Source: Pelosinus fermentans DSM 17108 (GTDB taxonomy: Bacteria; Bacillota; Negativicutes; DSM-13327). From it: a DNA stretch of 64,000 nucleotides. A program made the translations under genes and the position numbers. The stretch covers positions 3,621,501-3,685,500 of the forward strand of contig NZ_AKVN02000001.1 in assembly GCF_000271485.2 (NCBI RefSeq), in the 5' to 3' direction. Shown here one piece after another: positions 1-64,000 of this stretch (position 1 is the first letter of the stretch; each line of letters starts with the position of its first letter). The notes beneath the pieces were generated by a model. The model was not told the origin of the DNA. It ran no database searches and saw nothing but the letters and a program-made list of their open reading frames with translations.

Positions 1-39
1 ATCTTCGAGCGGCTTAACGATCTCTTTGTATTCCAACAC
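1..39 (-). CDS. possible 5' end of a gene running off the left edge
   Basis: Reading out of the window on the minus strand, a GTG codon opens 13 codons that look protein-like (begins MLEYKEIVKPLED). A GAGG ribosome site lies 8 nt upstream. Too little is present to name a family. The tract could also be non-coding. Confidence 0.3.
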   Translation of the reverse strand, partial: MLEYKEIVKPLED

Positions 40-114
40 ATATATAACCTCAATATAAGAATTCTCTTGCTGTATATCCTTTATTTAGAATTATAACAAA
101 CCCGCATGACATTG

Positions 115-173
115 TGTAAAAAAGCAAGACGTTTAGCACACACTTACTGCCCCAATCGCCCTGCTTTTTTACA
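115..173. repeat. 17-bp imperfect inverted repeat
   Basis: The arms TGTAAAAAAGCAAGACG (115-131) and the complement of TGTAAAAAAGCAGGGCG (157-173) differ at two positions and enclose a 25-nt loop. It can form a hairpin ending in a T run on either strand, so it may be a weak terminator or a repeat. It lies in the gene-poor left edge. Confidence 0.4.
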
Positions 174-200
174 GTACCATACATTTTAAATCATCACCGA

Positions 201-242
201 AAAAAGAGTTGTTCACCACATCATGGCAAACAACTCTTTTTC
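201..242. terminator. bidirectional hairpin terminator
   Basis: AAAAGAGTTGTT and AACAACTCTTTT form a perfect 12-bp stem, flanked by T runs on both strands. It is about 100 nt downstream of the toxin gene at 344-646 and probably ends that transcript. Confidence 0.55.
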
Positions 243-343
243 AGTTCGAATTCACTTTCCGGATTTAGCTGGTGAAGGCGATCCGCACCAGCTAAATCCC
301 ACATCCTATTCCACAATCTGGAATTCTGCTAATTCAGTTCCTC

Positions 344-646
344 TTAGTTTTGTGGCTCTGGAAGCACATCCGCTGCCGATTCTCTTCGAACATGCACAAT
401 TGCCAGTACTTCAACCTGACCCAAGGCAACTCGGTAAATCAGGCGATAAGAGTAAATGATCAACTCCCTAACGCTAGGGTCATCAAGTTCAGGGATGATT
501 CGCCCCATTTCAGGAAAACTTTGCAATGCTTCAGAACGGGTTACAAAATCCATAGCAACCTTTTTAGCATAGCGTTCTGAATCTCTCGCAATAAAATCAT
601 GAATCTGCTTCAAATCCCGTTTTGCTGGCTCGGACCATTTTACCAT
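344..646 (-). CDS. RelE/ParE-family toxin
   Basis: This 100-residue protein has the RelE/ParE toxin pattern: an N-terminal basic helix (WSEPAKRDLKQIHDFIARDS), a middle segment with FPEMGRIIPEL, and a C-terminal strand block (RELIIYSYRLIYRV, then VEVLAIVHVRRE). RelE members cleave mRNA at the ribosome and ParE members poison gyrase; the sequence does not decide between them. The start ATG overlaps the stop of the short upstream gene (ATGGTAA), the usual coupling in antitoxin-toxin pairs. Autoregulation by the pair is expected from the family but no operator was identified. Confidence 0.8.
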   Translation of the reverse strand: MVKWSEPAKRDLKQIHDFIARDSERYAKKVAMDFVTRSEALQSFPEMGRIIPELDDPSVRELIIYSYRLIYRVALGQVEVLAIVHVRRESAADVLPEPQN

Positions 647-819
647 GAGCCAATCTCTGCCTTTAAATCAGCAACGGAAATACTTTCACCACGTTTGATT
701 GCATCTAGTCCTTTTTTCACTCTATCAATGACATATAGTCTATACATGATTTCTTCAAGGTTAGCTGTTTCGGGCAGCTTAGAAATGGCATCAATCGCTT
801 CTTGTTTTAGGGTTTGCAT
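640..819 (-). CDS. cognate antitoxin, 59 residues
   Basis: A short frame starts at ATG 819 with a strong GAGGAGG site upstream and ends with TAA overlapping the toxin start. The product (MQTLKQEAIDAISKLPETAN..., ending KAEIGSW) is mostly helical and ends in a segment typical of RelB/ParD-like antitoxins: VKKGLDAIKRGESISVADLK. It should bind and neutralise the toxin and repress the operon. The assignment rests on position, size, coupling and this C-terminal pattern. Confidence 0.75.
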   Translation of the reverse strand: MQTLKQEAIDAISKLPETANLEEIMYRLYVIDRVKKGLDAIKRGESISVADLKAEIGSW

Positions 820-883
820 TAAGCTACCTCCTCACATGTAGCAAATTTGATAAATTGATAATACTATCGTTGTAATGATTATA

Positions 884-1105
884 TCATATCCAATTTTCTA
901 AGTAAAACAAGTTGATCTCTCCCAATAGGACAAGTATCGTTTTTGAAATAGTTCCATGCTCAACTACATCATCATTGTCCCCAAGCAGACGGTAGTAGAT
1001 TATCTCACCTTGCACTGCGTATTGCAGCAAATAGTCTGTTCCATCTTTCATTTCAGCATCAATCCATTCATCATCAGGAACGCTGTCCACATCACTGAAA
1101 TACAA
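884..1105 (-). CDS. hypothetical small acidic protein, doubtful start
   Basis: A 73-codon open frame from a TTG codon encodes an acidic product rich in Asp (VDSVPDDEWIDAEMKDGTDY). An in-frame stop lies four codons upstream and no convincing ribosome site precedes the TTG, so this may be the 3' remnant of a longer gene disrupted by the adjacent mobile-element debris. No family is recognised. Confidence 0.3.
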   Translation of the reverse strand: MYFSDVDSVPDDEWIDAEMKDGTDYLLQYAVQGEIIYYRLLGDNDDVVEHGTISKTILVLLGEINLFYLENWI

Positions 1106-1147
1106 TCGTCCACAGTTTCAGAAAATGATTCTAGACAGTACTTTGGG

Positions 1148-1199
1148 CACTTTCCAATACATCATTATGCATAGGCTTGATCAATCATATTGGAAAGTG
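1148..1199. repeat. 12-bp perfect inverted repeat
   Basis: CACTTTCCAATA (1148-1159) and TATTGGAAAGTG (1188-1199) are perfect inverted copies. The right arm overlaps the first codons of the recombinase remnant. It may mark a rearrangement junction. Confidence 0.4.
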
Positions 1200-1451
1200 T
1201 GCTGGAAGGCATGACGGAATATTACTCCAAAAATCTGACGCGGGAAGTGATGAAAGGAATGCAGGAAACGGCACTGCAAACATACAGGTGGCATCCCGCC
1301 TCTTGGCTATGATATCGGGTCAGATAGACAATATGTGATTAACCAAACCGAGGCTGAAGCGATAAAATTTATATTTAACCAGTATTCTGCCGGATATGGA
1401 TATAAACCTATAATCGCTGCCCTAAAGGAAAAAGGCCATAGAATTTACTGA
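1190..1451 (+). pseudogene. serine site-specific recombinase fragment
   Basis: Conceptual translation gives ESVLEGMTEYYSKNLTREVM followed by KGMQETALQ. After a frameshift near 1280 it continues HTGGIPPLGYDI, then YVINQTEAEAIKFIFNQYSA and KPIIAALKEKGHR. This is the junction of the resolvase catalytic domain and the recombinase domain of large serine recombinases. Both ends are missing, so it cannot be functional. It probably comes from a lost prophage or transposon. Confidence 0.75.
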
Positions 1452-1563
1452 TTATGAAGGAAAACTCATTCGCGTGGTTACCAATTTATATCATGTTTCT
1501 GTAGAAATGGTAGCCAATATATACAAATCTCGCTGGGGTATGGAATTATTTTTTCATTGGACA
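1450..1563 (+). pseudogene. transposase C-terminal fragment, IS4-like
   Basis: The translation DYEGKLIRVVTNLYHVS followed by VEMVANIYKSRWGMELFFHW matches the conserved Y-(2)-R-(3)-E region (YKSRW.ME.FF) of DDE transposases of the IS4 group. Only about 37 codons survive. It abuts the recombinase fragment on one side and another transposase remnant on the other. Confidence 0.65.
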
Positions 1564-1921
1564 ATCAGTATCTTCATATCGCTGGGAACAGAAATAGTTT
1601 TTCCAAAACAGGTCCGGATGCAACTTTTATGCGAATGAAAGAAGATGCCGTGAAAAGTGGGCAATTAAAACCAGCATACAATCTTCAGTTGGGCATAGAT
1701 TCTGAATATGCTGTGTGGACAACCGTTGGACCACAGCCAACGGATATGACTACGCTATTCCATTCTTAGATGTTTTGAAGCAAAAACGAGAAGAATCCTT
1801 AAAGCGAATACAAACGGAAGACGGGAAACTACTTCGAATGAATCGTAGCATCCAAGCGGAAGGTGCTTTTGGAGAAGTAAAAGAAGATATTAATGCGGCA
1901 GCCCCTTCATTTTTAAAATAG
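1557..1921 (+). pseudogene. transposase fragment, IS1182-like
   Basis: Two overlapping frames carry GPDATFMRMKEDAVKSGQLK and PAYNLQLGIDSEYAVW, then after a frameshift RIQTEDGKLLRMNRSIQAEG and AFGEVKEDI. The pattern DPDA.FMRMKED..GQLKPAYN.Q and the later RS.QAEGAFG.IKED are characteristic of IS1182-type transposases. The N-terminus is missing and the frame is broken near 1750. Confidence 0.7.
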
Positions 1922-2019
1922 CGGGACTAATGCTATAATGATTTTAAAGCAAATGAATACTCTTTAAAATGACTTTTAAAAAGGTTATCGTAATAAAAAA
2001 TAGTTATGAGGTGAATAAA

Positions 2020-2754
2020 ATGAATCCTTCGAAAGCAAAAATTACTTACTTATTCCATAGTGGCTATGCTGTAGAAACGGCAAATCATTTTATTATTTTC
2101 GATTATTATCAGCCTTTTTCCGGTAATAATCGTAGTATCGCGGATGGAGTGATTACCAGCGAATTTCTAAAAAACAAAAAAAACGTAATGGTGTTTTCTT
2201 CTCATGCCCATGCCGATCACTTTGATCCAACGATACTAAAATGGGGAAAAGACAACCCCAATATTCATTACATACTCAGCAGCGATATACAGACTACGAG
2301 TGATAGCCAGCATCTCCGTATTGTTTCTGCATATGAAGAGCTGACAGTCGACAACATCATCATTGAAACCTTTGGCTCCACAGATCAGGGTATTTCCTTT
2401 CTCATTCAGGCAGATGGTATATCTATTTTCCACGCAGGAGATTTGAACTGGTGGCATTGGTCGGGAGAGGCAAAAAAAGAGCGAGACTATGCTGAAAAAA
2501 TCTTCAAGGAGGAAATGAAACGAATCGAAGGAAAGAAAGTGGATATTGCTTTCTTTCCTGTAGACCGTCGTCTAGAAGAAGCATATTCCATGGGAGCAGA
2601 ATATTTTGCTGAAAAAGTCAAGCCTGAACTATTGCTGCCCATGCATTTTGGCAACGACTATGGTGCCAGTAAAGAATTTACCAAAAGAGCTAAACTACTA
2701 GGAATCACTACAACCCAAATTAGTCATAAAGGGCAAGAAATCATTTTTTCATAA
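2020..2754 (+). CDS. MBL-fold metal-dependent hydrolase
   Basis: This is a 244-residue cytosolic metallo-beta-lactamase-fold protein. The zinc motif HAHADH is at residues 62-67, HAGD at about 138-141 and a C-terminal PMHFGND supplies a later metal histidine. The compact, UlaG-like arrangement fits a general metal-dependent hydrolase; the substrate is unknown. I chose ATG 2020 because GAGGTG lies 6 nt before it, whereas an in-frame ATG at 1969 lacks a ribosome site. A TATAAT at 1934-1939 may be its -10 element. The gene stands alone and is followed by two strong hairpins. Confidence 0.8.
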   Translation: MNPSKAKITYLFHSGYAVETANHFIIFDYYQPFSGNNRSIADGVITSEFLKNKKNVMVFSSHAHADHFDPTILKWGKDNPNIHYILSSDIQTTSDSQHLRIVSAYEELTVDNIIIETFGSTDQGISFLIQADGISIFHAGDLNWWHWSGEAKKERDYAEKIFKEEMKRIEGKKVDIAFFPVDRRLEEAYSMGAEYFAEKVKPELLLPMHFGNDYGASKEFTKRAKLLGITTTQISHKGQEIIFS

Positions 2755-2763
2755 GATAACGAA

Positions 2764-2806
2764 GACTAAGATTCAGATGGGTTTTAACTCCACCTGAATC
2801 TTAGTC
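2764..2806. repeat. 13-bp stem hairpin, GACTAAGATTCAG arms
   Basis: GACTAAGATTCAG and CTGAATCTTAGTC form a perfect stem just after the hydrolase gene. No clear T run follows on the plus strand, so termination is possible but not certain. Confidence 0.5.
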
Positions 2807-2819
2807 GCACTCATCCAGG

Positions 2820-2878
2820 GACTAAACCGCTCTAAAATTACCATTTATTGTAAACAGGAGTTTTAGAGCGGTTTAGTC
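2820..2878. repeat. 18-bp stem hairpin, GACTAAACCGC arms
   Basis: GACTAAACCGCTCTAAAA and TTTTAGAGCGGTTTAGTC are perfect inverted copies around a 23-nt loop. It shares the GACTAA end with the hairpin 13 nt to its left. It may be a terminator or a repeat element. Confidence 0.5.
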
Positions 2879-2978
2879 ATCGGATAAATAGTTCTCTTAT
2901 TACGTGGCACACTATTCATAATGAAGACTCATTTTTTTCAGGTAACCACGTAATTATCGAGGAGGTATATGATTTATT

Positions 2979-3167
2979 ATGAAAAAAAGTAAGCCTGCCT
3001 ATGCTCCCAATAAAAGAGGCTTTTTCGAGCAAAAGCCTCGATTTATGAAATCCTACTCTCAAAAAGATTACACATTATTGCCTGATCCAGTAAGAGATCC
3101 CATTGTATCAAACAACATTTCCAATGTAGAATTTGATTATACCTATGACCGCGGAGAGCAAATATGA
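2979..3167 (+). CDS. hypothetical 62-residue protein
   Basis: A GAGGAGGT site lies 12 nt before the ATG. The product is basic at the N-terminus (MKKSKPAYAPNKRGFFEQKP) and acidic at the end (FDYTYDRGEQI), with many aromatics and no membrane segment or cysteine. A competing upstream ATG leads only to a seven-codon frame. The following strong terminator supports a real small gene. I do not recognise a family. Confidence 0.5.
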   Translation: MKKSKPAYAPNKRGFFEQKPRFMKSYSQKDYTLLPDPVRDPIVSNNISNVEFDYTYDRGEQI

Positions 3168-3185
3168 AATCCTACCAATGATATG

Positions 3186-3222
3186 AAACTAGGTGCGAAG
3201 AGTCATTCTTCGCACCTAGTTT
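3186..3222. terminator. hairpin terminator
   Basis: AAACTAGGTGCGAAGA and TCTTCGCACCTAGTTT form a 16-bp perfect stem with a 5-nt loop, 18 nt after the 62-residue gene. Confidence 0.65.
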
Positions 3223-3225
3223 CTG

Positions 3226-3286
3226 TCATTGCGAGCAGGGTGAAGCAATCCCCTGCTTGGAGATTGCTTCACTCTGTTCGCAATGA
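3226..3286. repeat. palindromic TCATTGCGA...GCAATGA repeat
   Basis: The arms TCATTGCGAGCAGGGTGAAG and CTTCACTCTGTTCGCAATGA form a long imperfect hairpin. The sequence resembles the dispersed GCGAA..GTGAAGCAATC repeat seen between genes of many bacteria. A short related piece (CATTGCGAACAGAG) occurs near 12998. Confidence 0.55.
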
Positions 3287-3287
3287 C

Positions 3288-3335
3288 AAAACTTATACTT
3301 TCTATTTTTTATAAGTAATAGAAAGTATAAGTTTT
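3288..3335. repeat. 18-bp AT-rich inverted repeat
   Basis: AAAACTTATACTTTCTAT and ATAGAAAGTATAAGTTTT are perfect inverted copies around a short AT loop. A related half copy (GCTTATACTTTCTAG) is at about 13131. Confidence 0.5.
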
Positions 3336-3360
3336 GTAAGGGAAACACATAAGATTCTAC

Positions 3361-3454
3361 GAACCACAAAGGCACAATGCCGCTAACGCAGCACACAAAG
3401 GGGAACACAAAAAGATCACTAAAACCCTTTGCGTCCTTTGCGTCTTTGCGGTTC
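3361..3454. repeat. dispersed GAACCACAAAG repeat, copy A
   Basis: It begins GAACCACAAAGGCACAATGC and ends GCGTCTTTGCGGTTC, so the ends are inverted copies. The inner part carries further CACAAAGG and CCTTTGCG motifs. It is the first of about ten related intergenic copies in the window and lies just after the 3' end of operon A. Confidence 0.65.
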
Positions 3455-3480
3455 AAAAGGCTTTATTACATCTACTTTCT

Positions 3481-4551
3481 TCAAGGCATCCAGCCCCTCC
3501 AATTGATACGATTATAATTTACTACCATATCGGTTTTTCCATGATCTAAGAACGCAATCATCTCATTGACTAATAACTTGGGAGCTTTAGGTATGGCATC
3601 GATGGTATCTCCTGCTATGTGGGAGGTTAACGTTACATTTTCCAGTTTTAAAAGGGGATGATCCTCGGGGAGGGGCTCCTGCCAGAACACATCTAATGCT
3701 GCACCTGCAATCTTCTTTTCCTGCAGGACCTTAATAATAGCATCTTCATCTAAAATGCCCGCCCGTGCTGTATTAATCAGGTAAGAGCTCGGTTTCATGA
3801 GAGAAAGCAATTTTAGATTTACCAATTTTTCCGTTTCATCCGTTAATCGAATATGTAATGATACAATATCCGCTTCTTGAAACAATTCCGTGAGAGAAAC
3901 TAAGTCAATCGGAATGCCTTCTTGCTCCAACTGCTCTTTTGTAATGTAAGGGTCATGAGCAATCACCTGAATCCCCAGATTGCTCATTTTCTTTGCAACT
4001 AACTTTCCAATAGCACCTAATCCTAATAGACCAATCTTCTTTTCTAAAAGAACAGTACTAAAGGTACTATTCGGAAATGCCTTAAGCCATAATCCTTTCT
4101 TGATGGCTTCATGACTCCGTGTTATATTCCTGCATTCATTTAAGATTAGACCAAGGGTAAACTCCGCTACTGGCTCTGCATTTCGAATGACGTGAACCAC
4201 AGGAATATTTCTCTTTGTTGCCGCTTCTACATCAATATGCTCTACACCGCCCCGGCACGTAGCAATCAGTTTTAATTGCTTTGCATTGTCCAATGTCTCT
4301 TCTGACAAAGGGGCAAAGTGACCGAGAAAAATTTCTGCTCTTTCTAATTCTTTCATAATGGGCTCAGATAATGGCCTCGCCCGAGAACCATTTTTCTCTA
4401 AATCAAAAATGATTTTTTGAAATTCTTTTTTGGTTGTTACTTCCCAATCAAATTTTACAATCTCTTTATCAATGCCTGGAAATAGTCTTTTCGCTTGCTC
4501 TTCCATATAGTCAGCACTGACTAAGGTATCTCCTACTACTACGATTTTCAT
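3481..4551 (-). CDS. D-isomer-specific 2-hydroxyacid dehydrogenase
   Basis: A 356-residue NAD-dependent dehydrogenase of the phosphoglycerate dehydrogenase/formate dehydrogenase family. The Rossmann motif [16 protein letters not shown] lies in the middle, the substrate arginine in [13 protein letters not shown], and the catalytic histidine in LTSHIAGDT. The N-terminal part (about 1-110) and C-terminal tail form the substrate domain; overall it resembles B. subtilis YoaD. Its ATG overlaps the araD stop by 4 nt (ATGA), and it is the last gene of operon A. It probably interconverts a 2-keto and 2-hydroxy acid made from the imported sugar; the exact substrate cannot be read from sequence. Confidence 0.85.
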
Positions 4552-5243
4552 AATGTGCCTTGCCCATAATAGGCGTTTTTCCCATGCTTTCTTAAAAAAT
4601 GCTTATCAAGCAGCACCTGATCAATTGCCTCAATTTCTTTATTTAAAGCACAAGTATGAAGAGCCATTTTAGCAAGCTCCTCTAATACTACGCCATGATA
4701 AACAGCTTCATGAGCATCTTTCCCCCAGGAAAACGGGCCATGGTTCGCTACTAAAATTCCCGGAACATGAACAGGAACTCTTCCCTTCATAGTCTCTACA
4801 ATAACGTTTCCAGTTTCATCTTCATAGCTTCCTTCAACTTCTGCTGATTTTAATTTACGAGTACATGGAACCTCACCATAAAAATAATCTGCATGAGTCG
4901 TACCAAATGTTGGAATGCCTCTGCCGGCTTGAGACCAAATCGTAGCGTAGGTAGAATGGGTATGAACAATGCCTCCAATACCAGAAAATTCCCGATATAG
5001 CACTAAATGAGTGGGAGTATCAGATGAAGGCCGAAGCCCCCCTTCCACTTGGTTCCCTGCCAAATCCACTACTACCATATCCTTGGGTTCTAATTTCTCA
5101 TACTCAACACCGCTGGGTTTGATAACAACCAATCCGCTTTCCTTGTCAAAGCCGCTTGCATTACCCCAAGTATATAAGACGAGTCCTCTTTTTTGCAGTT
5201 CTAAATTAGCTTCCCATACTTGTACTTTAAGTTCCTCCAGCAA
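4548..5243 (-). CDS. araD: L-ribulose-5-phosphate 4-epimerase
   Basis: This 231-residue class II aldolase-fold enzyme has the family's normal length. Zinc histidines are visible in [16 protein letters not shown] and in NHGPFSWG; the epimerase-type [13 protein letters not shown] segment is also present. AraD converts L-ribulose-5-phosphate to D-xylulose-5-phosphate, linking pentose uptake to the pentose phosphate pathway. The start is TTG with a GGAGAGGG site upstream. It sits in operon A between the AraM-like gene and the hydroxyacid dehydrogenase. L-fuculose-phosphate-type aldolases share the fold, but length and motifs favour AraD. Confidence 0.85.
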
Positions 5244-5312
5244 ATGACACCCTCTCCTTCCACTTTTTGTATAAAGAATCTTTTTTCCCCTGTCGAACTT
5301 GCCTTCAGAAGA

Positions 5313-6668
5313 TTATAAATAGTACTTAGCAGTAATCATTTCTGCTACCTCTTCCAGGAGTCCTAAATCATCCAGCATTTGCATCACACCGAACCGCTGA
5401 CGAATTTCTTTTGCCGTAACTAGGCTTAAACGGAAGGTTTCCCTATCAAGCTTAAGATCTAATGGACCCAGGTGCGATCCTGCATCTTCCATCATTTTAC
5501 GGTAAGAAGACGGTGATGGCATTTTTAAGAAAACATGTTCTTTCATCTGCTCCCATTTTTCCACAATATGCTTGGCAGCTTCTTCGCGAGCCGCTTCATT
5601 AAACTTCACATAAGGTTCCTTCCGTTTGATAATTTGAGGTGCAACATCGCCAAATAATTGCTTTATATGGCTCTCCCATTTCTCCCGTGTAAAGGATCTG
5701 AATTTCCCGTCCGCATATACTTTGTGTATATCCAGCTGTAATAAAAATTGGTATACATGAAGGATAATTTCCGTCCCGATCCCTACTTGATTGCCATGTA
5801 AGTGGGTTTCCTGCCCACGAATGAGCCCCAACATCTCCCAGGTATGAGATAAAAGATGTTCTTCACCTGAAGCTGGACGGGAACTTCCTGTCATTCCGAT
5901 ACACATACCCGATAAAATTAAACCTTCAATGATACTGCGAATGGACTCTGGTGACCTTGTCATAATAGCAGGAGCACTGGAAACGCACTGCTCAACAGCC
6001 TTTTCTACCAACTGGGCTGTAATCTCGCAATAATATTCATCATGAAGAATACTCGCTAATTTCCAATCTGCCAAAGCACTGTATTTTCCTGCAATATCGC
6101 CAAGTCCTGCATGAATCATATGGAATGGTGCCTCTTTCATAATGCTAAGATCGGCAATGATGGAATATGGATACACTGCATTATAGGTAACCTTAACACC
6201 CTTGATAATCATCGGTGACACCATGGAAGCATAACCATCCATAGAAGGCGCAGTACACACTACAATATAGGGAACTTTTGTTTCAAAACTGACATAGCGG
6301 GTAATATCATTCAGTGTTCCTGAACCCACAACAACAATTCCTGTTATATCTGAATTCATGGCTGATCGAAGCTGCTCTACTGACGCTTCATCCGGATGGA
6401 GATGAGGATTGGAGAAAATCAGTTTTTCCAGTTGGAAGGTCTTGCTAAGGATGTCTTCAACCTCTCTTCCTCCCGCCTCAAAGGTATTACAATCGGCAAC
6501 CAGCAGCAATGTCCCTTTTGGAAAAGACTGCAGAGAATCGACAATGTCTGTAAGGATGTGATTACCAATGCGAACATCGTTAATATCAATACTATGGGTT
6601 TTTCCGCAGGAACACACAAATTCCAAACCTGCCAACTCTTGCGGATTTTTCTGCAATAATTCATTCAT
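5313..6668 (-). CDS. araM: sn-glycerol-1-phosphate dehydrogenase, AraM-like
   Basis: A 451-residue member of the iron/zinc alcohol dehydrogenase superfamily, AraM/EgsA branch. The nucleotide-binding motif GSGTLNDITRYVSFETKVPY precedes CTAPSMDGYASMVSPMIIKG; later histidine-rich segments (MIHAGLGDIAGKYSA, LHGNQVGIGTE) supply metal ligands. The B. subtilis homologue reduces DHAP to glycerol-1-phosphate. ATG 6668 is chosen because GGGGTGG lies 8 nt before it; a GTG four codons earlier has no site. As in B. subtilis, it sits next to araD and an araL-like phosphatase, but here within a PTS operon. Confidence 0.85.
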   Translation of the reverse strand: MNELLQKNPQELAGLEFVCSCGKTHSIDINDVRIGNHILTDIVDSLQSFPKGTLLLVADCNTFEAGGREVEDILSKTFQLEKLIFSNPHLHPDEASVEQLRSAMNSDITGIVVVGSGTLNDITRYVSFETKVPYIVVCTAPSMDGYASMVSPMIIKGVKVTYNAVYPYSIIADLSIMKEAPFHMIHAGLGDIAGKYSALADWKLASILHDEYYCEITAQLVEKAVEQCVSSAPAIMTRSPESIRSIIEGLILSGMCIGMTGSSRPASGEEHLLSHTWEMLGLIRGQETHLHGNQVGIGTEIILHVYQFLLQLDIHKVYADGKFRSFTREKWESHIKQLFGDVAPQIIKRKEPYVKFNEAAREEAAKHIVEKWEQMKEHVFLKMPSPSSYRKMMEDAGSHLGPLDLKLDRETFRLSLVTAKEIRQRFGVMQMLDDLGLLEEVAEMITAKYYL

Positions 6669-6719
6669 ATCACGAACCACCCCGTATTCTTATTTATATA
6701 ACTTGTTACTTGTATAAAG

Positions 6720-6757
6720 GCTGCTGCAAGGAGCTCCGTTAGTGCTTCTTGCAGCAC
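6720..6757 (-). other. intercistronic stem-loop
   Basis: TGCTGCAAG and CTTGCAGCA form a hairpin in the 145-nt gap between the AraM-like and HAD genes. No T run follows on the transcribed strand, so mRNA processing or stability is more likely than termination. Confidence 0.4.
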
Positions 6758-6777
6758 TTCTTAATATTTTTTACATT

Positions 6778-6805
6778 ATACTGGGATTCAATTGAACCCC
6801 AGTAT
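6778..6805 (-). other. second intercistronic stem-loop
   Basis: ATACTGGG(A/G)TTCAATTGAA.CCCAGTAT is an almost perfect palindrome directly after the HAD gene stop. A T run exists only on the non-transcribed side, so it is not a good terminator for operon A. Together with the neighbouring hairpin it may separate expression levels of the two halves of the operon. Confidence 0.4.
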
Positions 6806-6813
6806 TTTTACAA

Positions 6814-7614
6814 TTAGCATACTTCTTGTAAGGCATTCTTTACTTCTTTAAGAGAGTCAAAGATCAGGGTTGGCTGTATGTCTGATCCCTGTAAATCCTG
6901 CAATTTGGTTTCCCCGGACAATACAAGAATCGTAATCGCATCATTGCCTTGACCGATAGCGATGTCTGTATACAATCGATCTCCTACAAAAGCAATCTCC
7001 TCTGCCTTAAGTCCAGTATGATTTAAAATATATTGCAAGGTATGAATGGATGGTTTGCCAAAATACTCTGGTTTTACTCCCGTAGATGCCGTAATCATCG
7101 CACAAATTGACCCGCAGTCCGGGATAAAGCCATTTTCAATCGGGCAATTAAAATCCGGATGTACTCCGAGAAAAACTGCACCATTTCTAATAAATTTGCA
7201 AGCTTTCGAGACATTCTCATACACTAAGGATGTATCAAAGCCAACCACAACAACATCAGGATCCTCTTCTACTACATTAATATCAGCGTAAATAAAATCA
7301 CTCTTTAGATATTCATTACCTAGAACAAAGACTTTTTTATCCTGCATTGTATTTTGTATATGATTGATGATAACTTGATTGGAAATCAACATCATGTCAT
7401 CTTTCGCAGCATACCCCATACTTCTTATCTTCTTCACATAAAATTTTGCATTTTTAGATGAGTTATTGGTAAAAAACTTGAACTGTATGTTTTTTTCTCC
7501 TAAGATTTCTAAAAAATCCATTGAACCATCCAGCACTTTTTTTCCTAAGTAAACCGTTCCATCTAAATCAAGAATAAAGCACTTTATCTGTTTTAATACC
7601 TGTAAATTATCCAC
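6814..7614 (-). CDS. HAD-IIA family sugar phosphatase, AraL/NagD-like
   Basis: A 266-residue HAD hydrolase. Motif I is DLDGTVYLG near residue 16, motif II is FFTNNSSKNAKFY, motif III lysine lies in GKPSIHTLQY, and motif IV is FVGDRLYTDIAIG. The C2 cap and length match the NagD/AraL group, which dephosphorylates sugar phosphates at low specificity. GTG start with AAAGGAG 7 nt upstream. Its position beside AraM- and AraD-like genes mirrors the araDLM order of B. subtilis, where AraL is thought to relieve toxic sugar-phosphate build-up. That role is inferred here. Confidence 0.8.
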   Translation of the reverse strand: MDNLQVLKQIKCFILDLDGTVYLGKKVLDGSMDFLEILGEKNIQFKFFTNNSSKNAKFYVKKIRSMGYAAKDDMMLISNQVIINHIQNTMQDKKVFVLGNEYLKSDFIYADINVVEEDPDVVVVGFDTSLVYENVSKACKFIRNGAVFLGVHPDFNCPIENGFIPDCGSICAMITASTGVKPEYFGKPSIHTLQYILNHTGLKAEEIAFVGDRLYTDIAIGQGNDAITILVLSGETKLQDLQGSDIQPTLIFDSLKEVKNALQEVC

Positions 7615-7642
7615 CCTGCATCTCCTTTCTGCTTTTATGTAT

Positions 7643-9064
7643 TTATGCAGATATTTCTGATTTTGCTTCTTCTGCTGTATTTTTCAGGGCATTTTGATCC
7701 AAATAATCATATACAGCTTCTTTGTTCTTTCTGAATAAGACGTACAAGATCAGATACACTGCTACTGCAATACCAATCAAAACCGGAGATTGACTGAGGA
7801 AAGCTAAAAAGACTAAACCCATCAAAGGTTTTCCTAAGATATTAAAGCTGGTAATCAATAAAGCACCTACTGGTAAATGAACGCCTACGGATGCACAAAT
7901 ATCAGTAAACATAGGTGCTGTATAGGTACACATATACAAACCAGCACTAAACCATATGGTACCAGTAATCAGTACTTTAAAGATATTGCCGTTTACCAGG
8001 GGCACAATCCCTTGTACCATGAAAGGCAATGCTAACAAATCAACGACGGGCAATACCTGATTGCCTGGTAAGGCAAGAGCCATGAAGACCATAATGGGAA
8101 TGAGAATGATACCGGAAATTAACGTCGCAGGTTCACCATAACCAGTAGCATCATTTACGCCAAGATACCATTTACGTGACTTACTGCCGTTCTTAACGGA
8201 TTTCTTAGCAGCATCGGTTATTGGCAGAAAGGCTTGGGCAAATAAGCCTGCAACACGAGGAAAAATCGCCATGATCGCACTTGTAGCAATCCCCATTGTC
8301 GCAACTTGCCCCCATGCAGCCAATGTACCTAAGGCTTTGAAATTCCCCATGATGCCGATAAAGATGCCCAGCAATAAACCAAGGGAAACAGGTTCACCAA
8401 AAAAACCCAATTTTTTTTGCAGTTCCTCAGGACTTAATTTAATTTTATTCAAACCAAAAGCGTTTAATATCGGATCAAAGGCTACTGTGAACAGTGCCGC
8501 TTCAATATTATGCATAGCAATAATTGTACAATTGGGGTATTTATAATAGGTTGACCAGCGTTTGGCGATGAGCTCTGCGATGAGCAGACTATACATATTC
8601 AATAAAATCATACATCCTAATGATAGAATCATATTTTTAGTTACCATATAAATCATCGAACCCCATACCATGTAGGAATAGTTATTCCATAAGTCACCAG
8701 GCTGAAATACATCGGTCCATCTGGTTAGAAACAGTACCGTCTGTACTAATAATCCAACTCCTAGAAAAATCATGCCAGCTTCGGTAGAGTAAGCTACCAA
8801 TGCGGTAGCCTGCCAGCCTACATCAAATACAGGAAGTTGAATCCCCGTATTTTCTACCATGCTTTTGACTACGGGTGTAATAATCGGTGTAAATGCATTC
8901 AGCAGAAGTGTAAATCCTTCTAACCCAACTCCAGCATATAAGGCAGAGAAGAAAGCTTTTTTATTATTCACTTTTAATATTTTCGAAATAATAAAAATGA
9001 TAACTGGAACGAATACAGGCGATCCAAAGGTCTGAAAAACTTCTTTTAAGGTTTCAAAGAACAT
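7643..9064 (-). CDS. PTS galactitol-family permease, EIIC
   Basis: A 473-residue integral membrane protein with about ten hydrophobic segments and the galactitol-type EIIC pattern (GVGLEGFTLLL near the start; NDATGYGEPATLISG in the last third). It transports and phosphorylates a polyol or sugar with the IIA and IIB proteins encoded immediately upstream. The start is ATG 9064, with AAGGGGG 8 nt before it; an in-frame TTG six codons earlier overlaps that site. Galactitol-family IICs also carry pentitols, so the substrate is open. The AraD in the same operon favours a pentose-derived substrate. Confidence 0.85.
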   Translation of the reverse strand: MFFETLKEVFQTFGSPVFVPVIIFIISKILKVNNKKAFFSALYAGVGLEGFTLLLNAFTPIITPVVKSMVENTGIQLPVFDVGWQATALVAYSTEAGMIFLGVGLLVQTVLFLTRWTDVFQPGDLWNNYSYMVWGSMIYMVTKNMILSLGCMILLNMYSLLIAELIAKRWSTYYKYPNCTIIAMHNIEAALFTVAFDPILNAFGLNKIKLSPEELQKKLGFFGEPVSLGLLLGIFIGIMGNFKALGTLAAWGQVATMGIATSAIMAIFPRVAGLFAQAFLPITDAAKKSVKNGSKSRKWYLGVNDATGYGEPATLISGIILIPIMVFMALALPGNQVLPVVDLLALPFMVQGIVPLVNGNIFKVLITGTIWFSAGLYMCTYTAPMFTDICASVGVHLPVGALLITSFNILGKPLMGLVFLAFLSQSPVLIGIAVAVYLILYVLFRKNKEAVYDYLDQNALKNTAEEAKSEISA

Positions 9065-9093
9065 ATTGATTTCCCCCTTCAACTTTATTTATT

Positions 9094-9402
9094 TCATGAT
9101 TTACTTTCGATTTCTTTGATGACACGCATAACCTCTTCTAAGAATTCATCCTCGCCAAAGCCAGTAAGAAAACCGACGGCATCAATGGTAGGAACAGGGT
9201 AATTGCCCTTTGGCAGCGGACTTGTATGGGTAATAAAATCATAATTACCACCTTCGGATAATTGCAGTGCCTCCGTTGGTTTTGCCTCTGTCGCCGTAAT
9301 TTTGATCCCTTGCTCCTCCATTGCTTCCTTTAGTTTCTCGGCGATCATCGATGAAGTAACTGTACCAGAACCGCACACTGATAGTACATTAAACTTTCTC
9401 AT
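9094..9402 (-). CDS. PTS galactitol-family EIIB
   Basis: A 102-residue cytosolic EIIB. The phospho-accepting cysteine is C10 in VLSVCGSGTVTSSM. It receives phosphate from the IIA protein and passes it to the sugar bound by the IIC. The length is normal for a free-standing GatB-type subunit. It lies between the IIA and IIC genes of operon A with tight spacing. Confidence 0.88.
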   Translation of the reverse strand: MRKFNVLSVCGSGTVTSSMIAEKLKEAMEEQGIKITATEAKPTEALQLSEGGNYDFITHTSPLPKGNYPVPTIDAVGFLTGFGEDEFLEEVMRVIKEIESKS

Positions 9403-9446
9403 TTCATTGCCCCCTTCTAACTCTTACTTTATTACATTGCCTTGGC

Positions 9447-9896
9447 TTACTGGGCAAGGCAACTTAATAACTCTGAAATCTCTTCTTTGGAGCTGGCATC
9501 CCGAACTTTGATCAGCAGCTCTTTATTCTGAAAAACAGACATTAGATTTTTTAGTAATTGAATTTGTAAGTTGGGATCTTTCACAGCTAATAAAAATACG
9601 ACTTCTACATTTAATTTTTCTTCTGGGTTTACCATCGAATGAAATACAGATGGTTTTTTCAGCGTTGTTATGGCAATGTTCGATTGATTCACATGACCCG
9701 AATCCGTATGAGGTATCGCTACGCAAAAATCACCAATAGGAAGGCCTGTAGGAAGATTTCTTTCCCTTTCCAGTACCGCTTCAATATAACTATCCTTCAC
9801 ATAGCCTTTCGATAGCATCAAGGCTCCTAAGTTTTGAATAATTTCATTTGAAGTTTCTGCTTCCATATGTAATACAACTAAATCCAAATCCAGCAT
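9447..9896 (-). CDS. PTS EIIA, fructose/galactitol type
   Basis: A 149-residue EIIA of the fructose/mannitol/Ntr superfamily. The phosphorylated histidine is H63 in CVAIPHTDSGHVN, preceded by the typical GYVKDSYIEAVLERE helix. It accepts phosphate from HPr and donates it to the 9094-9402 EIIB. The gene follows the activator gene by 36 nt, so both share the sigma-54 promoter upstream of the activator. Confidence 0.88.
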   Translation of the reverse strand: MLDLDLVVLHMEAETSNEIIQNLGALMLSKGYVKDSYIEAVLERERNLPTGLPIGDFCVAIPHTDSGHVNQSNIAITTLKKPSVFHSMVNPEEKLNVEVVFLLAVKDPNLQIQLLKNLMSVFQNKELLIKVRDASSKEEISELLSCLAQ

Positions 9897-9932
9897 AATG
9901 TGTAACCACTCCTTAAATTAAATATCTTCCTC

Positions 9933-12809
9933 TTATTCTTTCATTTTTCCATAAAGCACTTCTTTAAATTGATTCATATCCCTTATCTCTTTCCAGTTCT
10001 CTATAAAATCCAGATTCAAAAAAGGTTTTAAAAGACTCTTTACAATTTTTTTATCATTAATTTTAAACGCAGGTAAGCATACAACATTTACATAACCTCT
10101 GCCCCACTGAATAGGCTCTTTTAATTTAGCAACCACAATCGCCGATTTCATAACGATGTGGGAGTCACCATGAGGAACAGCAATTCCCCCTTTCAAAAAG
10201 GTAGGTGACATCTCTTCACGCTGCACGACAGATTCCAAAAATTCTTTTTTTACATAGCCTTTATTAATCAGTAATAAGCACATCACTTCGATTAACTCTT
10301 TTTGGGAGCACCTATCAGATTCAAAAACAAGTAAATCTTCTTTGGGAAAATCCGCCCATGCATTTGCTTCATTTAAAAATACCTCAAACTCTCGTATACC
10401 ACTATTGAGCAAGCAGGGTTCATATACGACAAAGTTGATTCCTTCAATCTCCGGATTAATGGTTCCGATGATTGCCAATACTTTATATTTCTCTTGAAGC
10501 TCTTTTATTTTTTCTTTTAAATGTTCATCCATAATGCCCATTTGCACCACGGTAACATTGGCATATTTTTTTTCAATCACCTGTCTAATGTGCTGGGCTG
10601 TCCCTTCACCAGTAAGACACAAGGCAATTAACGCCATTGGTTTGCTGGTTTCTTCTATGCTCAATAAAGGATAGTTATAGCGTGTCTTCACTAAGCTAGA
10701 ATAGATTTGTGTCAAATTATTTTCAGGGATGGATGCCTTGCGCACCGCTTCTATTACCGTAAGCAAATCTACCCGGTCAAGAGTCTTAGTCGGTATCGCC
10801 AGCTTATCAGTAACCATCTTACCGATATCCACAAGGGAACCCATGTCCACTAAAAACAAGATCCCTCTTCCCTCATCCACAATTCTTGAAATCCCGATAA
10901 TTTTTTCATAGATTACGGACGGGCTTTCATCTAGTGGCATATCAATAGCAATGGGAAAATTCACATTCAGCAATGCTCTCACTACGTTGATAATTTCCGT
11001 AGCAATACGTCCATGTGATACTACGATAACACCTACCCTGTTTTGAGGCAGTTTATTTTGAAGAGCTGCCTTCACATACATGGCAATAAAGCCAATTTCA
11101 TCTTCTGGTATTTCTACCTTCTTCAATTCCTGCAGCCAGGCAGCAACTTGAATGGCAATTTCATATTCTTTAATAAAATCTTTTTTTATTTTTGCTAAAT
11201 TTATATTTATAATTTGCTGTTTCAATCGGACTCTTTTGATGGTTTCATTTAGATGAATGGCTAAGTAAATAAAGATATTTTCATTAATGTCATTATGCAT
11301 ATGCTCATTTAGTAATAGCAGCCTTACTTTTTTCACCAAATCAATAATATCTTTGTCTACTATATTTACTAATTCATTTAGGGAATAATATTTGTGATTG
11401 CTCGTAGATTTGGGTTCAAGATTGCTAAATTTATTGATAATAAAAGTCCATAATATTTCCTCTACTTCCGAAAAATCGATATGCAGTTTGGTTAATTCAT
11501 AATACTTCTTCTCAATCTGTCGATAGAAATCTTCTGGCAGCAGGCTTTCGCCATCTTGATTTCGTTTTATTACATTCACGTGATTCTTGACAAAGGGGAT
11601 AAACAACATATCCTGGATATAATTTCTGATTTCTAAGATATTGATATCTTCTAAAATAAAATCATGCTGGATGCTGTTAGTTTCCAATATATCCTCATAC
11701 CCGATGCTGATAATATCTTGATCCTTTCCTATATTTTTCATAAAGGCTCTAGCGCAAACCACTTGAATTGTACTTTTTAATTGACCGATGTTACCACTAA
11801 ATCGCTTCAATGTTAAAATTTCGATTACTTTCGACTGCACAAAAATTTTCACATTAATCCGATTGCATTCCTGTTGGAAAAACTCATATATAATCTCAAC
11901 TTTTTCTACGAAGACGCGTTCATGCAGAGACGGAATGGTAATGATCATGGGTATACGTCTTCTGAAACTTAACAGTAGGCTTGATTCCAAATTTTCTGTA
12001 GTAGCACCAATAAACATGATTTTTACTTTTCTTTCATCTCTAGTTTCACCTAATCTTCTGAATTTCCCCCGGTCTAATATTGAGAAAAGAATTTCTTGAC
12101 CTTTCGGCGGCAGCCTATGTATTTCATCTAAAAATAAAATACCGTTATTGGCATGCTCCACCAGCCCCTCCGTATCATTATCAGCACCAGTAAAAGCACC
12201 TTTTTTGTAACCATATAATAGCGACAATAAAAGCTGGGGATTATCGCTGTAATCAGCACAGTTAAAAACGATAAAAGGTACGTTATCGCCTATGATTAGC
12301 TGCTGCTTTGCAAAATGATACATACATTCAGCAAATTGTGTTTTCCCAACGCCGCTTTCCCCGATAATCAGCGTAGACAGCCCAAAGGGAGGATATAAGA
12401 TTGCCGATTTTGATTGTGTAATACTTTGTTCCAGGCTGCCATCATGACCCACCAACTTTGAAAAAGGATCTTGCAATACGCGGGTCTCCTCTTGTACTTG
12501 AAACTCACCGCCATTTACTTCACTAAAAAATTCTTCTACTACATGTCTGGATATATCAAAACCAGACTCCATTAGCCTCTTCGTAAGTTCAGCAATATTC
12601 AGCTTTCCATTTTCCGCTATGATTCTTTCCATTGCTTTTTTCAAATGAGGTCGACGCCGTTCTCTTGAATTGCCAATCCCTAACTCTTTGCGCAAAATAG
12701 TAATTTGTTCCCTTGTGGTAGATAGCATTTTCCCTAACTTTGCATCTGTAAATGGTTCCTTTCCATTTTCCGTTTTTATAATACTTAGCATCTTTTCCTT
12801 TACATCCAT
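9933..12809 (-). CDS. LevR-like sigma-54 activator with PTS domains (operon A)
   Basis: A 958-residue modular regulator. Residues 1-100 hold helix-turn-helix DNA binding; the AAA+ domain has Walker A GESGVGKT (150-157), the sigma-54 contact loop GAFTGA (204-209) and Walker B ILFLDE (224-229). A PRD follows (about 470-580), then an EIIA-Man-like domain (VGVIVVSHGRIATE), an EIIB-like region (IALCLTGEGTAQ) and a C-terminal EIIA-Fru-like domain (GGIAVPHGDSHIV). Phosphorylation of PRD and EII-like histidines should tell it whether substrate is being transported. ATG 12809 is preferred over an adjacent GTG. It heads operon A and is probably autoregulated. Confidence 0.9.
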   Translation of the reverse strand: MDVKEKMLSIIKTENGKEPFTDAKLGKMLSTTREQITILRKELGIGNSRERRRPHLKKAMERIIAENGKLNIAELTKRLMESGFDISRHVVEEFFSEVNGGEFQVQEETRVLQDPFSKLVGHDGSLEQSITQSKSAILYPPFGLSTLIIGESGVGKTQFAECMYHFAKQQLIIGDNVPFIVFNCADYSDNPQLLLSLLYGYKKGAFTGADNDTEGLVEHANNGILFLDEIHRLPPKGQEILFSILDRGKFRRLGETRDERKVKIMFIGATTENLESSLLLSFRRRIPMIITIPSLHERVFVEKVEIIYEFFQQECNRINVKIFVQSKVIEILTLKRFSGNIGQLKSTIQVVCARAFMKNIGKDQDIISIGYEDILETNSIQHDFILEDINILEIRNYIQDMLFIPFVKNHVNVIKRNQDGESLLPEDFYRQIEKKYYELTKLHIDFSEVEEILWTFIINKFSNLEPKSTSNHKYYSLNELVNIVDKDIIDLVKKVRLLLLNEHMHNDINENIFIYLAIHLNETIKRVRLKQQIININLAKIKKDFIKEYEIAIQVAAWLQELKKVEIPEDEIGFIAMYVKAALQNKLPQNRVGVIVVSHGRIATEIINVVRALLNVNFPIAIDMPLDESPSVIYEKIIGISRIVDEGRGILFLVDMGSLVDIGKMVTDKLAIPTKTLDRVDLLTVIEAVRKASIPENNLTQIYSSLVKTRYNYPLLSIEETSKPMALIALCLTGEGTAQHIRQVIEKKYANVTVVQMGIMDEHLKEKIKELQEKYKVLAIIGTINPEIEGINFVVYEPCLLNSGIREFEVFLNEANAWADFPKEDLLVFESDRCSQKELIEVMCLLLINKGYVKKEFLESVVQREEMSPTFLKGGIAVPHGDSHIVMKSAIVVAKLKEPIQWGRGYVNVVCLPAFKINDKKIVKSLLKPFLNLDFIENWKEIRDMNQFKEVLYGKMKE

Positions 12810-12839
12810 CACAAAACCCCTCTTCTGCTTATATAATAC

Positions 12840-12854
12840 GCAAGTCCCGTGCCA
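12840..12854 (-). promoter_or_regulatory. sigma-54 (-24/-12) promoter of operon A
   Basis: On the minus strand TGGCACGGGACTTGC matches the consensus TGGCAC-N5-TTGC exactly, with 10 bp between the GG and GC elements. It is about 30 nt upstream of the activator start. A TGTGAGAATGTGA direct repeat lies about 20 bp further upstream and may be part of a binding site. Confidence 0.85.
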
Positions 12855-13026
12855 TACAAAAAATGATTTTTCACATTCTCACAATCCGCATTTTCCCTGT
12901 ACTCAAATAACTTTTCACCTTTTTCTGAAAATTTCGTACATAATATCATAGTAAAAATCAGTAAATGTATACAAAAAGGCTGTACATTCTTTTTTCATTG
13001 CGAACAGAGAGATAAAGAAAAACGAT

Positions 13027-13120
13027 TGAAACGCGAAGACGCAAAGACGCTTACGCGTACACGAAGGACACAAAGGAGGATTTTAAATTTTTCTCTGTGT
13101 CCTTTGCGTTTACCGTTTCC
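13027..13120. repeat. dispersed GAACC-type repeat, copy B (degenerate ends)
   Basis: GAAACGCGAAGACGCAAAGA at one end and TCCTTTGCGTTTACCGTTTC at the other are inverted relatives of the GAACCRCAAAG family. The inner AAGGACACAAAGG and TGTGTCCTTTGCG are also inverted. Confidence 0.55.
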
Positions 13121-13256
13121 CTTAAAAAAGCTTATACTTTCTAGATTATTAAAGAAACTCATTAAAATTCCATATAATGGTTAATCCACTATCCCAAACA
13201 CATTATATAACGATTCACATGAGTCAAAAAGATTATATGCTAGAAATAAAAAAACA

Positions 13257-13305
13257 CTTCTCCGCGTTCTCTGTGGATCTCTGTGCCCTCTGTGTTTATC
13301 GTTCT
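13257..13305. repeat. half copy of the dispersed repeat, copy C
   Basis: CTCCGCGTTCTCTGTGGATC and CCCTCTGTGTTTATCGTTC match one arm of the repeat family; the partner arm is missing. Confidence 0.4.
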
Positions 13306-13367
13306 TTTAAAAGCAACTTATAAAATAACCCGATATGATAGTGCCACATCGAATTAAGCGCAACAAT

Positions 13368-13424
13368 ACCAAGGGACTGCCTCGCCACGATTTTTTTAAA
13401 ATCGCGGCGAAGCAGCCCCTTGGT
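13368..13424 (-). terminator. long hairpin after operon B
   Basis: ACCAAGGGACTGCCTCGCCA and its near complement form a stem of over 20 bp with three mismatches, 23 nt downstream of pfkA. It is the likely end of operon B, although the T run after it on the minus strand is weak. Confidence 0.6.
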
Positions 13425-13446
13425 TCTTATTGTATTTTATGAATTT

Positions 13447-14406
13447 TTATATTGACAAGATTTGAGATAAATTATACATTTCGTGATCAAATACTTTTGT
13501 TTTGCTAAGTGCCTTCATCATATCAATATCAATCAAACGATTGTCTTTTATACCAATTGCACGATTGGATTTTCCTTCAATTAATAAATTTACAGCCTTA
13601 GCGCCCATTTTACTTGCTAAAATTCGGTCAAAAGCCGTTGGAACCCCGCCCCGCTGTAAATATCCAAGTACCGTAACCCGCGATTCAATACCCGTAATGG
13701 CAAATATCTCTTTTTGCAGCTCTACAGCCGATTCCCTGCCTTCAGCCAAAATAATAATACTGTGAGCTTTCCCCCGTTTTTTCCCCTGTAACATTTTCTC
13801 ACAGATTTTAGTTGCTTCATATTTTTCTTCTGGAACTAAGATGCTTTCTGCTCCTCCAGCAAGACCTGCATAAAGAGCGATATCCCCGCAGCACCTTCCC
13901 ATCACTTCAATAATAGTTACTTTCTCATGAGACATGGATGTATCTCTTATTTTACTAATGGAATCAAGTACGGTATTGACTGCCGTATCAAAACCAATTG
14001 TATAATCGGTGTATGCTAAATCATTATCAATCGTACCTGGAATTCCTACAACTTTTATACCAGTCTGGCTAATTTTATTGGCTCCCTGAAAAGAGCCATC
14101 TCCTCCAATTACAATCAATCCATCAATTTCATTTTTTTCTAATATACCAATAGCTTCGTTGATACCAGCTTCCGTTCTCATTTTCTCGCATCTTGAGGTT
14201 TTAAGAACGGTTCCGCCCCTGTGAATAATATCTCCCACAGATGAGATATGCATTTCTTTTATCTCACCATCTAAGAGTCCCGTATAACCTCTTTGGATTC
14301 CAACGACCTTAATATCGTTATATATGGCGGTTCTCACAATGGCTCGAATAGCGGCATTCATGCCTGGGGCATCCCCTCCACTGGTTAATACTCCTATTTT
14401 CTTCAC
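13447..14406 (-). CDS. pfkA: ATP-dependent 6-phosphofructokinase
   Basis: 319 residues, the normal bacterial length. The ATP-binding start [19 protein letters not shown], the phosphate loop [11 protein letters not shown] and the catalytic [19 protein letters not shown] are all present. It phosphorylates fructose-6-phosphate to the 1,6-bisphosphate. As last gene of operon B it can drain the fructose-6-phosphate made by transketolase chemistry into glycolysis. A second PfkA is encoded at 29704-30666. The copies differ in sequence and each belongs to a PTS operon. Confidence 0.93.
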
Positions 14407-14472
14407 GAATCAGATCTCCTTTTCCATCTATGCTCCAAATCGATATTGAAGCTTTATGATGTAAGAATTTAT

Positions 14473-14530
14473 GAACCACAAAGGCGCAATGCCGCTGAAC
14501 CCCTTTGTGCCCTTTGCGTCTTTGTGGTTC
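14473..14530. repeat. dispersed repeat, copy D
   Basis: GAACCACAAAGGCGCAATGC at one end and TGCGTCTTTGTGGTTC at the other are inverted. It lies inside operon B, between the transketolase C-terminal gene and pfkA. Confidence 0.65.
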
Positions 14531-14572
14531 AATTCATTTTATTACTTGAAAGGATGCGCAGTGTTTTTCTAT

Positions 14573-15505
14573 TTACTTTTTGCTATTCACTGTCTTTTGT
14601 GCTGTATCATAAATATTTTCAACGGTTAATCCATATTTGGTTAATAGCTCTTCTGGTTTTCCTGATTCACCAAAGGTATCATTCATGCCGATTTTCACGA
14701 CTTGTACCGGATAATGCGTCGATAGTACATCGCAAACTGCGCTGCCCAGACCGCCAATAACAGAATGCTCTTCTACAGTTAGAATTCGCTTTGTTTCTTT
14801 TGCCGCTTGAATAATCAGTTCCTCATCAATGGGCTTAATTGTTGAAATATTAATTACCCTAGCAGAAATACCCTCTTGTTTTAAAAGTTCTGCTGCTTTT
14901 AAACATTTACTAATCATTAGCCCCATACCAATAATGGTAATATCCTTACCATCCTTTAGGACATTTCCTTTACCAAAGGTAAACGTGTGGCTTTCATCAA
15001 AAATCGGCGGCACTCCCAAGCGCCCTAAACGCAGGTAGACTGGACCATCAATATGAGCTGCTGCTCTAACTGCCTGCCTTGTTTCCACATCATCTGCAGG
15101 TACTATGATCTTCATGTTGGGTAAGGATCTCATAATGGCAATATCCTCAATGGACTGATGAGAACCCCCATCTTCTCCTACTGTAATTCCTGCATGGGTT
15201 GCAGCAATTTTCACATTCAGCTTTGGGTAACAAATGGAATTTCTAATGATTTCAAAAGCTCTGCCTGTAGCAAAAACAGCAAAGGTACTGGCAAAAGGAA
15301 TTTTTCCTGTAGTGGCGAGTCCTGCTGCCATTCCCATCAAATTCTGCTCGGCAATGCCTGCATTAATAAAGCGTTTTGGAAAGTGCTTTGCAAATCCTGC
15401 TGTCTTAGTGGATTTGGATAAATCCGCATCCAAGACTACGATATCTTTATTTTCTTTTCCCAATTCAATTAAAATATTTCCATAGGATTCTCTTGTAGCA
15501 ATCAT
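14573..15505 (-). CDS. transketolase, C-terminal subunit
   Basis: 310 residues covering the pyrimidine-binding and C-terminal domains of transketolase. Visible blocks are DADLSKSTKTAGFAKHFPKR, FINAGIAEQNLMGMAAGLA with the catalytic Glu, HAGITVGEDGGSHQS, and a C-terminal TVEEHSVIGGLGSAV. With the protein encoded just upstream it forms a split, two-subunit thiamine-diphosphate enzyme that moves two-carbon units between sugar phosphates. This agrees with the Rpe and RpiB genes in the same operon. Confidence 0.9.
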   Translation of the reverse strand: MIATRESYGNILIELGKENKDIVVLDADLSKSTKTAGFAKHFPKRFINAGIAEQNLMGMAAGLATTGKIPFASTFAVFATGRAFEIIRNSICYPKLNVKIAATHAGITVGEDGGSHQSIEDIAIMRSLPNMKIIVPADDVETRQAVRAAAHIDGPVYLRLGRLGVPPIFDESHTFTFGKGNVLKDGKDITIIGMGLMISKCLKAAELLKQEGISARVINISTIKPIDEELIIQAAKETKRILTVEEHSVIGGLGSAVCDVLSTHYPVQVVKIGMNDTFGESGKPEELLTKYGLTVENIYDTAQKTVNSKK

Positions 15506-15533
15506 ATTGTTTCCCCCTAGGTATTATTATCGA

Positions 15534-16349
15534 CTATCGAATATTTCGTTCCAGTTCTTCAATGGCTTTAGCTCGTTCTACCTCTGACGGGGCTACCCCA
15601 TGCCAGCCTACTTGATTCTCCATGAAGGAAACACCTTTTCCCTTACTGGTTTTCGCAATAATTGCCGTTGGCCTTCCTTTAACTTCTTTTGCCTGTTTAA
15701 ATGATCTTTCAATCTCTGTAAAGCAATGTCCATCAATCTCTATCACATTCCAGCCAAAGCTTTCCCATTTTTCTTTTAATGGATTAACTTTCATAACCTC
15801 ATCATTCGTCCCATCAATTTGTAAACCATTATTATCAATGATCGCCACTAGATTATCCAATTTATAATGGGAAGCCGCCATGGCAGCTTCCCAAACGATT
15901 CCTTCTTGAAGCTCTCCATCACCTAATAAGGTATAAATCCGATATGATTTCTCATCGATTTTACCTCCTAATGCCACACCTACTGATGCGGAAAAACCTT
16001 GCCCCAATGATCCTGTTGACATTTCTACGCCAGGAACTTTCAGCATATCAGGATGCCCCTGCAGAAAACTTCCCAGCTTTCTCAAGTTTGTCAATTCACT
16101 AGTATTAAAAAAGCCTTTCATGGCAAGAGTTCCATATAGTACTGGAGCTGCATGCCCTTTACTCAATATAAACCGATCTCGATCCGGATTGTCTTTGTCT
16201 TCACTATCGATCTTCATTTCTTTAAAATACAGGTAGATCAAAAGATCGGCTGCTGATAAGGCTCCTCCCGGATGCCCAGACCCCGCTGCGGCTAACATAT
16301 TGATAATATGGATTCGTAATTGATTTGCATATATTTTCATTGGCTCCAT
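15534..16349 (-). CDS. transketolase, N-terminal subunit
   Basis: 271 residues with the ThDP-binding half of transketolase: AAGSGHPGGALSAADLL, LSKGHAAPVLYG, and the metal motif GDGELQEGIVWEAAMAASHY with LDNLVAIIDNNGLQIDG. Such split transketolases are common in Clostridia-like genomes. The ATG has GGGAGG 7 nt upstream. A 138-bp palindromic element fills the gap to rpiB and ends only 11 bp before this ribosome site, so read-through must pass it. Confidence 0.9.
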   Translation of the reverse strand: MEPMKIYANQLRIHIINMLAAAGSGHPGGALSAADLLIYLYFKEMKIDSEDKDNPDRDRFILSKGHAAPVLYGTLAMKGFFNTSELTNLRKLGSFLQGHPDMLKVPGVEMSTGSLGQGFSASVGVALGGKIDEKSYRIYTLLGDGELQEGIVWEAAMAASHYKLDNLVAIIDNNGLQIDGTNDEVMKVNPLKEKWESFGWNVIEIDGHCFTEIERSFKQAKEVKGRPTAIIAKTSKGKGVSFMENQVGWHGVAPSEVERAKAIEELERNIR

Positions 16350-16373
16350 AAGAAAACCTCCCTATATAATTAA

Positions 16374-16511
16374 TAGTCTCTTGGAAAACAACTATCTATA
16401 GCCACAAACAGGCAAAGGATGAGCATAACTATAAGCGTAGGTTAAGTACAACGGCGAAGCGTTAGCTATGCTCATCCTTTGCCGTCCTAAATGAGATTTT
16501 CCAAAAGACTA
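16374..16511. mobile_element. MITE-like palindromic element inside operon B
   Basis: The terminal repeats TAGTCTCTTGGAAAA (16374-16388) and the complement of TAGTCTTTTGGAAAA (16497-16511) match at 14 of 15 positions. Inside, GGCAAAGGATGAGCATA (16411-16427) pairs with TATGCTCATCCTTTGCC (16467-16483). The 138-bp unit has no open frame and nearly fills the rpiB-transketolase gap. No clear target duplication is visible. Confidence 0.5.
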
Positions 16512-16518
16512 CATTTAC

Positions 16519-16977
16519 TTACTGCTGGTTTCCAAGTTCATAATCAAGAATAAACTGTATCCGCTGTGCATGCTTACCTGCATCAAAGGATGCTGCAAGC
16601 CATTCCTTCGTAATCTCCAGTGCCAAGCCACTGCCGATTACTCTTTCTCCCATACATAATATATTAGAATCATTATGTGCTCTTGTGGCTTTAGCAGAAA
16701 AAGTATCGTGCACCACAGCAGCCCGGATCCCTTTTACCTTATTAGCCATAATTGACATTCCTATGCCAGTACCACAAATTAGAATCCCTTTCCAATCATC
16801 ATTACCGGCAACTTTCTCAGCTACGCGCTTTGCAATCGGTCCATAATTAACACTGTCTGCAGAATAAGCACCTACATCTTCCACTTCTATTTTCAATTCT
16901 TTTAACAGACTAATAACCTTTTCTTTGAGTCTAAAACCCGCATGATCACTGCCAATTATGATTTTTGTATTTTCCAT
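16519..16977 (-). CDS. rpiB: ribose-5-phosphate isomerase B
   Basis: 152 residues of the RpiB/LacAB family. The N-terminal IIIGSDHAGFRLKEKV, the catalytic cysteine in GILICGTGIGMSIMANKVKG, and AAVVHDTFSAKATRAHND are conserved. It interconverts ribose-5-phosphate and ribulose-5-phosphate. A role as galactose- or allose-6-phosphate isomerase cannot be excluded, but rpe and transketolase genes alongside favour pentose phosphates. Confidence 0.88.
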   Translation of the reverse strand: MENTKIIIGSDHAGFRLKEKVISLLKELKIEVEDVGAYSADSVNYGPIAKRVAEKVAGNDDWKGILICGTGIGMSIMANKVKGIRAAVVHDTFSAKATRAHNDSNILCMGERVIGSGLALEITKEWLAASFDAGKHAQRIQFILDYELGNQQ

Positions 16978-16995
16978 TTCATTCTCGTCCCTTCC

Positions 16996-18054
16996 TTAAC
17001 ACTCTTTCCCCTCGGGAAAAACGATGACTTTACCAAAAAAACTATCACGTTTATATATTTTTTCAAAAGTTTCAGGGATTTGATCAAGAGAAATCCGATG
17101 TGTTACCATAGGCTTAACCTTTATCTTACCTTCTTTCATGAAATGCAGTGTAGTTGGCCATTCTTTCCCGGGAAATGGACCAGAAACTGCATTCCAGGAA
17201 CCTAATACTGTTAGTTCATTTCGCACTATTTTTTCAAAATGTTCCCGGGAAATCGCCACATCCCCATAAGGAATTCCCATGAATACAACAGTACCACCCT
17301 TTTTAGGCAGCGATAAAACCTGTGCACTCGTAAATGGGTTTCCTGCAGATTCTACAGCAATATCAACACCACTGCCTCCTGTCATCTCTTTGACAACCTG
17401 TATTGGATCAATGTCTTTGGCATTAATGCACAAATCGGCACCTAGCTCTTTAGCAATCTCTAACTTTTCATCAAAGACATCAATGGCAATTACTTTTGTG
17501 GCACCAAATATTTTGGCACATTGCACGGCAAATAACCCAATAGGACCTACACCCAAAACAGCTACCGTATCACCGGCTTGAATCTTCGTACGATAAAAAC
17601 CATGCATTACCACACAAGCTGGTTCCATACCGCAAGCTGTCTCAAAGTCTAGACCTTCAGGCATTTTTAGTACACTTCTGGAATGCAGCCTTACATATTC
17701 GGCAAATCCCCCATCTTCTTTTGCTCCGATTACCTGTAGGGATTCACATTTTGAATATTTGCCCAACTGGCAATACTCGCAGTGAAAACATGGTGTTGTT
17801 GGGCAGACAACCACGCCATCGCCTACTTTTACATTGGTTACCTGTTCACCAATTTCCACAATCTCCCCGGAAAGTTCATGCCCAAATATGGCTCCCACTG
17901 TATGTGGTCCTAATTTCCCATATCTTGATATATCGGAGCCGCAAAATCCTACAGCCTTTACTTTAACAATTATATCTTCTGGAGTCTTAATTTCTGGAAT
18001 AGGACACTCTTCTACTCTTATATCTCGAATTCCATATATCTTTGCACCTTTCAC
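16996..18054 (-). CDS. zinc-dependent polyol-phosphate dehydrogenase, GatD-like
   Basis: 352-residue medium-chain dehydrogenase. Catalytic zinc ligands are in VGFCGSDISRYG and FGHELSGEIVEIG; the structural zinc site is CFHCEYCQLGKYSKC; the NAD site is AVLGVGPIGLFAVQCAKIFG. The pattern is that of galactitol-1-phosphate or pentitol-phosphate dehydrogenases. It should oxidise the phosphorylated polyol delivered by the operon B PTS. The GTG start overlaps the rpe stop (GTGA), with GAGGTG upstream. It may work with, or on a different substrate from, the second dehydrogenase at 19683-20711. Confidence 0.85.
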   Translation of the reverse strand: MKGAKIYGIRDIRVEECPIPEIKTPEDIIVKVKAVGFCGSDISRYGKLGPHTVGAIFGHELSGEIVEIGEQVTNVKVGDGVVVCPTTPCFHCEYCQLGKYSKCESLQVIGAKEDGGFAEYVRLHSRSVLKMPEGLDFETACGMEPACVVMHGFYRTKIQAGDTVAVLGVGPIGLFAVQCAKIFGATKVIAIDVFDEKLEIAKELGADLCINAKDIDPIQVVKEMTGGSGVDIAVESAGNPFTSAQVLSLPKKGGTVVFMGIPYGDVAISREHFEKIVRNELTVLGSWNAVSGPFPGKEWPTTLHFMKEGKIKVKPMVTHRISLDQIPETFEKIYKRDSFFGKVIVFPEGKEC

Positions 18055-18719
18055 AGTGTCACCTCATTTACTATTTTTAGAAAGTCTTCTATATTTTGCT
18101 TCGTTTTGTTTTTTTGAAAGGCAGCTGAGCCAATGACAATATTCGTTGCTCCTGCGTGTATTACGTCACGAATCGTAGACAAGTTAATTCCACCATCTAC
18201 TTGAATTTCAAAAGAATAACCACCCGCTCGTTTCATATCAGCAAGTTCTTTTATTTTCTGATTCATTGCTGTAATATTCTTTTGGCCGCCATAACCTGGA
18301 TTTACGGTCATAATAAGTACTAAATCCAGCATCTCATATACATGAGAAAGAACTCCAATAGGGGTAGCAGGATTTAATGCCACGCCAGCCTTCATGCCAA
18401 AGCTTTTGATCACTTGTATGGATCTGTGCAAATGAGTACAAGCTTCGGCATGAACAGTAATACAATCAGCCCCTGCATCCACAAAGGAAGAGATAAAACG
18501 GTCTGGATTTTGAACCATCATATGAACGTCAAAATGCATGCTGCTTATGGGTCGGAGCATACTCACCTGATCTGGACCAAAAGCTATATTAGGAACAAAA
18601 GTTCCATCCATCACGTCAATATGCAGTGAATCGATACCACACGATTCCACAGTTTTTAACTCTTGTTCCAAATTCCCCATGTCTGCTGCTAATAAAGATG
18701 GAGAAATGATAATATCCAT
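18051..18719 (-). CDS. rpe: ribulose-phosphate 3-epimerase
   Basis: 222-residue TIM-barrel enzyme. SPSLLAADMGNLEQEL opens the barrel; metal and catalytic residues lie in LHIDVMDGTFVPNIAFGP, FDVHMMVQNPDRFI, MTVNPGYGGQ and IQVDGGINLSTI. It interconverts ribulose-5- and xylulose-5-phosphate. ATG 18719 follows a GGAGG site; an in-frame ATG eight codons upstream lacks one. Translationally coupled to the downstream dehydrogenase. Confidence 0.9.
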   Translation of the reverse strand: MDIIISPSLLAADMGNLEQELKTVESCGIDSLHIDVMDGTFVPNIAFGPDQVSMLRPISSMHFDVHMMVQNPDRFISSFVDAGADCITVHAEACTHLHRSIQVIKSFGMKAGVALNPATPIGVLSHVYEMLDLVLIMTVNPGYGGQKNITAMNQKIKELADMKRAGGYSFEIQVDGGINLSTIRDVIHAGATNIVIGSAAFQKNKTKQNIEDFLKIVNEVTL

Positions 18720-18767
18720 AAGACCTCCAATCTCAGCTATCATTACTGCTTGTTATAATTTTTTTGA

Positions 18768-19451
18768 TTAATATCCGTTATTATTAGAATCAGAGCCGGT
18801 CTTGCCTGTTATGATCGCTATTGCATTGCTTGTTCCAATCCGATTTGCACCAGCTTTTACAATCTTAATCGCATCATCGTAAGTTCTGATTCCTCCAGCT
18901 GCTTTTACGCCAAAGTCTTTACCAACTACGGATCGTAATAGTTCAACATCCTCTACCGTTGCTCCACCGCCATTAAACCCAGTAGCGGTTTTAACAAAGT
19001 CAGCACCGGCCTCCCTGATTAAGCTGCAGGCAATTTTTTTCTCTTCCTGAGTCAAAAGTGCCGTTTCTATAATAACCTTGGTAACTAAACCTTGAGAGGC
19101 TTTGACAACTTCCGTTATATCATATTTCACAACATTATATTCCTTGGACTTTAAAGCTCCTAAATTAATCAGCATATCGATTTCTCGTGCACCATTATCT
19201 ATGGCATCTACGGTTTCTGCCACTTTCACTTTCGTAGTAGCACCTCCCAGAGAAAAGCCAATGGGCACACCTACTTTAATATTATGATCTTTCAGCAACT
19301 GATTGGCGAAGGAAACATAATACGGATTAACAAATACCGTTTTAAAACCATGTGTGATCGTCTCTTGACAAAATATCTGAATATGCTCTTTAGTCGCAAT
19401 AGGATTCAATAAGGTATAGTCAATCATCTCGATTAAAGCTTCTTGATTCAT
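18768..19451 (-). CDS. deoC: deoxyribose-phosphate aldolase
   Basis: 227-residue class I aldolase of the DeoC family. The Schiff-base lysine lies in GADFVKTATGFNGGGAT; AREIDMLINLGALKS and VKAAGGIRTYDDAIKIVKAG are also typical. DeoC splits 2-deoxyribose-5-phosphate to glyceraldehyde-3-phosphate and acetaldehyde. No deoxyribose genes accompany it, so its presence in a polyol operon suggests a related aldol reaction or side use of the substrate. ATG 19451 has AGGTG 6 nt upstream; an earlier GTG is less likely. A Gly/Asn/Ser-rich tail ends the protein. Confidence 0.85.
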   Translation of the reverse strand: MNQEALIEMIDYTLLNPIATKEHIQIFCQETITHGFKTVFVNPYYVSFANQLLKDHNIKVGVPIGFSLGGATTKVKVAETVDAIDNGAREIDMLINLGALKSKEYNVVKYDITEVVKASQGLVTKVIIETALLTQEEKKIACSLIREAGADFVKTATGFNGGGATVEDVELLRSVVGKDFGVKAAGGIRTYDDAIKIVKAGANRIGTSNAIAIITGKTGSDSNNNGY

Positions 19452-19624
19452 TACAAACACCTACTTATCATATTTTCGTAAATTAAAAACTTTTTGCACA
19501 TTTCTTTCTATATAAGATCCAACCCGCACTATGCACACTGAAGGATCATTTCTTTCAAAGTTATATGGTTTGAAATCAAAAAATTGCTATTGAGCTCAGT
19601 AACAGATCTTTTCTTTATTCTGAA

Positions 19625-19640
19625 CAGTTAGGCCTAACTG
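19625..19640. other. 16-bp perfect palindrome
   Basis: CAGTTAGGCCTAACTG lies in the 231-nt gap between the sorbitol-type dehydrogenase gene and deoC, within operon B. It could be an RNA hairpin or an operator. Nothing else was recognised in the gap. Confidence 0.35.
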
Positions 19641-19682
19641 AATCAGCTTATTTAGTCAAACTATGATACTTGGATACTTCAT

Positions 19683-20711
19683 TTATTCAACCGTTAATAC
19701 AACTTTAATGGCATCCCCTTTTTTGATGGTCTCATATGCTTTGTCCCATTCTGTAATATTGAATTGATGTGAAACTAATGCTTTGGCATTCACCAGGTTT
19801 TGATTCATAAGCTGCAAGGATGGTTCCCAATCACTTGGTTTTTGGCTTCGGCAGCCTGTTATTTTAATTTCTTTTTGAATAATTTTTTCAAAATCAGTAA
19901 GAATTTCTGCTGTTGGGAAAATCCCAACCTGCACATATTCGCCTTGTTTCGTAAGAATATCCAAACCTAAATTTACGGATGGCGGGGCCCCTGTGCATTC
20001 GAATACAATATCGGCACCATATCCATCGCTAAGCTCGTCTACTATCTGCTTAACATCTTGATTCTGAATGTCAACGGATACATCAATTCCCAATTCTTTT
20101 GCTTTATCTAAGCGGCTTTTGTCTTTTGCTAACCCTGTAATAATGACTTTCGTATCAAAAGTCTTGGCAATTTGTGCCACAAGCAAACCGATTGGACCAG
20201 GTCCTAATACTACTACGACATCATTCTTTTTGATGCTGCTCTTTGCCACCGCATGGTGTGCACAAGCTAATGCTTCGGTAATAGAAGCAGATAAATAATC
20301 AACATTTTCAGGCAGTTTATGAATACTGTTTTTATTTGCTATGATGTATTTAGTAAAAGCACCATCCTGCTGTGTTCCCAAACCTTTACGATCTTTACAT
20401 AAATTATAATTTTTTGATTTACAATATTTACATTCACCACATATATAAAATGTAGTTTCTGAAGTTACGCGCTCACCCACATGGATATCGGTTACATTTT
20501 CTCCTACTTCTACTACTTCTCCGGCAAATTCATGACCTAATGTTACAGGAACCTTAACTTTATATTTACCTTCATAGGTGTGCAAATCAGAGCCGCATAT
20601 CCCTGCATATTTGACTAAGATTTTCACTTGATCCTTACCAGCTTTTGGTTCTTCTTTGTCAACAATAACTAAATTCCCATGACCCAATTCTGTTTTAACT
20701 AATGCTCGCAT
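19683..20711 (-). CDS. zinc-binding polyol dehydrogenase, sorbitol dehydrogenase-like
   Basis: 342-residue medium-chain dehydrogenase. Zinc ligands are in YAGICGSDLHTYEG and TLGHEFAGEVVEVG, the structural site in CGECKYCKSKNYNLC, and the NAD site in VVLGPGPIGLLVAQIAKTFD. It is related to sorbitol/threonine-type dehydrogenases and to the GatD-like enzyme of the same operon. As the first catabolic gene after the IIC it is the best candidate for oxidising the incoming polyol phosphate to a ketose phosphate. The exact substrate is unknown. Confidence 0.85.
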   Translation of the reverse strand: MRALVKTELGHGNLVIVDKEEPKAGKDQVKILVKYAGICGSDLHTYEGKYKVKVPVTLGHEFAGEVVEVGENVTDIHVGERVTSETTFYICGECKYCKSKNYNLCKDRKGLGTQQDGAFTKYIIANKNSIHKLPENVDYLSASITEALACAHHAVAKSSIKKNDVVVVLGPGPIGLLVAQIAKTFDTKVIITGLAKDKSRLDKAKELGIDVSVDIQNQDVKQIVDELSDGYGADIVFECTGAPPSVNLGLDILTKQGEYVQVGIFPTAEILTDFEKIIQKEIKITGCRSQKPSDWEPSLQLMNQNLVNAKALVSHQFNITEWDKAYETIKKGDAIKVVLTVE

Positions 20712-20752
20712 TCTTATTCCTCCTCATTTCAAAAATTTATGCTAGATGACAT

Positions 20753-20799
20753 CTTGAGCTAACATTTCTTATCACGAATCATAATTATGTTAGCTCAAG
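20753..20799 (-). other. intercistronic stem-loop after the EIIC gene
   Basis: CTTGAGCTAACAT and ATGTTAGCTCAAG form a perfect 13-bp stem between the IIC stop and the dehydrogenase start. No T run follows, so it is likely an mRNA-stabilising or processing element rather than a terminator. Confidence 0.45.
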
Positions 20800-20828
20800 A
20801 CAAGAATCACATTTAAACCGTGTCTATA

Positions 20829-22085
20829 TTAATTAAATAGTGTGAAAATTTTGTATATCACATAGTGAATTACGTTACCACCTTGGTCAATACTAGAAAT
20901 CGTCGTTGCACCCGCTGGCATTTTAAAATGAGCATCTACTGCCATTTGCGTATGGAATGCTGCAACATCAGTCGCCATGTATAATGACATTCCAATTACA
21001 ACAGCTCCAACAAGAACCGAATGAACGATATTGCCTCTAGCTGCTCCTACGATAAAGCAGACGATAAAGGGAATGGTTGCCAAATCACCAAAAGGTAATA
21101 CATTATTTCCTGGTAAGACAACTGCTAAGAGGATTGTAATCGGAACTAAAATTAGGGCTGTAGCGATTACGGATGGATGCCCAATTGCAACAGCAGCATC
21201 GAGTCCGATATAAATATCTCTATCGCCAAATCTTTTGCTTAAGAATTCTCTGGCAGATTCAGCAAGCGGGATAAGACCTTCCATTAAGATCTTAACCATT
21301 CGAGGCATCAACACCATAACGCCACCCATTGCTATACCAACTTTTATGGTCTGACCTGCTGGATATCCAGCTAGTGCACCTAGTACAACTCCTAAAAATA
21401 CTCCCATGAAAAGTGGTTCACCAAATACCCCAAATCTTTTTTGAATGGTTTCAGGATCTGCATGTAAATCTTTAATAATTGGGATTTTCTGTACCAATTT
21501 TACAAGAGGAATACCAATTGCATAGGATACAGTACTACCAGTTGGAACAGAAATACCAGGTAGATCAAAATACTTTTCCAGCATTGGCGCTGTCCAGTCA
21601 GCAATTTTTAAGACAATAATTTCAAAAATAACTGCTGCTAGCAACCCTTGTACAAGGCTTCCAGTTGCTGAATATACAAAGGCTCCCATAAAAGTGAAAT
21701 GCCAATAATTCCAAAGATCAATATCCATTGTTTTTGTAGTTTTGGTAACTAACATAATGACATTAACCAATAAACCTAATGGAAGAACAAATGCTGCAAT
21801 GGGAGACGCCCATGCTATACTTGCAGCTCCTGGCCAGCCAATATCAATGATATTTAGCTGCACCCCAAACCTTGCTACCATACCTTGTGCTGCTGGTGCA
21901 AGATTCGAAACCAGTAAATCGACCACTAAAAAGATACCTGTAAAACCTACGCCAATCGTCAAACCAGAACGAAAGGCTTTACTTGCCGGCTGACCAAATG
22001 CTACTCCCAGCAAAAACACTGCAACTGGCAGAATGACCGTTGGTCCTAGCCCTAGAAAGGCCTGAAAAATTTGAACTACATCCAT
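20829..22085 (-). CDS. PTS galactitol-family permease, EIIC
   Basis: 418-residue membrane protein with about ten hydrophobic segments and galactitol-type IIC motifs (GLTIGVGFTGIFLVVDLL near residue 45; GLDAAVAIGHPSVIATALIL in the last third). ATG with GAGGAGG upstream. It is a paralogue of the operon A IIC but clearly divergent, which implies a different substrate. The operon's two polyol dehydrogenases and pentose-phosphate enzymes point to a pentitol (arabitol, xylitol or ribitol) or galactitol. Confidence 0.87.
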   Translation of the reverse strand: MDVVQIFQAFLGLGPTVILPVAVFLLGVAFGQPASKAFRSGLTIGVGFTGIFLVVDLLVSNLAPAAQGMVARFGVQLNIIDIGWPGAASIAWASPIAAFVLPLGLLVNVIMLVTKTTKTMDIDLWNYWHFTFMGAFVYSATGSLVQGLLAAVIFEIIVLKIADWTAPMLEKYFDLPGISVPTGSTVSYAIGIPLVKLVQKIPIIKDLHADPETIQKRFGVFGEPLFMGVFLGVVLGALAGYPAGQTIKVGIAMGGVMVLMPRMVKILMEGLIPLAESAREFLSKRFGDRDIYIGLDAAVAIGHPSVIATALILVPITILLAVVLPGNNVLPFGDLATIPFIVCFIVGAARGNIVHSVLVGAVVIGMSLYMATDVAAFHTQMAVDAHFKMPAGATTISSIDQGGNVIHYVIYKIFTLFN

Positions 22086-22108
22086 AATAATACCTCCTCA
22101 GCTTTTTA

Positions 22109-22408
22109 TTATTTCTTAAGTTCTTCTAAGATCTGCTCTTTCAATTTATCTAATCCTATTCCAGTTAAGAAAGCTCTTGCATTAATGATTGGGAAGGGAT
22201 ATTCTTTGGAAACAATCGTAGTGGTAACAAGCAAACTTGCCCGTGATTCATATGCAGGAACTTCTGTCACTTTACATTGAACAATTTCAACTTGAATATT
22301 ATTTTCTTTAGCCATCTTCTCAATGGCATCCGATACAACAGTAGATGTTGCAATTCCGGTCCCACAAGCTACTAATACAGTTTTTTTCCCTTTTTTTACT
22401 TCACTCAC
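22109..22408 (-). CDS. PTS galactitol-family EIIB
   Basis: 99-residue EIIB with the phosphocysteine C15 in VLVACGTGIATSTVVSDAIE. GTG 22408 is chosen because GGGAGG lies 8 nt upstream and this avoids overlap with the IIA stop; a GTG three codons earlier is an alternative. It passes phosphate from the IIA to the IIC-bound substrate. Confidence 0.87.
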   Translation of the reverse strand: MSEVKKGKKTVLVACGTGIATSTVVSDAIEKMAKENNIQVEIVQCKVTEVPAYESRASLLVTTTIVSKEYPFPIINARAFLTGIGLDKLKEQILEELKK

Positions 22409-22409
22409 T

Positions 22410-22895
22410 TTATTCACCTCCCTTCACATTGTTTAAATTAAGTCGTTTACTTACCTCTTCTTTGATTTTCACTTCGCTTTCCTCGTTTGCTAAATATAAC
22501 AGAATCTCTTCATCTTGAAAGATTCCCATTAAACTTTGCAGCATTTTTAGCTGGGAGTGACTATCATGCATCGCCAGCATAAAAATTAATTTCACAGGAG
22601 TTTTTTCTGTCTCCTCACCCATAATGCCAAAATCTACAGGTTCCTTTAGAACTCCAACACTAATGGCTGACTGGTTAACATGTTCAATATCTGTATGTGG
22701 TATGGCAACACCACAGCCCTTGGTCGGCAGCCCTGTTGCAAATTTTTTCTCTCTTGCAATAACGGCGTCGGCATAACTTTCTTTTACAAAACCTTTCTGA
22801 TATAAGTTGGCTGCCATATGCTTTAAAATATCTGAACTATTTTCACCTTCTACATTTCTTATCACTAATGTTTCATCAAATTTAACATGATTCAT
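22410..22895 (-). CDS. PTS EIIA, fructose/galactitol type
   Basis: 161 residues. The phospho-histidine is H67 in CGVAIPHTDIEHVNQS. An open frame extends to 23006, but that stretch overlaps the activator gene and lacks a ribosome site; ATG 22895 has AGGGAGG 9 nt upstream. The start overlaps the activator's last codons by 14 bp, implying translational coupling. Confidence 0.87.
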   Translation of the reverse strand: MNHVKFDETLVIRNVEGENSSDILKHMAANLYQKGFVKESYADAVIAREKKFATGLPTKGCGVAIPHTDIEHVNQSAISVGVLKEPVDFGIMGEETEKTPVKLIFMLAMHDSHSQLKMLQSLMGIFQDEEILLYLANEESEVKIKEEVSKRLNLNNVKGGE

Positions 22896-25818
22896 GTAAT
22901 AGAGCCTCCCTAATTTCTTCTTCTGATTTTGCTTGCTGCATTTGTGCAATAAATTTTTCACTTTTAAATTTGTTATATAAAAACCGTACTCCATCTTTAC
23001 CATCAATATCTAAGGCCAATAAACAAATCAATGATACCGTGTTCTCATGATCCCAAGAAATCGGCACCGCCGCTTTGGCAATTACAATTACAGGATGATT
23101 TACATAACTGCTGTCAGCATGGGGCAAAGCAACTTCTTGATTAATTACATAACTCCCCATATTTTCCCGCTCCATAACAGCCTCATAATATCCTTCTTTG
23201 ACATAACCTTCCGCTAACAGGCTGTTACAAATACGCTGCAGCACTTCTTCTTTCCCGCCTACTTCTGGCAGCATGATAAACTTTGCCTCTCGTACGACAT
23301 GAGGAATCAGTCCGCTGTAACTTTTCATACGATAATGATTGTTACATTCAATTAAGTTCATAATTTGATTTTTTCCTGTTTCGTTAAATAATGCTTCTAA
23401 AGATAAGAAAGGAATGCCGTGGTATTTAGGATCAATACTGCCTATGATCGCAATGATTTCATAGGTATTGATGGTATCTTGGATTTGCTTATGAAGATCA
23501 CGTTTTCCAATAACCCCCATATGGATTAATTCTATGTCATTTAGTTTTTCACCAAATATTTTCTTCAAATGACTTCCGCACTGAAGAGCTACCCCTTCTC
23601 CGGTCAAGCAAACGGTAATAATTGCTTTTTTACGTTTTAAAACTTTATGATCCACTCGCGTTTTCTTAAAAGTATAATTTAAATTTTCTACCGCATACAC
23701 CACATCTTTAATATGGGATCCAGGTAAAATACTTCTGCGAATGGCTTCGATTACCATTACTGTATCCACACGGTCAATCGTCTCGATCTGGATACCTGTT
23801 CTTTCTGAAATGATTTCTCCAAATGTCAGTAAAGAACCCATATCCACCAGCATTAATACGCCTTTACCTTCGTCAGTTGCTTGTATGATCGTAGCTAAAC
23901 GTTCTAACACTTCACTAGGATTCTCATCTAAGGTCATGACTACCGCTTTGCCATGATTCATATTTAGCAGCTTATTCGCAATTTCCAGCATGCCAACACT
24001 TACATTGCCATGAGTAACAACCAGAATACCAACTTTACCTTCTTTTTCTTGTTTATTTCCTCTAAGATAGAGTGCAATAAAACCAACTTCGTCTTCTGGC
24101 AAATGAATTCGATAGTATTTTTCAATATGTGCGATCATTTCTTGGGCTACAGCATATTCAATGCTGTATTTTCTTTTGATTTCTTCTAAGTTGGGGTTAA
24201 TAATTTCTCTTCCTTGCTTAATACGCTGAAATGTAGCATTCAAATGAATGGCTAAACAATAGAATATGGAATGATCCATCTTTCCTAATGTCATTTCAGC
24301 AATTTTGAGGAGTTCTTCCACAAGGGAAATAATCTCAACTCCCACAACTTTAGCAATCTCATCAGGAGATAAAGGATGCAAATTATCTTTAACATGTTTG
24401 ATAACATTCTGTAATTTGCGTTCAATCTCAATCCCGATAATACGATTAATTTCTTCTGTATTTATTCCTTGCTTTAGATATTCGGTATACGTTTTTTCGA
24501 TATCGCTATAGAACTCTTTTGGAAAACTATAAATGTCATTTTCAAGCTCAGCGATTTTTTTATACTTTTTAGGGCTAAATCTAAAATCTTGCCAGACGAG
24601 GTTTTCAATTTCATCCCGCATACTTTTTATTTTCAAAAGTCCCTTTTTAACATGAAGATTTAAATCTCTCACATCAATTTTCACACAGTCTTCTTTATCC
24701 ATAACGTAAGTTAAAAAGCTTTTGGCACAAGCTACTTGAATATCACTTTTTAGTTGTCCAATATTCCCATAACACTCATACAGCAGGTAGGATTTCATTA
24801 CATCTAAAGCCACATGAATTGGTGCATTCATTCGCGTTGATTCATAACCAAAGAAATTCTTAACTAATTTCAATCTTTCATTTAAGGGCCGTTTACTTAA
24901 AGGCGGAACCTCAATGATCATGGGAATTCGCCTTTTAAAGGTTGCTAATAATGTAGTCTCAATATTTTCTGTAGTGGCAGCAATGAGCTGCACAACTGCT
25001 TTTCTAGTAAAATCAGACTCTCCTAACCTACGAAAGCACCCCTTATCGATGAGTTGAAACAGCATTTCTTGTCCTTCTGATGTAAGGCGATGTACTTCAT
25101 CTAAAAATAAAATTCCGCCGTCTGCCTGCTCGATTAATCCTCTCTTATCTTGCACGGCTCCTGTATAAGCACCTTTTACGCTCCCAAACAGGTGAGATAT
25201 TAACAGTTGTGAATTTTCGGCGTAATCGGCGCAGTTAAAAACAATAAACGGAGATTCTTTGGTCAGCCTGCCGCTTTCGATGGAGAATTTGTACATAGAC
25301 TCTGCCAACTCGCTTTTGCCTACACCTGTTTCCCCTAATATCAAGCAATGCAACCCATTTGGCGGATACAACACTGCAGCTTTAGCTTGCTGTATTTGTA
25401 TTTCTAAACTTCCTTTTCCACCAATCAGATTTTGAAAGGCTTGAATTTCCCGACTCTCTTCTTGCTTTTTATTACCATCTTCCAGCAGCGAAACCTCATC
25501 TATGATCTGTTTATTACCTCGCGAACCTCTGATTTCTTCTAAATATTTGACTACCAAGTAGCGAGATAATTTATATCCGCTATTTTGCAGCATCTTCGTC
25601 AGTTCACGGTAGGAAATATTCTCATTTTTTTGTAATATCTGAGATATTTCCTCGCAAATATAGATCTTCTTTCGTTCCCGAGAGTCTGCAATTTTTAGTT
25701 CCTTGCGCAGTAGCGTCATATATTCTCTGCTTACTAATAAACTTTCACCTAATTGCAGATCCGTTAGCGGTTCTTTTTTATTTTCTTTTAAAAGGATACT
25801 GCGGAGTTTATTTTTCAC
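22882..25818 (-). CDS. LevR-like sigma-54 activator with PTS domains (operon B)
   Basis: 978 residues with the same architecture as the operon A activator: N-terminal helix-turn-helix region, AAA+ with GETGVGKS (162-169) and sigma-54 loop GAYTGA (216-221, a tolerated variant of GAFTGA), Walker B ILFLDE, a PRD near 480-590, an EIIA-Man-like domain (VGILVVTHGNVSVGM), an EIIB-like region (ITVCLTGEGVALQ) and a C-terminal EIIA-Fru-like domain with VALPHADSSYVNHP. It should activate the -24/-12 promoter directly upstream of its own gene, and so the whole of operon B. Confidence 0.9.
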   Translation of the reverse strand: MKNKLRSILLKENKKEPLTDLQLGESLLVSREYMTLLRKELKIADSRERKKIYICEEISQILQKNENISYRELTKMLQNSGYKLSRYLVVKYLEEIRGSRGNKQIIDEVSLLEDGNKKQEESREIQAFQNLIGGKGSLEIQIQQAKAAVLYPPNGLHCLILGETGVGKSELAESMYKFSIESGRLTKESPFIVFNCADYAENSQLLISHLFGSVKGAYTGAVQDKRGLIEQADGGILFLDEVHRLTSEGQEMLFQLIDKGCFRRLGESDFTRKAVVQLIAATTENIETTLLATFKRRIPMIIEVPPLSKRPLNERLKLVKNFFGYESTRMNAPIHVALDVMKSYLLYECYGNIGQLKSDIQVACAKSFLTYVMDKEDCVKIDVRDLNLHVKKGLLKIKSMRDEIENLVWQDFRFSPKKYKKIAELENDIYSFPKEFYSDIEKTYTEYLKQGINTEEINRIIGIEIERKLQNVIKHVKDNLHPLSPDEIAKVVGVEIISLVEELLKIAEMTLGKMDHSIFYCLAIHLNATFQRIKQGREIINPNLEEIKRKYSIEYAVAQEMIAHIEKYYRIHLPEDEVGFIALYLRGNKQEKEGKVGILVVTHGNVSVGMLEIANKLLNMNHGKAVVMTLDENPSEVLERLATIIQATDEGKGVLMLVDMGSLLTFGEIISERTGIQIETIDRVDTVMVIEAIRRSILPGSHIKDVVYAVENLNYTFKKTRVDHKVLKRKKAIITVCLTGEGVALQCGSHLKKIFGEKLNDIELIHMGVIGKRDLHKQIQDTINTYEIIAIIGSIDPKYHGIPFLSLEALFNETGKNQIMNLIECNNHYRMKSYSGLIPHVVREAKFIMLPEVGGKEEVLQRICNSLLAEGYVKEGYYEAVMERENMGSYVINQEVALPHADSSYVNHPVIVIAKAAVPISWDHENTVSLICLLALDIDGKDGVRFLYNKFKSEKFIAQMQQAKSEEEIREALLHESC

Positions 25819-25843
25819 ATCTAACCCTCCTGTCTTTTATTAT

Positions 25844-25859
25844 TGCAAAAACCGTGCCA
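25844..25859 (-). promoter_or_regulatory. sigma-54 (-24/-12) promoter of operon B
   Basis: On the minus strand TGGCACGGTTTTTGCA matches TGGCAC-N5-TTGCA perfectly, 25 nt upstream of the activator start. Two CAC(T4-5)GTG dyads lie 80-160 bp further upstream. Confidence 0.87.
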
Positions 25860-25941
25860 ACTAGTGGTCAATTATGTTAGTGATGAGAGAGAAGCTTGGA
25901 TAATAGTGAGTTAAATAGATTTTTCAAAGTGGAATCTAATC

Positions 25942-25954
25942 ACACTTTTTGTGT
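25942..25954. promoter_or_regulatory. putative upstream activator site 1
   Basis: ACACTTTTTGTGT is a dyad about 85 bp upstream of the operon B sigma-54 promoter. It resembles the second dyad at 26004-26015. Distance and repetition fit an enhancer for the LevR-like activator, but binding is inferred. Confidence 0.35.
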
Positions 25955-25967
25955 TTATTTACTTTTT

Positions 25968-26023
25968 TTAAAAATTCACTTACGTTTTTTCATTTTCTTT
26001 CTTACACTTTTGTGAATTTTTAA
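25968..26023. promoter_or_regulatory. putative upstream activator site 2 within a wider inverted repeat
   Basis: ACACTTTTGTGA (26004-26015) repeats the CAC-T-GTG pattern of site 1. TTAAAAATTCAC and GTGAATTTTTAA also form an inverted repeat across this stretch. Confidence 0.35.
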
Positions 26024-26113
26024 AATACGTAAAAATAACTGAATTTTATATTTTTTCATACAATCTTAACAAGCATAAAAATGTTATTCATTCCTTAGCA
26101 GATAAAACGAATT

Positions 26114-26171
26114 GAACCACAAAGGCACAAAGTACACAAAGGGTTATTTATACATTGTGCTTTTGTGGTTC
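26114..26171. repeat. dispersed repeat, copy E
   Basis: GAACCACAAAGGCACAAAGT at the left end and TTGTGCTTTTGTGGTTC at the right are inverted. This is one of the most compact copies. Confidence 0.65.
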
Positions 26172-26217
26172 GTAATTCTTTTATTTTTCTGTTTACAAAA
26201 CATATAAGCACTATTAT

Positions 26218-26263
26218 AACAAGGAAAGAGGCTTTTCTTATTAAAAAAGCCTCTTTCCTTGTT
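26218..26263. terminator. hairpin terminator after the third activator
   Basis: AACAAGGAAAGAGGCTTTT and AAAAGCCTCTTTCCTTGTT form a 19-bp perfect stem, 8 nt after the stop of the 26271-29216 gene. Its AT-rich top resembles a factor-independent terminator. Confidence 0.65.
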
Positions 26264-26270
26264 ACCATCC

Positions 26271-29216
26271 TTACCCTTCTTCTATAGTATTCTTTCGCCG
26301 CTCCATTTTAATAATCTCAATTAGATGACAAATTTCTTCATCATTTACATTCACAGTGAATTGTTCTTCCAGAGCGTTGCTTACTTTTTTTAACACTGAA
26401 TATTCAAGAGGATGCTCAGCAATAAATGCAGCGGTTTCTGGATAACTGATTCCTGCATTAGTAAGCAAGCGTTCCACCATACAGGCAGAATGTACTAACA
26501 TGCGTACCAGTCCAGAAGAAGAAAACTCCACTTGCAATTCATCTTCCAGCTTTCTAATGCAGATCATAAGAGTATCCATCACTTTACGCGGATTCACAAA
26601 AGTCAGAAATTCATCCAACATGCCTACAACCATACCACGCATCACTTCCCAGTCCATGCCCCTGTCTGTATAACGATCTGCAATATCAGAAGCCTTTAAA
26701 CCATCCGTAAGCAGACGGCGCAGTTCACTGCCGGCTCCCCCCTGCATAAGCTCTTCAATGGCAATATGAGGTCTATCCTCCATTTGAGGATCAATACTAC
26801 CTACACTAGCTACGATATCATAGGAATGCTGCAAAGACATCAAACGAGTTTGTAACATTTCCTGATTGCCAGCTTCTACAGCAATTACACGAATATTAAA
26901 TAACTGCCATTGATTTAACAGTTTTTCTAATAAGCCCTTAATTTTGGCCGCTGCTCCCTGCCCTGTAAGGCAAGTAGTCAAAATAGCTTTATCTTTACCA
27001 TTCATAAAATCAGTCGGGTTATTTGCCTGTACTACCGTTTGAACCATACTACGTGCTGTCCAAGCAGACCGATAGACAATATTAATATCATTTTTCGGTA
27101 ATATGGCTTTATGTAATACATGAAGTACCATTAATGTACTTACCATTTCTACACTCTTTACCATGATACCCGTTCGATTCGTAAGAGCTTTCGCTACACC
27201 TGATAATGATCCCATATCAACCAGCAGAATTATGCCTTTCCCTTGGTCAATTTCTTTTGCCACCTGAACGGCTTTTTCTATTGCCCAATCCACATTGGCT
27301 TCCAGAGGCATATCAATTGCTTTGGCATGGGTAACTCCTAGCAGCTTATTTGCAAAATCGACCATACTGGTAGCAGTCGAATTACCATGTGTAATCACCA
27401 AAACACCAACTTTTCGTTCTTCCCTGCCTTGGCGGTCGTCAAAGGTTGCCAGCATTAAAGCAATAAATCCGATTTCATCCAACGGGATCAAGATGCCCAT
27501 CTGTTCACCAATACACTGCGCCATTTTTTCTGCTACAATATATTCCTTAGGATGCTGCTCAGCCACAGATCTAACATTAGGATTTACAATGGGCAAACCG
27601 CTGCGAATTCGTTCTACCGTAGCAGCAATATGAATGGCTAAGGCATAATATAATCTACGGCTCAGTGCTTTTCCCATTTTTTCAGCTAAGCTGCAGGCTA
27701 GGTCAAAAACACTGAGAAATTCTTGTGGCAAAATACTTTGTAAATATTCCTGGGATATTTCCAGTTGTTCAGGACCTAATCGCTGGAAATAGTTTTCAAA
27801 ATCCATCTCAATGCATTGAATAATCTCTGCCTGTCCAATTCCTTGGGACTTAAGAAACTGCATGCGCTCACTAATGGTCTGATAAAAATTCTTTGGCAAG
27901 CTCCGATCTGCCTCTTCATCCGCCGCTGTTCCATTTGGCTGAATGAACAACTCACTGCCTAATGTACATAAAATTTTGCTAGTCTCCAAACGGGCTTGAG
28001 GATCATAGACAATGGCTTGTTTGATCTTAGGCGGCAGCTCTTCGTAAACCAGACGAACAGGTGCAACCTTATCCCCCCGATGCAAGAAAGCTTTTGCACA
28101 TATTAGCTGTAAGTCATTACGCAGCTGCCCAATATTTCCCTGGCATCGGTATAACAGCAATGCCCATAAGGCTTCCTGGCTTACAATCAGCTTTGATTGA
28201 ATATGTACTGCTTCACGTGCCAGTAAAAATTTGATGAGTTCAAACCGTTCGTGTAATGGTCTCATGGATAAATCAGGCAGCGATATGACCACAGGTATAC
28301 GGCGCAAGAATGTTTTTAATAATGCAGAATCTGGATTCTCGGTAGTAGCTGCGACTAACCTTATGGTAACATGGCGAATTTTATCAGTATCACCCATGCG
28401 GCGAAAATCACCACGGTCTAGCAGATAAAACAACATTTCCTGTCCTTCTGGCGGCAAGCGATGTACTTCATCTAAAAATAACATGCCCCCATCCGCTTTT
28501 TCCACTAAGCCTGCTTTATCTTTATCAGCCCCAGTAAAAGCGCCTCGTACATGACCAAAAAGCTGGGACATCAAAAGCTGAGGATTATTTGCATAGTCAG
28601 CACAGTTAAATACAATAAACCGTCCACCATGAGCAATTTTCCCCTGACTGCAGGCAAATCTGTACATATATTCAGCAAATAAGGTTTTTCCCACACCTGT
28701 AGAACCAACTAAAAGCGTATCTAAACCTTTTGGGGGATATAGAGCCGAAGCCTTTGCCTGCTCAACTGCGACTTTTAAACTATCTTGGGCACCTATTAAG
28801 CCATCAAACGAATCATAATTCTGAGCATTGTCATATAAGGCATTATCATTTTTCAGACTCGTGGTATCAGATACCTCTCCCGTCCTTCCTGATTGGGAAA
28901 ATTCATTTGCAGCCAACTCTTCGATTTGCCGCTGGTGCCGTACCACTTCAGGAACCTTTCCCTTCAGGGCGGGATAGAGACTTTCTATCCATTTCACTGT
29001 GACATAATAAGTAGATCGACTTACTAATTTTACTACTAACTTCTCCCGATGTAAGGCATTTAAATCACTGCTGACATTACTACGAGAAAATCCCGCTAAA
29101 ATTGCCACTTCTTCTGCTGTAAAACCTAATGGTTTATGCTGCTGCATCATATTCTTATCTAGTTTTTTCGTGCATAATTCATCTAAAATTTCTAAAATTT
29201 TTAATTGACGTTTCAT
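26271..29216 (-). CDS. LevR-type sigma-54 activator (for operon C)
   Basis: 981 residues. A winged-helix-like N-terminus (GFTAEEVAILAGFSRSNVSS) is followed by AAA+ with GSTGVGKT (171-178) and GAFTGA (225-230), PRD1 near 470-590, an EIIA-Man-like domain (VGVLVITHGNSTATSM), an EIIB-like region (LTTCLTGQGAAAK) and a second PRD at about 845-975 (VRMLVHSACMVERLL). Unlike the two other activators it ends in PRD2, not an EIIA-Fru domain, which is the classical LevR layout. It is separated from the operon C genes by its own promoter and presumably activates the sigma-54 promoter at 33733-33748. Confidence 0.88.
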   Translation of the reverse strand: MKRQLKILEILDELCTKKLDKNMMQQHKPLGFTAEEVAILAGFSRSNVSSDLNALHREKLVVKLVSRSTYYVTVKWIESLYPALKGKVPEVVRHQRQIEELAANEFSQSGRTGEVSDTTSLKNDNALYDNAQNYDSFDGLIGAQDSLKVAVEQAKASALYPPKGLDTLLVGSTGVGKTLFAEYMYRFACSQGKIAHGGRFIVFNCADYANNPQLLMSQLFGHVRGAFTGADKDKAGLVEKADGGMLFLDEVHRLPPEGQEMLFYLLDRGDFRRMGDTDKIRHVTIRLVAATTENPDSALLKTFLRRIPVVISLPDLSMRPLHERFELIKFLLAREAVHIQSKLIVSQEALWALLLYRCQGNIGQLRNDLQLICAKAFLHRGDKVAPVRLVYEELPPKIKQAIVYDPQARLETSKILCTLGSELFIQPNGTAADEEADRSLPKNFYQTISERMQFLKSQGIGQAEIIQCIEMDFENYFQRLGPEQLEISQEYLQSILPQEFLSVFDLACSLAEKMGKALSRRLYYALAIHIAATVERIRSGLPIVNPNVRSVAEQHPKEYIVAEKMAQCIGEQMGILIPLDEIGFIALMLATFDDRQGREERKVGVLVITHGNSTATSMVDFANKLLGVTHAKAIDMPLEANVDWAIEKAVQVAKEIDQGKGIILLVDMGSLSGVAKALTNRTGIMVKSVEMVSTLMVLHVLHKAILPKNDINIVYRSAWTARSMVQTVVQANNPTDFMNGKDKAILTTCLTGQGAAAKIKGLLEKLLNQWQLFNIRVIAVEAGNQEMLQTRLMSLQHSYDIVASVGSIDPQMEDRPHIAIEELMQGGAGSELRRLLTDGLKASDIADRYTDRGMDWEVMRGMVVGMLDEFLTFVNPRKVMDTLMICIRKLEDELQVEFSSSGLVRMLVHSACMVERLLTNAGISYPETAAFIAEHPLEYSVLKKVSNALEEQFTVNVNDEEICHLIEIIKMERRKNTIEEG

Positions 29217-29249
29217 TTTTCGCTCTCCTTTAAGACAGCATAAGCTAGT

Positions 29250-29322
29250 AGTCCGCCAAGACTAAAGCTATGGGATGAATATCGCGACAAGAGCACCATG
29301 GATTTAGGCTTGGTGGACTACT
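29250..29322 (-). ncRNA. structured leader of the third activator gene
   Basis: In the 120-nt leader, AGTAGTCCACCAAGCCTAAA and TTTAGTCTTGGCGGACTACT can pair over about 20 bp with two mismatched positions, enclosing a 35-nt loop that holds further short palindromes (CCATGG). It lies between the mapped-by-eye promoter and the AAAGGAG ribosome site. It matches no riboswitch class I know. A remnant of an IS200/IS605-type palindromic end is the alternative. Confidence 0.4.
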
Positions 29323-29337
29323 ATTCATTTCTAGTAC

Positions 29338-29366
29338 ATTATAAAACGTTATAATCTGTAATACAA
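29338..29366 (-). promoter_or_regulatory. sigma-A promoter of the third activator gene
   Basis: On the minus strand TTGTAT (29366-29361), a 17-bp spacer and TATAAT (29343-29338) form a good housekeeping promoter about 120 nt upstream of the activator ATG. This differs from the two other activators, which sit behind sigma-54 promoters. Confidence 0.65.
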
Positions 29367-29423
29367 ATTTTTTATGATTTGCTAATTCCAAAAACGCTTT
29401 GCGTCCTTTAAAAACATATAAAG

Positions 29424-29515
29424 CGAACCAAACCGCAGAGGCGCAGAGAACGCAGAGAAAAATTATGATTAGAGTTAGAATATCCCCCTCAGTGCACTCT
29501 GCGTCTCTGCGGTTC
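29424..29515. repeat. dispersed repeat, copy F
   Basis: GAACCAAACCGCAGAGGCGC at the left and CTCTGCGTCTCTGCGGTTC at the right are inverted; this subtype has GCAGAG where others have CAAAGG. It shares the preceding CGTCCTTTAAAA...A block with copy G. Confidence 0.6.
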
Positions 29516-29602
29516 AATCATTCTTTCCTTGCTCTCTTTCACACCAAGCATCCTAATTATATTTTTTCACGTACAAAACTTATAAACTCTGATACTAAAA
29601 AA

Positions 29603-29637
29603 ATAAAAGCATGGTTTTTATATACCGATGCTTTTAT
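29603..29637 (-). terminator. terminator of operon C
   Basis: ATAAAAGCAT and ATGCTTTTAT form a 10-bp stem with an inner GGT/ACC, followed by a T run on the minus strand. It is about 65 nt downstream of the second pfkA. Confidence 0.6.
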
Positions 29638-29703
29638 CGCTTTATCAGACGATCAATTTATGTTATTAGGACTCTAACTCTAACCCGCAGTTTCTTGTCT
29701 TTG

Positions 29704-30666
29704 TTACTTGGACAGTAATGTTGCCAGCCGAAATGTAGAGGTATCAATTGTCCGTTTATGCCCAATGGCATCAACTAAATCAATTGCAACAACTGCACCG
29801 TTCTTCGAACCGAATAATACATTGGATATACCGGAAATCAGGGCCATCACTGCATGTTCTGCTAGTGTACTGGCTAAAATACGATCAAATACACTCGGAG
29901 ATCCTCCTCGCTGTATATGCCCCAATACGGATACGCGGGTATCAAGACCCGTATCCTTAGCAATCTTCTCACCAATGGTTACAGCACTGCCTACACCTTC
30001 TGCCACAACCACAATGCTATATTTCTTCCCTGCATCCCGCGACTTGCTTAACTTGGTGCATAGATCATCTAGATTAACAGTCATTTCCGGAATCAGTATC
30101 TGCTCTGCACCACCAGCAAGTCCAGCGGTCATAGCAATCCATCCTGAGTTTCGTCCCATTACTTCAAGAACCATTACCCGTCCATGTGAAGAAGCTGTAT
30201 CCCGCAGCTTATTAATCGCTTCTACGACTGTATTAATAGCAGTATCAAAGCCAATGGTATAATCCGTCCCCCAAATATCATTGTCGATTGTACCGGGCAG
30301 GCCAACTACAGCAATGCCTAATTCAGATAACAATTGAGCACCTGTAAGAGATCCATCGCCACCGATAATAACTACACCTTCGATTCCTCGGCGTTTCAGA
30401 TTTTCGGCAGCTTTTTGTCGTCCTTCCAACGTTTTAAAAATTTCACAACGCGCAGTTCCTAAAAAAGTTCCCCCCCGGTGCAGAATATCTCCTACTGAGC
30501 GAGATTCCAATTTTACCATGTTATCTTCATACATGCCTGCATAGCCATTGTAAATTCCCCATACTTCTACGCCTTCATGAATAGCTACACGAACAACAGC
30601 ACGAATAGCTGCATTCATACCAGGAGAATCACCGCCGCTAGTCATGACAGCAATACGCTTTAACAT
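29704..30666 (-). CDS. pfkA: ATP-dependent 6-phosphofructokinase (second copy)
   Basis: 320 residues with all PfkA hallmarks: [31 protein letters not shown] and [22 protein letters not shown] 30666 follows GAGGTG by 9 nt. It is the last gene of the IIA-IIB-HPr-EI cluster. A phosphofructokinase transcribed together with general PTS proteins suggests that glycolytic flux and PEP-dependent phosphorylation are set together. Whether this or the operon B copy is the main glycolytic enzyme is not evident. Confidence 0.93.
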   Translation of the reverse strand: MLKRIAVMTSGGDSPGMNAAIRAVVRVAIHEGVEVWGIYNGYAGMYEDNMVKLESRSVGDILHRGGTFLGTARCEIFKTLEGRQKAAENLKRRGIEGVVIIGGDGSLTGAQLLSELGIAVVGLPGTIDNDIWGTDYTIGFDTAINTVVEAINKLRDTASSHGRVMVLEVMGRNSGWIAMTAGLAGGAEQILIPEMTVNLDDLCTKLSKSRDAGKKYSIVVVAEGVGSAVTIGEKIAKDTGLDTRVSVLGHIQRGGSPSVFDRILASTLAEHAVMALISGISNVLFGSKNGAVVAIDLVDAIGHKRTIDTSTFRLATLLSK

Positions 30667-30744
30667 CACACATTCCACCTCTTTCTTGCTAATTCTCCAG
30701 AAAGGGCGAAGACTGCGCTCCGCCCTGCTTTCCTTAGAATGTAA

Positions 30745-32460
30745 TTAAATTTCAAATTGTAAGGCTATTTCTTCTAATCTTTTCTTAATATCAGATGCAG
30801 TACGCAGGCTTAATATATCATCAGCCCATTTTTGCGTCTGCTTTATGTCAAGTTGACGTATACGATGCTTCACTACAGGAACGGCACGCCCGTTCATGGA
30901 TAATTCTGTTAAACCAAGTCCCACTAATAATGGAGTTGCTAAAGGATCTCCTGCCATCTCACCACACATACCTACCCATTTACCAGCTTTTTGTGCAGCT
31001 TTAGCAACATTGCCAATTAAGCGAACGACTGGCGGTTGAAAATAATCACTCAGATATGCTACATGTTCATTCATGCGATCTGCCGCCATTGTATATTGAA
31101 CAAGATCATTCGTGCCAATACTAAAAAAGTCAACCTCTTCTGCCAATATATCTGCAATCGCAGCTGCTGCAGGGACCTCAACCATAATCCCTACTGCCAC
31201 ATCGCTTTTATAAGGAATTCCTTCTTGCGTTAATTCTTTAGCAGCTTCGTTTAATAATGCTTTTGCGCTTAACAGTTCATCAACGGTAGCAATCATAGGA
31301 AACATAATATGCAGATTTCCTGCTACACTTGCGCGCAATAAAGCACGCAATTGCGTTTTAAATACGTCCTGGTACACCATACACAAGCGGATGGCTCGTA
31401 ACCCAAGGGCCGGATTCGCTTCTGGCAATCCGCCAATAAAAGGCAGCTGTTTATCACCACCAGCATCCAGAGTACGAATGACAATCTTTTTATCAGGCAT
31501 TGCTGCAAGTACAGCTTTATAAGATTCTACCTGTTCTTCTTCAGTTGGCACACTGGTTTTATCCAGGAACAAGAATTCAGTACGAAATAAGCCAACACCT
31601 TCTGCACCTGCAGCAATTACTTTTTCCATATCCCCAGGTGTACCAATATTACAAGCTAACTCGATATGATGACCGTCTAATGTCTCGCTGGGCAGATGGC
31701 CAACAGATGCTAAAAGTGCAGCTCTCTCCTGCTCTTTTTTAATACGCAAGCGATAGTCATTTAGTATATCCTCTTCAGGATTTACTAAGACCTCTCCCAC
31801 ATGTCCATCAACAATCACATTATCTCCATTATTTAATTTCTCTAATGCACTGCCAACCCCTACAACAGCGGGTATACCTGCTGCCCTAGCCAAAATGGAG
31901 CTATGAGAAGTCTTTCCTCCTAGCGCAGTAATAAAACCTGATACATAATTTAAGTCAAGAGCAGCAGTATCAGAAGGCAGTAAATCCTGAGCTGCCAAAA
32001 CTCCTGTATAGTTAACTTCTGCTGTACCACCCTGCAATATGCGTACTAAGCGTTTGCCAATATCCTTGATATCAGCTGCTCTCTCCTGCATATATTCACT
32101 ATCAAGACCAGCAAACATCGCAGCAATTTCATTAGCTGCATCTTCTACTGCTGCTTCAGCGCTAGCCTGGTGATTGTCAATATGATTTAAAACGACTTCA
32201 ACAAAAGAAGGATCTGTGACCATTAACTTATGAGCAGCAAAAACTTCTGCCTGCTGTTCTCCCATATTGATTGCTGTACGTTCTTGCAGTATCTCTAGTT
32301 CTTTTTCAGCAGCCTGCTGCGCTGTATAAAAACGTTCTTTTTCAGCTGGGGCCTGTGATGCATCTACCAAGCGACAGAAATCATGTACCGCCTCTTGCAT
32401 ATGCACAATTGTTCCAATAGCAATTCCTGCTGATGCTGCGATTCCTTTTATTTTCCACAT
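30745..32460 (-). CDS. ptsI: PTS enzyme I (phosphoenolpyruvate-protein phosphotransferase)
   Basis: 571 residues, normal for EI. The N-terminal domain carries the phospho-histidine H186 in GGKTSHSSILARAAGIPA; the PEP-binding C-terminal domain has GAEGVGLFRTEFLFLD and later VGMCGEMAGDPLATPLLVGL. It takes phosphate from PEP to HPr. ATG 32460 has GAAGAG 7 nt upstream and begins 4 nt after the HPr stop. This appears to be the only EI in the window, so it must serve all three PTS systems here unless another copy exists elsewhere. Confidence 0.95.
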   Translation of the reverse strand: MWKIKGIAASAGIAIGTIVHMQEAVHDFCRLVDASQAPAEKERFYTAQQAAEKELEILQERTAINMGEQQAEVFAAHKLMVTDPSFVEVVLNHIDNHQASAEAAVEDAANEIAAMFAGLDSEYMQERAADIKDIGKRLVRILQGGTAEVNYTGVLAAQDLLPSDTAALDLNYVSGFITALGGKTSHSSILARAAGIPAVVGVGSALEKLNNGDNVIVDGHVGEVLVNPEEDILNDYRLRIKKEQERAALLASVGHLPSETLDGHHIELACNIGTPGDMEKVIAAGAEGVGLFRTEFLFLDKTSVPTEEEQVESYKAVLAAMPDKKIVIRTLDAGGDKQLPFIGGLPEANPALGLRAIRLCMVYQDVFKTQLRALLRASVAGNLHIMFPMIATVDELLSAKALLNEAAKELTQEGIPYKSDVAVGIMVEVPAAAAIADILAEEVDFFSIGTNDLVQYTMAADRMNEHVAYLSDYFQPPVVRLIGNVAKAAQKAGKWVGMCGEMAGDPLATPLLVGLGLTELSMNGRAVPVVKHRIRQLDIKQTQKWADDILSLRTASDIKKRLEEIALQFEI

Positions 32461-32464
32461 AGTA

Positions 32465-32728
32465 TCACTCTTCCCCAAATTTGTCATCCACTAATTTTTT
32501 CAGGGCTGCACCTGCCTCAGCAGCATCTGGACCATCAATTTTGACAAGTAACGTATCCCCTTTTTTTACCCCTAATCCCATAATACTAATGATGCTTTTT
32601 GCATTACCGTTTTTCCCATCTTTAAATATTAAAATGTTGGATTTAAAGGAAGAAGCTTTTTGTGCGAACATAGCCGCTGGTCTAGCGTGTAACCCCGCCT
32701 GATTTTTAATTTGTAAATTGAATTCCAT
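32465..32728 (-). CDS. ptsH: PTS phosphocarrier HPr
   Basis: 87 residues. The phospho-acceptor is H14 in NQAGLHARPAAMF (canonical His15). The regulatory serine is S45 in GNAKSIISIMGLGVKKGD (canonical Ser46), so HPr kinase control is possible. It passes phosphate from EI to EIIA proteins and to PRD-type regulators. It lies directly upstream of ptsI and 64 nt downstream of the IIB gene. Confidence 0.95.
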   Translation of the reverse strand: MEFNLQIKNQAGLHARPAAMFAQKASSFKSNILIFKDGKNGNAKSIISIMGLGVKKGDTLLVKIDGPDAAEAGAALKKLVDDKFGEE

Positions 32729-32792
32729 GTTTTTTACACAACCTTTCTTTTTGTTAAATATATTATTACACTACAATAGCAGTGGATACCCC

Positions 32793-33269
32793 TTAATTTA
32801 TCTCGAGCATAAGGTCTAGTGGAATATCATGAGGCAATAATTGAATCTGCAAATCAATACCATGTTCATGAAGCTCTTTAAAAGCCTGTTTATCAGTATC
32901 AGATATCGATACAGCTTTTGTCACCGGGGTTTTGCCTTGACTGAAACTCATCCCGCCAATATTGACCTTACTAATCGCTAAGCCATTTTCTACTAAATTC
33001 AATATAGTAGTTGGGTTGGTAGCTAATAAAAGTAACTTTTCTTCTGCAAAAGTGTCCGTTTTCAAGCTTTCTACCCCTTGAATCACATTTAAAACCGAAA
33101 CGTTGATACCAGGAGGTGCTACGGTTTCGAGAAGCATCTTACGAATGAAATCTAACGCCACTTCGTCATCAATCACGACAATACGTTCGATTGGCATGGT
33201 CTTACACCACGCCATAACAATCTGACCATGAATGAGACGATCATCAATTCTTACTAATTCAATTCCCAC
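32793..33269 (-). CDS. PTS mannose/sorbose-family EIIB
   Basis: 158 residues. The phospho-histidine lies in LVRIDDRLIHGQIVMAWC at H14, the conserved site of mannose-class IIB. In normal systems it hands phosphate to the substrate held by membrane IIC and IID proteins; neither is encoded in this operon or elsewhere in the window. It may serve remote permeases or act in regulation. Confidence 0.88.
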   Translation of the reverse strand: MGIELVRIDDRLIHGQIVMAWCKTMPIERIVVIDDEVALDFIRKMLLETVAPPGINVSVLNVIQGVESLKTDTFAEEKLLLLATNPTTILNLVENGLAISKVNIGGMSFSQGKTPVTKAVSISDTDKQAFKELHEHGIDLQIQLLPHDIPLDLMLEIN

Positions 33270-33292
33270 CTAATCTCTTCCTTCTTCTATGG

Positions 33293-33685
33293 TTACTTCA
33301 TGATATCGAAATTACGAATGCCATCATGACCTCCTTTTAAGGCGGCATTTGTTACATTCATCAATTTATCATTCCTGACAGGTAATATTTCTAACAGCAT
33401 GGGCATATTTACACCTGCAACCATCTCAATCCCTGACTGCTGCATTGCCACTATAGCTGCTGCCTGATAAGGGCTTCCTCCTAGTAAATCAACGAATATG
33501 ATAGTACCTTGACCAGTGTCTACGCTTCTTGCGGCTTCTTTAATGCGCAGCTGCAAATCAGCTGTATTTTCACCCGTTGTAAAATTAAGAGATATAACCT
33601 GTTCCTGTTTCCCTGCAATCTCTTCTGCAGTAGTAAGCAAGGCACTTGCGAAACATCCATGTGCAACAATTACCACACCAACCAT
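33293..33685 (-). CDS. PTS mannose/fructose-family EIIA
   Basis: 130 residues. The phospho-histidine is H9 in MVGVVIVAHGCFASALLTTA; FVDLLGGSPYQAA is the conserved second motif. ATG 33685 follows GAGG by 7 nt; an ATG five codons upstream has no site. First gene of operon C, with a sigma-54 promoter about 50 nt upstream. PtsL/DhaM-like signalling proteins share the fold, but the adjacent IIB supports a mannose-class pair. Confidence 0.87.
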   Translation of the reverse strand: MVGVVIVAHGCFASALLTTAEEIAGKQEQVISLNFTTGENTADLQLRIKEAARSVDTGQGTIIFVDLLGGSPYQAAAIVAMQQSGIEMVAGVNMPMLLEILPVRNDKLMNVTNAALKGGHDGIRNFDIMK

Positions 33686-33732
33686 CTTGTGCCCTCGCAT
33701 GTATTTTTATATTTTTATCTTCTTAATATTCT

Positions 33733-33748
33733 TGCAATAATCATGCCA
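33733..33748 (-). promoter_or_regulatory. sigma-54 (-24/-12) promoter of operon C
   Basis: On the minus strand TGGCATGATTATTGCA matches TGGCAY-N5-TTGCA, about 50 nt upstream of the IIA start. The LevR-type protein at 26271-29216 is the obvious activator. Confidence 0.8.
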
Positions 33749-33869
33749 AAACCTGTCTTATTCAAAATAAAAGTTGTACTACAGCTATTTGACAGACAAT
33801 TCCTAGCTTTTCCCCATAGAATGAATTGCTTTTGTTGTTATACCAAACAATACAATCGAACTTGTTTTG

Positions 33870-33905
33870 TTTGTGTTTTAACCGTGTTGTAATTGTGTGT
33901 TTATT
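33870..33905. promoter_or_regulatory. putative enhancer for operon C
   Basis: Three TGTG-containing units (TTGTGTTTTA, CGTGTTGTAA, TTGTGTGTTT) follow at roughly helical spacing 125-160 bp upstream of the sigma-54 promoter. The placement fits activator binding, but this is by inspection only. Confidence 0.3.
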
Positions 33906-33952
33906 TTGATTTATGTAACAATTCATACTATTTCCATCTATATCCATAAGAA

Positions 33953-34019
33953 AAACGCTACGCGTCCTTTAAAACATAGAAAGTAAACCGAACCGCAGAG
34001 GCGCAGAGAACACTGAGAA
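33953..34019. repeat. dispersed repeat, truncated copy G
   Basis: It shares CGTCCTTTAAAA and GAACCGCAGAGGCGCAGAGA with copy F but lacks the right arm. Confidence 0.5.
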
Positions 34020-34020
34020 A

Positions 34021-34056
34021 AAAGCCTTATCTTGCAGATAAAGCCTTTTACAGGTT
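34021..34056 (-). terminator. imperfect hairpin terminator
   Basis: AGATAA and TTATCT with flanking AAAGGC/GCCTTT-type pairs form an imperfect stem, with an A/T-rich base, just after the 93-residue gene. Confidence 0.4.
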
Positions 34057-34065
34057 GAGGTAATG

Positions 34066-34347
34066 CTATTTTTTATAAACTTCCCAAGCTTCTGAAACTC
34101 TCTTACGATAGGATTCCAAACGATTAGCCAGTACCTTTTCTTCTTTACGTCCAGCTTCTATGGATAAATCATATAAACTATTATTCATAGCATATATAAC
34201 CGCTTTCATCAAATCGAATATAGGATCTGGAGTTTTCTCACTACTTTCTGTCTTATCCTGCAGTTCTTTGATTAGAGTAATAGCAATGGCAACTTTTTCT
34301 TCTGGCAATTGCTGAATGAGTTCAACTAACTCAGCTTTAGAATTCAT
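34066..34347 (-). CDS. hypothetical 93-residue helical protein
   Basis: A soluble, charged protein without signal or membrane segment. The N-terminal LVELIQQLPEEKVAIAITLI resembles short helical modules found in many small bacterial proteins, and the C-terminus is a basic helix (LANRLESYRKRVSEAWE). ATG has GGGGAG 8 nt upstream. It lies just downstream of the nucleoid protein gene and may be co-transcribed. No family is assigned. Confidence 0.55.
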   Translation of the reverse strand: MNSKAELVELIQQLPEEKVAIAITLIKELQDKTESSEKTPDPIFDLMKAVIYAMNNSLYDLSIEAGRKEEKVLANRLESYRKRVSEAWEVYKK

Positions 34348-34373
34348 TTTATATTCTCCCCATTTCCCTTAGC

Positions 34374-35441
34374 TTATTCTTCTTCATTAAAATACACTTT
34401 ATAAAAGTGCATACCTTTTTCATCATCAAAACCTCGTTCAATAAACTGCATATTGCCAGTCTCTGTTGTAGGGCTTTTTACTTTGATTTCAATTTCAGTA
34501 TCTAGTTTAATCATATTTTTAAATTTCTTTTTTACGCTCTTTACTGCAGGAGTGGAAATCGTAAATCCTTCTGCAGGCACAAATCCTTGATTTGTCTCAT
34601 AATTTTGTTTATGCTCTATAAACTGCTCAATTAATTCCGGCTCTTTTACAACAGATTGTACAAATTCTTCTAAATGAAATTGGTTATGTTTATCAAAATA
34701 CGCGACTGCTTCATTGACAAACACTACCTGATCCTTTTTATCGGCCTGATATATTTCACCATAAATATTTTCTGCAAAATCTCTGCACACCTGCAAACAA
34801 TTTTCCGTATGAAAGTATTCATCCTGCACATTGGTCAAGCGTAAGAATTCATCCTTCCAATATAAAGCTTGATTATCGCCTTTATTTACTGCATCAACAA
34901 TGGCAACCCGATAGCCATCATCTGAATTGGCGTTAAAAATAATACATCCCTTATCCAGCTTTTTAACGTTGATCCCTTTATCACTGCCAATCATAAACTC
35001 ATCTGCATATTTGGTAACTTTTAAGTAGGTTTCCTTTTTTTCTGTTTTAAAAATACCAATTCCATCAGCTTTTTGATCATTGATTATGCAATCTTTAAAA
35101 TACGCCATATAGAATTCTCCGCCTTTAATTTGCGGATGAGAAGATTTCTCATACAGATGTTTTAAGATACTAATGGATTGTTCATAAAAAGTTTCAGGTT
35201 CTATAAAAATACTGCTTACATACATGTATAATTCGTTCAAATGAATATCTGTTTCATGGAAAAACTTATACAATACTTTTTCTTTAAAGGATGATAAAAA
35301 ATATTTTAGCAACAGTTCCTCTACATTGCCATCTTTCATATCATAAGAACTTGGTGAAAGAAAAACACCTTCATCCCGCAACTTATTCCCTACTTTATGT
35401 ATTACTAACTGCTCTAAACTCATACACGAAAAATCAAACAA
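34374..35441 (-). CDS. nucleoid-associated protein, NdpA/YejK family
   Basis: 355 residues matching the 37-kDa nucleoid-associated protein family: an N-terminal LEQLVIHKVGNKLRDEGVF, a middle FYMAYFKDCIINDQKADGIG and KGCIIFNANSDDGYRVAIVD. Members bind DNA; the function in the cell is unclear. The start is TTG 35441, preceded by AAGGATG; the later in-frame ATG (35423) lacks a site. It stands apart from metabolic genes. Confidence 0.8.
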   Translation of the reverse strand: MFDFSCMSLEQLVIHKVGNKLRDEGVFLSPSSYDMKDGNVEELLLKYFLSSFKEKVLYKFFHETDIHLNELYMYVSSIFIEPETFYEQSISILKHLYEKSSHPQIKGGEFYMAYFKDCIINDQKADGIGIFKTEKKETYLKVTKYADEFMIGSDKGINVKKLDKGCIIFNANSDDGYRVAIVDAVNKGDNQALYWKDEFLRLTNVQDEYFHTENCLQVCRDFAENIYGEIYQADKKDQVVFVNEAVAYFDKHNQFHLEEFVQSVVKEPELIEQFIEHKQNYETNQGFVPAEGFTISTPAVKSVKKKFKNMIKLDTEIEIKVKSPTTETGNMQFIERGFDDEKGMHFYKVYFNEEE

Positions 35442-35542
35442 CCTATTTCATCCTTCCTGCTACTGACAAACTTAGTATTTTATTATTGTATCACACTTTT
35501 ATACATTTTCAATCTACATTATGGCTGATAAAGATAAGAAGA

Positions 35543-35588
35543 CCCGCTCTGTGTCTTCTTAGTACTCAGTGCTCTCTGTGCTCAACGT
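35543..35588. repeat. degenerate dispersed repeat, copy H
   Basis: CGCTCTGTGTCTTCTTAG and CAGTGCTCTCTGTGCTCAAC resemble the CTCTGCG/TCTCTGTG arms of the repeat family but no clean inverted ends remain. Confidence 0.35.
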
Positions 35589-35624
35589 CCCAAAAGTTAT
35601 AATTTTTGATGTTATAAGAAAGAA

Positions 35625-35661
35625 AACAGCCTAAATCTCAGGATAAGAGACTTAGACTGCT
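35625..35661 (-). terminator. terminator of the etf-dehydrogenase operon
   Basis: GCAGTCTAAGTCTC and GAGATTTAGGCTGT pair imperfectly, followed by TTTTCTTTCTT on the minus strand, 5 nt after the dehydrogenase stop. Confidence 0.6.
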
Positions 35662-35666
35662 TTTGC

Positions 35667-37094
35667 TTATGATTCAGCAATTGTACCAAGTAGTACGACT
35701 TTTCCAGGATTCATAATGTTATTTGGATCAAAAGCTTCTTTCACTGTTTTTAGGACTTTCTTTTGTCCTTCAGTCATGTGCTTATACATGGCTGATATAC
35801 GTTTTGCACCAATACCATGCTCCCCTGATAAGTTACCTTCAAGAGCATATACAGCATCATAGATTTCAGCTAAAACAGAATCTTTCAAATCATGCCAAGC
35901 ATGTTCATCACGATCTTCACGCAAAATGGTGGCATGAATGTTTCCATCACCAGCATGTCCAGCACTAGGGATTTTGCACTCAAATTTTGCTGCAATTTTT
36001 TCAATCGCATCCAGGGCTGCAGGAATGTTTGCAATTGGCACTACAATATCTTCCATGCAATATACTGGGCTCAGCATACGAAGTGCTTCCGCATAGGCTT
36101 TACGTGATTTCCAAATGCGGTCTTGTGTCGAAATATTATCTGCTACGAATACTTCCAGCGCACCATTTTCTTTACATAGCTTTCCAATGGTTTCATAATC
36201 TTCTTGTACTTGCAGTTCAGTATTGCCATCCACTTCACAGATAATGTATGCGCCTGCATCACTAAATGGCAGCTTTTTATTCAAATACAATTCCGCTGCT
36301 TTAATCGACAAACTATCCATAAATTCAACAGCAGTCGGGATTATACCAGCAGTCATAATCTTAGGTACTACTTTGATAGCAGATTGCATATCTGGGAAAG
36401 GAACCAATAAATCGGCAACATATTGAGGCAATGGCATTAACTTCAGCCAGATTTTTGTAATAATTCCTAGCGTACCTTCTGAGCCAACCATTAAATGTAC
36501 CATATCATAGAAAGTAACATCTTTTACGTTCTTGCCACCGTAAACAACGATTTCCCCATCTGGCATAACCACTTCTAAACCATATACATGACGTCCTGTT
36601 ACACCGTATTTAATTGCTTTGTTACCACCAGCATTTGTTGCAACATTGCCCCCAATGAAGGAAGATTCTGCAGAACAAGGATCACCAGCATAAAAGAGAT
36701 TTAACTCTTTCGCTTCTTTTTGCACTTCTCCTGTTGTAACACCAGGCTCTAAGACCATGAATAAATTTTCTTTGTCGATTTCTAGAATTTTATTCATTTT
36801 TTCTAATGATAATACCATACCACCATGGAGTGGAACAGCACCTGCTGCAAGTCCAGAACCGCCGCCTCTAGGCGTAATGGGGACCAATTCACGATTTGCC
36901 AGCTTCACAACTTCAGCAATCTGCTGGGCATTTTCCGGTTTTATAACAACTTCAGGCATTTTCTCCCAAAGTTTATCAGATGTTTCATCACGAGAGTACA
37001 TTTCCATTTTTTCTTCATCTACAACTACGTTGGCTTTACCTAGAATTGCTTCTAATTGTTTAATAATGTTCTCTGTTATTTTGTTAAATTGCAT
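35667..37094 (-). CDS. FAD-linked lactate/glycolate dehydrogenase, GlcD-like
   Basis: 475-residue flavoprotein of the D-lactate dehydrogenase/glycolate oxidase GlcD family. The FAD-binding domain has PITPRGGGSGLAAGAVPLHG and YGVTGRHVYGLEVVMPDGE; the catalytic C-terminal half has GHAGDGNIHATIL and LSGEHGIGAKR. ATG 37094 has AAGGAGG upstream. The gene is coupled to etfA and etfB, the arrangement of the LDH-Etf complexes of anaerobes that oxidise lactate with NAD by electron confurcation with reduced ferredoxin. No ferredoxin-domain extension is seen. Glycolate or another 2-hydroxyacid remains possible. Confidence 0.87.
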   Translation of the reverse strand: MQFNKITENIIKQLEAILGKANVVVDEEKMEMYSRDETSDKLWEKMPEVVIKPENAQQIAEVVKLANRELVPITPRGGGSGLAAGAVPLHGGMVLSLEKMNKILEIDKENLFMVLEPGVTTGEVQKEAKELNLFYAGDPCSAESSFIGGNVATNAGGNKAIKYGVTGRHVYGLEVVMPDGEIVVYGGKNVKDVTFYDMVHLMVGSEGTLGIITKIWLKLMPLPQYVADLLVPFPDMQSAIKVVPKIMTAGIIPTAVEFMDSLSIKAAELYLNKKLPFSDAGAYIICEVDGNTELQVQEDYETIGKLCKENGALEVFVADNISTQDRIWKSRKAYAEALRMLSPVYCMEDIVVPIANIPAALDAIEKIAAKFECKIPSAGHAGDGNIHATILREDRDEHAWHDLKDSVLAEIYDAVYALEGNLSGEHGIGAKRISAMYKHMTEGQKKVLKTVKEAFDPNNIMNPGKVVLLGTIAES

Positions 37095-37110
37095 TACTAC
37101 CCCTACCTCC

Positions 37111-38154
37111 TTATGCACTCGCTTTTATTTTTTTGACTGTTTCAATCAGCATAGGCATCACTTCAAATACATCGCCCACAATACCGAAGTCGGCCACTTT
37201 GAAGATTTGTGCTTCAGGGTCTTTATTGATTGCCACAATAACATCCGAGGTCTGCATACCTGCTAAGAATTGAATTTTACCTGCTATACCTGCAGCAATA
37301 ATTAGTTTAGGAGACACGGTCTTACCAGATAGGCCAACCTGATGGGGATACGTAGACCAGCCAAGCTCAACTGCATCACGAGTAGCACCCACAGCAGCTC
37401 CCATTAGCTCTGCCAATTCTTCTATTAATTTGAAACCTGCGGCATTTTTCATTCCCTTGCCACCGGCAATAATGATATCTGCTTCTTCAATACTTACTGC
37501 TTGCGTAGTATCGATTATGAACTCCAGGAACTTTTCAACTGTCATTGTTGTTGCACCTGCATAATTTTTAACAATGATTTGACCGGTTCTAGAAGTATCT
37601 ACAGGAGATTGCTTGGCAGATCTTGGACGTACGGTTGCCATTTGTGGACGTGTATCAGGCGTCTTAATGGTAGCCATAATATTGCCGCCAATCGCTGGAC
37701 GAGTTTGTAATAACAGCTTTGTATCAGGATCGACAGTAAGTTCTGTGCAGTCAGCTGTTAAACCAGTATTGGTTTTAGCTGCAACTAAAGGCATTACCGT
37801 ACGGCCCGTAGTTGTTGCACCAGCGATGATAACTTCTGGTTTTTCTTCATTCACTAAACGAGTAATTGCATTACTGTAAGGCTGGGTTAAGAAGTTCTTG
37901 AAAATAGGATCTTGGATGAAAAATACTTTATCAGCACCACGAAGAATGACTTCGTCCATATTCTCAATTTCATCACCTAGTAGTACACAGGCAAGTTCAC
38001 AGCCAAGGTCATCGGCAATGCCCCGTCCCCAAGTTAAGAGTTCAAAAGTAACGGCTTGAATTTTACCATCCCGTTGTTCACCTAGTATAAATACACCCTT
38101 AAAGTCGGAAAGATTCTTAGCTTCTGCTATGCTGCAATTTACATACATTGACAT
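37111..38154 (-). CDS. etfA: electron transfer flavoprotein alpha subunit
   Basis: 347 residues. The C-terminal FAD domain shows VGLSGKTVSPKLIIAAGIAG followed by IQFLAGMQTSDVIVAINKDP and FKVADFGIVGDVFEVMP, typical of EtfA. There is no N-terminal 4Fe-4S ferredoxin extension, unlike the Etf alpha of some bifurcating complexes. It passes electrons between the dehydrogenase encoded downstream and its partner acceptors. Preceded by etfB with an 18-nt gap. Confidence 0.92.
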   Translation of the reverse strand: MSMYVNCSIAEAKNLSDFKGVFILGEQRDGKIQAVTFELLTWGRGIADDLGCELACVLLGDEIENMDEVILRGADKVFFIQDPIFKNFLTQPYSNAITRLVNEEKPEVIIAGATTTGRTVMPLVAAKTNTGLTADCTELTVDPDTKLLLQTRPAIGGNIMATIKTPDTRPQMATVRPRSAKQSPVDTSRTGQIIVKNYAGATTMTVEKFLEFIIDTTQAVSIEEADIIIAGGKGMKNAAGFKLIEELAELMGAAVGATRDAVELGWSTYPHQVGLSGKTVSPKLIIAAGIAGKIQFLAGMQTSDVIVAINKDPEAQIFKVADFGIVGDVFEVMPMLIETVKKIKASA

Positions 38155-38172
38155 CTTTATTGTTACCTCCTT

Positions 38173-38961
38173 TTATAAAACATCCTTTTGAACTAAGAAC
38201 GACATCAATTCATCAATTGGCTGCATTGTCGCATTGGCTTTAACCATAATCGTATCCCGAGATAGTTTAGGGCTGAAAATTTTAACCACGCGAGTTGGTG
38301 ATCCAGTTAGACCAAGCTCACTTTTATCAAAACCAAGTTCGGCATTCCCAAGCATTGGAACTTCAACTTTCTTTGCTTTCAACTTACCGTCTAATGTAGG
38401 GAATCCTGTATCACTAATATCTTTATTTACAGAAACTAATACTGGGAAAGTAACTTGAACTCTTTCAAAACCACTCTCAACAGTACGTTTAACAATAACA
38501 CCATCTTCTAACACTTCTAAGGCAGAGACATAGGTTTGGGCAGGGACCCCTAGGTAGTGAGCAATCATGGCGGCGGTCTGACCAGTTTCGCCATCAGTAG
38601 CCCGCTCTCCACAGAGAATCATATCAAAATCGCCGGTCTTCTTGATAGCTGCAGCAATAACTTTGGCTGTTGCAATGGTATCGGAACCAGCAAACTCTCT
38701 GCCTGATACTAAAATCCCATCATCAGCCCCCATTGCAATTGCTTCTTTGATTGCTTTCATTGCTGAGATTGGCCCCATGCTAACAGCAGTGATTTTGACA
38801 TCAGGATAGGTATTCTTAATTCGAATTGCCTCAGCCAATGCATTTTCATCTAAGGGGTTAATAATCGTATCTTTACCAGTACGCACCATGACACCGGTTA
38901 CAGGATCTAATTTGACCGAATCAGTTCCGGGAACCTGTTTGACAAGAACTATAATTTTCAA
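38173..38961 (-). CDS. etfB: electron transfer flavoprotein beta subunit
   Basis: 262 residues. The start is TTG 38961, 7 nt after AGGAGGTG, giving MKIIVLVKQVPGTDSVKLDP; the longer frame upstream to 39030 is not protein-like. CGERATDGETGQTAAMIAHYLG and VKRTVESGFERVQVTFPVL are Etf beta motifs. The ATDGETGQ nucleotide-binding loop could bind FAD or AMP, so bifurcation cannot be decided by eye. Confidence 0.92.
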   Translation of the reverse strand: MKIIVLVKQVPGTDSVKLDPVTGVMVRTGKDTIINPLDENALAEAIRIKNTYPDVKITAVSMGPISAMKAIKEAIAMGADDGILVSGREFAGSDTIATAKVIAAAIKKTGDFDMILCGERATDGETGQTAAMIAHYLGVPAQTYVSALEVLEDGVIVKRTVESGFERVQVTFPVLVSVNKDISDTGFPTLDGKLKAKKVEVPMLGNAELGFDKSELGLTGSPTRVVKIFSPKLSRDTIMVKANATMQPIDELMSFLVQKDVL

Positions 38962-39310
38962 ATAAATACACCTCCTATTATATTCTGTGAAATTACGGGG
39001 AATTTTACACTTGCATATATATTTCCACAATATTGTTTAAATATTGCAAAAAGCCAAAATAAACTGTATTTAGTGAATTTAGTATTTAATCGGACAATTC
39101 TTGTTTTTTATTTTACAACAGAAAATACAGGAGGTAAAATCTTTTATAGTAATCGAACCCATGCGTTTTAGCTATATGTAATTGTGAAGTAATTCTCATG
39201 TAGAATGTTACTTTTTTAACTTACTTAATTCTAAATCGTTACCATTGCCGGAGCCTGATCCTTACTCACTTTCCAGCAAAATCAACTTTGTTCGGTGATT
39301 TCACAATCTA
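38962..39310. promoter_or_regulatory. upstream region of etfB with possible operator
   Basis: This 350-bp AT-rich gap has no gene. CAATATT-GTTTA-AATATTG at 39028-39046 is a perfect 7-bp dyad about 70 nt upstream of the etfB start and could be a binding site for the lactate-operon regulator. No clear sigma-A or sigma-54 promoter was recognised. Confidence 0.3.
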
Positions 39311-39351
39311 AAAAATGGTTGTTTTCTGTTTTCCAGAAAACAACCATTTTT
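39311..39351. terminator. hairpin terminator after the FliK-like gene
   Basis: AAAAATGGTTGTTTTCTG and CAGAAAACAACCATTTTT form an 18-bp perfect stem with T runs on both strands, 18 nt after the stop at 39369. Confidence 0.65.
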
Positions 39352-39368
39352 CACATATTACGTGAAAA

Positions 39369-41240
39369 TTAAATTTTGTTAATCATAATATTTGTGAGTG
39401 TAAGAGTCGTATCCTCAATACTTTTTCGAATGTCTGGCAAGCTTTGCTTAAATTCACTAATTGCTTCCGTATCAGGAAAGATGACTCGCAAATCTAATTT
39501 ATTTTCTTCATATAAACGAAATACGCTATCCACAATACCAATATTTTGCGTATCCACACTTACTCTCATCCATGTCTCAAATTGTCGTTTTGTACCCTGA
39601 TTATTATTTTCTTTTTCTTGATGATAAATATGAATATGAGTAGGGTAGGATGTTCCATCGGCAAAATAGAGTGGTACGGAAAAGGACAATGTTTTATGAT
39701 CGACTTGTCTTTCCGTCTCACCGGCGATTGATTTATACAGAGAATGAGCTAATTCTTTTATGATACTTGCCGACCTTTGCAAATTTTGTGAATCCGCATT
39801 TTGCCATGGCTCAGCTCCTGCAGCTTTTAATAACACCCATATTTTCGATAATTCAGGCAGTTTACTTTTAGCTGCCATATCCTGCAATGCTTGGGGTATA
39901 TTTTGCTCCATGGTCTTTGTTAGTTGCTCTAATCCAGACTGAGCCTTCTCCAATAGTTTCCCTTGATTGAAAGACAGCTGTTGATTAATCTGCTTCATAA
40001 GTGTTGTTAATTGCTCAATCGTTGTAGTGGCCCCTGCTAATTGCTTTGCAACTTGCGCCAGTAAATCTGCTGCTGGAGATGCCAAAGATTTCGCCGTCAT
40101 ATTTTCGGCCAAATTTGATACAAGGTTTTTGACTTGTTCCGATATTTTTCCGTTTAATAGCGCTGCATTCTCAAGAGTTTTACCTAAGGTCACTAGACTT
40201 TGTTCTGTTATCCCCTGCTTAATGAGCTGCTGCACCGCTTTGCCAATTTCCGGCGGCAAACTTTGCCCAAAAGCTTCTAGCTTTGCAGCCACCGCACTTT
40301 TGTCAGGCGATGCTTTCATCTCCTGTAGAAGATCCTCTAATGCATTTGCAGCTTGCTGAAGAACCTTTGGTGCAATATCCTTAAATTGCTGAGCATCCAC
40401 CGCTTTTGCAACTGACCAGATCTCAGGTAGATCGGGCAAGCCGCTTTCTGCTGCTTGCTGCTGTGTCAGCGGTATCTTACTTTCCAACATTTTCATCAAT
40501 TGGATAACAGCCTTCTGGTCATTTTCCGTAAGCTGACTCATATTCTCTGGCATAATTTGCTGCAATAATTGTTTTGCGATCTGTTTTACATCACCTTGTG
40601 ATAAACTGCTGCTCCCAGTTAACTGTTTAGCTAGCTGCAATATTATATTTTCTTGGCTATCGCTGCCGAATTGCTGCAGTTTTTTTGAAGAGAGCTGCTG
40701 TAAAAATTGTTCTACAGCCTGCTTAAGATTGCTTTGAACCAAAACCGTTCCTTCTTTTGCTAATAACAGCAATTGATTGGCTAATTGATCAGGGGACATT
40801 CCATCTTGCCCTTTTAGAAATTCTGCTACTTTATTTAAAAAAAGTTTTATATCTTGATACTTATCCTGCTGCAAGGTTAGAGCTAATTCTAAGCTATTTC
40901 CTAAGTTGTGGAGCTGCTCTGCGATATTTTTTTGTGCTTTTAATAAGTAATCCATCCCCTGGGATACATCTTTTGTTGACGACATTTGCTGCAAAAGCTG
41001 CTGGACGATTTTCTTTATATCCTCTGGCAATGATTGCAGTAATTGTTCCCGATTTTGCAGTGATTTTGCTAAGTCCGCCAGCTTTGTCTTTATACTATCT
41101 TCTAAATTAACTTGAAAATCCTTTTGTACCAATTGATTGCTACTCGATAATTCACTCACTTCTTGAGATCGTTGAGCATTCCCTACTTGAGCAGTTTCTG
41201 TAACCTTTCCAGGCGTCTGAGGAGTCTTCCCGATTTCCAT
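39369..41240 (-). CDS. Gln-rich helical protein with FliK-like C-terminus
   Basis: 623 residues. Residues 1 to about 500 are low-complexity helical sequence rich in Gln, Leu, Lys and Ala, with repeated ADLLAQVAKQLA- and QQLLQQ-type segments. The last 110 residues resemble the folded C-terminal domain of flagellar hook-length control protein FliK (FETWMRVSVDTQNIGIVDSV, then LDLRVIFPDTEAISEFKQSL and IRKSIE). FliK sets hook length by secretion as a molecular ruler. No other flagellar gene is near, so this could be an isolated FliK or a related secreted ruler. ATG with GAGGTG. Confidence 0.55.
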   Translation of the reverse strand: MEIGKTPQTPGKVTETAQVGNAQRSQEVSELSSSNQLVQKDFQVNLEDSIKTKLADLAKSLQNREQLLQSLPEDIKKIVQQLLQQMSSTKDVSQGMDYLLKAQKNIAEQLHNLGNSLELALTLQQDKYQDIKLFLNKVAEFLKGQDGMSPDQLANQLLLLAKEGTVLVQSNLKQAVEQFLQQLSSKKLQQFGSDSQENIILQLAKQLTGSSSLSQGDVKQIAKQLLQQIMPENMSQLTENDQKAVIQLMKMLESKIPLTQQQAAESGLPDLPEIWSVAKAVDAQQFKDIAPKVLQQAANALEDLLQEMKASPDKSAVAAKLEAFGQSLPPEIGKAVQQLIKQGITEQSLVTLGKTLENAALLNGKISEQVKNLVSNLAENMTAKSLASPAADLLAQVAKQLAGATTTIEQLTTLMKQINQQLSFNQGKLLEKAQSGLEQLTKTMEQNIPQALQDMAAKSKLPELSKIWVLLKAAGAEPWQNADSQNLQRSASIIKELAHSLYKSIAGETERQVDHKTLSFSVPLYFADGTSYPTHIHIYHQEKENNNQGTKRQFETWMRVSVDTQNIGIVDSVFRLYEENKLDLRVIFPDTEAISEFKQSLPDIRKSIEDTTLTLTNIMINKI

Positions 41241-41355
41241 GTATCCACCTCTATTTCAGCATCCATTATATTATAATACCAGTATACGGTAAACGACTGT
41301 AGAATCCTAGTCTAAAATTGCGAAAACCCTAAAGCGTCTAAGAAAAAAGCCTTTT

Positions 41356-41500
41356 GAACCGCGAAGACACAAAGATCACGAAGAACACTAAGATGAATAT
41401 TCCGCCCCGTCTTTTAAAAAGATAAAACATTATGGAGGCATAAAGAAAAGATCAATATCCCTTCGCGTTCTTCACATTTCTTCGTGACCTTCGCGTTTAT
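41356..41500. repeat. dispersed repeat, long copy I
   Basis: GAACCGCGAAGACACAAAGA at the left and TTCGTGACCTTCGCGTT at the right are inverted, with inner GAAGAACAC and GTTCTTC arms. At 145 bp it is the longest copy, with a non-repeat insert between the arms. Confidence 0.55.
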
Positions 41501-41530
41501 TATTGCTTTTTATCTTTCTCTATTTATAAA

Positions 41531-41565
41531 AAAACCAGCCTGCAGGATGAATGCAGGCTGGTTTA
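41531..41565. terminator. hairpin terminator
   Basis: AAAACCAGCCTGCA and TGCAGGCTGGTTT form a 13-bp stem with a short loop, 26 nt after the DedA-family gene stop. Confidence 0.65.
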
Positions 41566-41591
41566 TAACTACAAATTGATCTACGATATGA

Positions 41592-42167
41592 TTAGCTTAA
41601 TTTTCTTTGAGGAACTTTTCTCATCACAGCAATTGCCACAGCAAGAAGAACAATAAAGATGATTACGCCAATCATAAAAGTATTGGAGTAAGTCTTAATT
41701 AGTTCAATTGCTTGTGGACCGTAATAAAAGATCAAGATTCCCTCCAAGAGAAATCTTTTTCCTCTTCCAAATACGGAAGCGATTAAAAAGACTACCATAT
41801 TAATGCGAAAGACACCGGAACTAATGCTGACAAATTTATAAGGAATTGGTGCCAGAGCAGCAAGAAAAATAGCCCATCCCCCATACTGCTCCAGCCAGCC
41901 GTTAATTTTCTCTACGTATTTATTTGGAACATATTTTTTTACAGCAATAATCCCGTACTTATTACCAATAAAGTATCCAACAATTCCACCTAATACTGAA
42001 CCGACAGTCGCAATGATCGAATAATAAATCGCTTTTTCAGGAACTGACAAAGCCATAGGGACTAATAGCAGGTCAGGTAAAATCGGTGAGAAAATCGATT
42101 CGATAAAGGATATGATAAAGAGTCCCAATACCCCAAAATTCTGAAAGAATACTATTAATTGTTCCAC
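41592..42167 (-). CDS. DedA/YqaA-family membrane protein
   Basis: 191 residues with about five membrane segments. FIESIFSPILPDLLLVPMAL and YGGWAIFLAALAPIPYKFVS followed by ISSGVFRINMVVF are the VTT/DedA-type re-entrant loop regions, in the short YqaA variant. DedA proteins are linked to undecaprenyl-phosphate or phospholipid translocation and membrane homeostasis. Single gene with its own terminator. Confidence 0.8.
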   Translation of the reverse strand: MEQLIVFFQNFGVLGLFIISFIESIFSPILPDLLLVPMALSVPEKAIYYSIIATVGSVLGGIVGYFIGNKYGIIAVKKYVPNKYVEKINGWLEQYGGWAIFLAALAPIPYKFVSISSGVFRINMVVFLIASVFGRGKRFLLEGILIFYYGPQAIELIKTYSNTFMIGVIIFIVLLAVAIAVMRKVPQRKLS

Positions 42168-42335
42168 TACTACACCTCAATAAAAATATACGTTATAGAA
42201 GTATTATATACTAAATCCAATTAGAATGTATATAATACGCATTATTTTCCTAAATTCTATTACTCATTTTTCTCGATTTACGATATACTATAGACTTAAA
42301 CTATTTGTACATCATACATGAAGAGGTGATACTGA

Positions 42336-42713
42336 TTGCAAAACCTACTAAAAACAGCAGGGCAAATATTCTTATTATGGTTTATTTATTTTATCAGTAC
42401 GTGGACAGTAGAGTTCTTTCACTTGCCAATACCAGGCAGTGTGCTGGGCATGCTTCTTTTATTTGCGCTGCTCTCTGGGGGAATCATTAAAGAACAATGG
42501 CTTGCTCTCGGCGCAAATCCATTACTTAAACATTTGTCTTTTTTCTTCATTCCTATCGCTGTCGGACTCATGGAATGGGGAGATTTATTTACTCAAAAAG
42601 GACATCTTCTCTTCTTGCCTTTAGTTATCAGCGCTTTAGTCGCTTTAATTGCAACTGGAATTGTCGTTCAACTTCTAACTAAATCTTGCGAAAAAGAGGG
42701 AGGAGCGGACTAA
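42336..42713 (+). CDS. lrgA: holin-like LrgA/CidA family protein
   Basis: 125 residues with four membrane segments and the signature LPIPGSVLGMLLLFALLSGG. LrgA/CidA proteins modulate murein hydrolase export and, in several species, pyruvate uptake with LrgB. TTG start with AGAGGTG 6 nt upstream. The last codons overlap the ribosome site of lrgB. Confidence 0.85.
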   Translation: MQNLLKTAGQIFLLWFIYFISTWTVEFFHLPIPGSVLGMLLLFALLSGGIIKEQWLALGANPLLKHLSFFFIPIAVGLMEWGDLFTQKGHLLFLPLVISALVALIATGIVVQLLTKSCEKEGGAD

Positions 42714-42714
42714 T

Positions 42715-43410
42715 TTGCCTACTACAATGTTGATTTTTCTTACGATTCTTCTTACTGTTATATTATATCTCATTAGCCGAAAAATATTTTTACACACTAA
42801 AAATCCCATATTCAATCCAGTATTATTAAGTACTACAGTCATTATAATTGTTTTCCATTACACAGGCATTACCTTTGAACAATACACACCAGGTAAAGAT
42901 ATTATGACCTTTTTGCTGGGTCCTGCTACCGTGGCCTTAGCTTTGCCTCTTTATTTAAATCGCGCAGTACTGCTCCAAGCCTTGTTTCCAATACTATTTG
43001 GTATATGCTTTGGCGCTCTGGCAACCCTGACAACAGCTGTTTTACTGGCAAAATTTAGTGGCCTTGATGCTCTTATCGTTGCATCCATCGCTCCAAAATC
43101 CATAACAGCTCCTATTGCGATTGAGATTTCTCGCCTAACCGGCGGCGATCCAGCTATTGCTGTTGCCTTCGTAGTCTTTACAGGCACCTTAGGTTCTATC
43201 ATTGGACCTAGTCTTCTTTCTTCCTGTAAAATAACAAATCCAATCGCCAGGGGATTAGCCATGGGAGTTACTTCTCATGGGCAAGGTACGGCCACCATTC
43301 TCCAAGAAGGGGCACTTCAAGGCGCTATGGCAGGAGTAGCCATGGCTGTAGCCGCTATCTTCATTTCTTTTATCGCCCCTATATATATTCCTTGGCTAGT
43401 TCATTTATAA
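42715..43410 (+). CDS. lrgB: LrgB/CidB family membrane protein
   Basis: 231 residues with six to eight membrane segments. SIAPKSITAPIAIEISRLTG and MGVTSHGQGTATILQEGALQ are family motifs. It acts with LrgA in the membrane as an antiholin-like or pyruvate-transport pair. TTG start one nt after the lrgA stop, with GGGAGGAG upstream; the pair is one operon. Confidence 0.88.
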   Translation: MPTTMLIFLTILLTVILYLISRKIFLHTKNPIFNPVLLSTTVIIIVFHYTGITFEQYTPGKDIMTFLLGPATVALALPLYLNRAVLLQALFPILFGICFGALATLTTAVLLAKFSGLDALIVASIAPKSITAPIAIEISRLTGGDPAIAVAFVVFTGTLGSIIGPSLLSSCKITNPIARGLAMGVTSHGQGTATILQEGALQGAMAGVAMAVAAIFISFIAPIYIPWLVHL

Positions 43411-43415
43411 AGAAA

Positions 43416-43455
43416 GAGGCAGCTAGTGAAGCGTCCTGCTTCTCCTAGTTGCCTC
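43416..43455. terminator. bidirectional hairpin between lrgB and the reductase gene
   Basis: GAGGCAGCTAGTGAAGC and GCTTCTCCTAGTTGCCTC pair with small mismatches between two convergent genes. Confidence 0.55.
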
Positions 43456-43477
43456 ACTCACTTATTGTTACCAATCC

Positions 43478-45049
43478 TTATAAAGAGTAATTAGCAACTA
43501 ATTCCTTTACTTCTGCTTCTTTCTCTTTTATAAATTCATCAAAACCTATACACTTTGAATTTACTTTTAAATTAGCTAAATCCACCAGAAGGCTTGCTAT
43601 TTTTTCAGCAGGCACATCTCCATATACATCTCCAAATCGTACTGCACCAGGACCGACTATTCCATTAAAAGACATCGCATAGGTTGGAATTACTCCTTTT
43701 TCCGTACGACCTCTTTTTCCAGTAAATCCAATTAACCCCTTTTGATGTTGTCCACAGGAATTATGACAGCCCGAGATAAATGCCCTTGGTAATGCAGCCT
43801 TAATATCCTCTGGTGCATCCTTAAAAGTTTCCAGAATGCTGTCTAATAACTCATGAGAATTATTAAGTCCAAAATTACAAATCGTAGGTCCTACGCATGC
43901 AACTGTATTTTCTATATTAAATATAGATGAAAATTTAGACGTTATCGCAAGTACATTCTGCACGTCTTTTTCTTTTACATCTCTTACAAAAAGCCCTTGC
44001 GTTAAGGTTACACGTATTGATGTCTTATAATCTAATTTTGTTAAGAAAGCCAATAATTCATTTAGATCATGGGTAGTAATTGTCGCTTTTTTAGGGTGAA
44101 TATATACAGAATAGTATCCTGCTTGTTGTTGTGGGAATATTACATTCTTATATTGCTTATCCCATGGAAATTGTTTCTCCTGGGTAGTTTGCACGTTTTC
44201 TTCTTCAGAATCAATATGAAGTGCTAAGTCCTGTCCGGATTTTTTTAATTCATCCAATTCTTTTCTAAACATCTTAATAAACTCTTCTTCTCCCAATCTT
44301 AAAAGAACAAATCGCAATCTAGCCTTGTGTCTGTTCGTTCTATCGCCTTCTCTTGCGAAAACTCTTTTCATTGCTTCTACATAATATAATGCTTCTGTAT
44401 CCACAATAAAATCCTCAAGCTTTATGCCCACTTTAGCATTGCCACCAAGTCCACCGGCCCCATATACTTCAAAGCCTCTTTTACCATCAACGATTTTAGC
44501 AATAAACCCAATATCAGCTATGGTTGCATTCGCAGTGTCTTCTAAACTATTTGAAAATGCAATCTTATATTTTCTTGGTAACTTAAGATTAACAGGATCT
44601 GTCATCATGAAATTCGTAACAGCCTTAACATATGGAGTGACATCAAAAATCTCATCTTGTGCGACTCCGGAAAGAGGCGAACAGGCAACATTTCTTACAC
44701 CATCACCACCCGCTCCTCGTGTAATTAAGCCGCATTGTAACAAGTCATCCAGCACATTGCCTAAATCCCCAACTTTTACGGAATGAAGTTGAATGTCCTG
44801 TCTTGTTGTAAAACGCATATCAACACCGTATTTCTCAGCAATCTTGCTTAACCCCTGCAACTGATTTGCAGTTGTTACTCCACCAGCAATTCTGGGTCTT
44901 ACCATATATGTATCTTTGGGTCCTTCTTTATAAATTCCCATAATAGAACTAAAGGCTTTCAAGTTTTCTAATTTGCCTTCATGATATTGCTGTAACTTTT
45001 CTTTAAAGTTCTCAACACTTTTTAAAATATCTTCTGTAATTGTTATCAT
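43478..45049 (-). CDS. sirohaem nitrite/sulfite reductase
   Basis: 523-residue ferredoxin-type sulfite/nitrite reductase. N-terminal RIAGGVTTANQLQGLSKIAE and MRFTTRQDIQLHSV form the first substrate domain; the 4Fe-4S/sirohaem cysteines are in CVGPTICNFG (C-x5-C) and ISGCHNSCGQHQ (C-x3-C). It reduces sulfite to sulfide or nitrite to ammonium with six electrons. The family does not separate the two by eye. It stands alone, with no cysteine-biosynthesis or nitrate genes nearby. Confidence 0.85.
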   Translation of the reverse strand: MITITEDILKSVENFKEKLQQYHEGKLENLKAFSSIMGIYKEGPKDTYMVRPRIAGGVTTANQLQGLSKIAEKYGVDMRFTTRQDIQLHSVKVGDLGNVLDDLLQCGLITRGAGGDGVRNVACSPLSGVAQDEIFDVTPYVKAVTNFMMTDPVNLKLPRKYKIAFSNSLEDTANATIADIGFIAKIVDGKRGFEVYGAGGLGGNAKVGIKLEDFIVDTEALYYVEAMKRVFAREGDRTNRHKARLRFVLLRLGEEEFIKMFRKELDELKKSGQDLALHIDSEEENVQTTQEKQFPWDKQYKNVIFPQQQAGYYSVYIHPKKATITTHDLNELLAFLTKLDYKTSIRVTLTQGLFVRDVKEKDVQNVLAITSKFSSIFNIENTVACVGPTICNFGLNNSHELLDSILETFKDAPEDIKAALPRAFISGCHNSCGQHQKGLIGFTGKRGRTEKGVIPTYAMSFNGIVGPGAVRFGDVYGDVPAEKIASLLVDLANLKVNSKCIGFDEFIKEKEAEVKELVANYSL

Positions 45050-45212
45050 ATCTGATTACCTCTTTTATCCGTATTCTTATCCCATGGAATGATTATAACA
45101 ACTTAGTATTGACATTTCAAGAAAAATACAGGTACTAAGTGATCTATCCAACTGATCTTTAATTATATTATCTTATACTTGCTTGCATCTGGATTTAAAC
45201 TGCAAGGTAAAA

Positions 45213-45247
45213 AAAAGTACGCAGAATACCGTATTCTGCGTACTTTT
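45213..45247. terminator. terminator of the iron-uptake operon
   Basis: AAAAAGTACGCAGAATAC and GTATTCTGCGTACTTTTT are an almost loop-less perfect palindrome with T runs, located between the reductase promoter region and the PepSY gene. Confidence 0.65.
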
Positions 45248-45283
45248 TATTACATTTACTCTTTACAAAACATAACCAATATT

Positions 45284-46867
45284 TTATTGCAAAGGGGTAC
45301 GTTCTATAGGAAAATTTACAGAACTAGAACTAAGTGAGGATTGTTGCTCCAACAGTTTCTCATTATTCCTTTCTTTTAAGGAAACACGCCAGGCTGTGAG
45401 TGCCAATAGAATTCCCAGTGAAGCAGCTGTTAGATCGACACTGACAGTCATCCAATCGTTGCGAGCGATTGCTGGTAATAAACCGACGTTAGTTGTGAGT
45501 GCGTTAAGCGCTGGCAATCCGATGCAAAGTCCTGCTGCGATACGCAGCTGTTCGATCCAGGCACGTAATGGAGGGCGTAAAAATGCATGAAACAACGTAA
45601 TGAGCCATACGCTGAAAAACGCTGTTATTTCGGCGTCAGCCCGTTCTTTGATGTCAAAGGGCAGTAACCGGTTAGCCCACAAATAAGCAATGCAGGCAAT
45701 GATAATACCGATAATAGCCGTAATGTTCAGTCCCTCAATGGCACGATACATCCATTGAGCCATCTGACTATTACGGGCATAGCGGCTGCGGCGTTTGATG
45801 GTAAAAAATATCAGGCCGGCGGCAATCATGATGCAACTAATCAAACCAGCGGCAAAATACAGCCAAGCTATGGGATATCCGCCAAATCTGGCAATGTGTA
45901 AACCGACCAGTGAACGATAAATATGAACATATTTACTCCAGGTTGTCTGGCTGCCAAGCAATTCACCGGTAACCCCATCAAAAATAGCTCTATTGCTGAT
46001 TGCAACAACGGTGTCATCAATCGTTCTAAAAAAAGTAACTACCGCCTGCTGGTCACCGGGATTACTGACTCGGATGAAGGAGATTTTTCCTTTTCCCAGT
46101 TCTGCCTCAGCTAGTGGCAAAAGACTGGTCAACGGTACTAATTCTCTCGGCAGATTGGCACGGGGACGTTCAAAATTCTTAGCTGCAACAGATTGCGGTC
46201 CTTTCCAGGAACTACCGTACAATACCTGAGGAACTACAGGCAGCAGCATTAAAAAGGTGACAGTCAGTCCCGTATAAGTAATTAAAAGGACAAAGGGAAG
46301 GGTGAAGACTCCGGTCATGGTATGAACATTCAGCCAGTTTTTTCGCCAACGAAGACGGAAAAAATCTTTGAAGACCTGTCGGCGGATGGCTATACCGGAT
46401 ACAAGTGCAGCCAGCATGACCATAGAAGCTAACGTAACCAGCCATAAGCCGACCTTGCCGCTGTGCAGCTCAAAATGAAAATGAGCAAGGAAGTGACCAC
46501 CCTCAGTCTCCGGCGTCTTAATGATTGCCCCACTTTGAGGGTTCAGATGCTTCTCTACTGCTTTTTTGCCTTTTATCCAGGTAATTTCCAGATCCTGGTG
46601 ACGTTGTTGCGGTAAAGCAATCATCCAGGTGTCCGCCTTTGGCGAAAGCTGCCGCAGCTTTTTTTCAGCCGATGCCAGCGCCTGAACCGGCTCAACCTCG
46701 CTGATCCTCACATTAGGCTGCATCCAGTGGGTCAACTCTTGTTCAAATACGGCTAACGTACCGGTAAAAAAGATAACAAATAACAGCCAGCCAAATACCA
46801 GGCCACCCCAAGTGTGTAATTCACTCATCCCCCGGGTAAAGCTTCTCTTTTCTTTTGATTGATTCAT
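45284..46867 (-). CDS. PepSY-domain membrane protein, PiuB-like
   Basis: 527 residues with four to six membrane segments. WGGLVFGWLLFVIFFTGTL near residue 22, HFHFELHSGKVGLWLV and LNVHTMTGVFTLPFVLLIT contain the conserved membrane histidines of PepSY-associated iron-regulated proteins, which are thought to reduce or help release iron from siderophores at the inner membrane. ATG 46867 has AAGGAG 7 nt before it; the longer frame is unsupported. Third gene of the receptor operon. Confidence 0.85.
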   Translation of the reverse strand: MNQSKEKRSFTRGMSELHTWGGLVFGWLLFVIFFTGTLAVFEQELTHWMQPNVRISEVEPVQALASAEKKLRQLSPKADTWMIALPQQRHQDLEITWIKGKKAVEKHLNPQSGAIIKTPETEGGHFLAHFHFELHSGKVGLWLVTLASMVMLAALVSGIAIRRQVFKDFFRLRWRKNWLNVHTMTGVFTLPFVLLITYTGLTVTFLMLLPVVPQVLYGSSWKGPQSVAAKNFERPRANLPRELVPLTSLLPLAEAELGKGKISFIRVSNPGDQQAVVTFFRTIDDTVVAISNRAIFDGVTGELLGSQTTWSKYVHIYRSLVGLHIARFGGYPIAWLYFAAGLISCIMIAAGLIFFTIKRRSRYARNSQMAQWMYRAIEGLNITAIIGIIIACIAYLWANRLLPFDIKERADAEITAFFSVWLITLFHAFLRPPLRAWIEQLRIAAGLCIGLPALNALTTNVGLLPAIARNDWMTVSVDLTAASLGILLALTAWRVSLKERNNEKLLEQQSSLSSSSVNFPIERTPLQ

Positions 46868-46878
46868 ATAACTTCTCC

Positions 46879-47205
46879 TTATCTTACCCAGGCAGCAACT
46901 AGCGCCAGGAACCCGCAAGAAAGCGTAACGACAAGTAAATTCCGCCAAGCGCGCTGGGCAGTAGGAGCGGCAAAGGCCCAGAGCAGTGCCCCAGTGTAAA
47001 AGAGAGGGGGAAACAACACACTAAAAAACAAGGCATCCGCTTTTGCCCAGGGCAGCAGCAATACCAAAGCCGCCAACATGCTGGAGGTAAGCGCATAGCC
47101 GCCGAAAACGGCGGCTAGAATGCGCAATATAGTTTGAGTTGTATTATCGGTACCGGCAAAAAGTTCTCTTAGCCGTTTAAAAACCTCAAGTGTAGTGGTA
47201 TTCAT
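46879..47205 (-). CDS. small membrane protein, DUF3649 family
   Basis: 108 residues with three hydrophobic segments (AAVFGGYALTSSMLAALVLL; LFFSVLFPPLFYTGALLWAF; NLLVVTLSCGFLALVAAW). Size, pattern and position between a TonB receptor and a PepSY protein match DUF3649, a component of iron-uptake clusters described mainly in proteobacteria. Molecular role unknown. Gap to the receptor stop is 15 nt. Confidence 0.75.
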   Translation of the reverse strand: MNTTTLEVFKRLRELFAGTDNTTQTILRILAAVFGGYALTSSMLAALVLLLPWAKADALFFSVLFPPLFYTGALLWAFAAPTAQRAWRNLLVVTLSCGFLALVAAWVR

Positions 47206-47220
47206 GGTTAAATACCTCGT

Positions 47221-49473
47221 TTATATCTGGAAGGTTGCTGATAATTTAAAGGTGCGAGGGCCGCCCAAAGTGGCATAATTCTCGTTACTGAAACAACCTG
47301 CCCAGTAGTGTTTGTCAAATAGATTTTCGACGCTGGCACGATATGTGACTGGAACATTATTGATTGTGGTTTTATAACGCGCACCTAAATCATAGCGTAC
47401 CCAGCTTGGGATTTTTATGGTGTTCGCATTATCAATGTATTGGGATCCGGTGTATACCGCCAGGAGAGAAAGGGTTAAATCTTTGTTCCACGACGTGTCC
47501 CACTCGACGCCGGCATTCATCGTCCATTTAGGTACGCCAAAAGGTGTTTTTCCTTTATTTGTGCTTATGCGTGAACGAACCAGTTCGCCATCAGTATAGG
47601 CAATTCCGCCCAAAACACGGAAATTTTTTGTTATGCTGCCAAATGTATTCCATTCAATGCCACGATTTTTCTGTTCGCCGCCATAGGAATAAATGTTATC
47701 AGTAGTCATATAGCTTGGCATTTTGATTTGAAAAAAGGCCAGGGTATTGGCGAAATTTCCTTTGTCCCACTTGACGCCAATTTCCTGTTGTTTGGTTTTA
47801 TACGGCGCCAGTACTTCATTTGCATTGTCATACGTTGTAGCAACCACAGTTCCAGGAGAAAGTGCTTCAATATAATTGGCATAGAGAGAAACCGATTCTC
47901 CCCACGGTTTGACTATGAGGCCGACCATCGGTGTAGTGGCGTCAGAGTCATAAGTGGTACTTGAAGTCGGGGTTCCGGTAGCAGCGGTATTGGAGTATTT
48001 ATAGCTTGTCTGTTCCACATTTTGCCGCCGTACCCCCAAAGTTAACTGAACTTTATCTTCGTCAAAAGAAAGCGTATCGGACAGAAGATAACTGGAAAGT
48101 TTAGTAACGAGTGTCTTATTACCCTTGGCTGGCGACGCCACGCTATTAAAGTAGTCGGCGAGTGAGACAGGGTTATAAATATTCGTTGGATAATTACCGC
48201 TGCCTTGGTTATAAGCATTGGAATAATCCGTATCCTGGAAGCTTGCACCTAAAACAAGTTGATGCTTTACCGAACCAGTCTGGTAAGCACCGCGCAGTCC
48301 AAAATCGGATGAAGTGGTGTCAGTCCAGAAGTTTTGCTTGAAGACATTCCGGGCCGTTGCCGTTCCATCGGACTTTAAATTCAAAACATGATTACCGTTG
48401 ATGAAGCCGGTTGCGTTGGCTGATAATTTACCGATACCGGCATAAGCAGTTAAATTGTCCTGGATGTCATATTCACCCTTGAATAGGACACCATTATTCC
48501 GTGTCGTCCCTGATGTCCCCTTGTATGCATTGGTTGAACCGTCGGGAGCAGATTCTACGTAACCGTTGGCTAGGTAATACATAGAAGTAGCTCCGTTATC
48601 ATAATTTTCCTGCGAGCCGTATGCATCCATGGACAGGCGCCATTTGTCTTTTTGGTAGTCTACCCCGAGAGAGCCCAGTAACCGTTCTTTGGATTGTCCG
48701 TCAACTTCAGTATCACCATCTGCATAAACGCCGTTGAAACGAATACCCCATTCTTTATTTTCGCCAAACCGACGTCCAATATCAATATGGCCACCTAAGT
48801 GGGACGAAGAGGTATAGCTGGTGGTAAAGTTAGTGATGTCCTCCTCGCCGGCGCGTTTGGGCACCAAATTGATGGCGCCGCCTACCGAAGTGCTTACACC
48901 ACCGTAAAGAAAAGAACTGGGACCTTTAAGCACTTCCACCCGTTCTAAGAATTCAACCGGAACATGGTATTGCGGCGCCAATCCCTGCATACCGTTAAAA
49001 TAGAGATGCTGATAATTTACTTCTAAACCTCGGATCATATAGTTTTCATTGCTATGCCCAGCAGAGGTGGTGAAGCGGATCGATGGATCATTAATGAGAA
49101 CATCGTAAAGTGTGTCAGCCTGTTTATCTTCCATAGTCTGGGCAGTATAACTGGTAACGTTAAAGGGTGTATCCATAAAATCCTTATTGCCTAGAATTCC
49201 GAGATTGGCTCCACGGGCAACCTGACCTCCGGCGTAAGCAGGAGGAAGAGCCTGACTGCGATCGGCTGTAACTTCAACTCCTTCCAGTGTAAATTCACGC
49301 TGTCCGACGGTTGTTTCAGTAGAAGCAGCTTGTTCTTCGGCGGCTTGCTCGGTGGCAGGGGCGGGTTCCTGTGTTTCTTCCGCCGCATAGGAAACTATCG
49401 GTGCATGCCAGACTAGACTACTGCCGATTAAGGCATATAGCAGGCTTTTTCTGGTACGGGACATTTTTTTCAT
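47221..49473 (-). CDS. TonB-dependent siderophore receptor
   Basis: 750 residues. A signal peptide (basic MKKMSRTRKSLLYALIGSSL, cleavage near SYA-AEE) is followed by a Glu/Ala/Thr-rich linker, the plug domain (SYTAQTMEDKQADTLYDVLI to PSSFLYGGVSTSVGGAINLV) and a 22-strand barrel ending in Phe-Gln-Ile. It imports ferric siderophore through an outer membrane, direct evidence for a diderm cell. ATG 49473 follows AAAGGAG by 9 nt. No TonB/ExbBD or ABC permease genes are adjacent. The region looks richer in GC than its neighbours, perhaps acquired. Confidence 0.9.
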   Translation of the reverse strand: MKKMSRTRKSLLYALIGSSLVWHAPIVSYAAEETQEPAPATEQAAEEQAASTETTVGQREFTLEGVEVTADRSQALPPAYAGGQVARGANLGILGNKDFMDTPFNVTSYTAQTMEDKQADTLYDVLINDPSIRFTTSAGHSNENYMIRGLEVNYQHLYFNGMQGLAPQYHVPVEFLERVEVLKGPSSFLYGGVSTSVGGAINLVPKRAGEEDITNFTTSYTSSSHLGGHIDIGRRFGENKEWGIRFNGVYADGDTEVDGQSKERLLGSLGVDYQKDKWRLSMDAYGSQENYDNGATSMYYLANGYVESAPDGSTNAYKGTSGTTRNNGVLFKGEYDIQDNLTAYAGIGKLSANATGFINGNHVLNLKSDGTATARNVFKQNFWTDTTSSDFGLRGAYQTGSVKHQLVLGASFQDTDYSNAYNQGSGNYPTNIYNPVSLADYFNSVASPAKGNKTLVTKLSSYLLSDTLSFDEDKVQLTLGVRRQNVEQTSYKYSNTAATGTPTSSTTYDSDATTPMVGLIVKPWGESVSLYANYIEALSPGTVVATTYDNANEVLAPYKTKQQEIGVKWDKGNFANTLAFFQIKMPSYMTTDNIYSYGGEQKNRGIEWNTFGSITKNFRVLGGIAYTDGELVRSRISTNKGKTPFGVPKWTMNAGVEWDTSWNKDLTLSLLAVYTGSQYIDNANTIKIPSWVRYDLGARYKTTINNVPVTYRASVENLFDKHYWAGCFSNENYATLGGPRTFKLSATFQI

Positions 49474-49534
49474 TTTCTTCGACTCCTTTACGTGCACTTT
49501 ACTCTGGGTGGACCTGATATGTAGTTATAATTGC

Positions 49535-49573
49535 TAAGCATCTAATCTAAATGAGGATTAATCTCAATGCTTA
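49535..49573. promoter_or_regulatory. dyad upstream of the receptor gene
   Basis: TAAGCAT (49535-49541) and ATGCTTA (49567-49573) enclose a second small dyad (TGAGGATTAATCTCA). It lies 60-100 nt upstream of the receptor start and could bind the AraC-type regulator. A TTGAGA element on the minus strand may be a -35. Confidence 0.3.
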
Positions 49574-49696
49574 TTAAATAGAATAGCAAGTACAAGTGCA
49601 GGAGTAAATGGATATATTTCCAAGGAATCCTGGATTTTTTCCAAATAAATTATTCTCCTGATAGAAATTCTCTAATGAATAAGGTTAGATAAATCA

Positions 49697-49726
49697 TTGA
49701 CAATCGCTGGATGAAAAAGCTATAAT
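49697..49726 (+). promoter_or_regulatory. sigma-A promoter of the AraC regulator
   Basis: TTGACA (49697-49702), an 18-bp spacer and TATAAT (49721-49726) are both perfect consensus boxes. The ATG is 67 nt downstream of the -10. Confidence 0.75.
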
Positions 49727-49746
49727 TGATAATCGATATCAATTAT
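49722..49746. promoter_or_regulatory. Fur-box-like palindrome over the regulator promoter
   Basis: The 25-bp near-palindrome ATAATTGATAATCGATATCA plus ATTAT overlaps the -10 and start region. The core TGATAATCGATATCA matches the 7-1-7 Fur consensus at 13 of 15 positions by eye. It should give iron repression. Confidence 0.6.
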
Positions 49747-49793
49747 AGCACAGAACTAATTATCTTTCTAGGAAAAAGGGAGGCAACCCCTAA

Positions 49794-50621
49794 ATGAATG
49801 TAAATATTAATGAACTGGCCCATTATTATGCCACAATCAATATTAGTATTATTGATGTAGCCAGAACTGTCGTGCCTCCTGGCGGAAGATGTTTTGGCCG
49901 ATATACTCCCCCGTTTTCAGGAATTGTTTTTCCATTGCGCGGGCGGGCCCGGATGTTCTTCAACGGTGTTCCTTATGAGATGGAATATGGAAAAGTCTTT
50001 CATGCCGGTCCAAATATGTCATTAGATAAAGAGGTGCAGGGACGATCGGAATGGGCTTTTATGGTCATACATTATCAGACTGATGATAGTGCAGCTGATT
50101 CTTTTCCTTATGCTTTGGCTCATTTTGAGTTGGAGGCTGGCTATAACACGCGCATCAATGATCTGCTGCATCGACTATATACGATCTGCACAACTCCGGG
50201 AAAACTGCCAAAACTGCGAGCTAAATCATTATTTCTCAGTATTATGGATGAGATTCTAACCAGTGCTGACAACCGGCGCAACGAAGGCGGACAGGAAATT
50301 GTAGAACAGGCCATCGAATACATTCACAGTCATTACATGGAATCCCTTACTGTGCCAATGCTTGCCGGACACTATGCTCTAAACAGCAAACAATTTGCCT
50401 ATTTATTTCAAAAAAATACAGGGATGGGACCAAATGAATATTTGATTGATTACCGGATACGCCGCGCAAAAGAACTATTATCCACTACAGCTTGCTCAGT
50501 AGCAGAAATTTCGGCTTGCGTAGGCTATTCTGACCCATATTATTTCAGTAAGCTTTTTAAGAAACGTACGGGCTTTTGCCCCAGTGTACTGCAAAGCTGC
50601 TTAAAAGAAAACATCGGCTAA
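49794..50621 (+). CDS. AraC-family regulator of siderophore uptake
   Basis: 275 residues. The N-terminal half is a cupin-like sensor domain (GIVFPLRGRARMFFNGVPYE); the C-terminal 100 residues are the two helix-turn-helix AraC domain (VPMLAGHYALNSKQFAYLFQ, then VAEISACVGYSDPYYFSKLF). PchR/YbtA-type proteins activate receptor genes when the ferric siderophore is present. Divergent from the TonB receptor gene, behind a promoter with a Fur-like site. GGGAGG upstream of ATG. Confidence 0.85.
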   Translation: MNVNINELAHYYATINISIIDVARTVVPPGGRCFGRYTPPFSGIVFPLRGRARMFFNGVPYEMEYGKVFHAGPNMSLDKEVQGRSEWAFMVIHYQTDDSAADSFPYALAHFELEAGYNTRINDLLHRLYTICTTPGKLPKLRAKSLFLSIMDEILTSADNRRNEGGQEIVEQAIEYIHSHYMESLTVPMLAGHYALNSKQFAYLFQKNTGMGPNEYLIDYRIRRAKELLSTTACSVAEISACVGYSDPYYFSKLFKKRTGFCPSVLQSCLKENIG

Positions 50622-50625
50622 GTAT

Positions 50626-50670
50626 AAAAAACGGCATCACTAAACAAATTTGTCTAGTGATGCCGTTTTT
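50626..50670. terminator. bidirectional hairpin terminator
   Basis: AAAAACGGCATCACTA and TAGTGATGCCGTTTTT form a 16-bp perfect stem between the convergent regulator and chemoreceptor genes. Confidence 0.7.
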
Positions 50671-50683
50671 CATTTTCATTTAC

Positions 50684-52372
50684 TTATAACTTAAACTTAC
50701 TGATGATCTCATTGAGTTCTTCTGCCATTTTTGCTAAGGATTCAGCATTATGATTGATCTCATGCATACTGGCACTTTGTTCTTCGGATGCAGCGGCTAC
50801 CGTTTGTGCACTTGCTGCAGTTTCTTCTGCAACACCACTAATATTTTGGACATTCCCTACCATTGTTTGGGTTCCCTTTGCTGTTTCCTCAATTGTATGC
50901 GTTATTTGTGCAACTACTGTTTTTACCTTATCAAGCTTATCAATAATCACTTCAAACCCTCTTTGAGTGTTGAATGTTACTTGTTTTCCTGCTTCCACCT
51001 CATGGTTTCCTTCACTTACATGCAGGACAGCATAATCAATGTCCTCTGTCATTTTTTTAATAATTTCAGCAATGTGGTGTGTTGCATCAGCACTTTGCTC
51101 CGCCAGCTTCCGAACCTCTTCTGCAACTACTGCAAAACCTCTTCCTGCTTCACCGGCACGAGCAGCTTCAATAGCAGCATTCAACGCTAATAAGTTGGTT
51201 TGACCTGCAATGCCTTGAATGACTGTAACGATTTCCCGAATGTTTTCAGACCCTTTTGCTAAGGAATTTGCCGCCTCTGTAATACTGATCATTGATTTTG
51301 CAACAGTATCATTCTGTGTAACGATCTGAGTCAGTAAATTCATCCCTTGGCTTGCTTCTTCAACAGCATTTTGAGTGTTCGCATTCACTTCATAGGCGTT
51401 CGAATTCATTTCCTCAGTACTTGCAGAAAGTTCCTGAATCGTAGCGGACATCTCCGTTATATTTGTAGTATTCTGAGCTGACCCACTCGCAACTTCCGCT
51501 ATGGTATTGGACACAATTTCTGCTGCACGCAGCTGTTCTTCTACTGTTGCACTTAATTCTTGACTAGATGCTGCCAAAGATTCAGAGTTTTGGCGTATTT
51601 GTCCCACTAGTGAGCGCAGAGCATTCTTCATTTGGGCCATTGCAGTAACCATATCACCTATTTCATCATTAACAGCAGCATGCTGCTCAGCAGTTGTTAA
51701 ATCGAAATGACTGATTGCATCCATTTCATTCCGAACACGACGCAAGCGTTTCGCCATATACCTACTGTACCAGTATGCTAAACTACAAACGAACAGTATA
51801 ACAAGCATACTTAAAATTCCAACCAAATTCTTAGTATCTTTTTGTTCCTGCATAAGTTTAACCGTTGATTGTTTTAAATATTTTTCTTCTAAATCAAAGG
51901 TTTTATCAAATTGCAGGTCTATCTGCTGTGATAAATTTCTCCCTTCCGCAAGCAACGTATCGAAGGAAGGACTGTTAGCTTTTCTTGCATCCATAAGCTG
52001 TCCCATTTTAAGACTATAGTCATCCATCATCTTTTCTAGTTTAACAGCTTCTGTTTTCACTTCTGGATTTTCCACACCAGATACAAATACTTTTAAGTCT
52101 TTTACGCTATCTTCAAATTCTTTTCTGGAATTTTGCTCATAGCTGCTAATCGAGTAGGCCATAAAACCTCGCAATTCAGCAATACCAGTATGCATACCAT
52201 CCTGTGCCTTCGTGAGTAAGAGCATATTTGCGGAAGTATGTGTAATTAAATTTTCATATGTATCACTTGCTGTCGAATACTGATATGCTGTATATCCAAG
52301 CAGTATAAGCAGAAAGGAAATAGAAGTGAGGAACATACCTCCTAATTGTGCAATAATAGGTATTCTACGCAT
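50684..52372 (-). CDS. methyl-accepting chemotaxis protein
   Basis: 562 residues. TM1 at about 10-30, a four-helix-type periplasmic sensor (to about 180), TM2 ([20 protein letters not shown]), a HAMP domain, and the cytoplasmic signalling hairpin with tip [20 protein letters not shown] followed by [17 protein letters not shown]. It senses an unknown ligand and controls CheA. ATG with AAAGGAG 8 nt upstream. Its leader carries a c-di-GMP riboswitch, so production is tied to the motile/sessile signal. Confidence 0.92.
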
Positions 52373-52440
52373 AAAATAACTCCTTTACATTTTAATTGTT
52401 GAGACGGCTGCATAAACTCTTTATCGCATCTCCTTCCATA

Positions 52441-52487
52441 AAAAAAACCAGATTGTTACATGAACTGTAATTCATATAGCAACCTGG
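52441..52487 (-). terminator. riboswitch-controlled terminator upstream of the chemoreceptor gene
   Basis: On the minus strand CCAGGTTGCTATATGAA and TTCATGTAACAATCTGG form a stem with two mismatches, followed by eight T. Its left arm contains the 3' strand of the riboswitch P1 stem, so the two structures exclude each other. Confidence 0.7.
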
Positions 52488-52572
52488 CAGACATAGATAA
52501 AAATCGTTAGTCCCATAGCTTTGCGTCCTTAACTTTCGCTAAGTTTGCCGATCGTTCAATGGTATTGAATTT
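52469..52572 (-). ncRNA. cyclic di-GMP-I (GEMM) riboswitch
   Basis: The minus strand reads GATCGGCAAACTTAGCGAAA, then GTTAAGGACGCAAAGCTATG and GGACTAACG, followed by GCCAGGTTGC. This matches the GEMM-I core: GGCAAAC, GAAA tetraloop, GACGCAAAGC, GGG.CTAA and the closing AGGTTGC. P1 can form between AATTCAATA (5' end) and TATATGAATT (3' end). It lies about 100 nt upstream of the chemoreceptor ATG. Confidence 0.9.
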
Positions 52573-52677
52573 ATGTATTAATAATTCTCCTCAAACCTCC
52601 AAAATCCTCTAAATTAAGACAAATTTTTCATCTTATTATTAAGCTCAACACCGAATTGAAGCAGGCTATAAATCAAG

Positions 52678-52714
52678 AAAAGAACATACAACTTCACTCA
52701 TTGTATGTTCTTTC
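52678..52714. terminator. terminator of the catalase gene
   Basis: AAGAACATACAA and TTGTATGTTCTT form a 12-bp stem with T-rich flanks, about 40 nt after the catalase stop. Confidence 0.6.
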
Positions 52715-52752
52715 TTAAATGTCTTTTCGTTTTATGGAATACTTTTTCCAGC

Positions 52753-54268
52753 CTAAGACATCGTAGCCTTAACCCTCTCTTCTTGAGACATATCTGCTAA
52801 GTTTTTTACCTCAGTCAAATCCAATCCCAGGGTTTTGGCAATCCGTTTACCATAATCTTCATCGGCTTTGTAGAATAATGCAGTTTGTCGAAGCTGAATT
52901 CTTTTTTGAGCCTGCCCTAAATTACCGCATATATTAGAAATTAGGTTGCTTCTGTCAGTATCACTCATGACCCGACGGTATAATTCACCAGCCTGAACAA
53001 AATCTACATCTGACAAAACAAATGGATGTCTGTCCACTAAGCCTGTTACATCGATAGCAGGTACTGCATATTGAGCATCAGGTTCTGGACCATCAAAAGA
53101 ATTAGGATAATAGTTCGGTCCCGCACCACCATTGCCGTCAATATTCATGACACCGTCCCGCTGGTAGTTGTTGGTAAGACCAGCTTTAGATGCATTAATG
53201 GGGATCTGATGAAAATTGGCCCCCAGTCGATGTCGCTGTGTGTCAGGATAGCTGAACAACCTTCCCAACAGCATCTTATCTGGTGATACCCCAATACCGG
53301 GAACAAAGTTGCCAGGAGCGAATGCTACCTGCTCAACTTCTGCAAAGAAGTTTTCTGGGTTTCGATTTAGCACCATTTTTCCTACTGGAATCAACGGATA
53401 ATCTGCATGATACCAAACCTTTGTGATATCGAATGGATCGAATTTATAGTTCTTAGCATCGTCTGCCGTCATAATCTGAACATATACTGTCCATGAAGGA
53501 TATTCTCCTGCTTCGATGCTGTCATAGAGATCTTTAGTTGCCCGATCAGGGTCTGTACCTGCTAATTCAGTAGCTTCTGCATCTGTAAGAGTCTGGAAAC
53601 CAAGGTCTGCTTTAAAATGCCATTTGAACCAACAGTGTTCGCCGGCCTGATTGTAAAACATATAGGTATGGCTGCTGTGCCCGTCCATATGACGAAAGCT
53701 TTTAGGTGTGCCCCGGTCAGAAAACAAAATTGTCACCTGATGAATGGATTCCGGAGTAAGGGATAGAAAATCCCACATCATATCAGGATCTTTTGTATGT
53801 TTCGCTGGATGCCTTTTTTGAGTATGTATAAAATCAGGAAACTTGATAGCGTCCCTGATAAAAAAGACCGGAGTATTATTACCTACCATATCATAATTTC
53901 CCTCGTCGGTATAAAACTTCACAGCAAATCCACGTGGGTCACGCCGCAGAATCAGCAGATCCCTTTTCACCGCCAACGGTAGAAAAGCGCACGAAAAGAT
54001 CTGTTTTCTTACCAATTTGCGAAAGGAAGTCAGCCCTGGTAAATTGCGTAATATCATGAGTAACTTCAAAATAACCGTGAGCTCCGGTTCCTTTGGCATG
54101 GACTACTCTTTCTGGAATCCTTTCCCTATCGAAATGTGCCAGCTTTTCAATTAGATGAGTATCGGACAAAAGTGTGTAGTGTGAGCTGCCAGTGGTAATG
54201 GAGTTTTGATCATCAGCTACAGGAATACCAAAATTTGTTGTTAATTTTTTCTTATTACTATCAACCAT
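52753..54268 (-). pseudogene. katA: catalase, one-base frameshift
   Basis: Clade-3-type haem catalase, about 500 residues if repaired. The first part has the catalytic histidine in [20 protein letters not shown] and ends SADSA-stop; the second part restarts at [20 protein letters not shown] and carries NNTPVFFIRDAIKFPDF and the haem tyrosine in RLFSYPDTQRHRLG. One extra C at about 53944-53945 (plus strand) causes the break at the otherwise invariant ADSARDPRGFA. Either a recent inactivation or a sequencing error. ATG 54268 follows AGGAGG. An ATAAT/ATTAT dyad at 54442-54457 faintly resembles a PerR site. Confidence 0.85.
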
Positions 54269-54471
54269 TAGCTTCACTCCTCCTCATATAATGTTAAAGA
54301 ACGACTTATTTAGGGAAGAACCTTCTAACTTTTTCAGCATCAGCCTCCTTTCCTAGCCCAGTTACTTCAATACCTAATTATTGGCACTAAGATTATTTTT
54401 CTTAAAATACTTATTCTCCAAACATAACATTATTCCTTTATTTATAATCAATTATTTTTAGCTATTTCGCA

Positions 54472-54496
54472 GAGTCAAGGGACGGTTCCGAGACTC
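54472..54496. repeat. REP hairpin 1 (downstream of RAYT)
   Basis: GAGTCAAGGGACGGTTCCGA plus GACTC: the complement of the REP copies at 55345 and 56556, sharing GAACCGTCCC. The RAYT stop codon (54495-54497) overlaps its end by 2 bp. Confidence 0.75.
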
Positions 54497-55292
54497 ACTT
54501 TGTACGCTGAACCATATTTCTATCTACATCCAATAACTTAGCAATTTGACGAATTGATAGGTTTGATTTTCGTTTCAGTGTGTTAATAAGATCTCGCCGT
54601 AAATCTTCCTTCTGGCGATTTTTCAGATCACTACTATTGATATTATGTTTGACTAGAAAATGCATAATCAATTCTTTTGCTTGATTTTCAGTTTGAATCG
54701 CTTTCTCTTCTACATTCTCTTCTTGTAAATCTATGAACTTTCCATCATCCTGTATTTTTGAGTAGTCTATAAAAAGCTTCGTTGATTTCTCGATATCATC
54801 TGAAAACATTTCGAGTATAAAACGCTTATCGATACTATTGTTTTGATTTTTTGTCTCTGTAAAAATAAAATAGCTACTCCATTTGTATTCTTCTATCTTT
54901 TTAACTATCCCTGCTTTGACTGGATTGTTATGTATGTATCTTACTGCCGACAATAGATATGCATCATTTTCAATTCCTTCGCTCTTAAATCGATCTTGAA
55001 AGAGATGTCCCGTTCGAACGTATTTTTTATTGAAATAGTAGGCGTAGCTTATATTAATTCTTTTCATAATCCGTCCGATTTCATCGCTACCCTCATTGAT
55101 TAGGAGATGTACATGATTGTCCATTAAGCAATAAGCATATATAGCAAATTTTCGATCCTTATTTTTTTCACTTAGAATCTCTATAAAACGGTTTTTGTCT
55201 TCCTCATCAAGAAAGATATTCTTTCTTGCATTTCCCCGGATCATCACATGATAGATTTTACTTTCACTTAATTGCCTACTTTGTCGTGGCAT
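54495..55292 (-). CDS. REP-associated tyrosine transposase (RAYT)
   Basis: 265 residues of the Y1/TnpA_REP family. The N-terminal YHVMIRGNARKNIFLDEED, the HUH motif in CLMDNHVHLLINEG and the catalytic tyrosine in LLSAVRYIHNNPVKAGIV are intact. RAYTs nick single-stranded REP hairpins and spread them without IS mobility. The C-terminus adds a helix-turn-helix-like part (LSIRQIAKLLDVDRNMVQR), seen in some RAYT groups. REP hairpins of matching sequence flank the gene in opposite orientation, and a third lies 1.2 kb away. Confidence 0.88.
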   Translation of the reverse strand: MPRQSRQLSESKIYHVMIRGNARKNIFLDEEDKNRFIEILSEKNKDRKFAIYAYCLMDNHVHLLINEGSDEIGRIMKRINISYAYYFNKKYVRTGHLFQDRFKSEGIENDAYLLSAVRYIHNNPVKAGIVKKIEEYKWSSYFIFTETKNQNNSIDKRFILEMFSDDIEKSTKLFIDYSKIQDDGKFIDLQEENVEEKAIQTENQAKELIMHFLVKHNINSSDLKNRQKEDLRRDLINTLKRKSNLSIRQIAKLLDVDRNMVQRTK

Positions 55293-55344
55293 GCAAATCT
55301 CTCCCTCTTTGGTTTTAGGGACATTGTATCACTTATATTTTAAA

Positions 55345-55370
55345 GAGTCAAAGAACCGTCCCTCCGACTC
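55345..55370. repeat. REP hairpin 2 (upstream of RAYT)
   Basis: GAGTCAAAGAACCGTCCCTC plus CGACTC; the terminal GAGTC/GACTC close a short hairpin. It lies 52 bp upstream of the RAYT start, inverted relative to REP 1. Confidence 0.75.
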
Positions 55371-55441
55371 TTAGCTTAAGAACAAGGATATTGGCGTTAA
55401 ACATCTAATTAACTTACTATCATAATACGAGGAGGCATACT

Positions 55442-56166
55442 ATGTTGATTTATGCTCACCGTGGTGCCCGGAGTTATGCCCCTGAAAACACTATGTCGGC
55501 CTTTCGCCAGGCTATCATCTGTAAAGCAGACGGCATTGAACTGGATGTGCAGGCAACGAAAGACCATCAATTGGTCATTTGTCACGACCATACTATTGAT
55601 CGTACCAGCAATGGTTCCGGCTGGATTAAAGACTTAACGCTAGCGCAGCTCAAGTCATTCGACTTTGGCTCTTGGTTTGCTCCTTCCTTTGCCAACGAAG
55701 CCATCCTTACTTTTCAAGAATTTTTCGCTTGGTATGTTACTACCCCTCTGCTGTTAAATATTGAAATCAAAAATGGTCCCGTTATTTACAAAGGTATAGA
55801 AGAACAACTTATCAACATTATGAAAGCCAATAAGAATACTCCTCAGGATTTTGATCTTTACAATCGCATTATCATCTCTTCTTTTTATCATCCATCTTTA
55901 GTAAAAATAAACAAGTAGATCAACAATTTAAAACTGGAGTCTTATTTGCTGACCGTCCCGTTGATGTTCTCAGCCTAATTCAACAAACAAACGCCGATTA
56001 TCTGCATCCACATTGGCACTACCTCGAAGAGAATTGGATCGAAGCAGCCCATGAAGCAGGTATCGGCGTTAACAGTTATACAATTAATACCCAAGAAGAA
56101 TTTGATTTTAGCTGTGCCAACCATATTGATGGACTTTTTAGTGACTTTCCCGATCGCTGGTCATAA
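55442..56166 (+). pseudogene. ugpQ: glycerophosphodiester phosphodiesterase, one-base frameshift
   Basis: The first 158 codons have the GDPD signatures IYAHRGARSYAPENTMSAFR, GIELDVQATKDHQLVICHDH and LLNIEIKNG, then stop after LVKINK. The next frame continues VDQQFKTGVLFADRPVDVLS, then HPHWHYLEENWIEAAHEAGI and DGLFSDFPDRWS-stop. Restoring one A in the A5 run at 55903-55907 rejoins the frame, giving about 241 residues. Slippage, recent decay or a sequencing error are all possible. GAGGAGG precedes the ATG. The enzyme would release glycerol-3-phosphate from phospholipid head groups. Confidence 0.85.
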
Positions 56167-56530
56167 ACCCCGCTCTAAGGTAAGCAGGCACTGACCTGTT
56201 TCTTTAGCAAAAATGTGAAGAATGCCTCTTGCCGGTGTCACAAATACTGTTTGACCAAGTTGCGGCAGTATTTTAGGCACCGGAATTTTTATAGCTGCTT
56301 TATCCTGCCCTACCAGCAAGTGGACAATTGCCTCAGAACCAATATTTTCGATTAATGCTACGATACCTGCGATCGCACTTTCATTCTTCTCGGCAAGCAG
56401 CGATAAATTTTCTGGACGCAAACCAAGATATACTTCTTCTTCAGTTAGACATTGACCTACTAACTTAAATTTCAAAATCATGACCTTTAAAAATCTGTCT
56501 CCTCTCTTTTGTAATGATAACGCCGCTTAA
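56161..56530 (-). pseudogene. ugpC: C-terminal remnant of a UgpC-type ABC ATPase
   Basis: The frame EEEVYLGLRPENLSLLAEKN, later AIKIPVPKILPQLGQTVFVT and HIFAKETGQ, is the TOBE/OB-fold regulatory end of sugar/glycerol-phosphate importer ATPases. The whole ATPase domain is missing. The frame can be followed upstream to a stop at about 56530, just before a REP hairpin. It overlaps the ugpQ stop by 6 bp on the opposite strand. The deletion suggests loss of a ugp transport operon. Confidence 0.7.
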
Positions 56531-56555
56531 AACTGCATCGGTGGTGCACTGATAA

Positions 56556-56580
56556 GAGTCAACGAACCGTCCCCCGACTC
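56556..56580. repeat. REP hairpin 3
   Basis: GAGTCAACGAACCGTCCCCC plus GACTC, the same type as REP 2 and in the same orientation. It lies about 25 bp from the truncation point of the UgpC remnant. Confidence 0.75.
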
Positions 56581-56605
56581 TGAACGCCCATGCTGGGCGC
56601 ACAAC

Positions 56606-56644
56606 AAAAAGCACACACAACATTCATTCGTTGTGTGTGCTTTT
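56606..56644. terminator. terminator of the DUF4127/prenyl-phosphate operon
   Basis: AAAAAGCACACACAA and TTGTGTGTGCTTTT form a 14-bp stem with T runs, 19 nt after the DUF4127 gene. Confidence 0.7.
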
Positions 56645-56663
56645 CTTGATATATCCTCAGCAA

Positions 56664-58220
56664 TTACTGCGCTTTCACATCTACTTCAAACATGCGATTC
56701 CAAGGGAAGGATACTTCTATTTTTTCCAACGGGAACTCACTTAAATTTTGCTGAGCAAAATTCTGCATGCGTTTGGCAGCATCTTGGGTAAGGGTGGGGC
56801 GCATTTCATTTAATTGTACATTGTTGATTCCTTGAGGGATTAATACTTCATTCATCAGATCGCTGCGCACATTGGCTTGATACGCCCAGTCATCTAAAAG
56901 ACGAACGGCAATGAGATTATTTTTGTCGCCAGCTGCCATTCGCTGAGCAAAAGCAGCTTGTCCAATGGTATAACCAATAGTGTTGCTGGCTGTATTCCAG
57001 CCAGAATAAGATTCTAGCTGAGACGCCAATTTACTATCAGTCATTTCCTTCATAAAGGCATTATCAGAACCATTGGCAAAAGAGATATCTGCCACCGCTA
57101 CTTTTCGGCCAGCTTCTAAATAGCTTTCAATCTGTTTTACAAACGCAAGGGTTCCCTTGCTGGCTTTTGTTTTATTTGATTCCATGCCTGCTTCTCTGGT
57201 CCAGCCATCTACTGGTGTATTGACTGCCAAAATCATATCAGCTACTTTATCCGATAACAAAGGTACAAAACCAGCAGCAAACAAATGATCTCTTACATTT
57301 TTGCCAACAGGAGTATCTTCATAAGAAGGAATGGTCTTATTACCAACACCTTGGGTATAGATCACAGAGACGGAAGGTATGGTAAAGGTCAGATCATTGA
57401 CAGCTCTTGTCAACATGAGCATTCCTAACTGATCTGCACCGGGAAAAGAAGAGTATTTACTGGCAGATAAATCGGCTGTTTCTTTCCCTAGCCATCTGGA
57501 CTCCTGATGAGATCTTGACAGCGGGGAGCAATCATCACGACCGATCAGCAAGTAATTAAAGATATTTTGTTTTGCTGCAGAAACAAGCTGTAAATTTGCT
57601 TTAAAGTTCTTTTCCCGCCTGTTTACCCAATCTTCCATAATATCTTTCGGAACTTGCGCATTTAATGTCTCTAATTCTTTCTTTTCTTTTTTACTTAACT
57701 TCTCCATTTCACTTTTATCTTGGAGAGCGTGAATGCGGAAAATCGCTGGTCCATAGGTCTCGTAATATGCTGGTTCTACCCCGCCGCTGGAAGCATGGGG
57801 ACTGCGCATAATCGTACTAAATACATATAAGCGTACAGAAGGATTCAGTTCCTTTAGTTTTTGAAAATTTGCCACTCTTTCCAGCAGCACTTCCTCACTG
57901 ATTTCATGAGTTCTAGAAGCAACCAGTCCACCATAGATCAGTGCATCGGCCGATACTACGACTCCGTCTGCTTCTTTCGCATGAGCAAAAACCCATTCCC
58001 ATAGTTGGTCAGGATTTGCACTTCTCGTTCTGGCTGCAAGAGAGTCTTCCGGTGGAACTAGAATATCAAATCCACCCTTTTTTACGGTATCGACTACGTA
58101 TTCATAACTTACAGGGCGATTGTCAAAGGGGACATACATGAGGGTCTGAGCATATCCCGGTACATGGATAAAGAATAGCAGGAGAAAAATTGCTGTTACA
58201 ATACCTTTTTTATTATTCAT
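56664..58220 (-). CDS. secreted DUF4127 family protein
   Basis: 518 residues with an N-terminal signal segment (KKGIVTAIFLLLFFIHVPGY, cleavage near YAQ). The mature protein starts LMYVPFDNRPVSYEYV and includes DGVVVSADALIYGGLVASRT, LLIGRDDCSPLSRSHQESRW and VADISFANGSDN, the DUF4127 pattern. Function is unknown in the family; it is probably exported and may be anchored. ATG 58220 has AAAGGATG 9 nt upstream and overlaps the stop of the GT-C-like gene, so the two are coupled. Last gene of the operon. Confidence 0.8.
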   Translation of the reverse strand: MNNKKGIVTAIFLLLFFIHVPGYAQTLMYVPFDNRPVSYEYVVDTVKKGGFDILVPPEDSLAARTRSANPDQLWEWVFAHAKEADGVVVSADALIYGGLVASRTHEISEEVLLERVANFQKLKELNPSVRLYVFSTIMRSPHASSGGVEPAYYETYGPAIFRIHALQDKSEMEKLSKKEKKELETLNAQVPKDIMEDWVNRREKNFKANLQLVSAAKQNIFNYLLIGRDDCSPLSRSHQESRWLGKETADLSASKYSSFPGADQLGMLMLTRAVNDLTFTIPSVSVIYTQGVGNKTIPSYEDTPVGKNVRDHLFAAGFVPLLSDKVADMILAVNTPVDGWTREAGMESNKTKASKGTLAFVKQIESYLEAGRKVAVADISFANGSDNAFMKEMTDSKLASQLESYSGWNTASNTIGYTIGQAAFAQRMAAGDKNNLIAVRLLDDWAYQANVRSDLMNEVLIPQGINNVQLNEMRPTLTQDAAKRMQNFAQQNLSEFPLEKIEVSFPWNRMFEVDVKAQ

Positions 58221-59907
58221 GTTCATCCATCCTTTCTTTTGCAAAAATAGCTGCTAATGATTGTTCTTTCGCTGGAGCAGTTAAATAGTTGTACCTCATG
58301 ACCTCGATGTTCATATCAGCAATATCTGCTGGCGCATCCACAAAGGAAATATTGTTTTGAGCAAACCGCACATAGTTCGAAGTAAACTCGCCAAAACACA
58401 CATTGATCGGATTATGATATGCAGCAATCTCTTTTAATTCCTGTCTTAGCGCCTGGGTACAGTAATAATTGCCAAGAATATAGGGATAAGAAATTAAAGC
58501 CAGATTGATCACAGCCGCTCCTGCTAGAATCCCTCCGAGATAACGAATTGCTTTTTTCTGATTGGACCAAGCAATGAGTGCAAGGCAAATACAGGCGAAC
58601 CAGATTTGCGGCACATATCGTGCCCACCAAGATTCCGGATTGATGAGTGCTGATATCATAATACTCACGACCAAACCTACCCCATAAACTGTATCCTTCT
58701 TGGGAGACCAGAATAATAATAGCAAGATAAGACTACTAATCACCAGCATACCGCTAAACCAAGGACCAAATCCTCCAATTCGAATATCCGCGCCATAAAT
58801 GAAAGGTCTAAGCTCTTGTGGAGTAACACGAAAAGGAGGCTTTACCACGGGTTCTTCCATATCAAACTGATTCGTAGCCATAGAGAAATTAGCAACATAT
58901 AGTTTCTTTATTCCACTCATTTGTAAAAAACCCTTTGGGGAATTACTGGTCATAATATCCATCGACTTTGATCCTGCACCATATAAGGGATAAAAAGGAT
59001 GTCCATAAAATAGGCTATTGGTTATGTATGGATTATAGCCCAGAACACAAATCCCCACAATGAAAGCGATAATTGCTGTTTTCCCAAGGTCCCAACAGCT
59101 TTCTCGTCTTTTTAGCAGCCATAGCCACCCACCTAGTAACCCCATACAGGCAATGGCATATACGATACCGGTAAATTTTACATTTACCAGCAAAGCAATG
59201 CTCATGATAAAACCAGCCAAAACAAATATATCATACTTCCTGATCATTTGGTAAGACAGAGCCAGTAAGCATAATAATAAAGATGCCAATTGTCCATCGA
59301 TGTAAAAACTTAGGGATTGATAAATGCTTACCGGATTAAAAGCCAATAGCAAGCTAAAAAATATAGCTTGGTTGACACTATATCTCTGGCTATTTTGTAA
59401 CGCAGAAAACGTTAATAGAAAAGACGCTGCGATTAATAGAAAATTGAAGGCTTTGCTCTGTTCGATTTGCCCTGTTACCGTATATAAGACCGCTTCATAG
59501 ATCCATGGCCCTTTTGCATAGTGATTGAGTAACATGGCGGACTGGGACTGCTCTTTTGTCAAATACTGCTGAAAGGGATTCCAATGATTGACCAGCTGTA
59601 AGACGGCTTCTTGATGATACACCTGCCCATCATAGGATATATCATAAAACATACCACTTATCAGGATAAATAAGTACATTAGCAATACAGATAGACTCCC
59701 TATACTAAGGAACCATTTCCATTGGTTTTCTTTTTTATAAAACTTCCCAGCACTAAAAATAAAGAGAAAACTGCCAGCAGCTGACAGCCATAAGTGAATC
59801 GGTAATAAAGATACGCCCATTCCAAATCCAATAGCCGACAGCGCTAAAATAAAGAACATAAAGGACAATAAAGTTAGCCCTGCTATAAAAGGAAAGCTTC
59901 CTAACAT
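58213..59907 (-). CDS. polytopic GT-C-like glycosyltransferase
   Basis: 564 residues with about 12 membrane segments and a C-terminal soluble tail. The first external loop has ISYDGQVYHQEAVLQLVNHW, with an Asp placed like the catalytic acidic residue of GT-C enzymes that use lipid-phosphate sugars; NHYAKGPWIYEAVLYTVTG follows. ATG 59907 has GGGAGG 6 nt upstream. Its neighbours (prenyl-phosphate phosphoribosyltransferase, PAP2-like phosphatase, small multidrug-type protein) suggest it transfers a sugar from a polyprenyl carrier outside the membrane. The exact family is uncertain. Confidence 0.6.
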   Translation of the reverse strand: MLGSFPFIAGLTLLSFMFFILALSAIGFGMGVSLLPIHLWLSAAGSFLFIFSAGKFYKKENQWKWFLSIGSLSVLLMYLFILISGMFYDISYDGQVYHQEAVLQLVNHWNPFQQYLTKEQSQSAMLLNHYAKGPWIYEAVLYTVTGQIEQSKAFNFLLIAASFLLTFSALQNSQRYSVNQAIFFSLLLAFNPVSIYQSLSFYIDGQLASLLLCLLALSYQMIRKYDIFVLAGFIMSIALLVNVKFTGIVYAIACMGLLGGWLWLLKRRESCWDLGKTAIIAFIVGICVLGYNPYITNSLFYGHPFYPLYGAGSKSMDIMTSNSPKGFLQMSGIKKLYVANFSMATNQFDMEEPVVKPPFRVTPQELRPFIYGADIRIGGFGPWFSGMLVISSLILLLLFWSPKKDTVYGVGLVVSIMISALINPESWWARYVPQIWFACICLALIAWSNQKKAIRYLGGILAGAAVINLALISYPYILGNYYCTQALRQELKEIAAYHNPINVCFGEFTSNYVRFAQNNISFVDAPADIADMNIEVMRYNYLTAPAKEQSLAAIFAKERMDEHE

Positions 59908-59929
59908 ATATTTCCTCCCAACTGAATTG

Positions 59930-60340
59930 TCACACACGATGAAAAAGAAATGCCAATACAAATCCTACGACAAGGCCTCCCAATACTTCAATGAAAGTAT
60001 GCCCCTGCCGCTCCCTTAATGGTTTTGCATTTTGATGAGGTACGATATGTTGATTGATCATCACAGCCTGTTTTCCTAATGCCCGCCGGATCCCCATTGC
60101 ATCAAACATAGTAATCATAAGCACTGCTACCCCCAAACTAAATATTGGCTGATTAATTCCTTCTGATAAACCAATAAAAAAAACGGTACTGCTAATGACA
60201 GTCGTATGGGTACTTGGAAATCCCCCATTACCAATTAAAGTAACGGCCTCTTTGCGAAAATGAATATAATTTATGATAAATTTAACTGTACCTGCTGCAA
60301 ACCAAGCAATAACAGGTATTACGGCATATTTATAATCCAA
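59930..60340 (-). CDS. DUF212, divergent PAP2-type phosphatase-like membrane protein
   Basis: 136 residues with four hydrophobic segments. IGNGGFPSTHTTVISSTVFF, MITMFDAMGIRRALGKQAV and GHTFIEVLGGLVVGFVLAF correspond to the conserved motifs (GGxPSxHT, D-x-x-GxR, GHT..E...G) of the acid phosphatase/vanadium-haloperoxidase-related family. It may remove phosphate from a prenyl-linked sugar phosphate, as PAP2 protein Rv3807c is proposed to do in mycobacteria. The start is ATG 60340, 12 nt after the EamA-like gene. Confidence 0.8.
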   Translation of the reverse strand: MDYKYAVIPVIAWFAAGTVKFIINYIHFRKEAVTLIGNGGFPSTHTTVISSTVFFIGLSEGINQPIFSLGVAVLMITMFDAMGIRRALGKQAVMINQHIVPHQNAKPLRERQGHTFIEVLGGLVVGFVLAFLFHRV

Positions 60341-60352
60341 TGTAACATCCTC

Positions 60353-60697
60353 CTAGGATCTGGCTACTAAGGTAATACCTGCTATAATAAAGAGCATTCC
60401 ACCCATCCTTAGCCAGTTTATGGGTTCATGAAAAATAAAATAGGAGGCAATAAACACTAGAATATAGCCTAAACTTACCATAGGATAGGCATAGCTAAGT
60501 TCTACTTTTTTCAAAGCCATAATCCATAGTATTGTGCTAATACAATACAAAAATAGTCCCAGCACAATCGGCCATTTTATTTTTTCTATTATTGTAACAC
60601 CAGGATTTTGAACCATTTGCATGGCACCTAATTTAAAGGCAATTTGACCTACTGCACCAATGGTTACGGAGATGAGAATTAATAGTAAATCTTTCAT
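60353..60697 (-). CDS. EamA/SMR-family small transporter, flippase-like
   Basis: 114 residues with four membrane segments (LLLILISVTIGAVGQIAFKL; WPIVLGLFLYCISTILWIMA; SYAYPMVSLGYILVFIASYF; MGGMLFIIAGITLVA). This is the half-size EmrE/ArnE-ArnF layout, and SYAYP..SLGY is the motif of such proteins. ArnEF flips undecaprenyl-phosphate-aminoarabinose, so here it may flip a prenyl-phosphate sugar made by the neighbouring UbiA-type enzyme. That substrate is inferred. Confidence 0.75.
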   Translation of the reverse strand: MKDLLLILISVTIGAVGQIAFKLGAMQMVQNPGVTIIEKIKWPIVLGLFLYCISTILWIMALKKVELSYAYPMVSLGYILVFIASYFIFHEPINWLRMGGMLFIIAGITLVARS

Positions 60698-60734
60698 TTA
60701 TATATTACCTCACTACTAAATTTCATTGGGATTT

Positions 60735-61643
60735 TTACTCAAAGTAATATAAAATAGTCACAACCATAACAGCGAACAATAAAACAGTGCCTAAAATATG
60801 ACTATCTTCTACCAATACTTTTTCGGGTCTTCCCCCTTGTCCTTCTATATGAATTAAATACAAATAGCGAAAAATTCCATACATGACGAGAGGAATGGTC
60901 CACATTAGATGAATAGTATGGCCTGATGTAAAGGTAAATAAAGAATAGCTCATAATCGCCGCTGTAGTAACAATACTATTTAATTGATCCAATAATGCAG
61001 GAGAATATTGTTCTAATACCTTGCGGTGTTCACCTTTATGATGACTAAGCAAATATAGCTCATGTCTGCGCTTGCTGATGGCTAAAAATAAAGCCAATAG
61101 CATGGTGCAAATTAAAAACCAGGGAGTAAAAGAAACATTAATAGCTAATCCTCCCCCTATGGCCCGCAAAACAAACCCAAAAGCAATGACCATAATGTCA
61201 ATGATCACAATCTGTTTTAACTTCACAGAATATGCTACATTCACCACAAAATATCCGAAAAGTAACAGGCTAAGCCAAGGCTCTGCTATAAATGCAGCTA
61301 TAAGTGAACCGCATAATAAAACACTAGCAAATACTAATGCACCCAACGGATGTAATCTGCCAGAAGCAATGGGACGATTGCATTTCTCCGGATGTTTGCC
61401 ATCGGCTTCTCGGTCAATATAATCATTTATAATGTAAACACAGCCTGATGTCGTACAAAACAAAATGAAAGCAACAGCCGATTGTACCAACATATCCACA
61501 GATACGGTTTTAATGGAAAAAATCAACGCAGCAAACACTAACAAATTTTTTGTCCACTGTTTCGGACGCAATACCATTAGATAGGGCAAAACCTTGTCCC
61601 CAGCTTTATCTTTCTTTATTATTGTCTGCTCTAAAAGGTTCAT
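60735..61643 (-). CDS. UbiA-family phosphoribosyl-prenyl-phosphate synthase
   Basis: 302 residues with about eight membrane segments. The prenyltransferase motif N-x3-D-x3-D occurs as INDYIDREADGKHPEKCNRP, and the second Asp-rich region is AISKRRHELYLLSHHKGEH. Together with LRPKQWTKNLLVFAALIF at the start this is the decaprenyl-phosphate phosphoribosyltransferase subgroup (Rv3806c-like), which joins PRPP to a polyprenyl phosphate. The ATG overlaps the stop of the upstream Fe-dehydrogenase gene by 4 nt. Confidence 0.82.
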   Translation of the reverse strand: MNLLEQTIIKKDKAGDKVLPYLMVLRPKQWTKNLLVFAALIFSIKTVSVDMLVQSAVAFILFCTTSGCVYIINDYIDREADGKHPEKCNRPIASGRLHPLGALVFASVLLCGSLIAAFIAEPWLSLLLFGYFVVNVAYSVKLKQIVIIDIMVIAFGFVLRAIGGGLAINVSFTPWFLICTMLLALFLAISKRRHELYLLSHHKGEHRKVLEQYSPALLDQLNSIVTTAAIMSYSLFTFTSGHTIHLMWTIPLVMYGIFRYLYLIHIEGQGGRPEKVLVEDSHILGTVLLFAVMVVTILYYFE

Positions 61644-62788
61644 TTATAAAACGCTCCATCATATATCTTCTCTATAATACCCGGAATCTCCCCTGCCGGA
61701 TCATTGGACAAGTTACCTGTTACTTTACTTGCCAAATAACTCACATCCGCTTTTGTTAAAGAAAAATCCGTCAAACTAGGATTTATATTTATACTTTGCC
61801 TAAATTGGCGATAAACATTCATAAATTCCTTCTTATTAGAGCATCTGGTGCCATGTAATGCTTCTGCAATATGATTGAATTTCTCTTTGGAAATCTCATA
61901 GGTCAAATCCAGCCAGCTTTCAAAGAGAGCCATTAATCCGCTGCCATGACTGCTGTTGGTTTTTACACCGATCGGATACTGTAAACGGTGAGGCAGACAA
62001 GTGCTGGAGTTAGCTAGATTGAATCCCATCAGCATACTGGCATACATCATATAAGTACGTGCAGTACTATTTTGACCATCTGTTAAGGCCTGAGGCAAAT
62101 ATTGTCCTACCAATTGTATCGCTTGTAGCGAATTGCTGCCAACCAAAGGACTTAGCCCACTTTTTGATATATAGGTCTCTACCCCATGAGCAAATACATC
62201 AAAACCTGTCTCTACTGTAGTTTCAGGTGATAATGACATTGTCAATTGTGGGTCAACGATAGCAATGGCAGGAAAGAAGCCTTTATGACGGAAGCTAGTC
62301 TTCGTACCAGTGCTCTCGTCGGTTAAAATAGCCGCCCAATTGGTTTCAGATCCTGTACCTGCCGTAGTCGGAATCGCTACAAGAGGAATGTCAACATGAG
62401 TAATCGGTAACTGGCCTAATAAATAAGGCTCCACTTTTTCTCCTGTGGATAAACCAAGAAGAATACCTTTCCCAGCATCAATGGCGCTGCCGCCGCCCAG
62501 GGCTACTACAACCTCAGGCTGCCAGCCGGCAAATTTTTCAACACAAGCATTGACTTCGCTAGCCAGAGGGTTGGCACTAATTCCTTCATATACCATAGAT
62601 TCAATGCCCAAAGCAGCAAGACCATCTACTAGCCTCTTGGTGAAACCATATTTATTCATCGCATACTTCCCTGTAACAATCAGAACCTTTTTGCCAAGGG
62701 TTTTAATATAATCGGGAGCTTTTTCAAACTCACCACAGCCAAAGAATATTTTAGTTGGCATATAATAAGTAAAATGCACAGCATTCAA
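61640..62788 (-). CDS. iron-containing alcohol dehydrogenase
   Basis: 382 residues of the group III Fe-ADH family. GGGSAIDAGKGILLGLS binds NAD; metal ligands lie in TGFDVFAHGVETYIS, STCLPHRLQYPIG and NSSHGSGLMALFE. It reduces aldehydes or oxidises alcohols, with variable substrates. As first gene of the prenyl-phosphate operon and translationally coupled to the UbiA-type gene it may supply or modify the sugar or lipid, or be a passenger. Substrate unknown. Confidence 0.85.
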   Translation of the reverse strand: MNAVHFTYYMPTKIFFGCGEFEKAPDYIKTLGKKVLIVTGKYAMNKYGFTKRLVDGLAALGIESMVYEGISANPLASEVNACVEKFAGWQPEVVVALGGGSAIDAGKGILLGLSTGEKVEPYLLGQLPITHVDIPLVAIPTTAGTGSETNWAAILTDESTGTKTSFRHKGFFPAIAIVDPQLTMSLSPETTVETGFDVFAHGVETYISKSGLSPLVGSNSLQAIQLVGQYLPQALTDGQNSTARTYMMYASMLMGFNLANSSTCLPHRLQYPIGVKTNSSHGSGLMALFESWLDLTYEISKEKFNHIAEALHGTRCSNKKEFMNVYRQFRQSININPSLTDFSLTKADVSYLASKVTGNLSNDPAGEIPGIIEKIYDGAFYK

Positions 62789-62899
62789 CTCCTATTTATT
62801 TATTAACTCATTCATTACTATACTAAAAATATCGTATAGTGAAAAGCAAAAGTTTCAATTGCATATAAGAAAAAGGCTGACTCGTCCTTAAAACGAATC

Positions 62900-62999
62900 G
62901 AACCACAAAGACGCAAAGGACACAAAGGGTTTATTTATAACTTATATTTTGTGCTCTCCTTTGTGTGCCGCTAGCGGCGGCATTGTGCCTTTGTGGTTC
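62900..62999. repeat. dispersed repeat, copy J
   Basis: GAACCACAAAGACGCAAAGG at the left and GTGCCTTTGTGGTTC at the right are inverted. The inner CGCTAGCGGCGGCATTGTGCC also occurs, inverted and diverged, in copies A and D. Confidence 0.65.
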
Positions 63000-63012
63000 A
63001 TTATTTTTTACA

Positions 63013-63055
63013 AAAAACTCTGGTAGAATAGCATACACTATTTTACCAGAGTTTT
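63013..63055. terminator. terminator of the lipoprotein gene
   Basis: AAAACTCTGGTAGAATAG and CTATTTTACCAGAGTTTT form a 17-of-18 bp stem, 8 nt after the lipoprotein stop. Confidence 0.65.
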
Positions 63056-63062
63056 AGGTGTA

Positions 63063-63530
63063 TTATATATTGGCAAGCAGCTGCTGCAACACTTTGTATT
63101 TGGCACCATTATAGATTTGATCGAAATCTACAATATACCACTCACCATTTATTTTTTCCAGGCCCACTGGCTTAACACTCATTTTGACAGTGTTTTGCTC
63201 CTGAATTGTTACAACAACAGCTGCGTAATTACTTTCCTGTGCAACTTGCTTAATGGATACAATATTTGTATTCTTAATTTCTTGAATTCCGGATTGTCCC
63301 TTCATAAACTTTAACACGGTTTTAGGATCATTCTTAGAAGCATTTGATACATATAAACCAGCTTCTGACATACGGTTATTCTTAGCTGCGTCAAAAAAAG
63401 TGGTTACCGTTTCTGTCGTACTCAATCCAGCTACCCGTTTAACTCCTGATGAACCGCCACAACCTGCCACTAGTATCACAAGGATTAACATACTAACAGT
63501 CAATAGTACTCTTACATTTTTCTTAAGCAT
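63063..63530 (-). CDS. lipoprotein with NTF2-like domain
   Basis: 155 residues. The signal peptide ends in the lipobox LVAGC (C about 24), so the protein is lipid-anchored. The mature part (TTETVTTFFDAAKNNRMSEA ... EKINGEWYIVDFDQIYNGAK) resembles DUF4878-type, NTF2-like lipoproteins of unknown function. Monocistronic with its own terminator. Confidence 0.75.
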   Translation of the reverse strand: MLKKNVRVLLTVSMLILVILVAGCGGSSGVKRVAGLSTTETVTTFFDAAKNNRMSEAGLYVSNASKNDPKTVLKFMKGQSGIQEIKNTNIVSIKQVAQESNYAAVVVTIQEQNTVKMSVKPVGLEKINGEWYIVDFDQIYNGAKYKVLQQLLANI

Positions 63531-63708
63531 TCCTTATTCTCCTTCTGCATAAACTAACATAAACTAGTTATGTATACTTGCATCTTATCATAAAAATAGA
63601 TTTTCGTCAGCCATATTACAGCTTCCTTTTTATGGTTTTTTCAAAATGCTATGAAAATCATCTACTGGCAAGAACAAGGATATCTGTGAAAAGTACCAGA
63701 CTTTGGGC

Positions 63709-64000
63709 TTATCTGTACCTATGCTCCCTGATGTTACGCAATTCTCTTTCATGACGTTGATTTTCATGTTTCTGCCGTTCACGCCATTGCTTTCTCGTCT
63801 CATGGGGTCGACGCTTCATTTCTCGTTCGTGCCGTTCATTCTCAAGACGTTCTTGCCTCTGTCTTTCTCTGTCCCAGCGTTCACGATCATGTCTATCACG
63901 CCCTTGATCATGCCTGTCATATCCTAGTTGCATAGGAGTAGGATTATTTTGTAATGGCGAAGCTTCTATTATCGATGCACCAAAACCAACTTGCATGATA
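63709..64000 (-). CDS. Arg/Glu/His-rich hypothetical protein (5' end outside window)
   Basis: The last about 95 codons encode a strongly charged tail with repeated RHDRERWDRERQRQERLENE-like segments. The visible part begins MQVGFGASIIEASPLQNNPT, which looks like the region after a signal peptide, so the real start probably lies beyond the right edge. Such tails occur in small exported proteins of Negativicutes. No function is assigned. An ATG at 63996 is a possible but unconvincing start. Confidence 0.5.
   Translation of the reverse strand, partial: IMQVGFGASIIEASPLQNNPTPMQLGYDRHDQGRDRHDRERWDRERQRQERLENERHEREMKRRPHETRKQWRERQKHENQRHERELRNIREHRYR

Follow-up and report, generated by a model that had tools for sequence, protein, structure and literature searches.

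Comparison with related genomes shows that an operon on the minus strand of the Pelosinus fermentans DSM 17108 chromosome is a general phosphotransferase system (PTS) operon descended, on sequence evidence, from a complete IIA-IIB-IIC-IID-HPr-EI-PfkA-LevR transporter by a clean deletion of IIC and IID. The operon occupies positions 33748 to 26271 of the 64,000-nt stretch of DNA analyzed here (the window). What was once a transporter seems to have become a sensor, and we consider it moderately probable that the orphan IIA-IIB pair survives as a phospho-input to the adjacent LevR-type activator.

A sigma-54 site heads the operon, and Pfam and NCBIfam matches identified the genes that follow as IIA, IIB, HPr, EI, PfkA, and the activator, LevR1 (Table 1). 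These matches confirmed the prediction that mannose-type IIA-IIB, ptsH, ptsI, and pfkA occur together without membrane subunits: no mannose-type IIC (EII-Sor) or IID (EIID-AGA) was found in the operon or elsewhere in the window, and the one galactitol-type IIC belongs to a different operon. The IIA catalytic histidine and the IIB motif RIDDRLIHGQ were each kept in 11/11 orthologs, and sequence identity to solved IIA and IIB was sufficient for both assignments. In the ortholog alignment, both the active histidine and the regulatory serine of HPr were conserved. The pfkA gene follows EI in every ortholog; in G318, a member of another family with a complete operon, EI and PfkA form a single 903-aa fusion protein (L102 10446-13157). 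The nearest named relatives of the window were P. fermentans JBW45 and other Pelosinus.

Table 1. Features of the operon and its surroundings, in window positions
Feature	Position	Strand	Support
Candidate upstream activating sequence (UAS) for LevR1, AAAACACAAACAAAAC	33864..33879	-	inferred from conservation
Sigma-54 -24/-12 promoter, TGGCATGATTATTGCA	33733..33748	-	top consensus score; 63 bp before IIA start
Possible alternative in-frame start of IIA	33700	-	
Mannose-type IIA, orphan	33293..33685	-	EIIA-man PF03610, 1.2e-25
Mannose-type IIB, orphan	32793..33269	-	PTSIIB_sorb PF03830, 1.4e-48
Deletion site, where keepers carry IIC and IID	32729..32792	-	synteny
HPr (ptsH)	32465..32728	-	PF00381, 1.3e-28
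Enzyme I (ptsI)	30745..32487	-	TIGR01417, 4.1e-189; N, mobile, and C domains
ATP-dependent 6-phosphofructokinase (pfkA)	29704..30678	-	TIGR02482, 1e-122, above cut-off
Possible sigma-A promoter of LevR1, TTGTAT-17-TATAAT	29338..29366	-	weak; read from sequence
LevR1, LevR-type sigma-54 activator, 981 aa	26271..29216	-	Pfam; NCBIfam DagR-like, 7.1e-170, below that model's cut-off
Galactitol-type IIC, member of a different operon	20829-22085	-	

Across the whole genome, four mannose-type IIC and four IID genes were found, all outside the window and all in complete IIA-IIB-IIC-IID operons, each with a LevR-like gene nearby. Since these four sets stand against five IIB genes genome-wide, the IIA-IIB of the present operon is the pair without membrane partners. 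Simple IIB-minus-IID counts were abandoned as proof of orphan status because some intact systems appear to have two IIB genes. A search for orphan IIC-IID genes, proposed with the original prediction, returned none, and relocation of the operon's own IIC-IID was ruled out because every pair belongs to a complete operon. Genome searches found no full-length EI gene besides that of the operon, on which the remaining transporters therefore presumably rely. A second general PTS operon with a complete mannose system had been named as a finding that would speak against the prediction. Four complete mannose systems do exist elsewhere, but a second full-length EI does not: the other EI match covers only a short N-terminal part and lies next to HPr in a transketolase operon, which rules out a second general PTS operon.

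The history of the operon was reconstructed from relatives. In four genomes, termed keepers, the operon has the same gene order, and IIC-IID separate IIB from HPr: two Pelosinus species (G006 and G008), a second genus of the same family (G002), and G318. The six Pelosinus losers (the window genome, G003, G004, G005, G007, and G009) have a short IIB-HPr spacer of 62-64 bp, the end of which (AAAGAAAGGTTGTGTAAA) matches the IID-HPr spacer of the keepers; the upstream neighbors of the operon are also shared among the Pelosinus genomes. The IICs of the four keepers make up a single clade (98% support) that excludes the other sampled mannose systems, as expected of an ancestral IIC, which supports a once-complete operon. 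A gain of IIC-IID by the keepers is disfavored because this clade follows the operon tree. In the tree of HPr, EI, PfkA, and LevR1, G007 joins the P. fermentans group with 100% support, so one deletion on that stem explains all six losers. G096, from a different family, has the order pfkA-IIA-IIB-HPr-EI-pfkA-LevR, also without IIC-IID. It branches far outside Pelosinus, which points to an independent second loss and rules out horizontal acquisition of an already-deleted Pelosinus operon. On these gene orders and trees, IIC-IID were lost at least twice, on the Pelosinus stem and in G096, with IIA-IIB spared each time. The second pfkA copy of G096 lies just upstream of IIA (L103 10642-11607), giving two phosphofructokinase genes in the operon region.

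Conservation of the six-gene set in related genomes, a check proposed with the original prediction, extends to the six Pelosinus losers and G096, and the keepers have IIC-IID in addition. Two further genomes lack the EII genes in the operon. G314, from another family, has HPr-EI-PfkA-LevR1 without any of IIA to IID and has a separate complete mannose system elsewhere; G001 has HPr-EI-PfkA only. In two other Negativicutes (L110 and L111, from G306 and G289), a PRD-type regulator and additional genes precede HPr-EI-PfkA, an arrangement suggesting that the ptsHI-pfkA linkage is wider than its mannose-type partner. About 30 of 300 EI neighborhoods in the class were examined, and further IIC-IID losses may be found.

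The orphan IIA and IIB were intact in the six Pelosinus species, with no disabling mutation and with the catalytic histidines kept. Selection was estimated approximately, by pairwise counting and by protein branch lengths on a fixed tree, and gave dN/dS values among the losers of 0.20-0.51 for IIA (about 0.2) and 0.12-0.25 for IIB (about 0.15), with confidence intervals well below 1. For the same genome pairs, dN/dS was 0.02-0.05 for EI, 0.04-0.09 for LevR1, and 0.01-0.15 for IIA/IIB of intact systems; constraint on the orphan pair is therefore 3-4 times looser than on these proteins and far from neutral. Relative to EI, IIA and IIB evolved 4-5 times faster among the losers than between transporter-keeping lineages. 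Synonymous divergence between G007 and the other losers was about 1.1, and the deletion is older than this split. Neutral drift over half of that divergence would be expected to produce about 4-5 stop codons per gene per lineage, and none was observed. The orphan pair is thus not in plain decay; these rates suggest that part of the constraint went with IIC-IID and that part remains. Such partial constraint is expected if IIA and IIB still need to contact HPr and each other, and perhaps LevR as well.

LevR1 has the features of a LevR-type activator: an AAA+ sigma-54 domain with GAFTGA, PRDs, and an EIIA-man domain. The domain order is HTH, AAA+, PRD1, EIIA-man (His-610), a region around Cys-749, and PRD2 (His-909). 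Cys-749, in the part where LevR-type activators have an EIIB-Gat-like domain, lies in a conserved TTCLTGQG motif, and no Pfam IIB match reached threshold there; His-610 and His-909 are kept and are predicted phosphorylation sites by alignment. In Bacillus subtilis LevR, phosphorylated EIIB inhibits at PRD2 His-869 and phosphorylated HPr stimulates at EIIA His-585 (PMC10864463). PRD1, the EIIA histidine, the cysteine region, and the PRD2 histidine were present in every IIA-IIB genome with a readable LevR1; G002 was left out of this comparison, as its contig ends before LevR1. In G314, the only genome observed to have LevR1 without an adjacent IIA-IIB pair, LevR1 ends ahead of the EIIB-PRD2 part and nothing of that part remains downstream, so that the predicted target of phosphorylated IIB is missing. 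The pattern fits a dependence of PRD2 on IIB, the truncation being that of a single genome.

A sigma-54 promoter at the head of the operon, as predicted, was borne out. The window contains two exact matches to the consensus, against 0.22 expected by chance, and one of them is TGGCATGATTATTGCA. This site is identical in all eight Pelosinus genomes, G002, G096, and G314; that of G318 scores one point lower. G001 lacks both this site and LevR1, and among the genomes compared the site is kept wherever LevR1 is kept. Further upstream, the 16 bases of the candidate UAS, AAAACACAAACAAAAC, also occur ahead of the operon in G318, with a near match in G314, both from other families. The genome holds one exact copy of AAAACACAAACAAAAC in 5 Mb and one copy with one mismatch; this rarity suggests a small LevR1 regulon, the UAS motif itself being a candidate. 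A separate sigma-A promoter for the activator gene, also predicted, did not find the same support: a perfect -10 (TATAAT at 29338-29343) is paired with a poor -35 (TTGTAT), and the consensus scan gave no minus-strand site above threshold for LevR1.

The explanation that we favor carries over the phosphotransfer chain of EI, HPr, IIA, and IIB and the two LevR inputs by homology. In the ancestor, sugar uptake would have drained phosphorylated IIB and thereby freed LevR PRD2 from inhibitory phosphorylation, and phosphorylated HPr would have stimulated the LevR EIIA domain, as in the B. subtilis scheme. Following the loss of IIC-IID, IIA-IIB would form a soluble phospho-branch off HPr, in which phosphorylated IIB would have no sugar sink and would track HPr phosphorylation, that is, PTS load and the PEP/pyruvate balance. 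LevR could then set EI, HPr, and PfkA together, up or down, from the sigma-54 promoter, its input being the load on all PTS systems and not one sugar. We infer both the PEP/pyruvate sensing and the joint control of PfkA.

The original prediction was that the operon could be a soluble phosphorelay instead of a sugar transporter, and IIC-IID beside these genes in close relatives had been named as a finding that would refute it. That finding was made. That the operon never contained IIC-IID is highly improbable: the gene content of the window alone would fit, but IIC-IID lie in the syntenic position, directly adjacent, in G006, G008, and G002 as well as in the second family (G318), and the IIC tree disfavors a gain by the keepers. 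What falls is thus the origin, since the operon was once a full transporter. We still favor a regulatory role for the operon once IIC-IID had gone, because the pair is under selection in two deletion lineages and because of the LevR PRD2 pattern. Persistence as a fading remnant, in which the mid-operon genes stay in frame mainly for HPr/EI expression and have no important role of their own, is quite unlikely. The relaxed constraint on IIA/IIB after the loss agrees with it; against it stand the absence of disabling mutations in six Pelosinus lineages, dN/dS intervals well below 1, the kept catalytic motifs, and the same outcome in an independent second lineage. The 4-5 times faster evolution relative to EI does imply that less is now demanded of the orphan pair, whose role could be fading.

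Alternatively, the orphan IIA-IIB might act in trans as phosphoryl donors to the IIC-IID of another mannose-type system. Four other IIC-IID pairs are available in the genome, and the accessible text of one study documents cross-talk between PTS components in B. subtilis (PMC6148471). However, all four systems have their own adjacent IIA and IIB, the former IIC lineage of the operon is distinct from all four present IICs, and G096 keeps the pair though the single IID of that genome is flanked by two other IIB genes. We therefore regard such cross-talk as unlikely. Against the preferred reading of IIA-IIB as an input to LevR, PRD2 could be phosphorylated instead by the IIB of another complete system.

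Among known systems, the lev operon of B. subtilis, a mannose-family PTS under LevR and sigma-54, shares IIA, IIB, the adjacent LevR-type activator, the -24/-12 promoter, and a candidate UAS upstream, whereas the Pelosinus operon is without IIC/IID and includes ptsH, ptsI, and pfkA. The proteobacterial incomplete regulatory PTS (PTS-Ntr with or without a mannose-type IIA, for example in Brucella), as described in the accessible part of PMC2937029, is likewise a soluble EI-HPr-EII phosphorelay without its own permease. In contrast to PTS-Ntr, the Pelosinus EI has only three EI domains and no GAF domain (its PRK11061 match starts at model position 169); there is no fructose-type IIA-Ntr here, the IIA being EIIA-man, and a IIB is present. 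The Pelosinus EI presumably also serves real transporters, the output is a LevR activator, and the origin is a separate one by IIC-IID deletion. CelR of B. thuringiensis and Clostridium acetobutylicum shares the HTH-AAA-PRD1-EIIA-EIIB-PRD2 order and the EIIA and PRD2 histidines, but controls a complete cellobiose PTS (PMC10864463). The searchable literature yielded no report of this operon, of ptsHI-pfkA operons in Negativicutes, or of the PTS in Pelosinus, and the accessible part of a sigma-54 regulon survey of Clostridiales lists no such regulon.

As a natural experiment, the operon sets the transport and the regulatory roles of mannose-type IIA-IIB apart, and its relatives exemplify three states: the full transporter, IIA-IIB without IIC-IID, and no EII genes. 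The favored explanation, if true, would illustrate how a transporter can give rise to a regulatory PTS and how an anaerobe's only EI and a phosphofructokinase could come under one load-sensing switch. We tentatively extend this to the Negativicutes: repeated IIC-IID deletion may have turned mannose-type PTS operons into dedicated signaling branches. In these, soluble IIA-IIB would inform a LevR activator of the total PTS load, and the activator would set the levels of EI, HPr, and phosphofructokinase; such branches would be a separately evolved counterpart of the proteobacterial regulatory PTS.

Several further observations were made. A galactitol-type PTS set of IIA, IIB, and IIC (20829-25859, minus strand) is headed by a second LevR-like activator (22882-25818, minus strand), whose C-terminal domain is a fructose-type EIIA; the set has a perfect sigma-54 site of its own at 25844-25859, ahead of the activator. 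The activator gene follows LevR1 in the losers L012, L014, L055, and L056 and is not found there in the keepers L057 and L058. An intergenic repeat, ACCGCAGAGGCGCAGAGA, flanks the operon genes (window positions 29432 and 33992) and is present at 63 genomic sites. Most copies before 1.75 Mb are on the minus strand and most of those after 3.2 Mb on the plus strand, and no listed copy falls in the interval, a distribution suggestive of orientation along the replication arms and absence near the terminus. The transketolase operon ends in HPr and a 136-aa stand-alone EI piece (L019 6350-7001; G000:C1 ~1290350-1291000; also L093-L096), a pair conserved in five Pelosinus genomes. The piece covers roughly EI residues 44-160, which we take to be the HPr-binding helical domain; the active histidine (195) is missing from it, and a role as an HPr-binding regulator is possible.

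Follow-up and report, generated by a model that had tools for sequence, protein, structure and literature searches.

We predict that a six-gene operon of Pelosinus fermentans, located in a 64,000-nucleotide stretch of genomic DNA that was analysed as a whole (the window), encodes an extracytoplasmic pentofuranosylation system, and we regard this assignment as quite likely. In the pathway that we envisage, a UbiA-type enzyme would combine PRPP with polyprenyl phosphate to give polyprenyl-phosphate-ribose-5-phosphate, from which a DUF212 protein would take off the 5'-phosphate to leave polyprenyl-phosphate-ribofuranose. This lipid, whose carrier is probably undecaprenyl, would be flipped across the cytoplasmic membrane by an ArnE/ArnF-like SMR protein, and a GT-C protein with a predicted ArnT-like fold would then pass the ribofuranose to a cell-surface or secreted acceptor. 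The co-transcribed iron-containing alcohol dehydrogenase (Fe-ADH) and DUF4127 protein would lie outside this core, and no gene for an acceptor glycan was identified in the operon. A preliminary sequence-only reading of the locus had already proposed that a lipid-linked pentose is built, flipped and transferred, a scheme to which the identity of the UbiA enzyme and the fit of its neighbors lend inferential support.

All six ORFs lie on the minus strand between positions 56664 and 62788 (Table 1), where they had previously been placed, and the earlier family calls proved right (Pfam-level matches of 8e-26 for UbiA and 8e-10 for EamA/SMR, with the remainder given in the table). Fe-ADH overlaps UbiA by 4 nt, the gaps separating UbiA from SMR, SMR from DUF212 and DUF212 from GT-C are 37, 12 and 22 nt respectively, and the start of DUF4127 lies over the stop of GT-C in an 8-nt overlap. 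Two starts were corrected: that of GT-C to the ATG at 59907, which is preceded by a GGAGG site and yields a product of 564 aa, and that of DUF4127 to the ATG at 58220. As strong intrinsic terminators, both much more stable than shuffled sequences, flank the set at either end, the six genes are most simply interpreted as a single operon. The closest named loci, with UbiA proteins 95-100% identical to that of the window, belong to Pelosinus sp. and P. fermentans. Elsewhere in the window, two overlapping ORFs, each in its own frame, share an HPII-like catalase gene between them (52753-54277, minus strand), which suggests a frameshift or a sequence error. At 54495-56481, a REP-associated tyrosine transposase adjoins short ORFs resembling gene remnants, namely fragments of a glycerophosphodiester phosphodiesterase (158 aa) and a TOBE-domain protein (106 aa). 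The sole Rfam match within the 64 kb is a c-di-GMP-I riboswitch (52475-52559, minus strand, 73 bits).

Table 1. Genes of the predicted pentofuranosylation operon and the terminators that bound it (positions in the window)
Feature	Position	Strand	Evidence
Fe-ADH, iron-containing alcohol dehydrogenase; opens the operon, accessory specific to one lineage	61640..62788	-	Pfam Fe-ADH 6.6e-47
UbiA-fold polyprenyl-phosphate phosphoribosyltransferase (PPPRS/DPPRS type), predicted	60735..61643	-	NF008977 275.9 bits; PDB 8j8j E 1.1e-38; 10/12 PRPP-contact residues
ArnE/ArnF-like SMR/EamA protein, proposed polyprenyl-P-ribose flippase	60353..60697	-	ArnF 3.4e-15, ArnE 6.6e-11, both under cut-offs; adjoins UbiA in Pelosinus and Paenibacillus
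DUF212 divergent PAP2 protein, proposed polyprenyl-P-ribose-5-P 5'-phosphatase	59930..60340	-	PF02681 1.7e-31
GT-C_A membrane glycosyltransferase, ArnT-like fold, proposed pentofuranosyltransferase	58213..59907	-	Predicted fold
DUF4127 protein, N-terminal signal-like segment; last gene of the operon	56664..58220	-	PF13552 2e-158
Intrinsic terminator belonging to the lipoprotein gene upstream; delimits the operon on its 5' side	63052-63017	-	-21.1 kcal/mol, z -8.3, then T run
Intrinsic terminator downstream of DUF4127; delimits the operon on its 3' side	56641-56610	-	-23.8 kcal/mol, z -6.4, then T run

The UbiA protein of the window is very probably a polyprenyl-phosphate phosphoribosyltransferase of the DPPR-synthase kind, as the sequence-only reading had surmised. 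It scores above the NCBIfam equivalog threshold of NF008977 ("decaprenyl-phosphate phosphoribosyltransferase", cut-off 234 bits) and reaches that of NF008978 (226 bits, cut-off 207); the threshold of NF008976 is not reached (175.9 bits, cut-off 474). A search of the PDB recovered Rv3806c (8j8j/8j8k) as the top match and the sole solved homolog. When the 12 residues of Rv3806c that contact PRPP or Mg (taken from PMC10994848) were compared with the window protein, ten were found to be identical, namely R22, K28, Y70, N73, D77, K87, R90, Y138, K143 and K208. The remaining two are substituted as in nearly all relatives, Q135 by N (N in 93 of 107 relatives) and Y157 by F, the latter being a replacement also seen in some mycobacteria (PMC10994848).

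The SMR/EamA protein, whose best models are ArnF and ArnE, with neither cut-off reached, is proposed on the basis of this similarity to be the flippase. The GT-C protein matched no Pfam or NCBIfam model, and its profile retrieved nothing from the PDB sequences. Its AlphaFold model, of moderate confidence (pLDDT 73, pTM 0.82), retrieved ArnT as the best structural match with Z-scores of 17.0 (5f15, 357 aligned residues, rmsd 5.5) and 16.8, followed by PglB, OST, AftD (Z 13.9) and AftA (Z 13.3). All these latter matches fall at Z 13-14, a range that helical models can reach through common arrangement, but ArnT stands above it and nearly all listed matches are GT-C enzymes. The model thus places the earlier "GT-C-like polytopic protein" in the GT-C_A fold, as a predicted new sequence family. 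The modeled fold is shared with ArnT, yet fold alone is no proof of sugar specificity. Four residues, D107, D111, H116 and E118 (numbering of the 582-aa ORF), are invariant in the first outer loop, with the two aspartates lying in a conserved FYDxSYDGQxYHQE motif directly behind the helix that aligns with TM1 of ArnT. In ArnT the active-site aspartate D55 sits in the loop after TM1 (PMC7801869).

To trace the distribution of this system we surveyed 300 Negativicutes genomes from 97 genera. The UbiA enzyme was detected in 24 of these genomes (11 genera) and the GT-C protein in 14, every one of which is among the 24; at the level of genera, all six with the GT-C fall inside the 11 of 97 with UbiA (p 5e-7). 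This link is not a matter of adjacency alone, because two genomes hold the GT-C and UbiA genes on different contigs. The order UbiA-SMR-DUF212-GT-C is found in all readable Pelosinus loci, in two Sporomusaceae, in a member of another Negativicutes family (G016) and in 14 Paenibacillus species, in which the four-gene module stands without Fe-ADH or DUF4127 alongside. Such conservation in relatives, on which the sequence-only reading had hinged, rules out chance as the source of the gene order. The diderm setting that the same reading had assumed is not borne out, given that these 14 Paenibacillus species carry the four genes in an identical order. Paenibacillus has no outer membrane, and since it lacks lipid A, the family as a whole is unlikely to have a target restricted to lipid A.

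Other loci retain the logic of the module with different parts. About 25 other Paenibacillus have the arrangement UbiA-HAD phosphatase-SMR-SMR-DUF6080; one genome (G012) has UbiA-HAD-GT-C, with a GT-C of the same family as that of the window; and four loci combine SMR-UbiA-DUF212 with a different polytopic protein nearby, which is of the PMT_2 type in two of them (L039 and L087). In two Bacillaceae loci (L073 and L068) the arrangement is UbiA-DprE1-DprE2-like-LPG_synthase_TM, the DprE1 model NF053785 being matched at 509 bits in L073. This slot-by-slot exchange, of DUF212 for HAD in the phosphatase position and of a single SMR for an SMR pair in the flippase position, along with an optional epimerase and the GT-C, provides our strongest argument for the predicted roles. 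In a quick phylogenetic tree of the UbiA enzymes, with SH-aLRT support only and in which long branches make the placement of Rv3806c and the quinone paralogs unreliable, the Pelosinus-type enzymes (support 99) form the sister group of those Paenibacillus enzymes whose loci have an identical gene order (98), the sister relationship itself having a support of 82. Both are nested within a larger clade dominated by Bacilli. Because the tree pairs these two groups while the other Negativicutes enzymes branch deeper, it suggests that the module was transferred between Bacilli and the Sporomusaceae line.

Some of the neighborhoods contain further genes. Divergent to the UbiA operon in the Paenibacillus loci L038-L057 is a conserved block coding for a response regulator, a chitin-synthase-like GT2, a HEAT-repeat protein and a large membrane protein that matches GH72 weakly; the products of this block may synthesize the polymer receiving the modification. 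The exopolysaccharide-synthase-like GT2 flanking the Paenibacillus module was considered as a pointer to a common acceptor and rejected, as its matches in Pelosinus are weak (28%). In another Negativicutes family, two genomes have the UbiA enzyme beside genes for an ABC1 kinase-like protein, DUF362, LPG_synthase_TM and a PHP-domain protein.

The phosphatase position calls for closer scrutiny. An alignment of 15 DUF212 sequences revealed an invariant K20, a near-invariant PSTH (H45) and an LRExxGHxxxE motif (R109, H114, E118). The PAP2 superfamily is characterized by the motifs K, PSGH and SR...H...D, and the DUF212 motifs line up with all three in divergent form. The DUF212 protein scores under the cut-off of the Pfam PAP2 model itself, its profile gave no match among PDB sequences, and no tested function for the family was found in the searchable literature. 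Since loci such as those of the approximately 25 Paenibacillus and G012 swap one for the other, DUF212 and the HAD phosphatase fill the same slot. Like the SMR and GT-C proteins, DUF212 fits the part first suggested for it as a neighbor of UbiA. Alternatively, the DUF212 protein might recycle the polyprenyl phosphate carrier or be structural, leaving removal of the 5'-phosphate to a housekeeping phosphatase. The family is indeed common outside UbiA loci, with a second copy elsewhere in this genome and members in 6 of 14 control genomes, and PAP2 proteins often work at the outer face of the membrane. We nevertheless consider this alternative unlikely in view of the adjacency of DUF212 to UbiA in both Negativicutes and Paenibacillus, the HAD phosphatase that takes the slot elsewhere, and the unrelated phosphatases that occupy it in other bacteria (Kelly et al. 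2024, PMC11127046). A 268-aa ORF in one locus (L044) that resembled an SMR-DUF212 fusion was rejected as an out-of-frame extension.

The sugar transferred is most likely ribose rather than arabinose, because no DprE1 orthologue was found in the genome, in keeping with what had been noted at the outset: a Bacillaceae DprE1 query matched three proteins at 27% identity over the FAD-binding part only. Where no epimerase is present, undP-ribofuranose is used directly (Kelly et al. 2024, PMC11127046). The same pathway could conceivably end in an arabinose or xylose pentofuranose if an epimerase, unlinked or of unrelated type, acted on polyprenyl-P-ribose, perhaps with a contribution from the Fe-ADH. 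Consistent with this are the epimerase-bearing Bacillaceae relatives, the overlap of Fe-ADH with UbiA and the Xylf and Araf versions found by Kelly et al. (PMC11127046); however, the low identity and partial coverage of the best DprE1 matches, and the lack of Fe-ADH in G016 and in all 14 Paenibacillus four-gene loci, make such a product rather improbable. Ribose remains the favored sugar. A literature search on Pelosinus glycosylation and Paenibacillus ribofuranose returned nothing relevant by title and abstract.

The distribution of DUF4127 differs strikingly from that of the UbiA enzyme: it is present in 286 of the 300 Negativicutes genomes (93 of 97 genera) as against 24, which does not favor its being a dedicated partner of the pathway. 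Among the 14 control genomes it occurs only in Thermus and Deinobacterium, both diderm. With 45-52% identity to its counterparts in many other Negativicutes families, most of whose genomes are devoid of the UbiA enzyme, and only 23% to the other DUF4127 of the same genome, the window copy looks like a class-wide gene upstream of which the module was placed. In G016, DUF4127 also ends the operon and overlaps the GT-C gene. Of 18 sampled UbiA-bearing genomes outside Negativicutes, 14 lack DUF4127 and none of the other four has it beside UbiA. A sequence profile of the family gave no credible PDB match, an AlphaFold model from a six-sequence alignment was unusable (pLDDT 50), and a literature search found nothing. 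The Fe-ADH, which reached no NCBIfam equivalog cut-off, is found at the UbiA locus in no genomes other than those of Pelosinus and two close relatives among the Sporomusaceae, being absent from it in G016 and the 14 Paenibacillus, contrary to its supposed membership in the pathway. Hence, neither protein can be a required core component, though both are tightly coupled to the module here and may be accessory. One could speculate that a transferable UbiA-SMR-DUF212-GT-C cassette ribosylates an envelope or secreted polymer that monoderm Paenibacillus and diderm Pelosinus have in common, and that in Negativicutes it was docked onto a DUF4127 acting on the same polymer; we view this as a long shot, but if true it would provide the first function for both DUF212 and DUF4127. 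Also improbable is the original proposal that DUF4127 and Fe-ADH are integral pathway enzymes: DUF4127 is indeed the last gene of one terminator-bounded unit and is start-stop coupled in Pelosinus to the GT-C gene, which it overlaps in G016, but its near-ubiquity in Negativicutes, its 45-52% identical counterparts in families mostly devoid of UbiA and its absence from most of the sampled UbiA-bearing genomes outside Negativicutes all speak against this.

The sequence-only reading had also recognized that the UbiA protein must be distinguished from quinone and haem enzymes, and models for haem O synthase, UbiA/MenA-type enzymes and MqnP scored it at 20-50 bits, far under their cut-offs. Two other UbiA proteins of the genome lack most of the PRPP-contact residues and carry quinone-type motifs. 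That the window protein, despite belonging to the UbiA superfamily, should be a conventional prenyltransferase of menaquinone, haem or other quinone synthesis, with unrelated neighbors, is hence extremely improbable, as its NCBIfam scores, the Rv3806c match and the PRPP residues point elsewhere and the quinone-type motifs lie in these two paralogs.

The route is not undescribed, as had been thought: systems comprising a polyprenyl-phosphoribose synthase, a flippase and a GT-C were described as a class, with gram-positive examples noted, by Kelly et al. 2024 (PMC11127046), and the operon has the corresponding linked three-component pentofuranose set, its SMR being assigned by similarity. The biochemical precedent is Citrobacter ORF15/ORF14/ORF12 (PMC11127046). 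Citrobacter youngae O1/O2 would share with Pelosinus the PRPP-derived polyprenyl-P-ribofuranose donor, a flippase and a GT-C_A, with ribose used without an epimerase in O1; however, its HAD phosphatase is fused to the UbiA enzyme, its flippase is a MATE protein and its GT-C belongs to GT136, whereas in Pelosinus DUF212 is encoded separately, the SMR is ArnE/F-like and the GT-C matches no Pfam or NCBIfam model. The mycobacterial DPA pathway (Rv3806c, Rv3807c, DprE1/DprE2, Rv3789, Emb/Aft) resembles it in the homologous donor enzyme with the same PRPP site, the separate, here putative, membrane PAP2-type phosphatase and the GT-C end enzyme, but in Pelosinus no DprE1 orthologue was found, the operon has no Emb/Aft sequence homolog, the flippase is an SMR/EamA protein of the ArnE/F kind and the lipid is probably undecaprenyl. 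Aminoarabinose addition to lipid A by ArnE/ArnF-ArnT likewise moves a lipid-linked pentose, with a similar SMR and an ArnT to which the GT-C model is closest; there, however, the donor is made by ArnC rather than a UbiA-type enzyme, and the Pelosinus module also occurs in lipid-A-free Paenibacillus. What is new is thus the part list and its recurrence, in the same order, in the 14 Paenibacillus species; the type of pathway was known.

These findings would bring diderm Firmicutes into the range of lipid-linked pentofuranose donors, with a minimal part list of separate genes, and define a family of GT-C proteins whose occurrence follows that of the donor enzyme. They point to donor, phosphatase, flippase and transferase modules being swapped between lineages, and offer a testable function, that of a lipid-phosphoribose 5'-phosphatase, for the widespread DUF212 family. 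DUF4127, which is uncharacterised yet conserved and nearly universal in Negativicutes, has a signal-like N-terminus and merits study in its own right. Finally, they predict that the glycans of Pelosinus and Paenibacillus would contain ribofuranose that has hitherto gone unreported.
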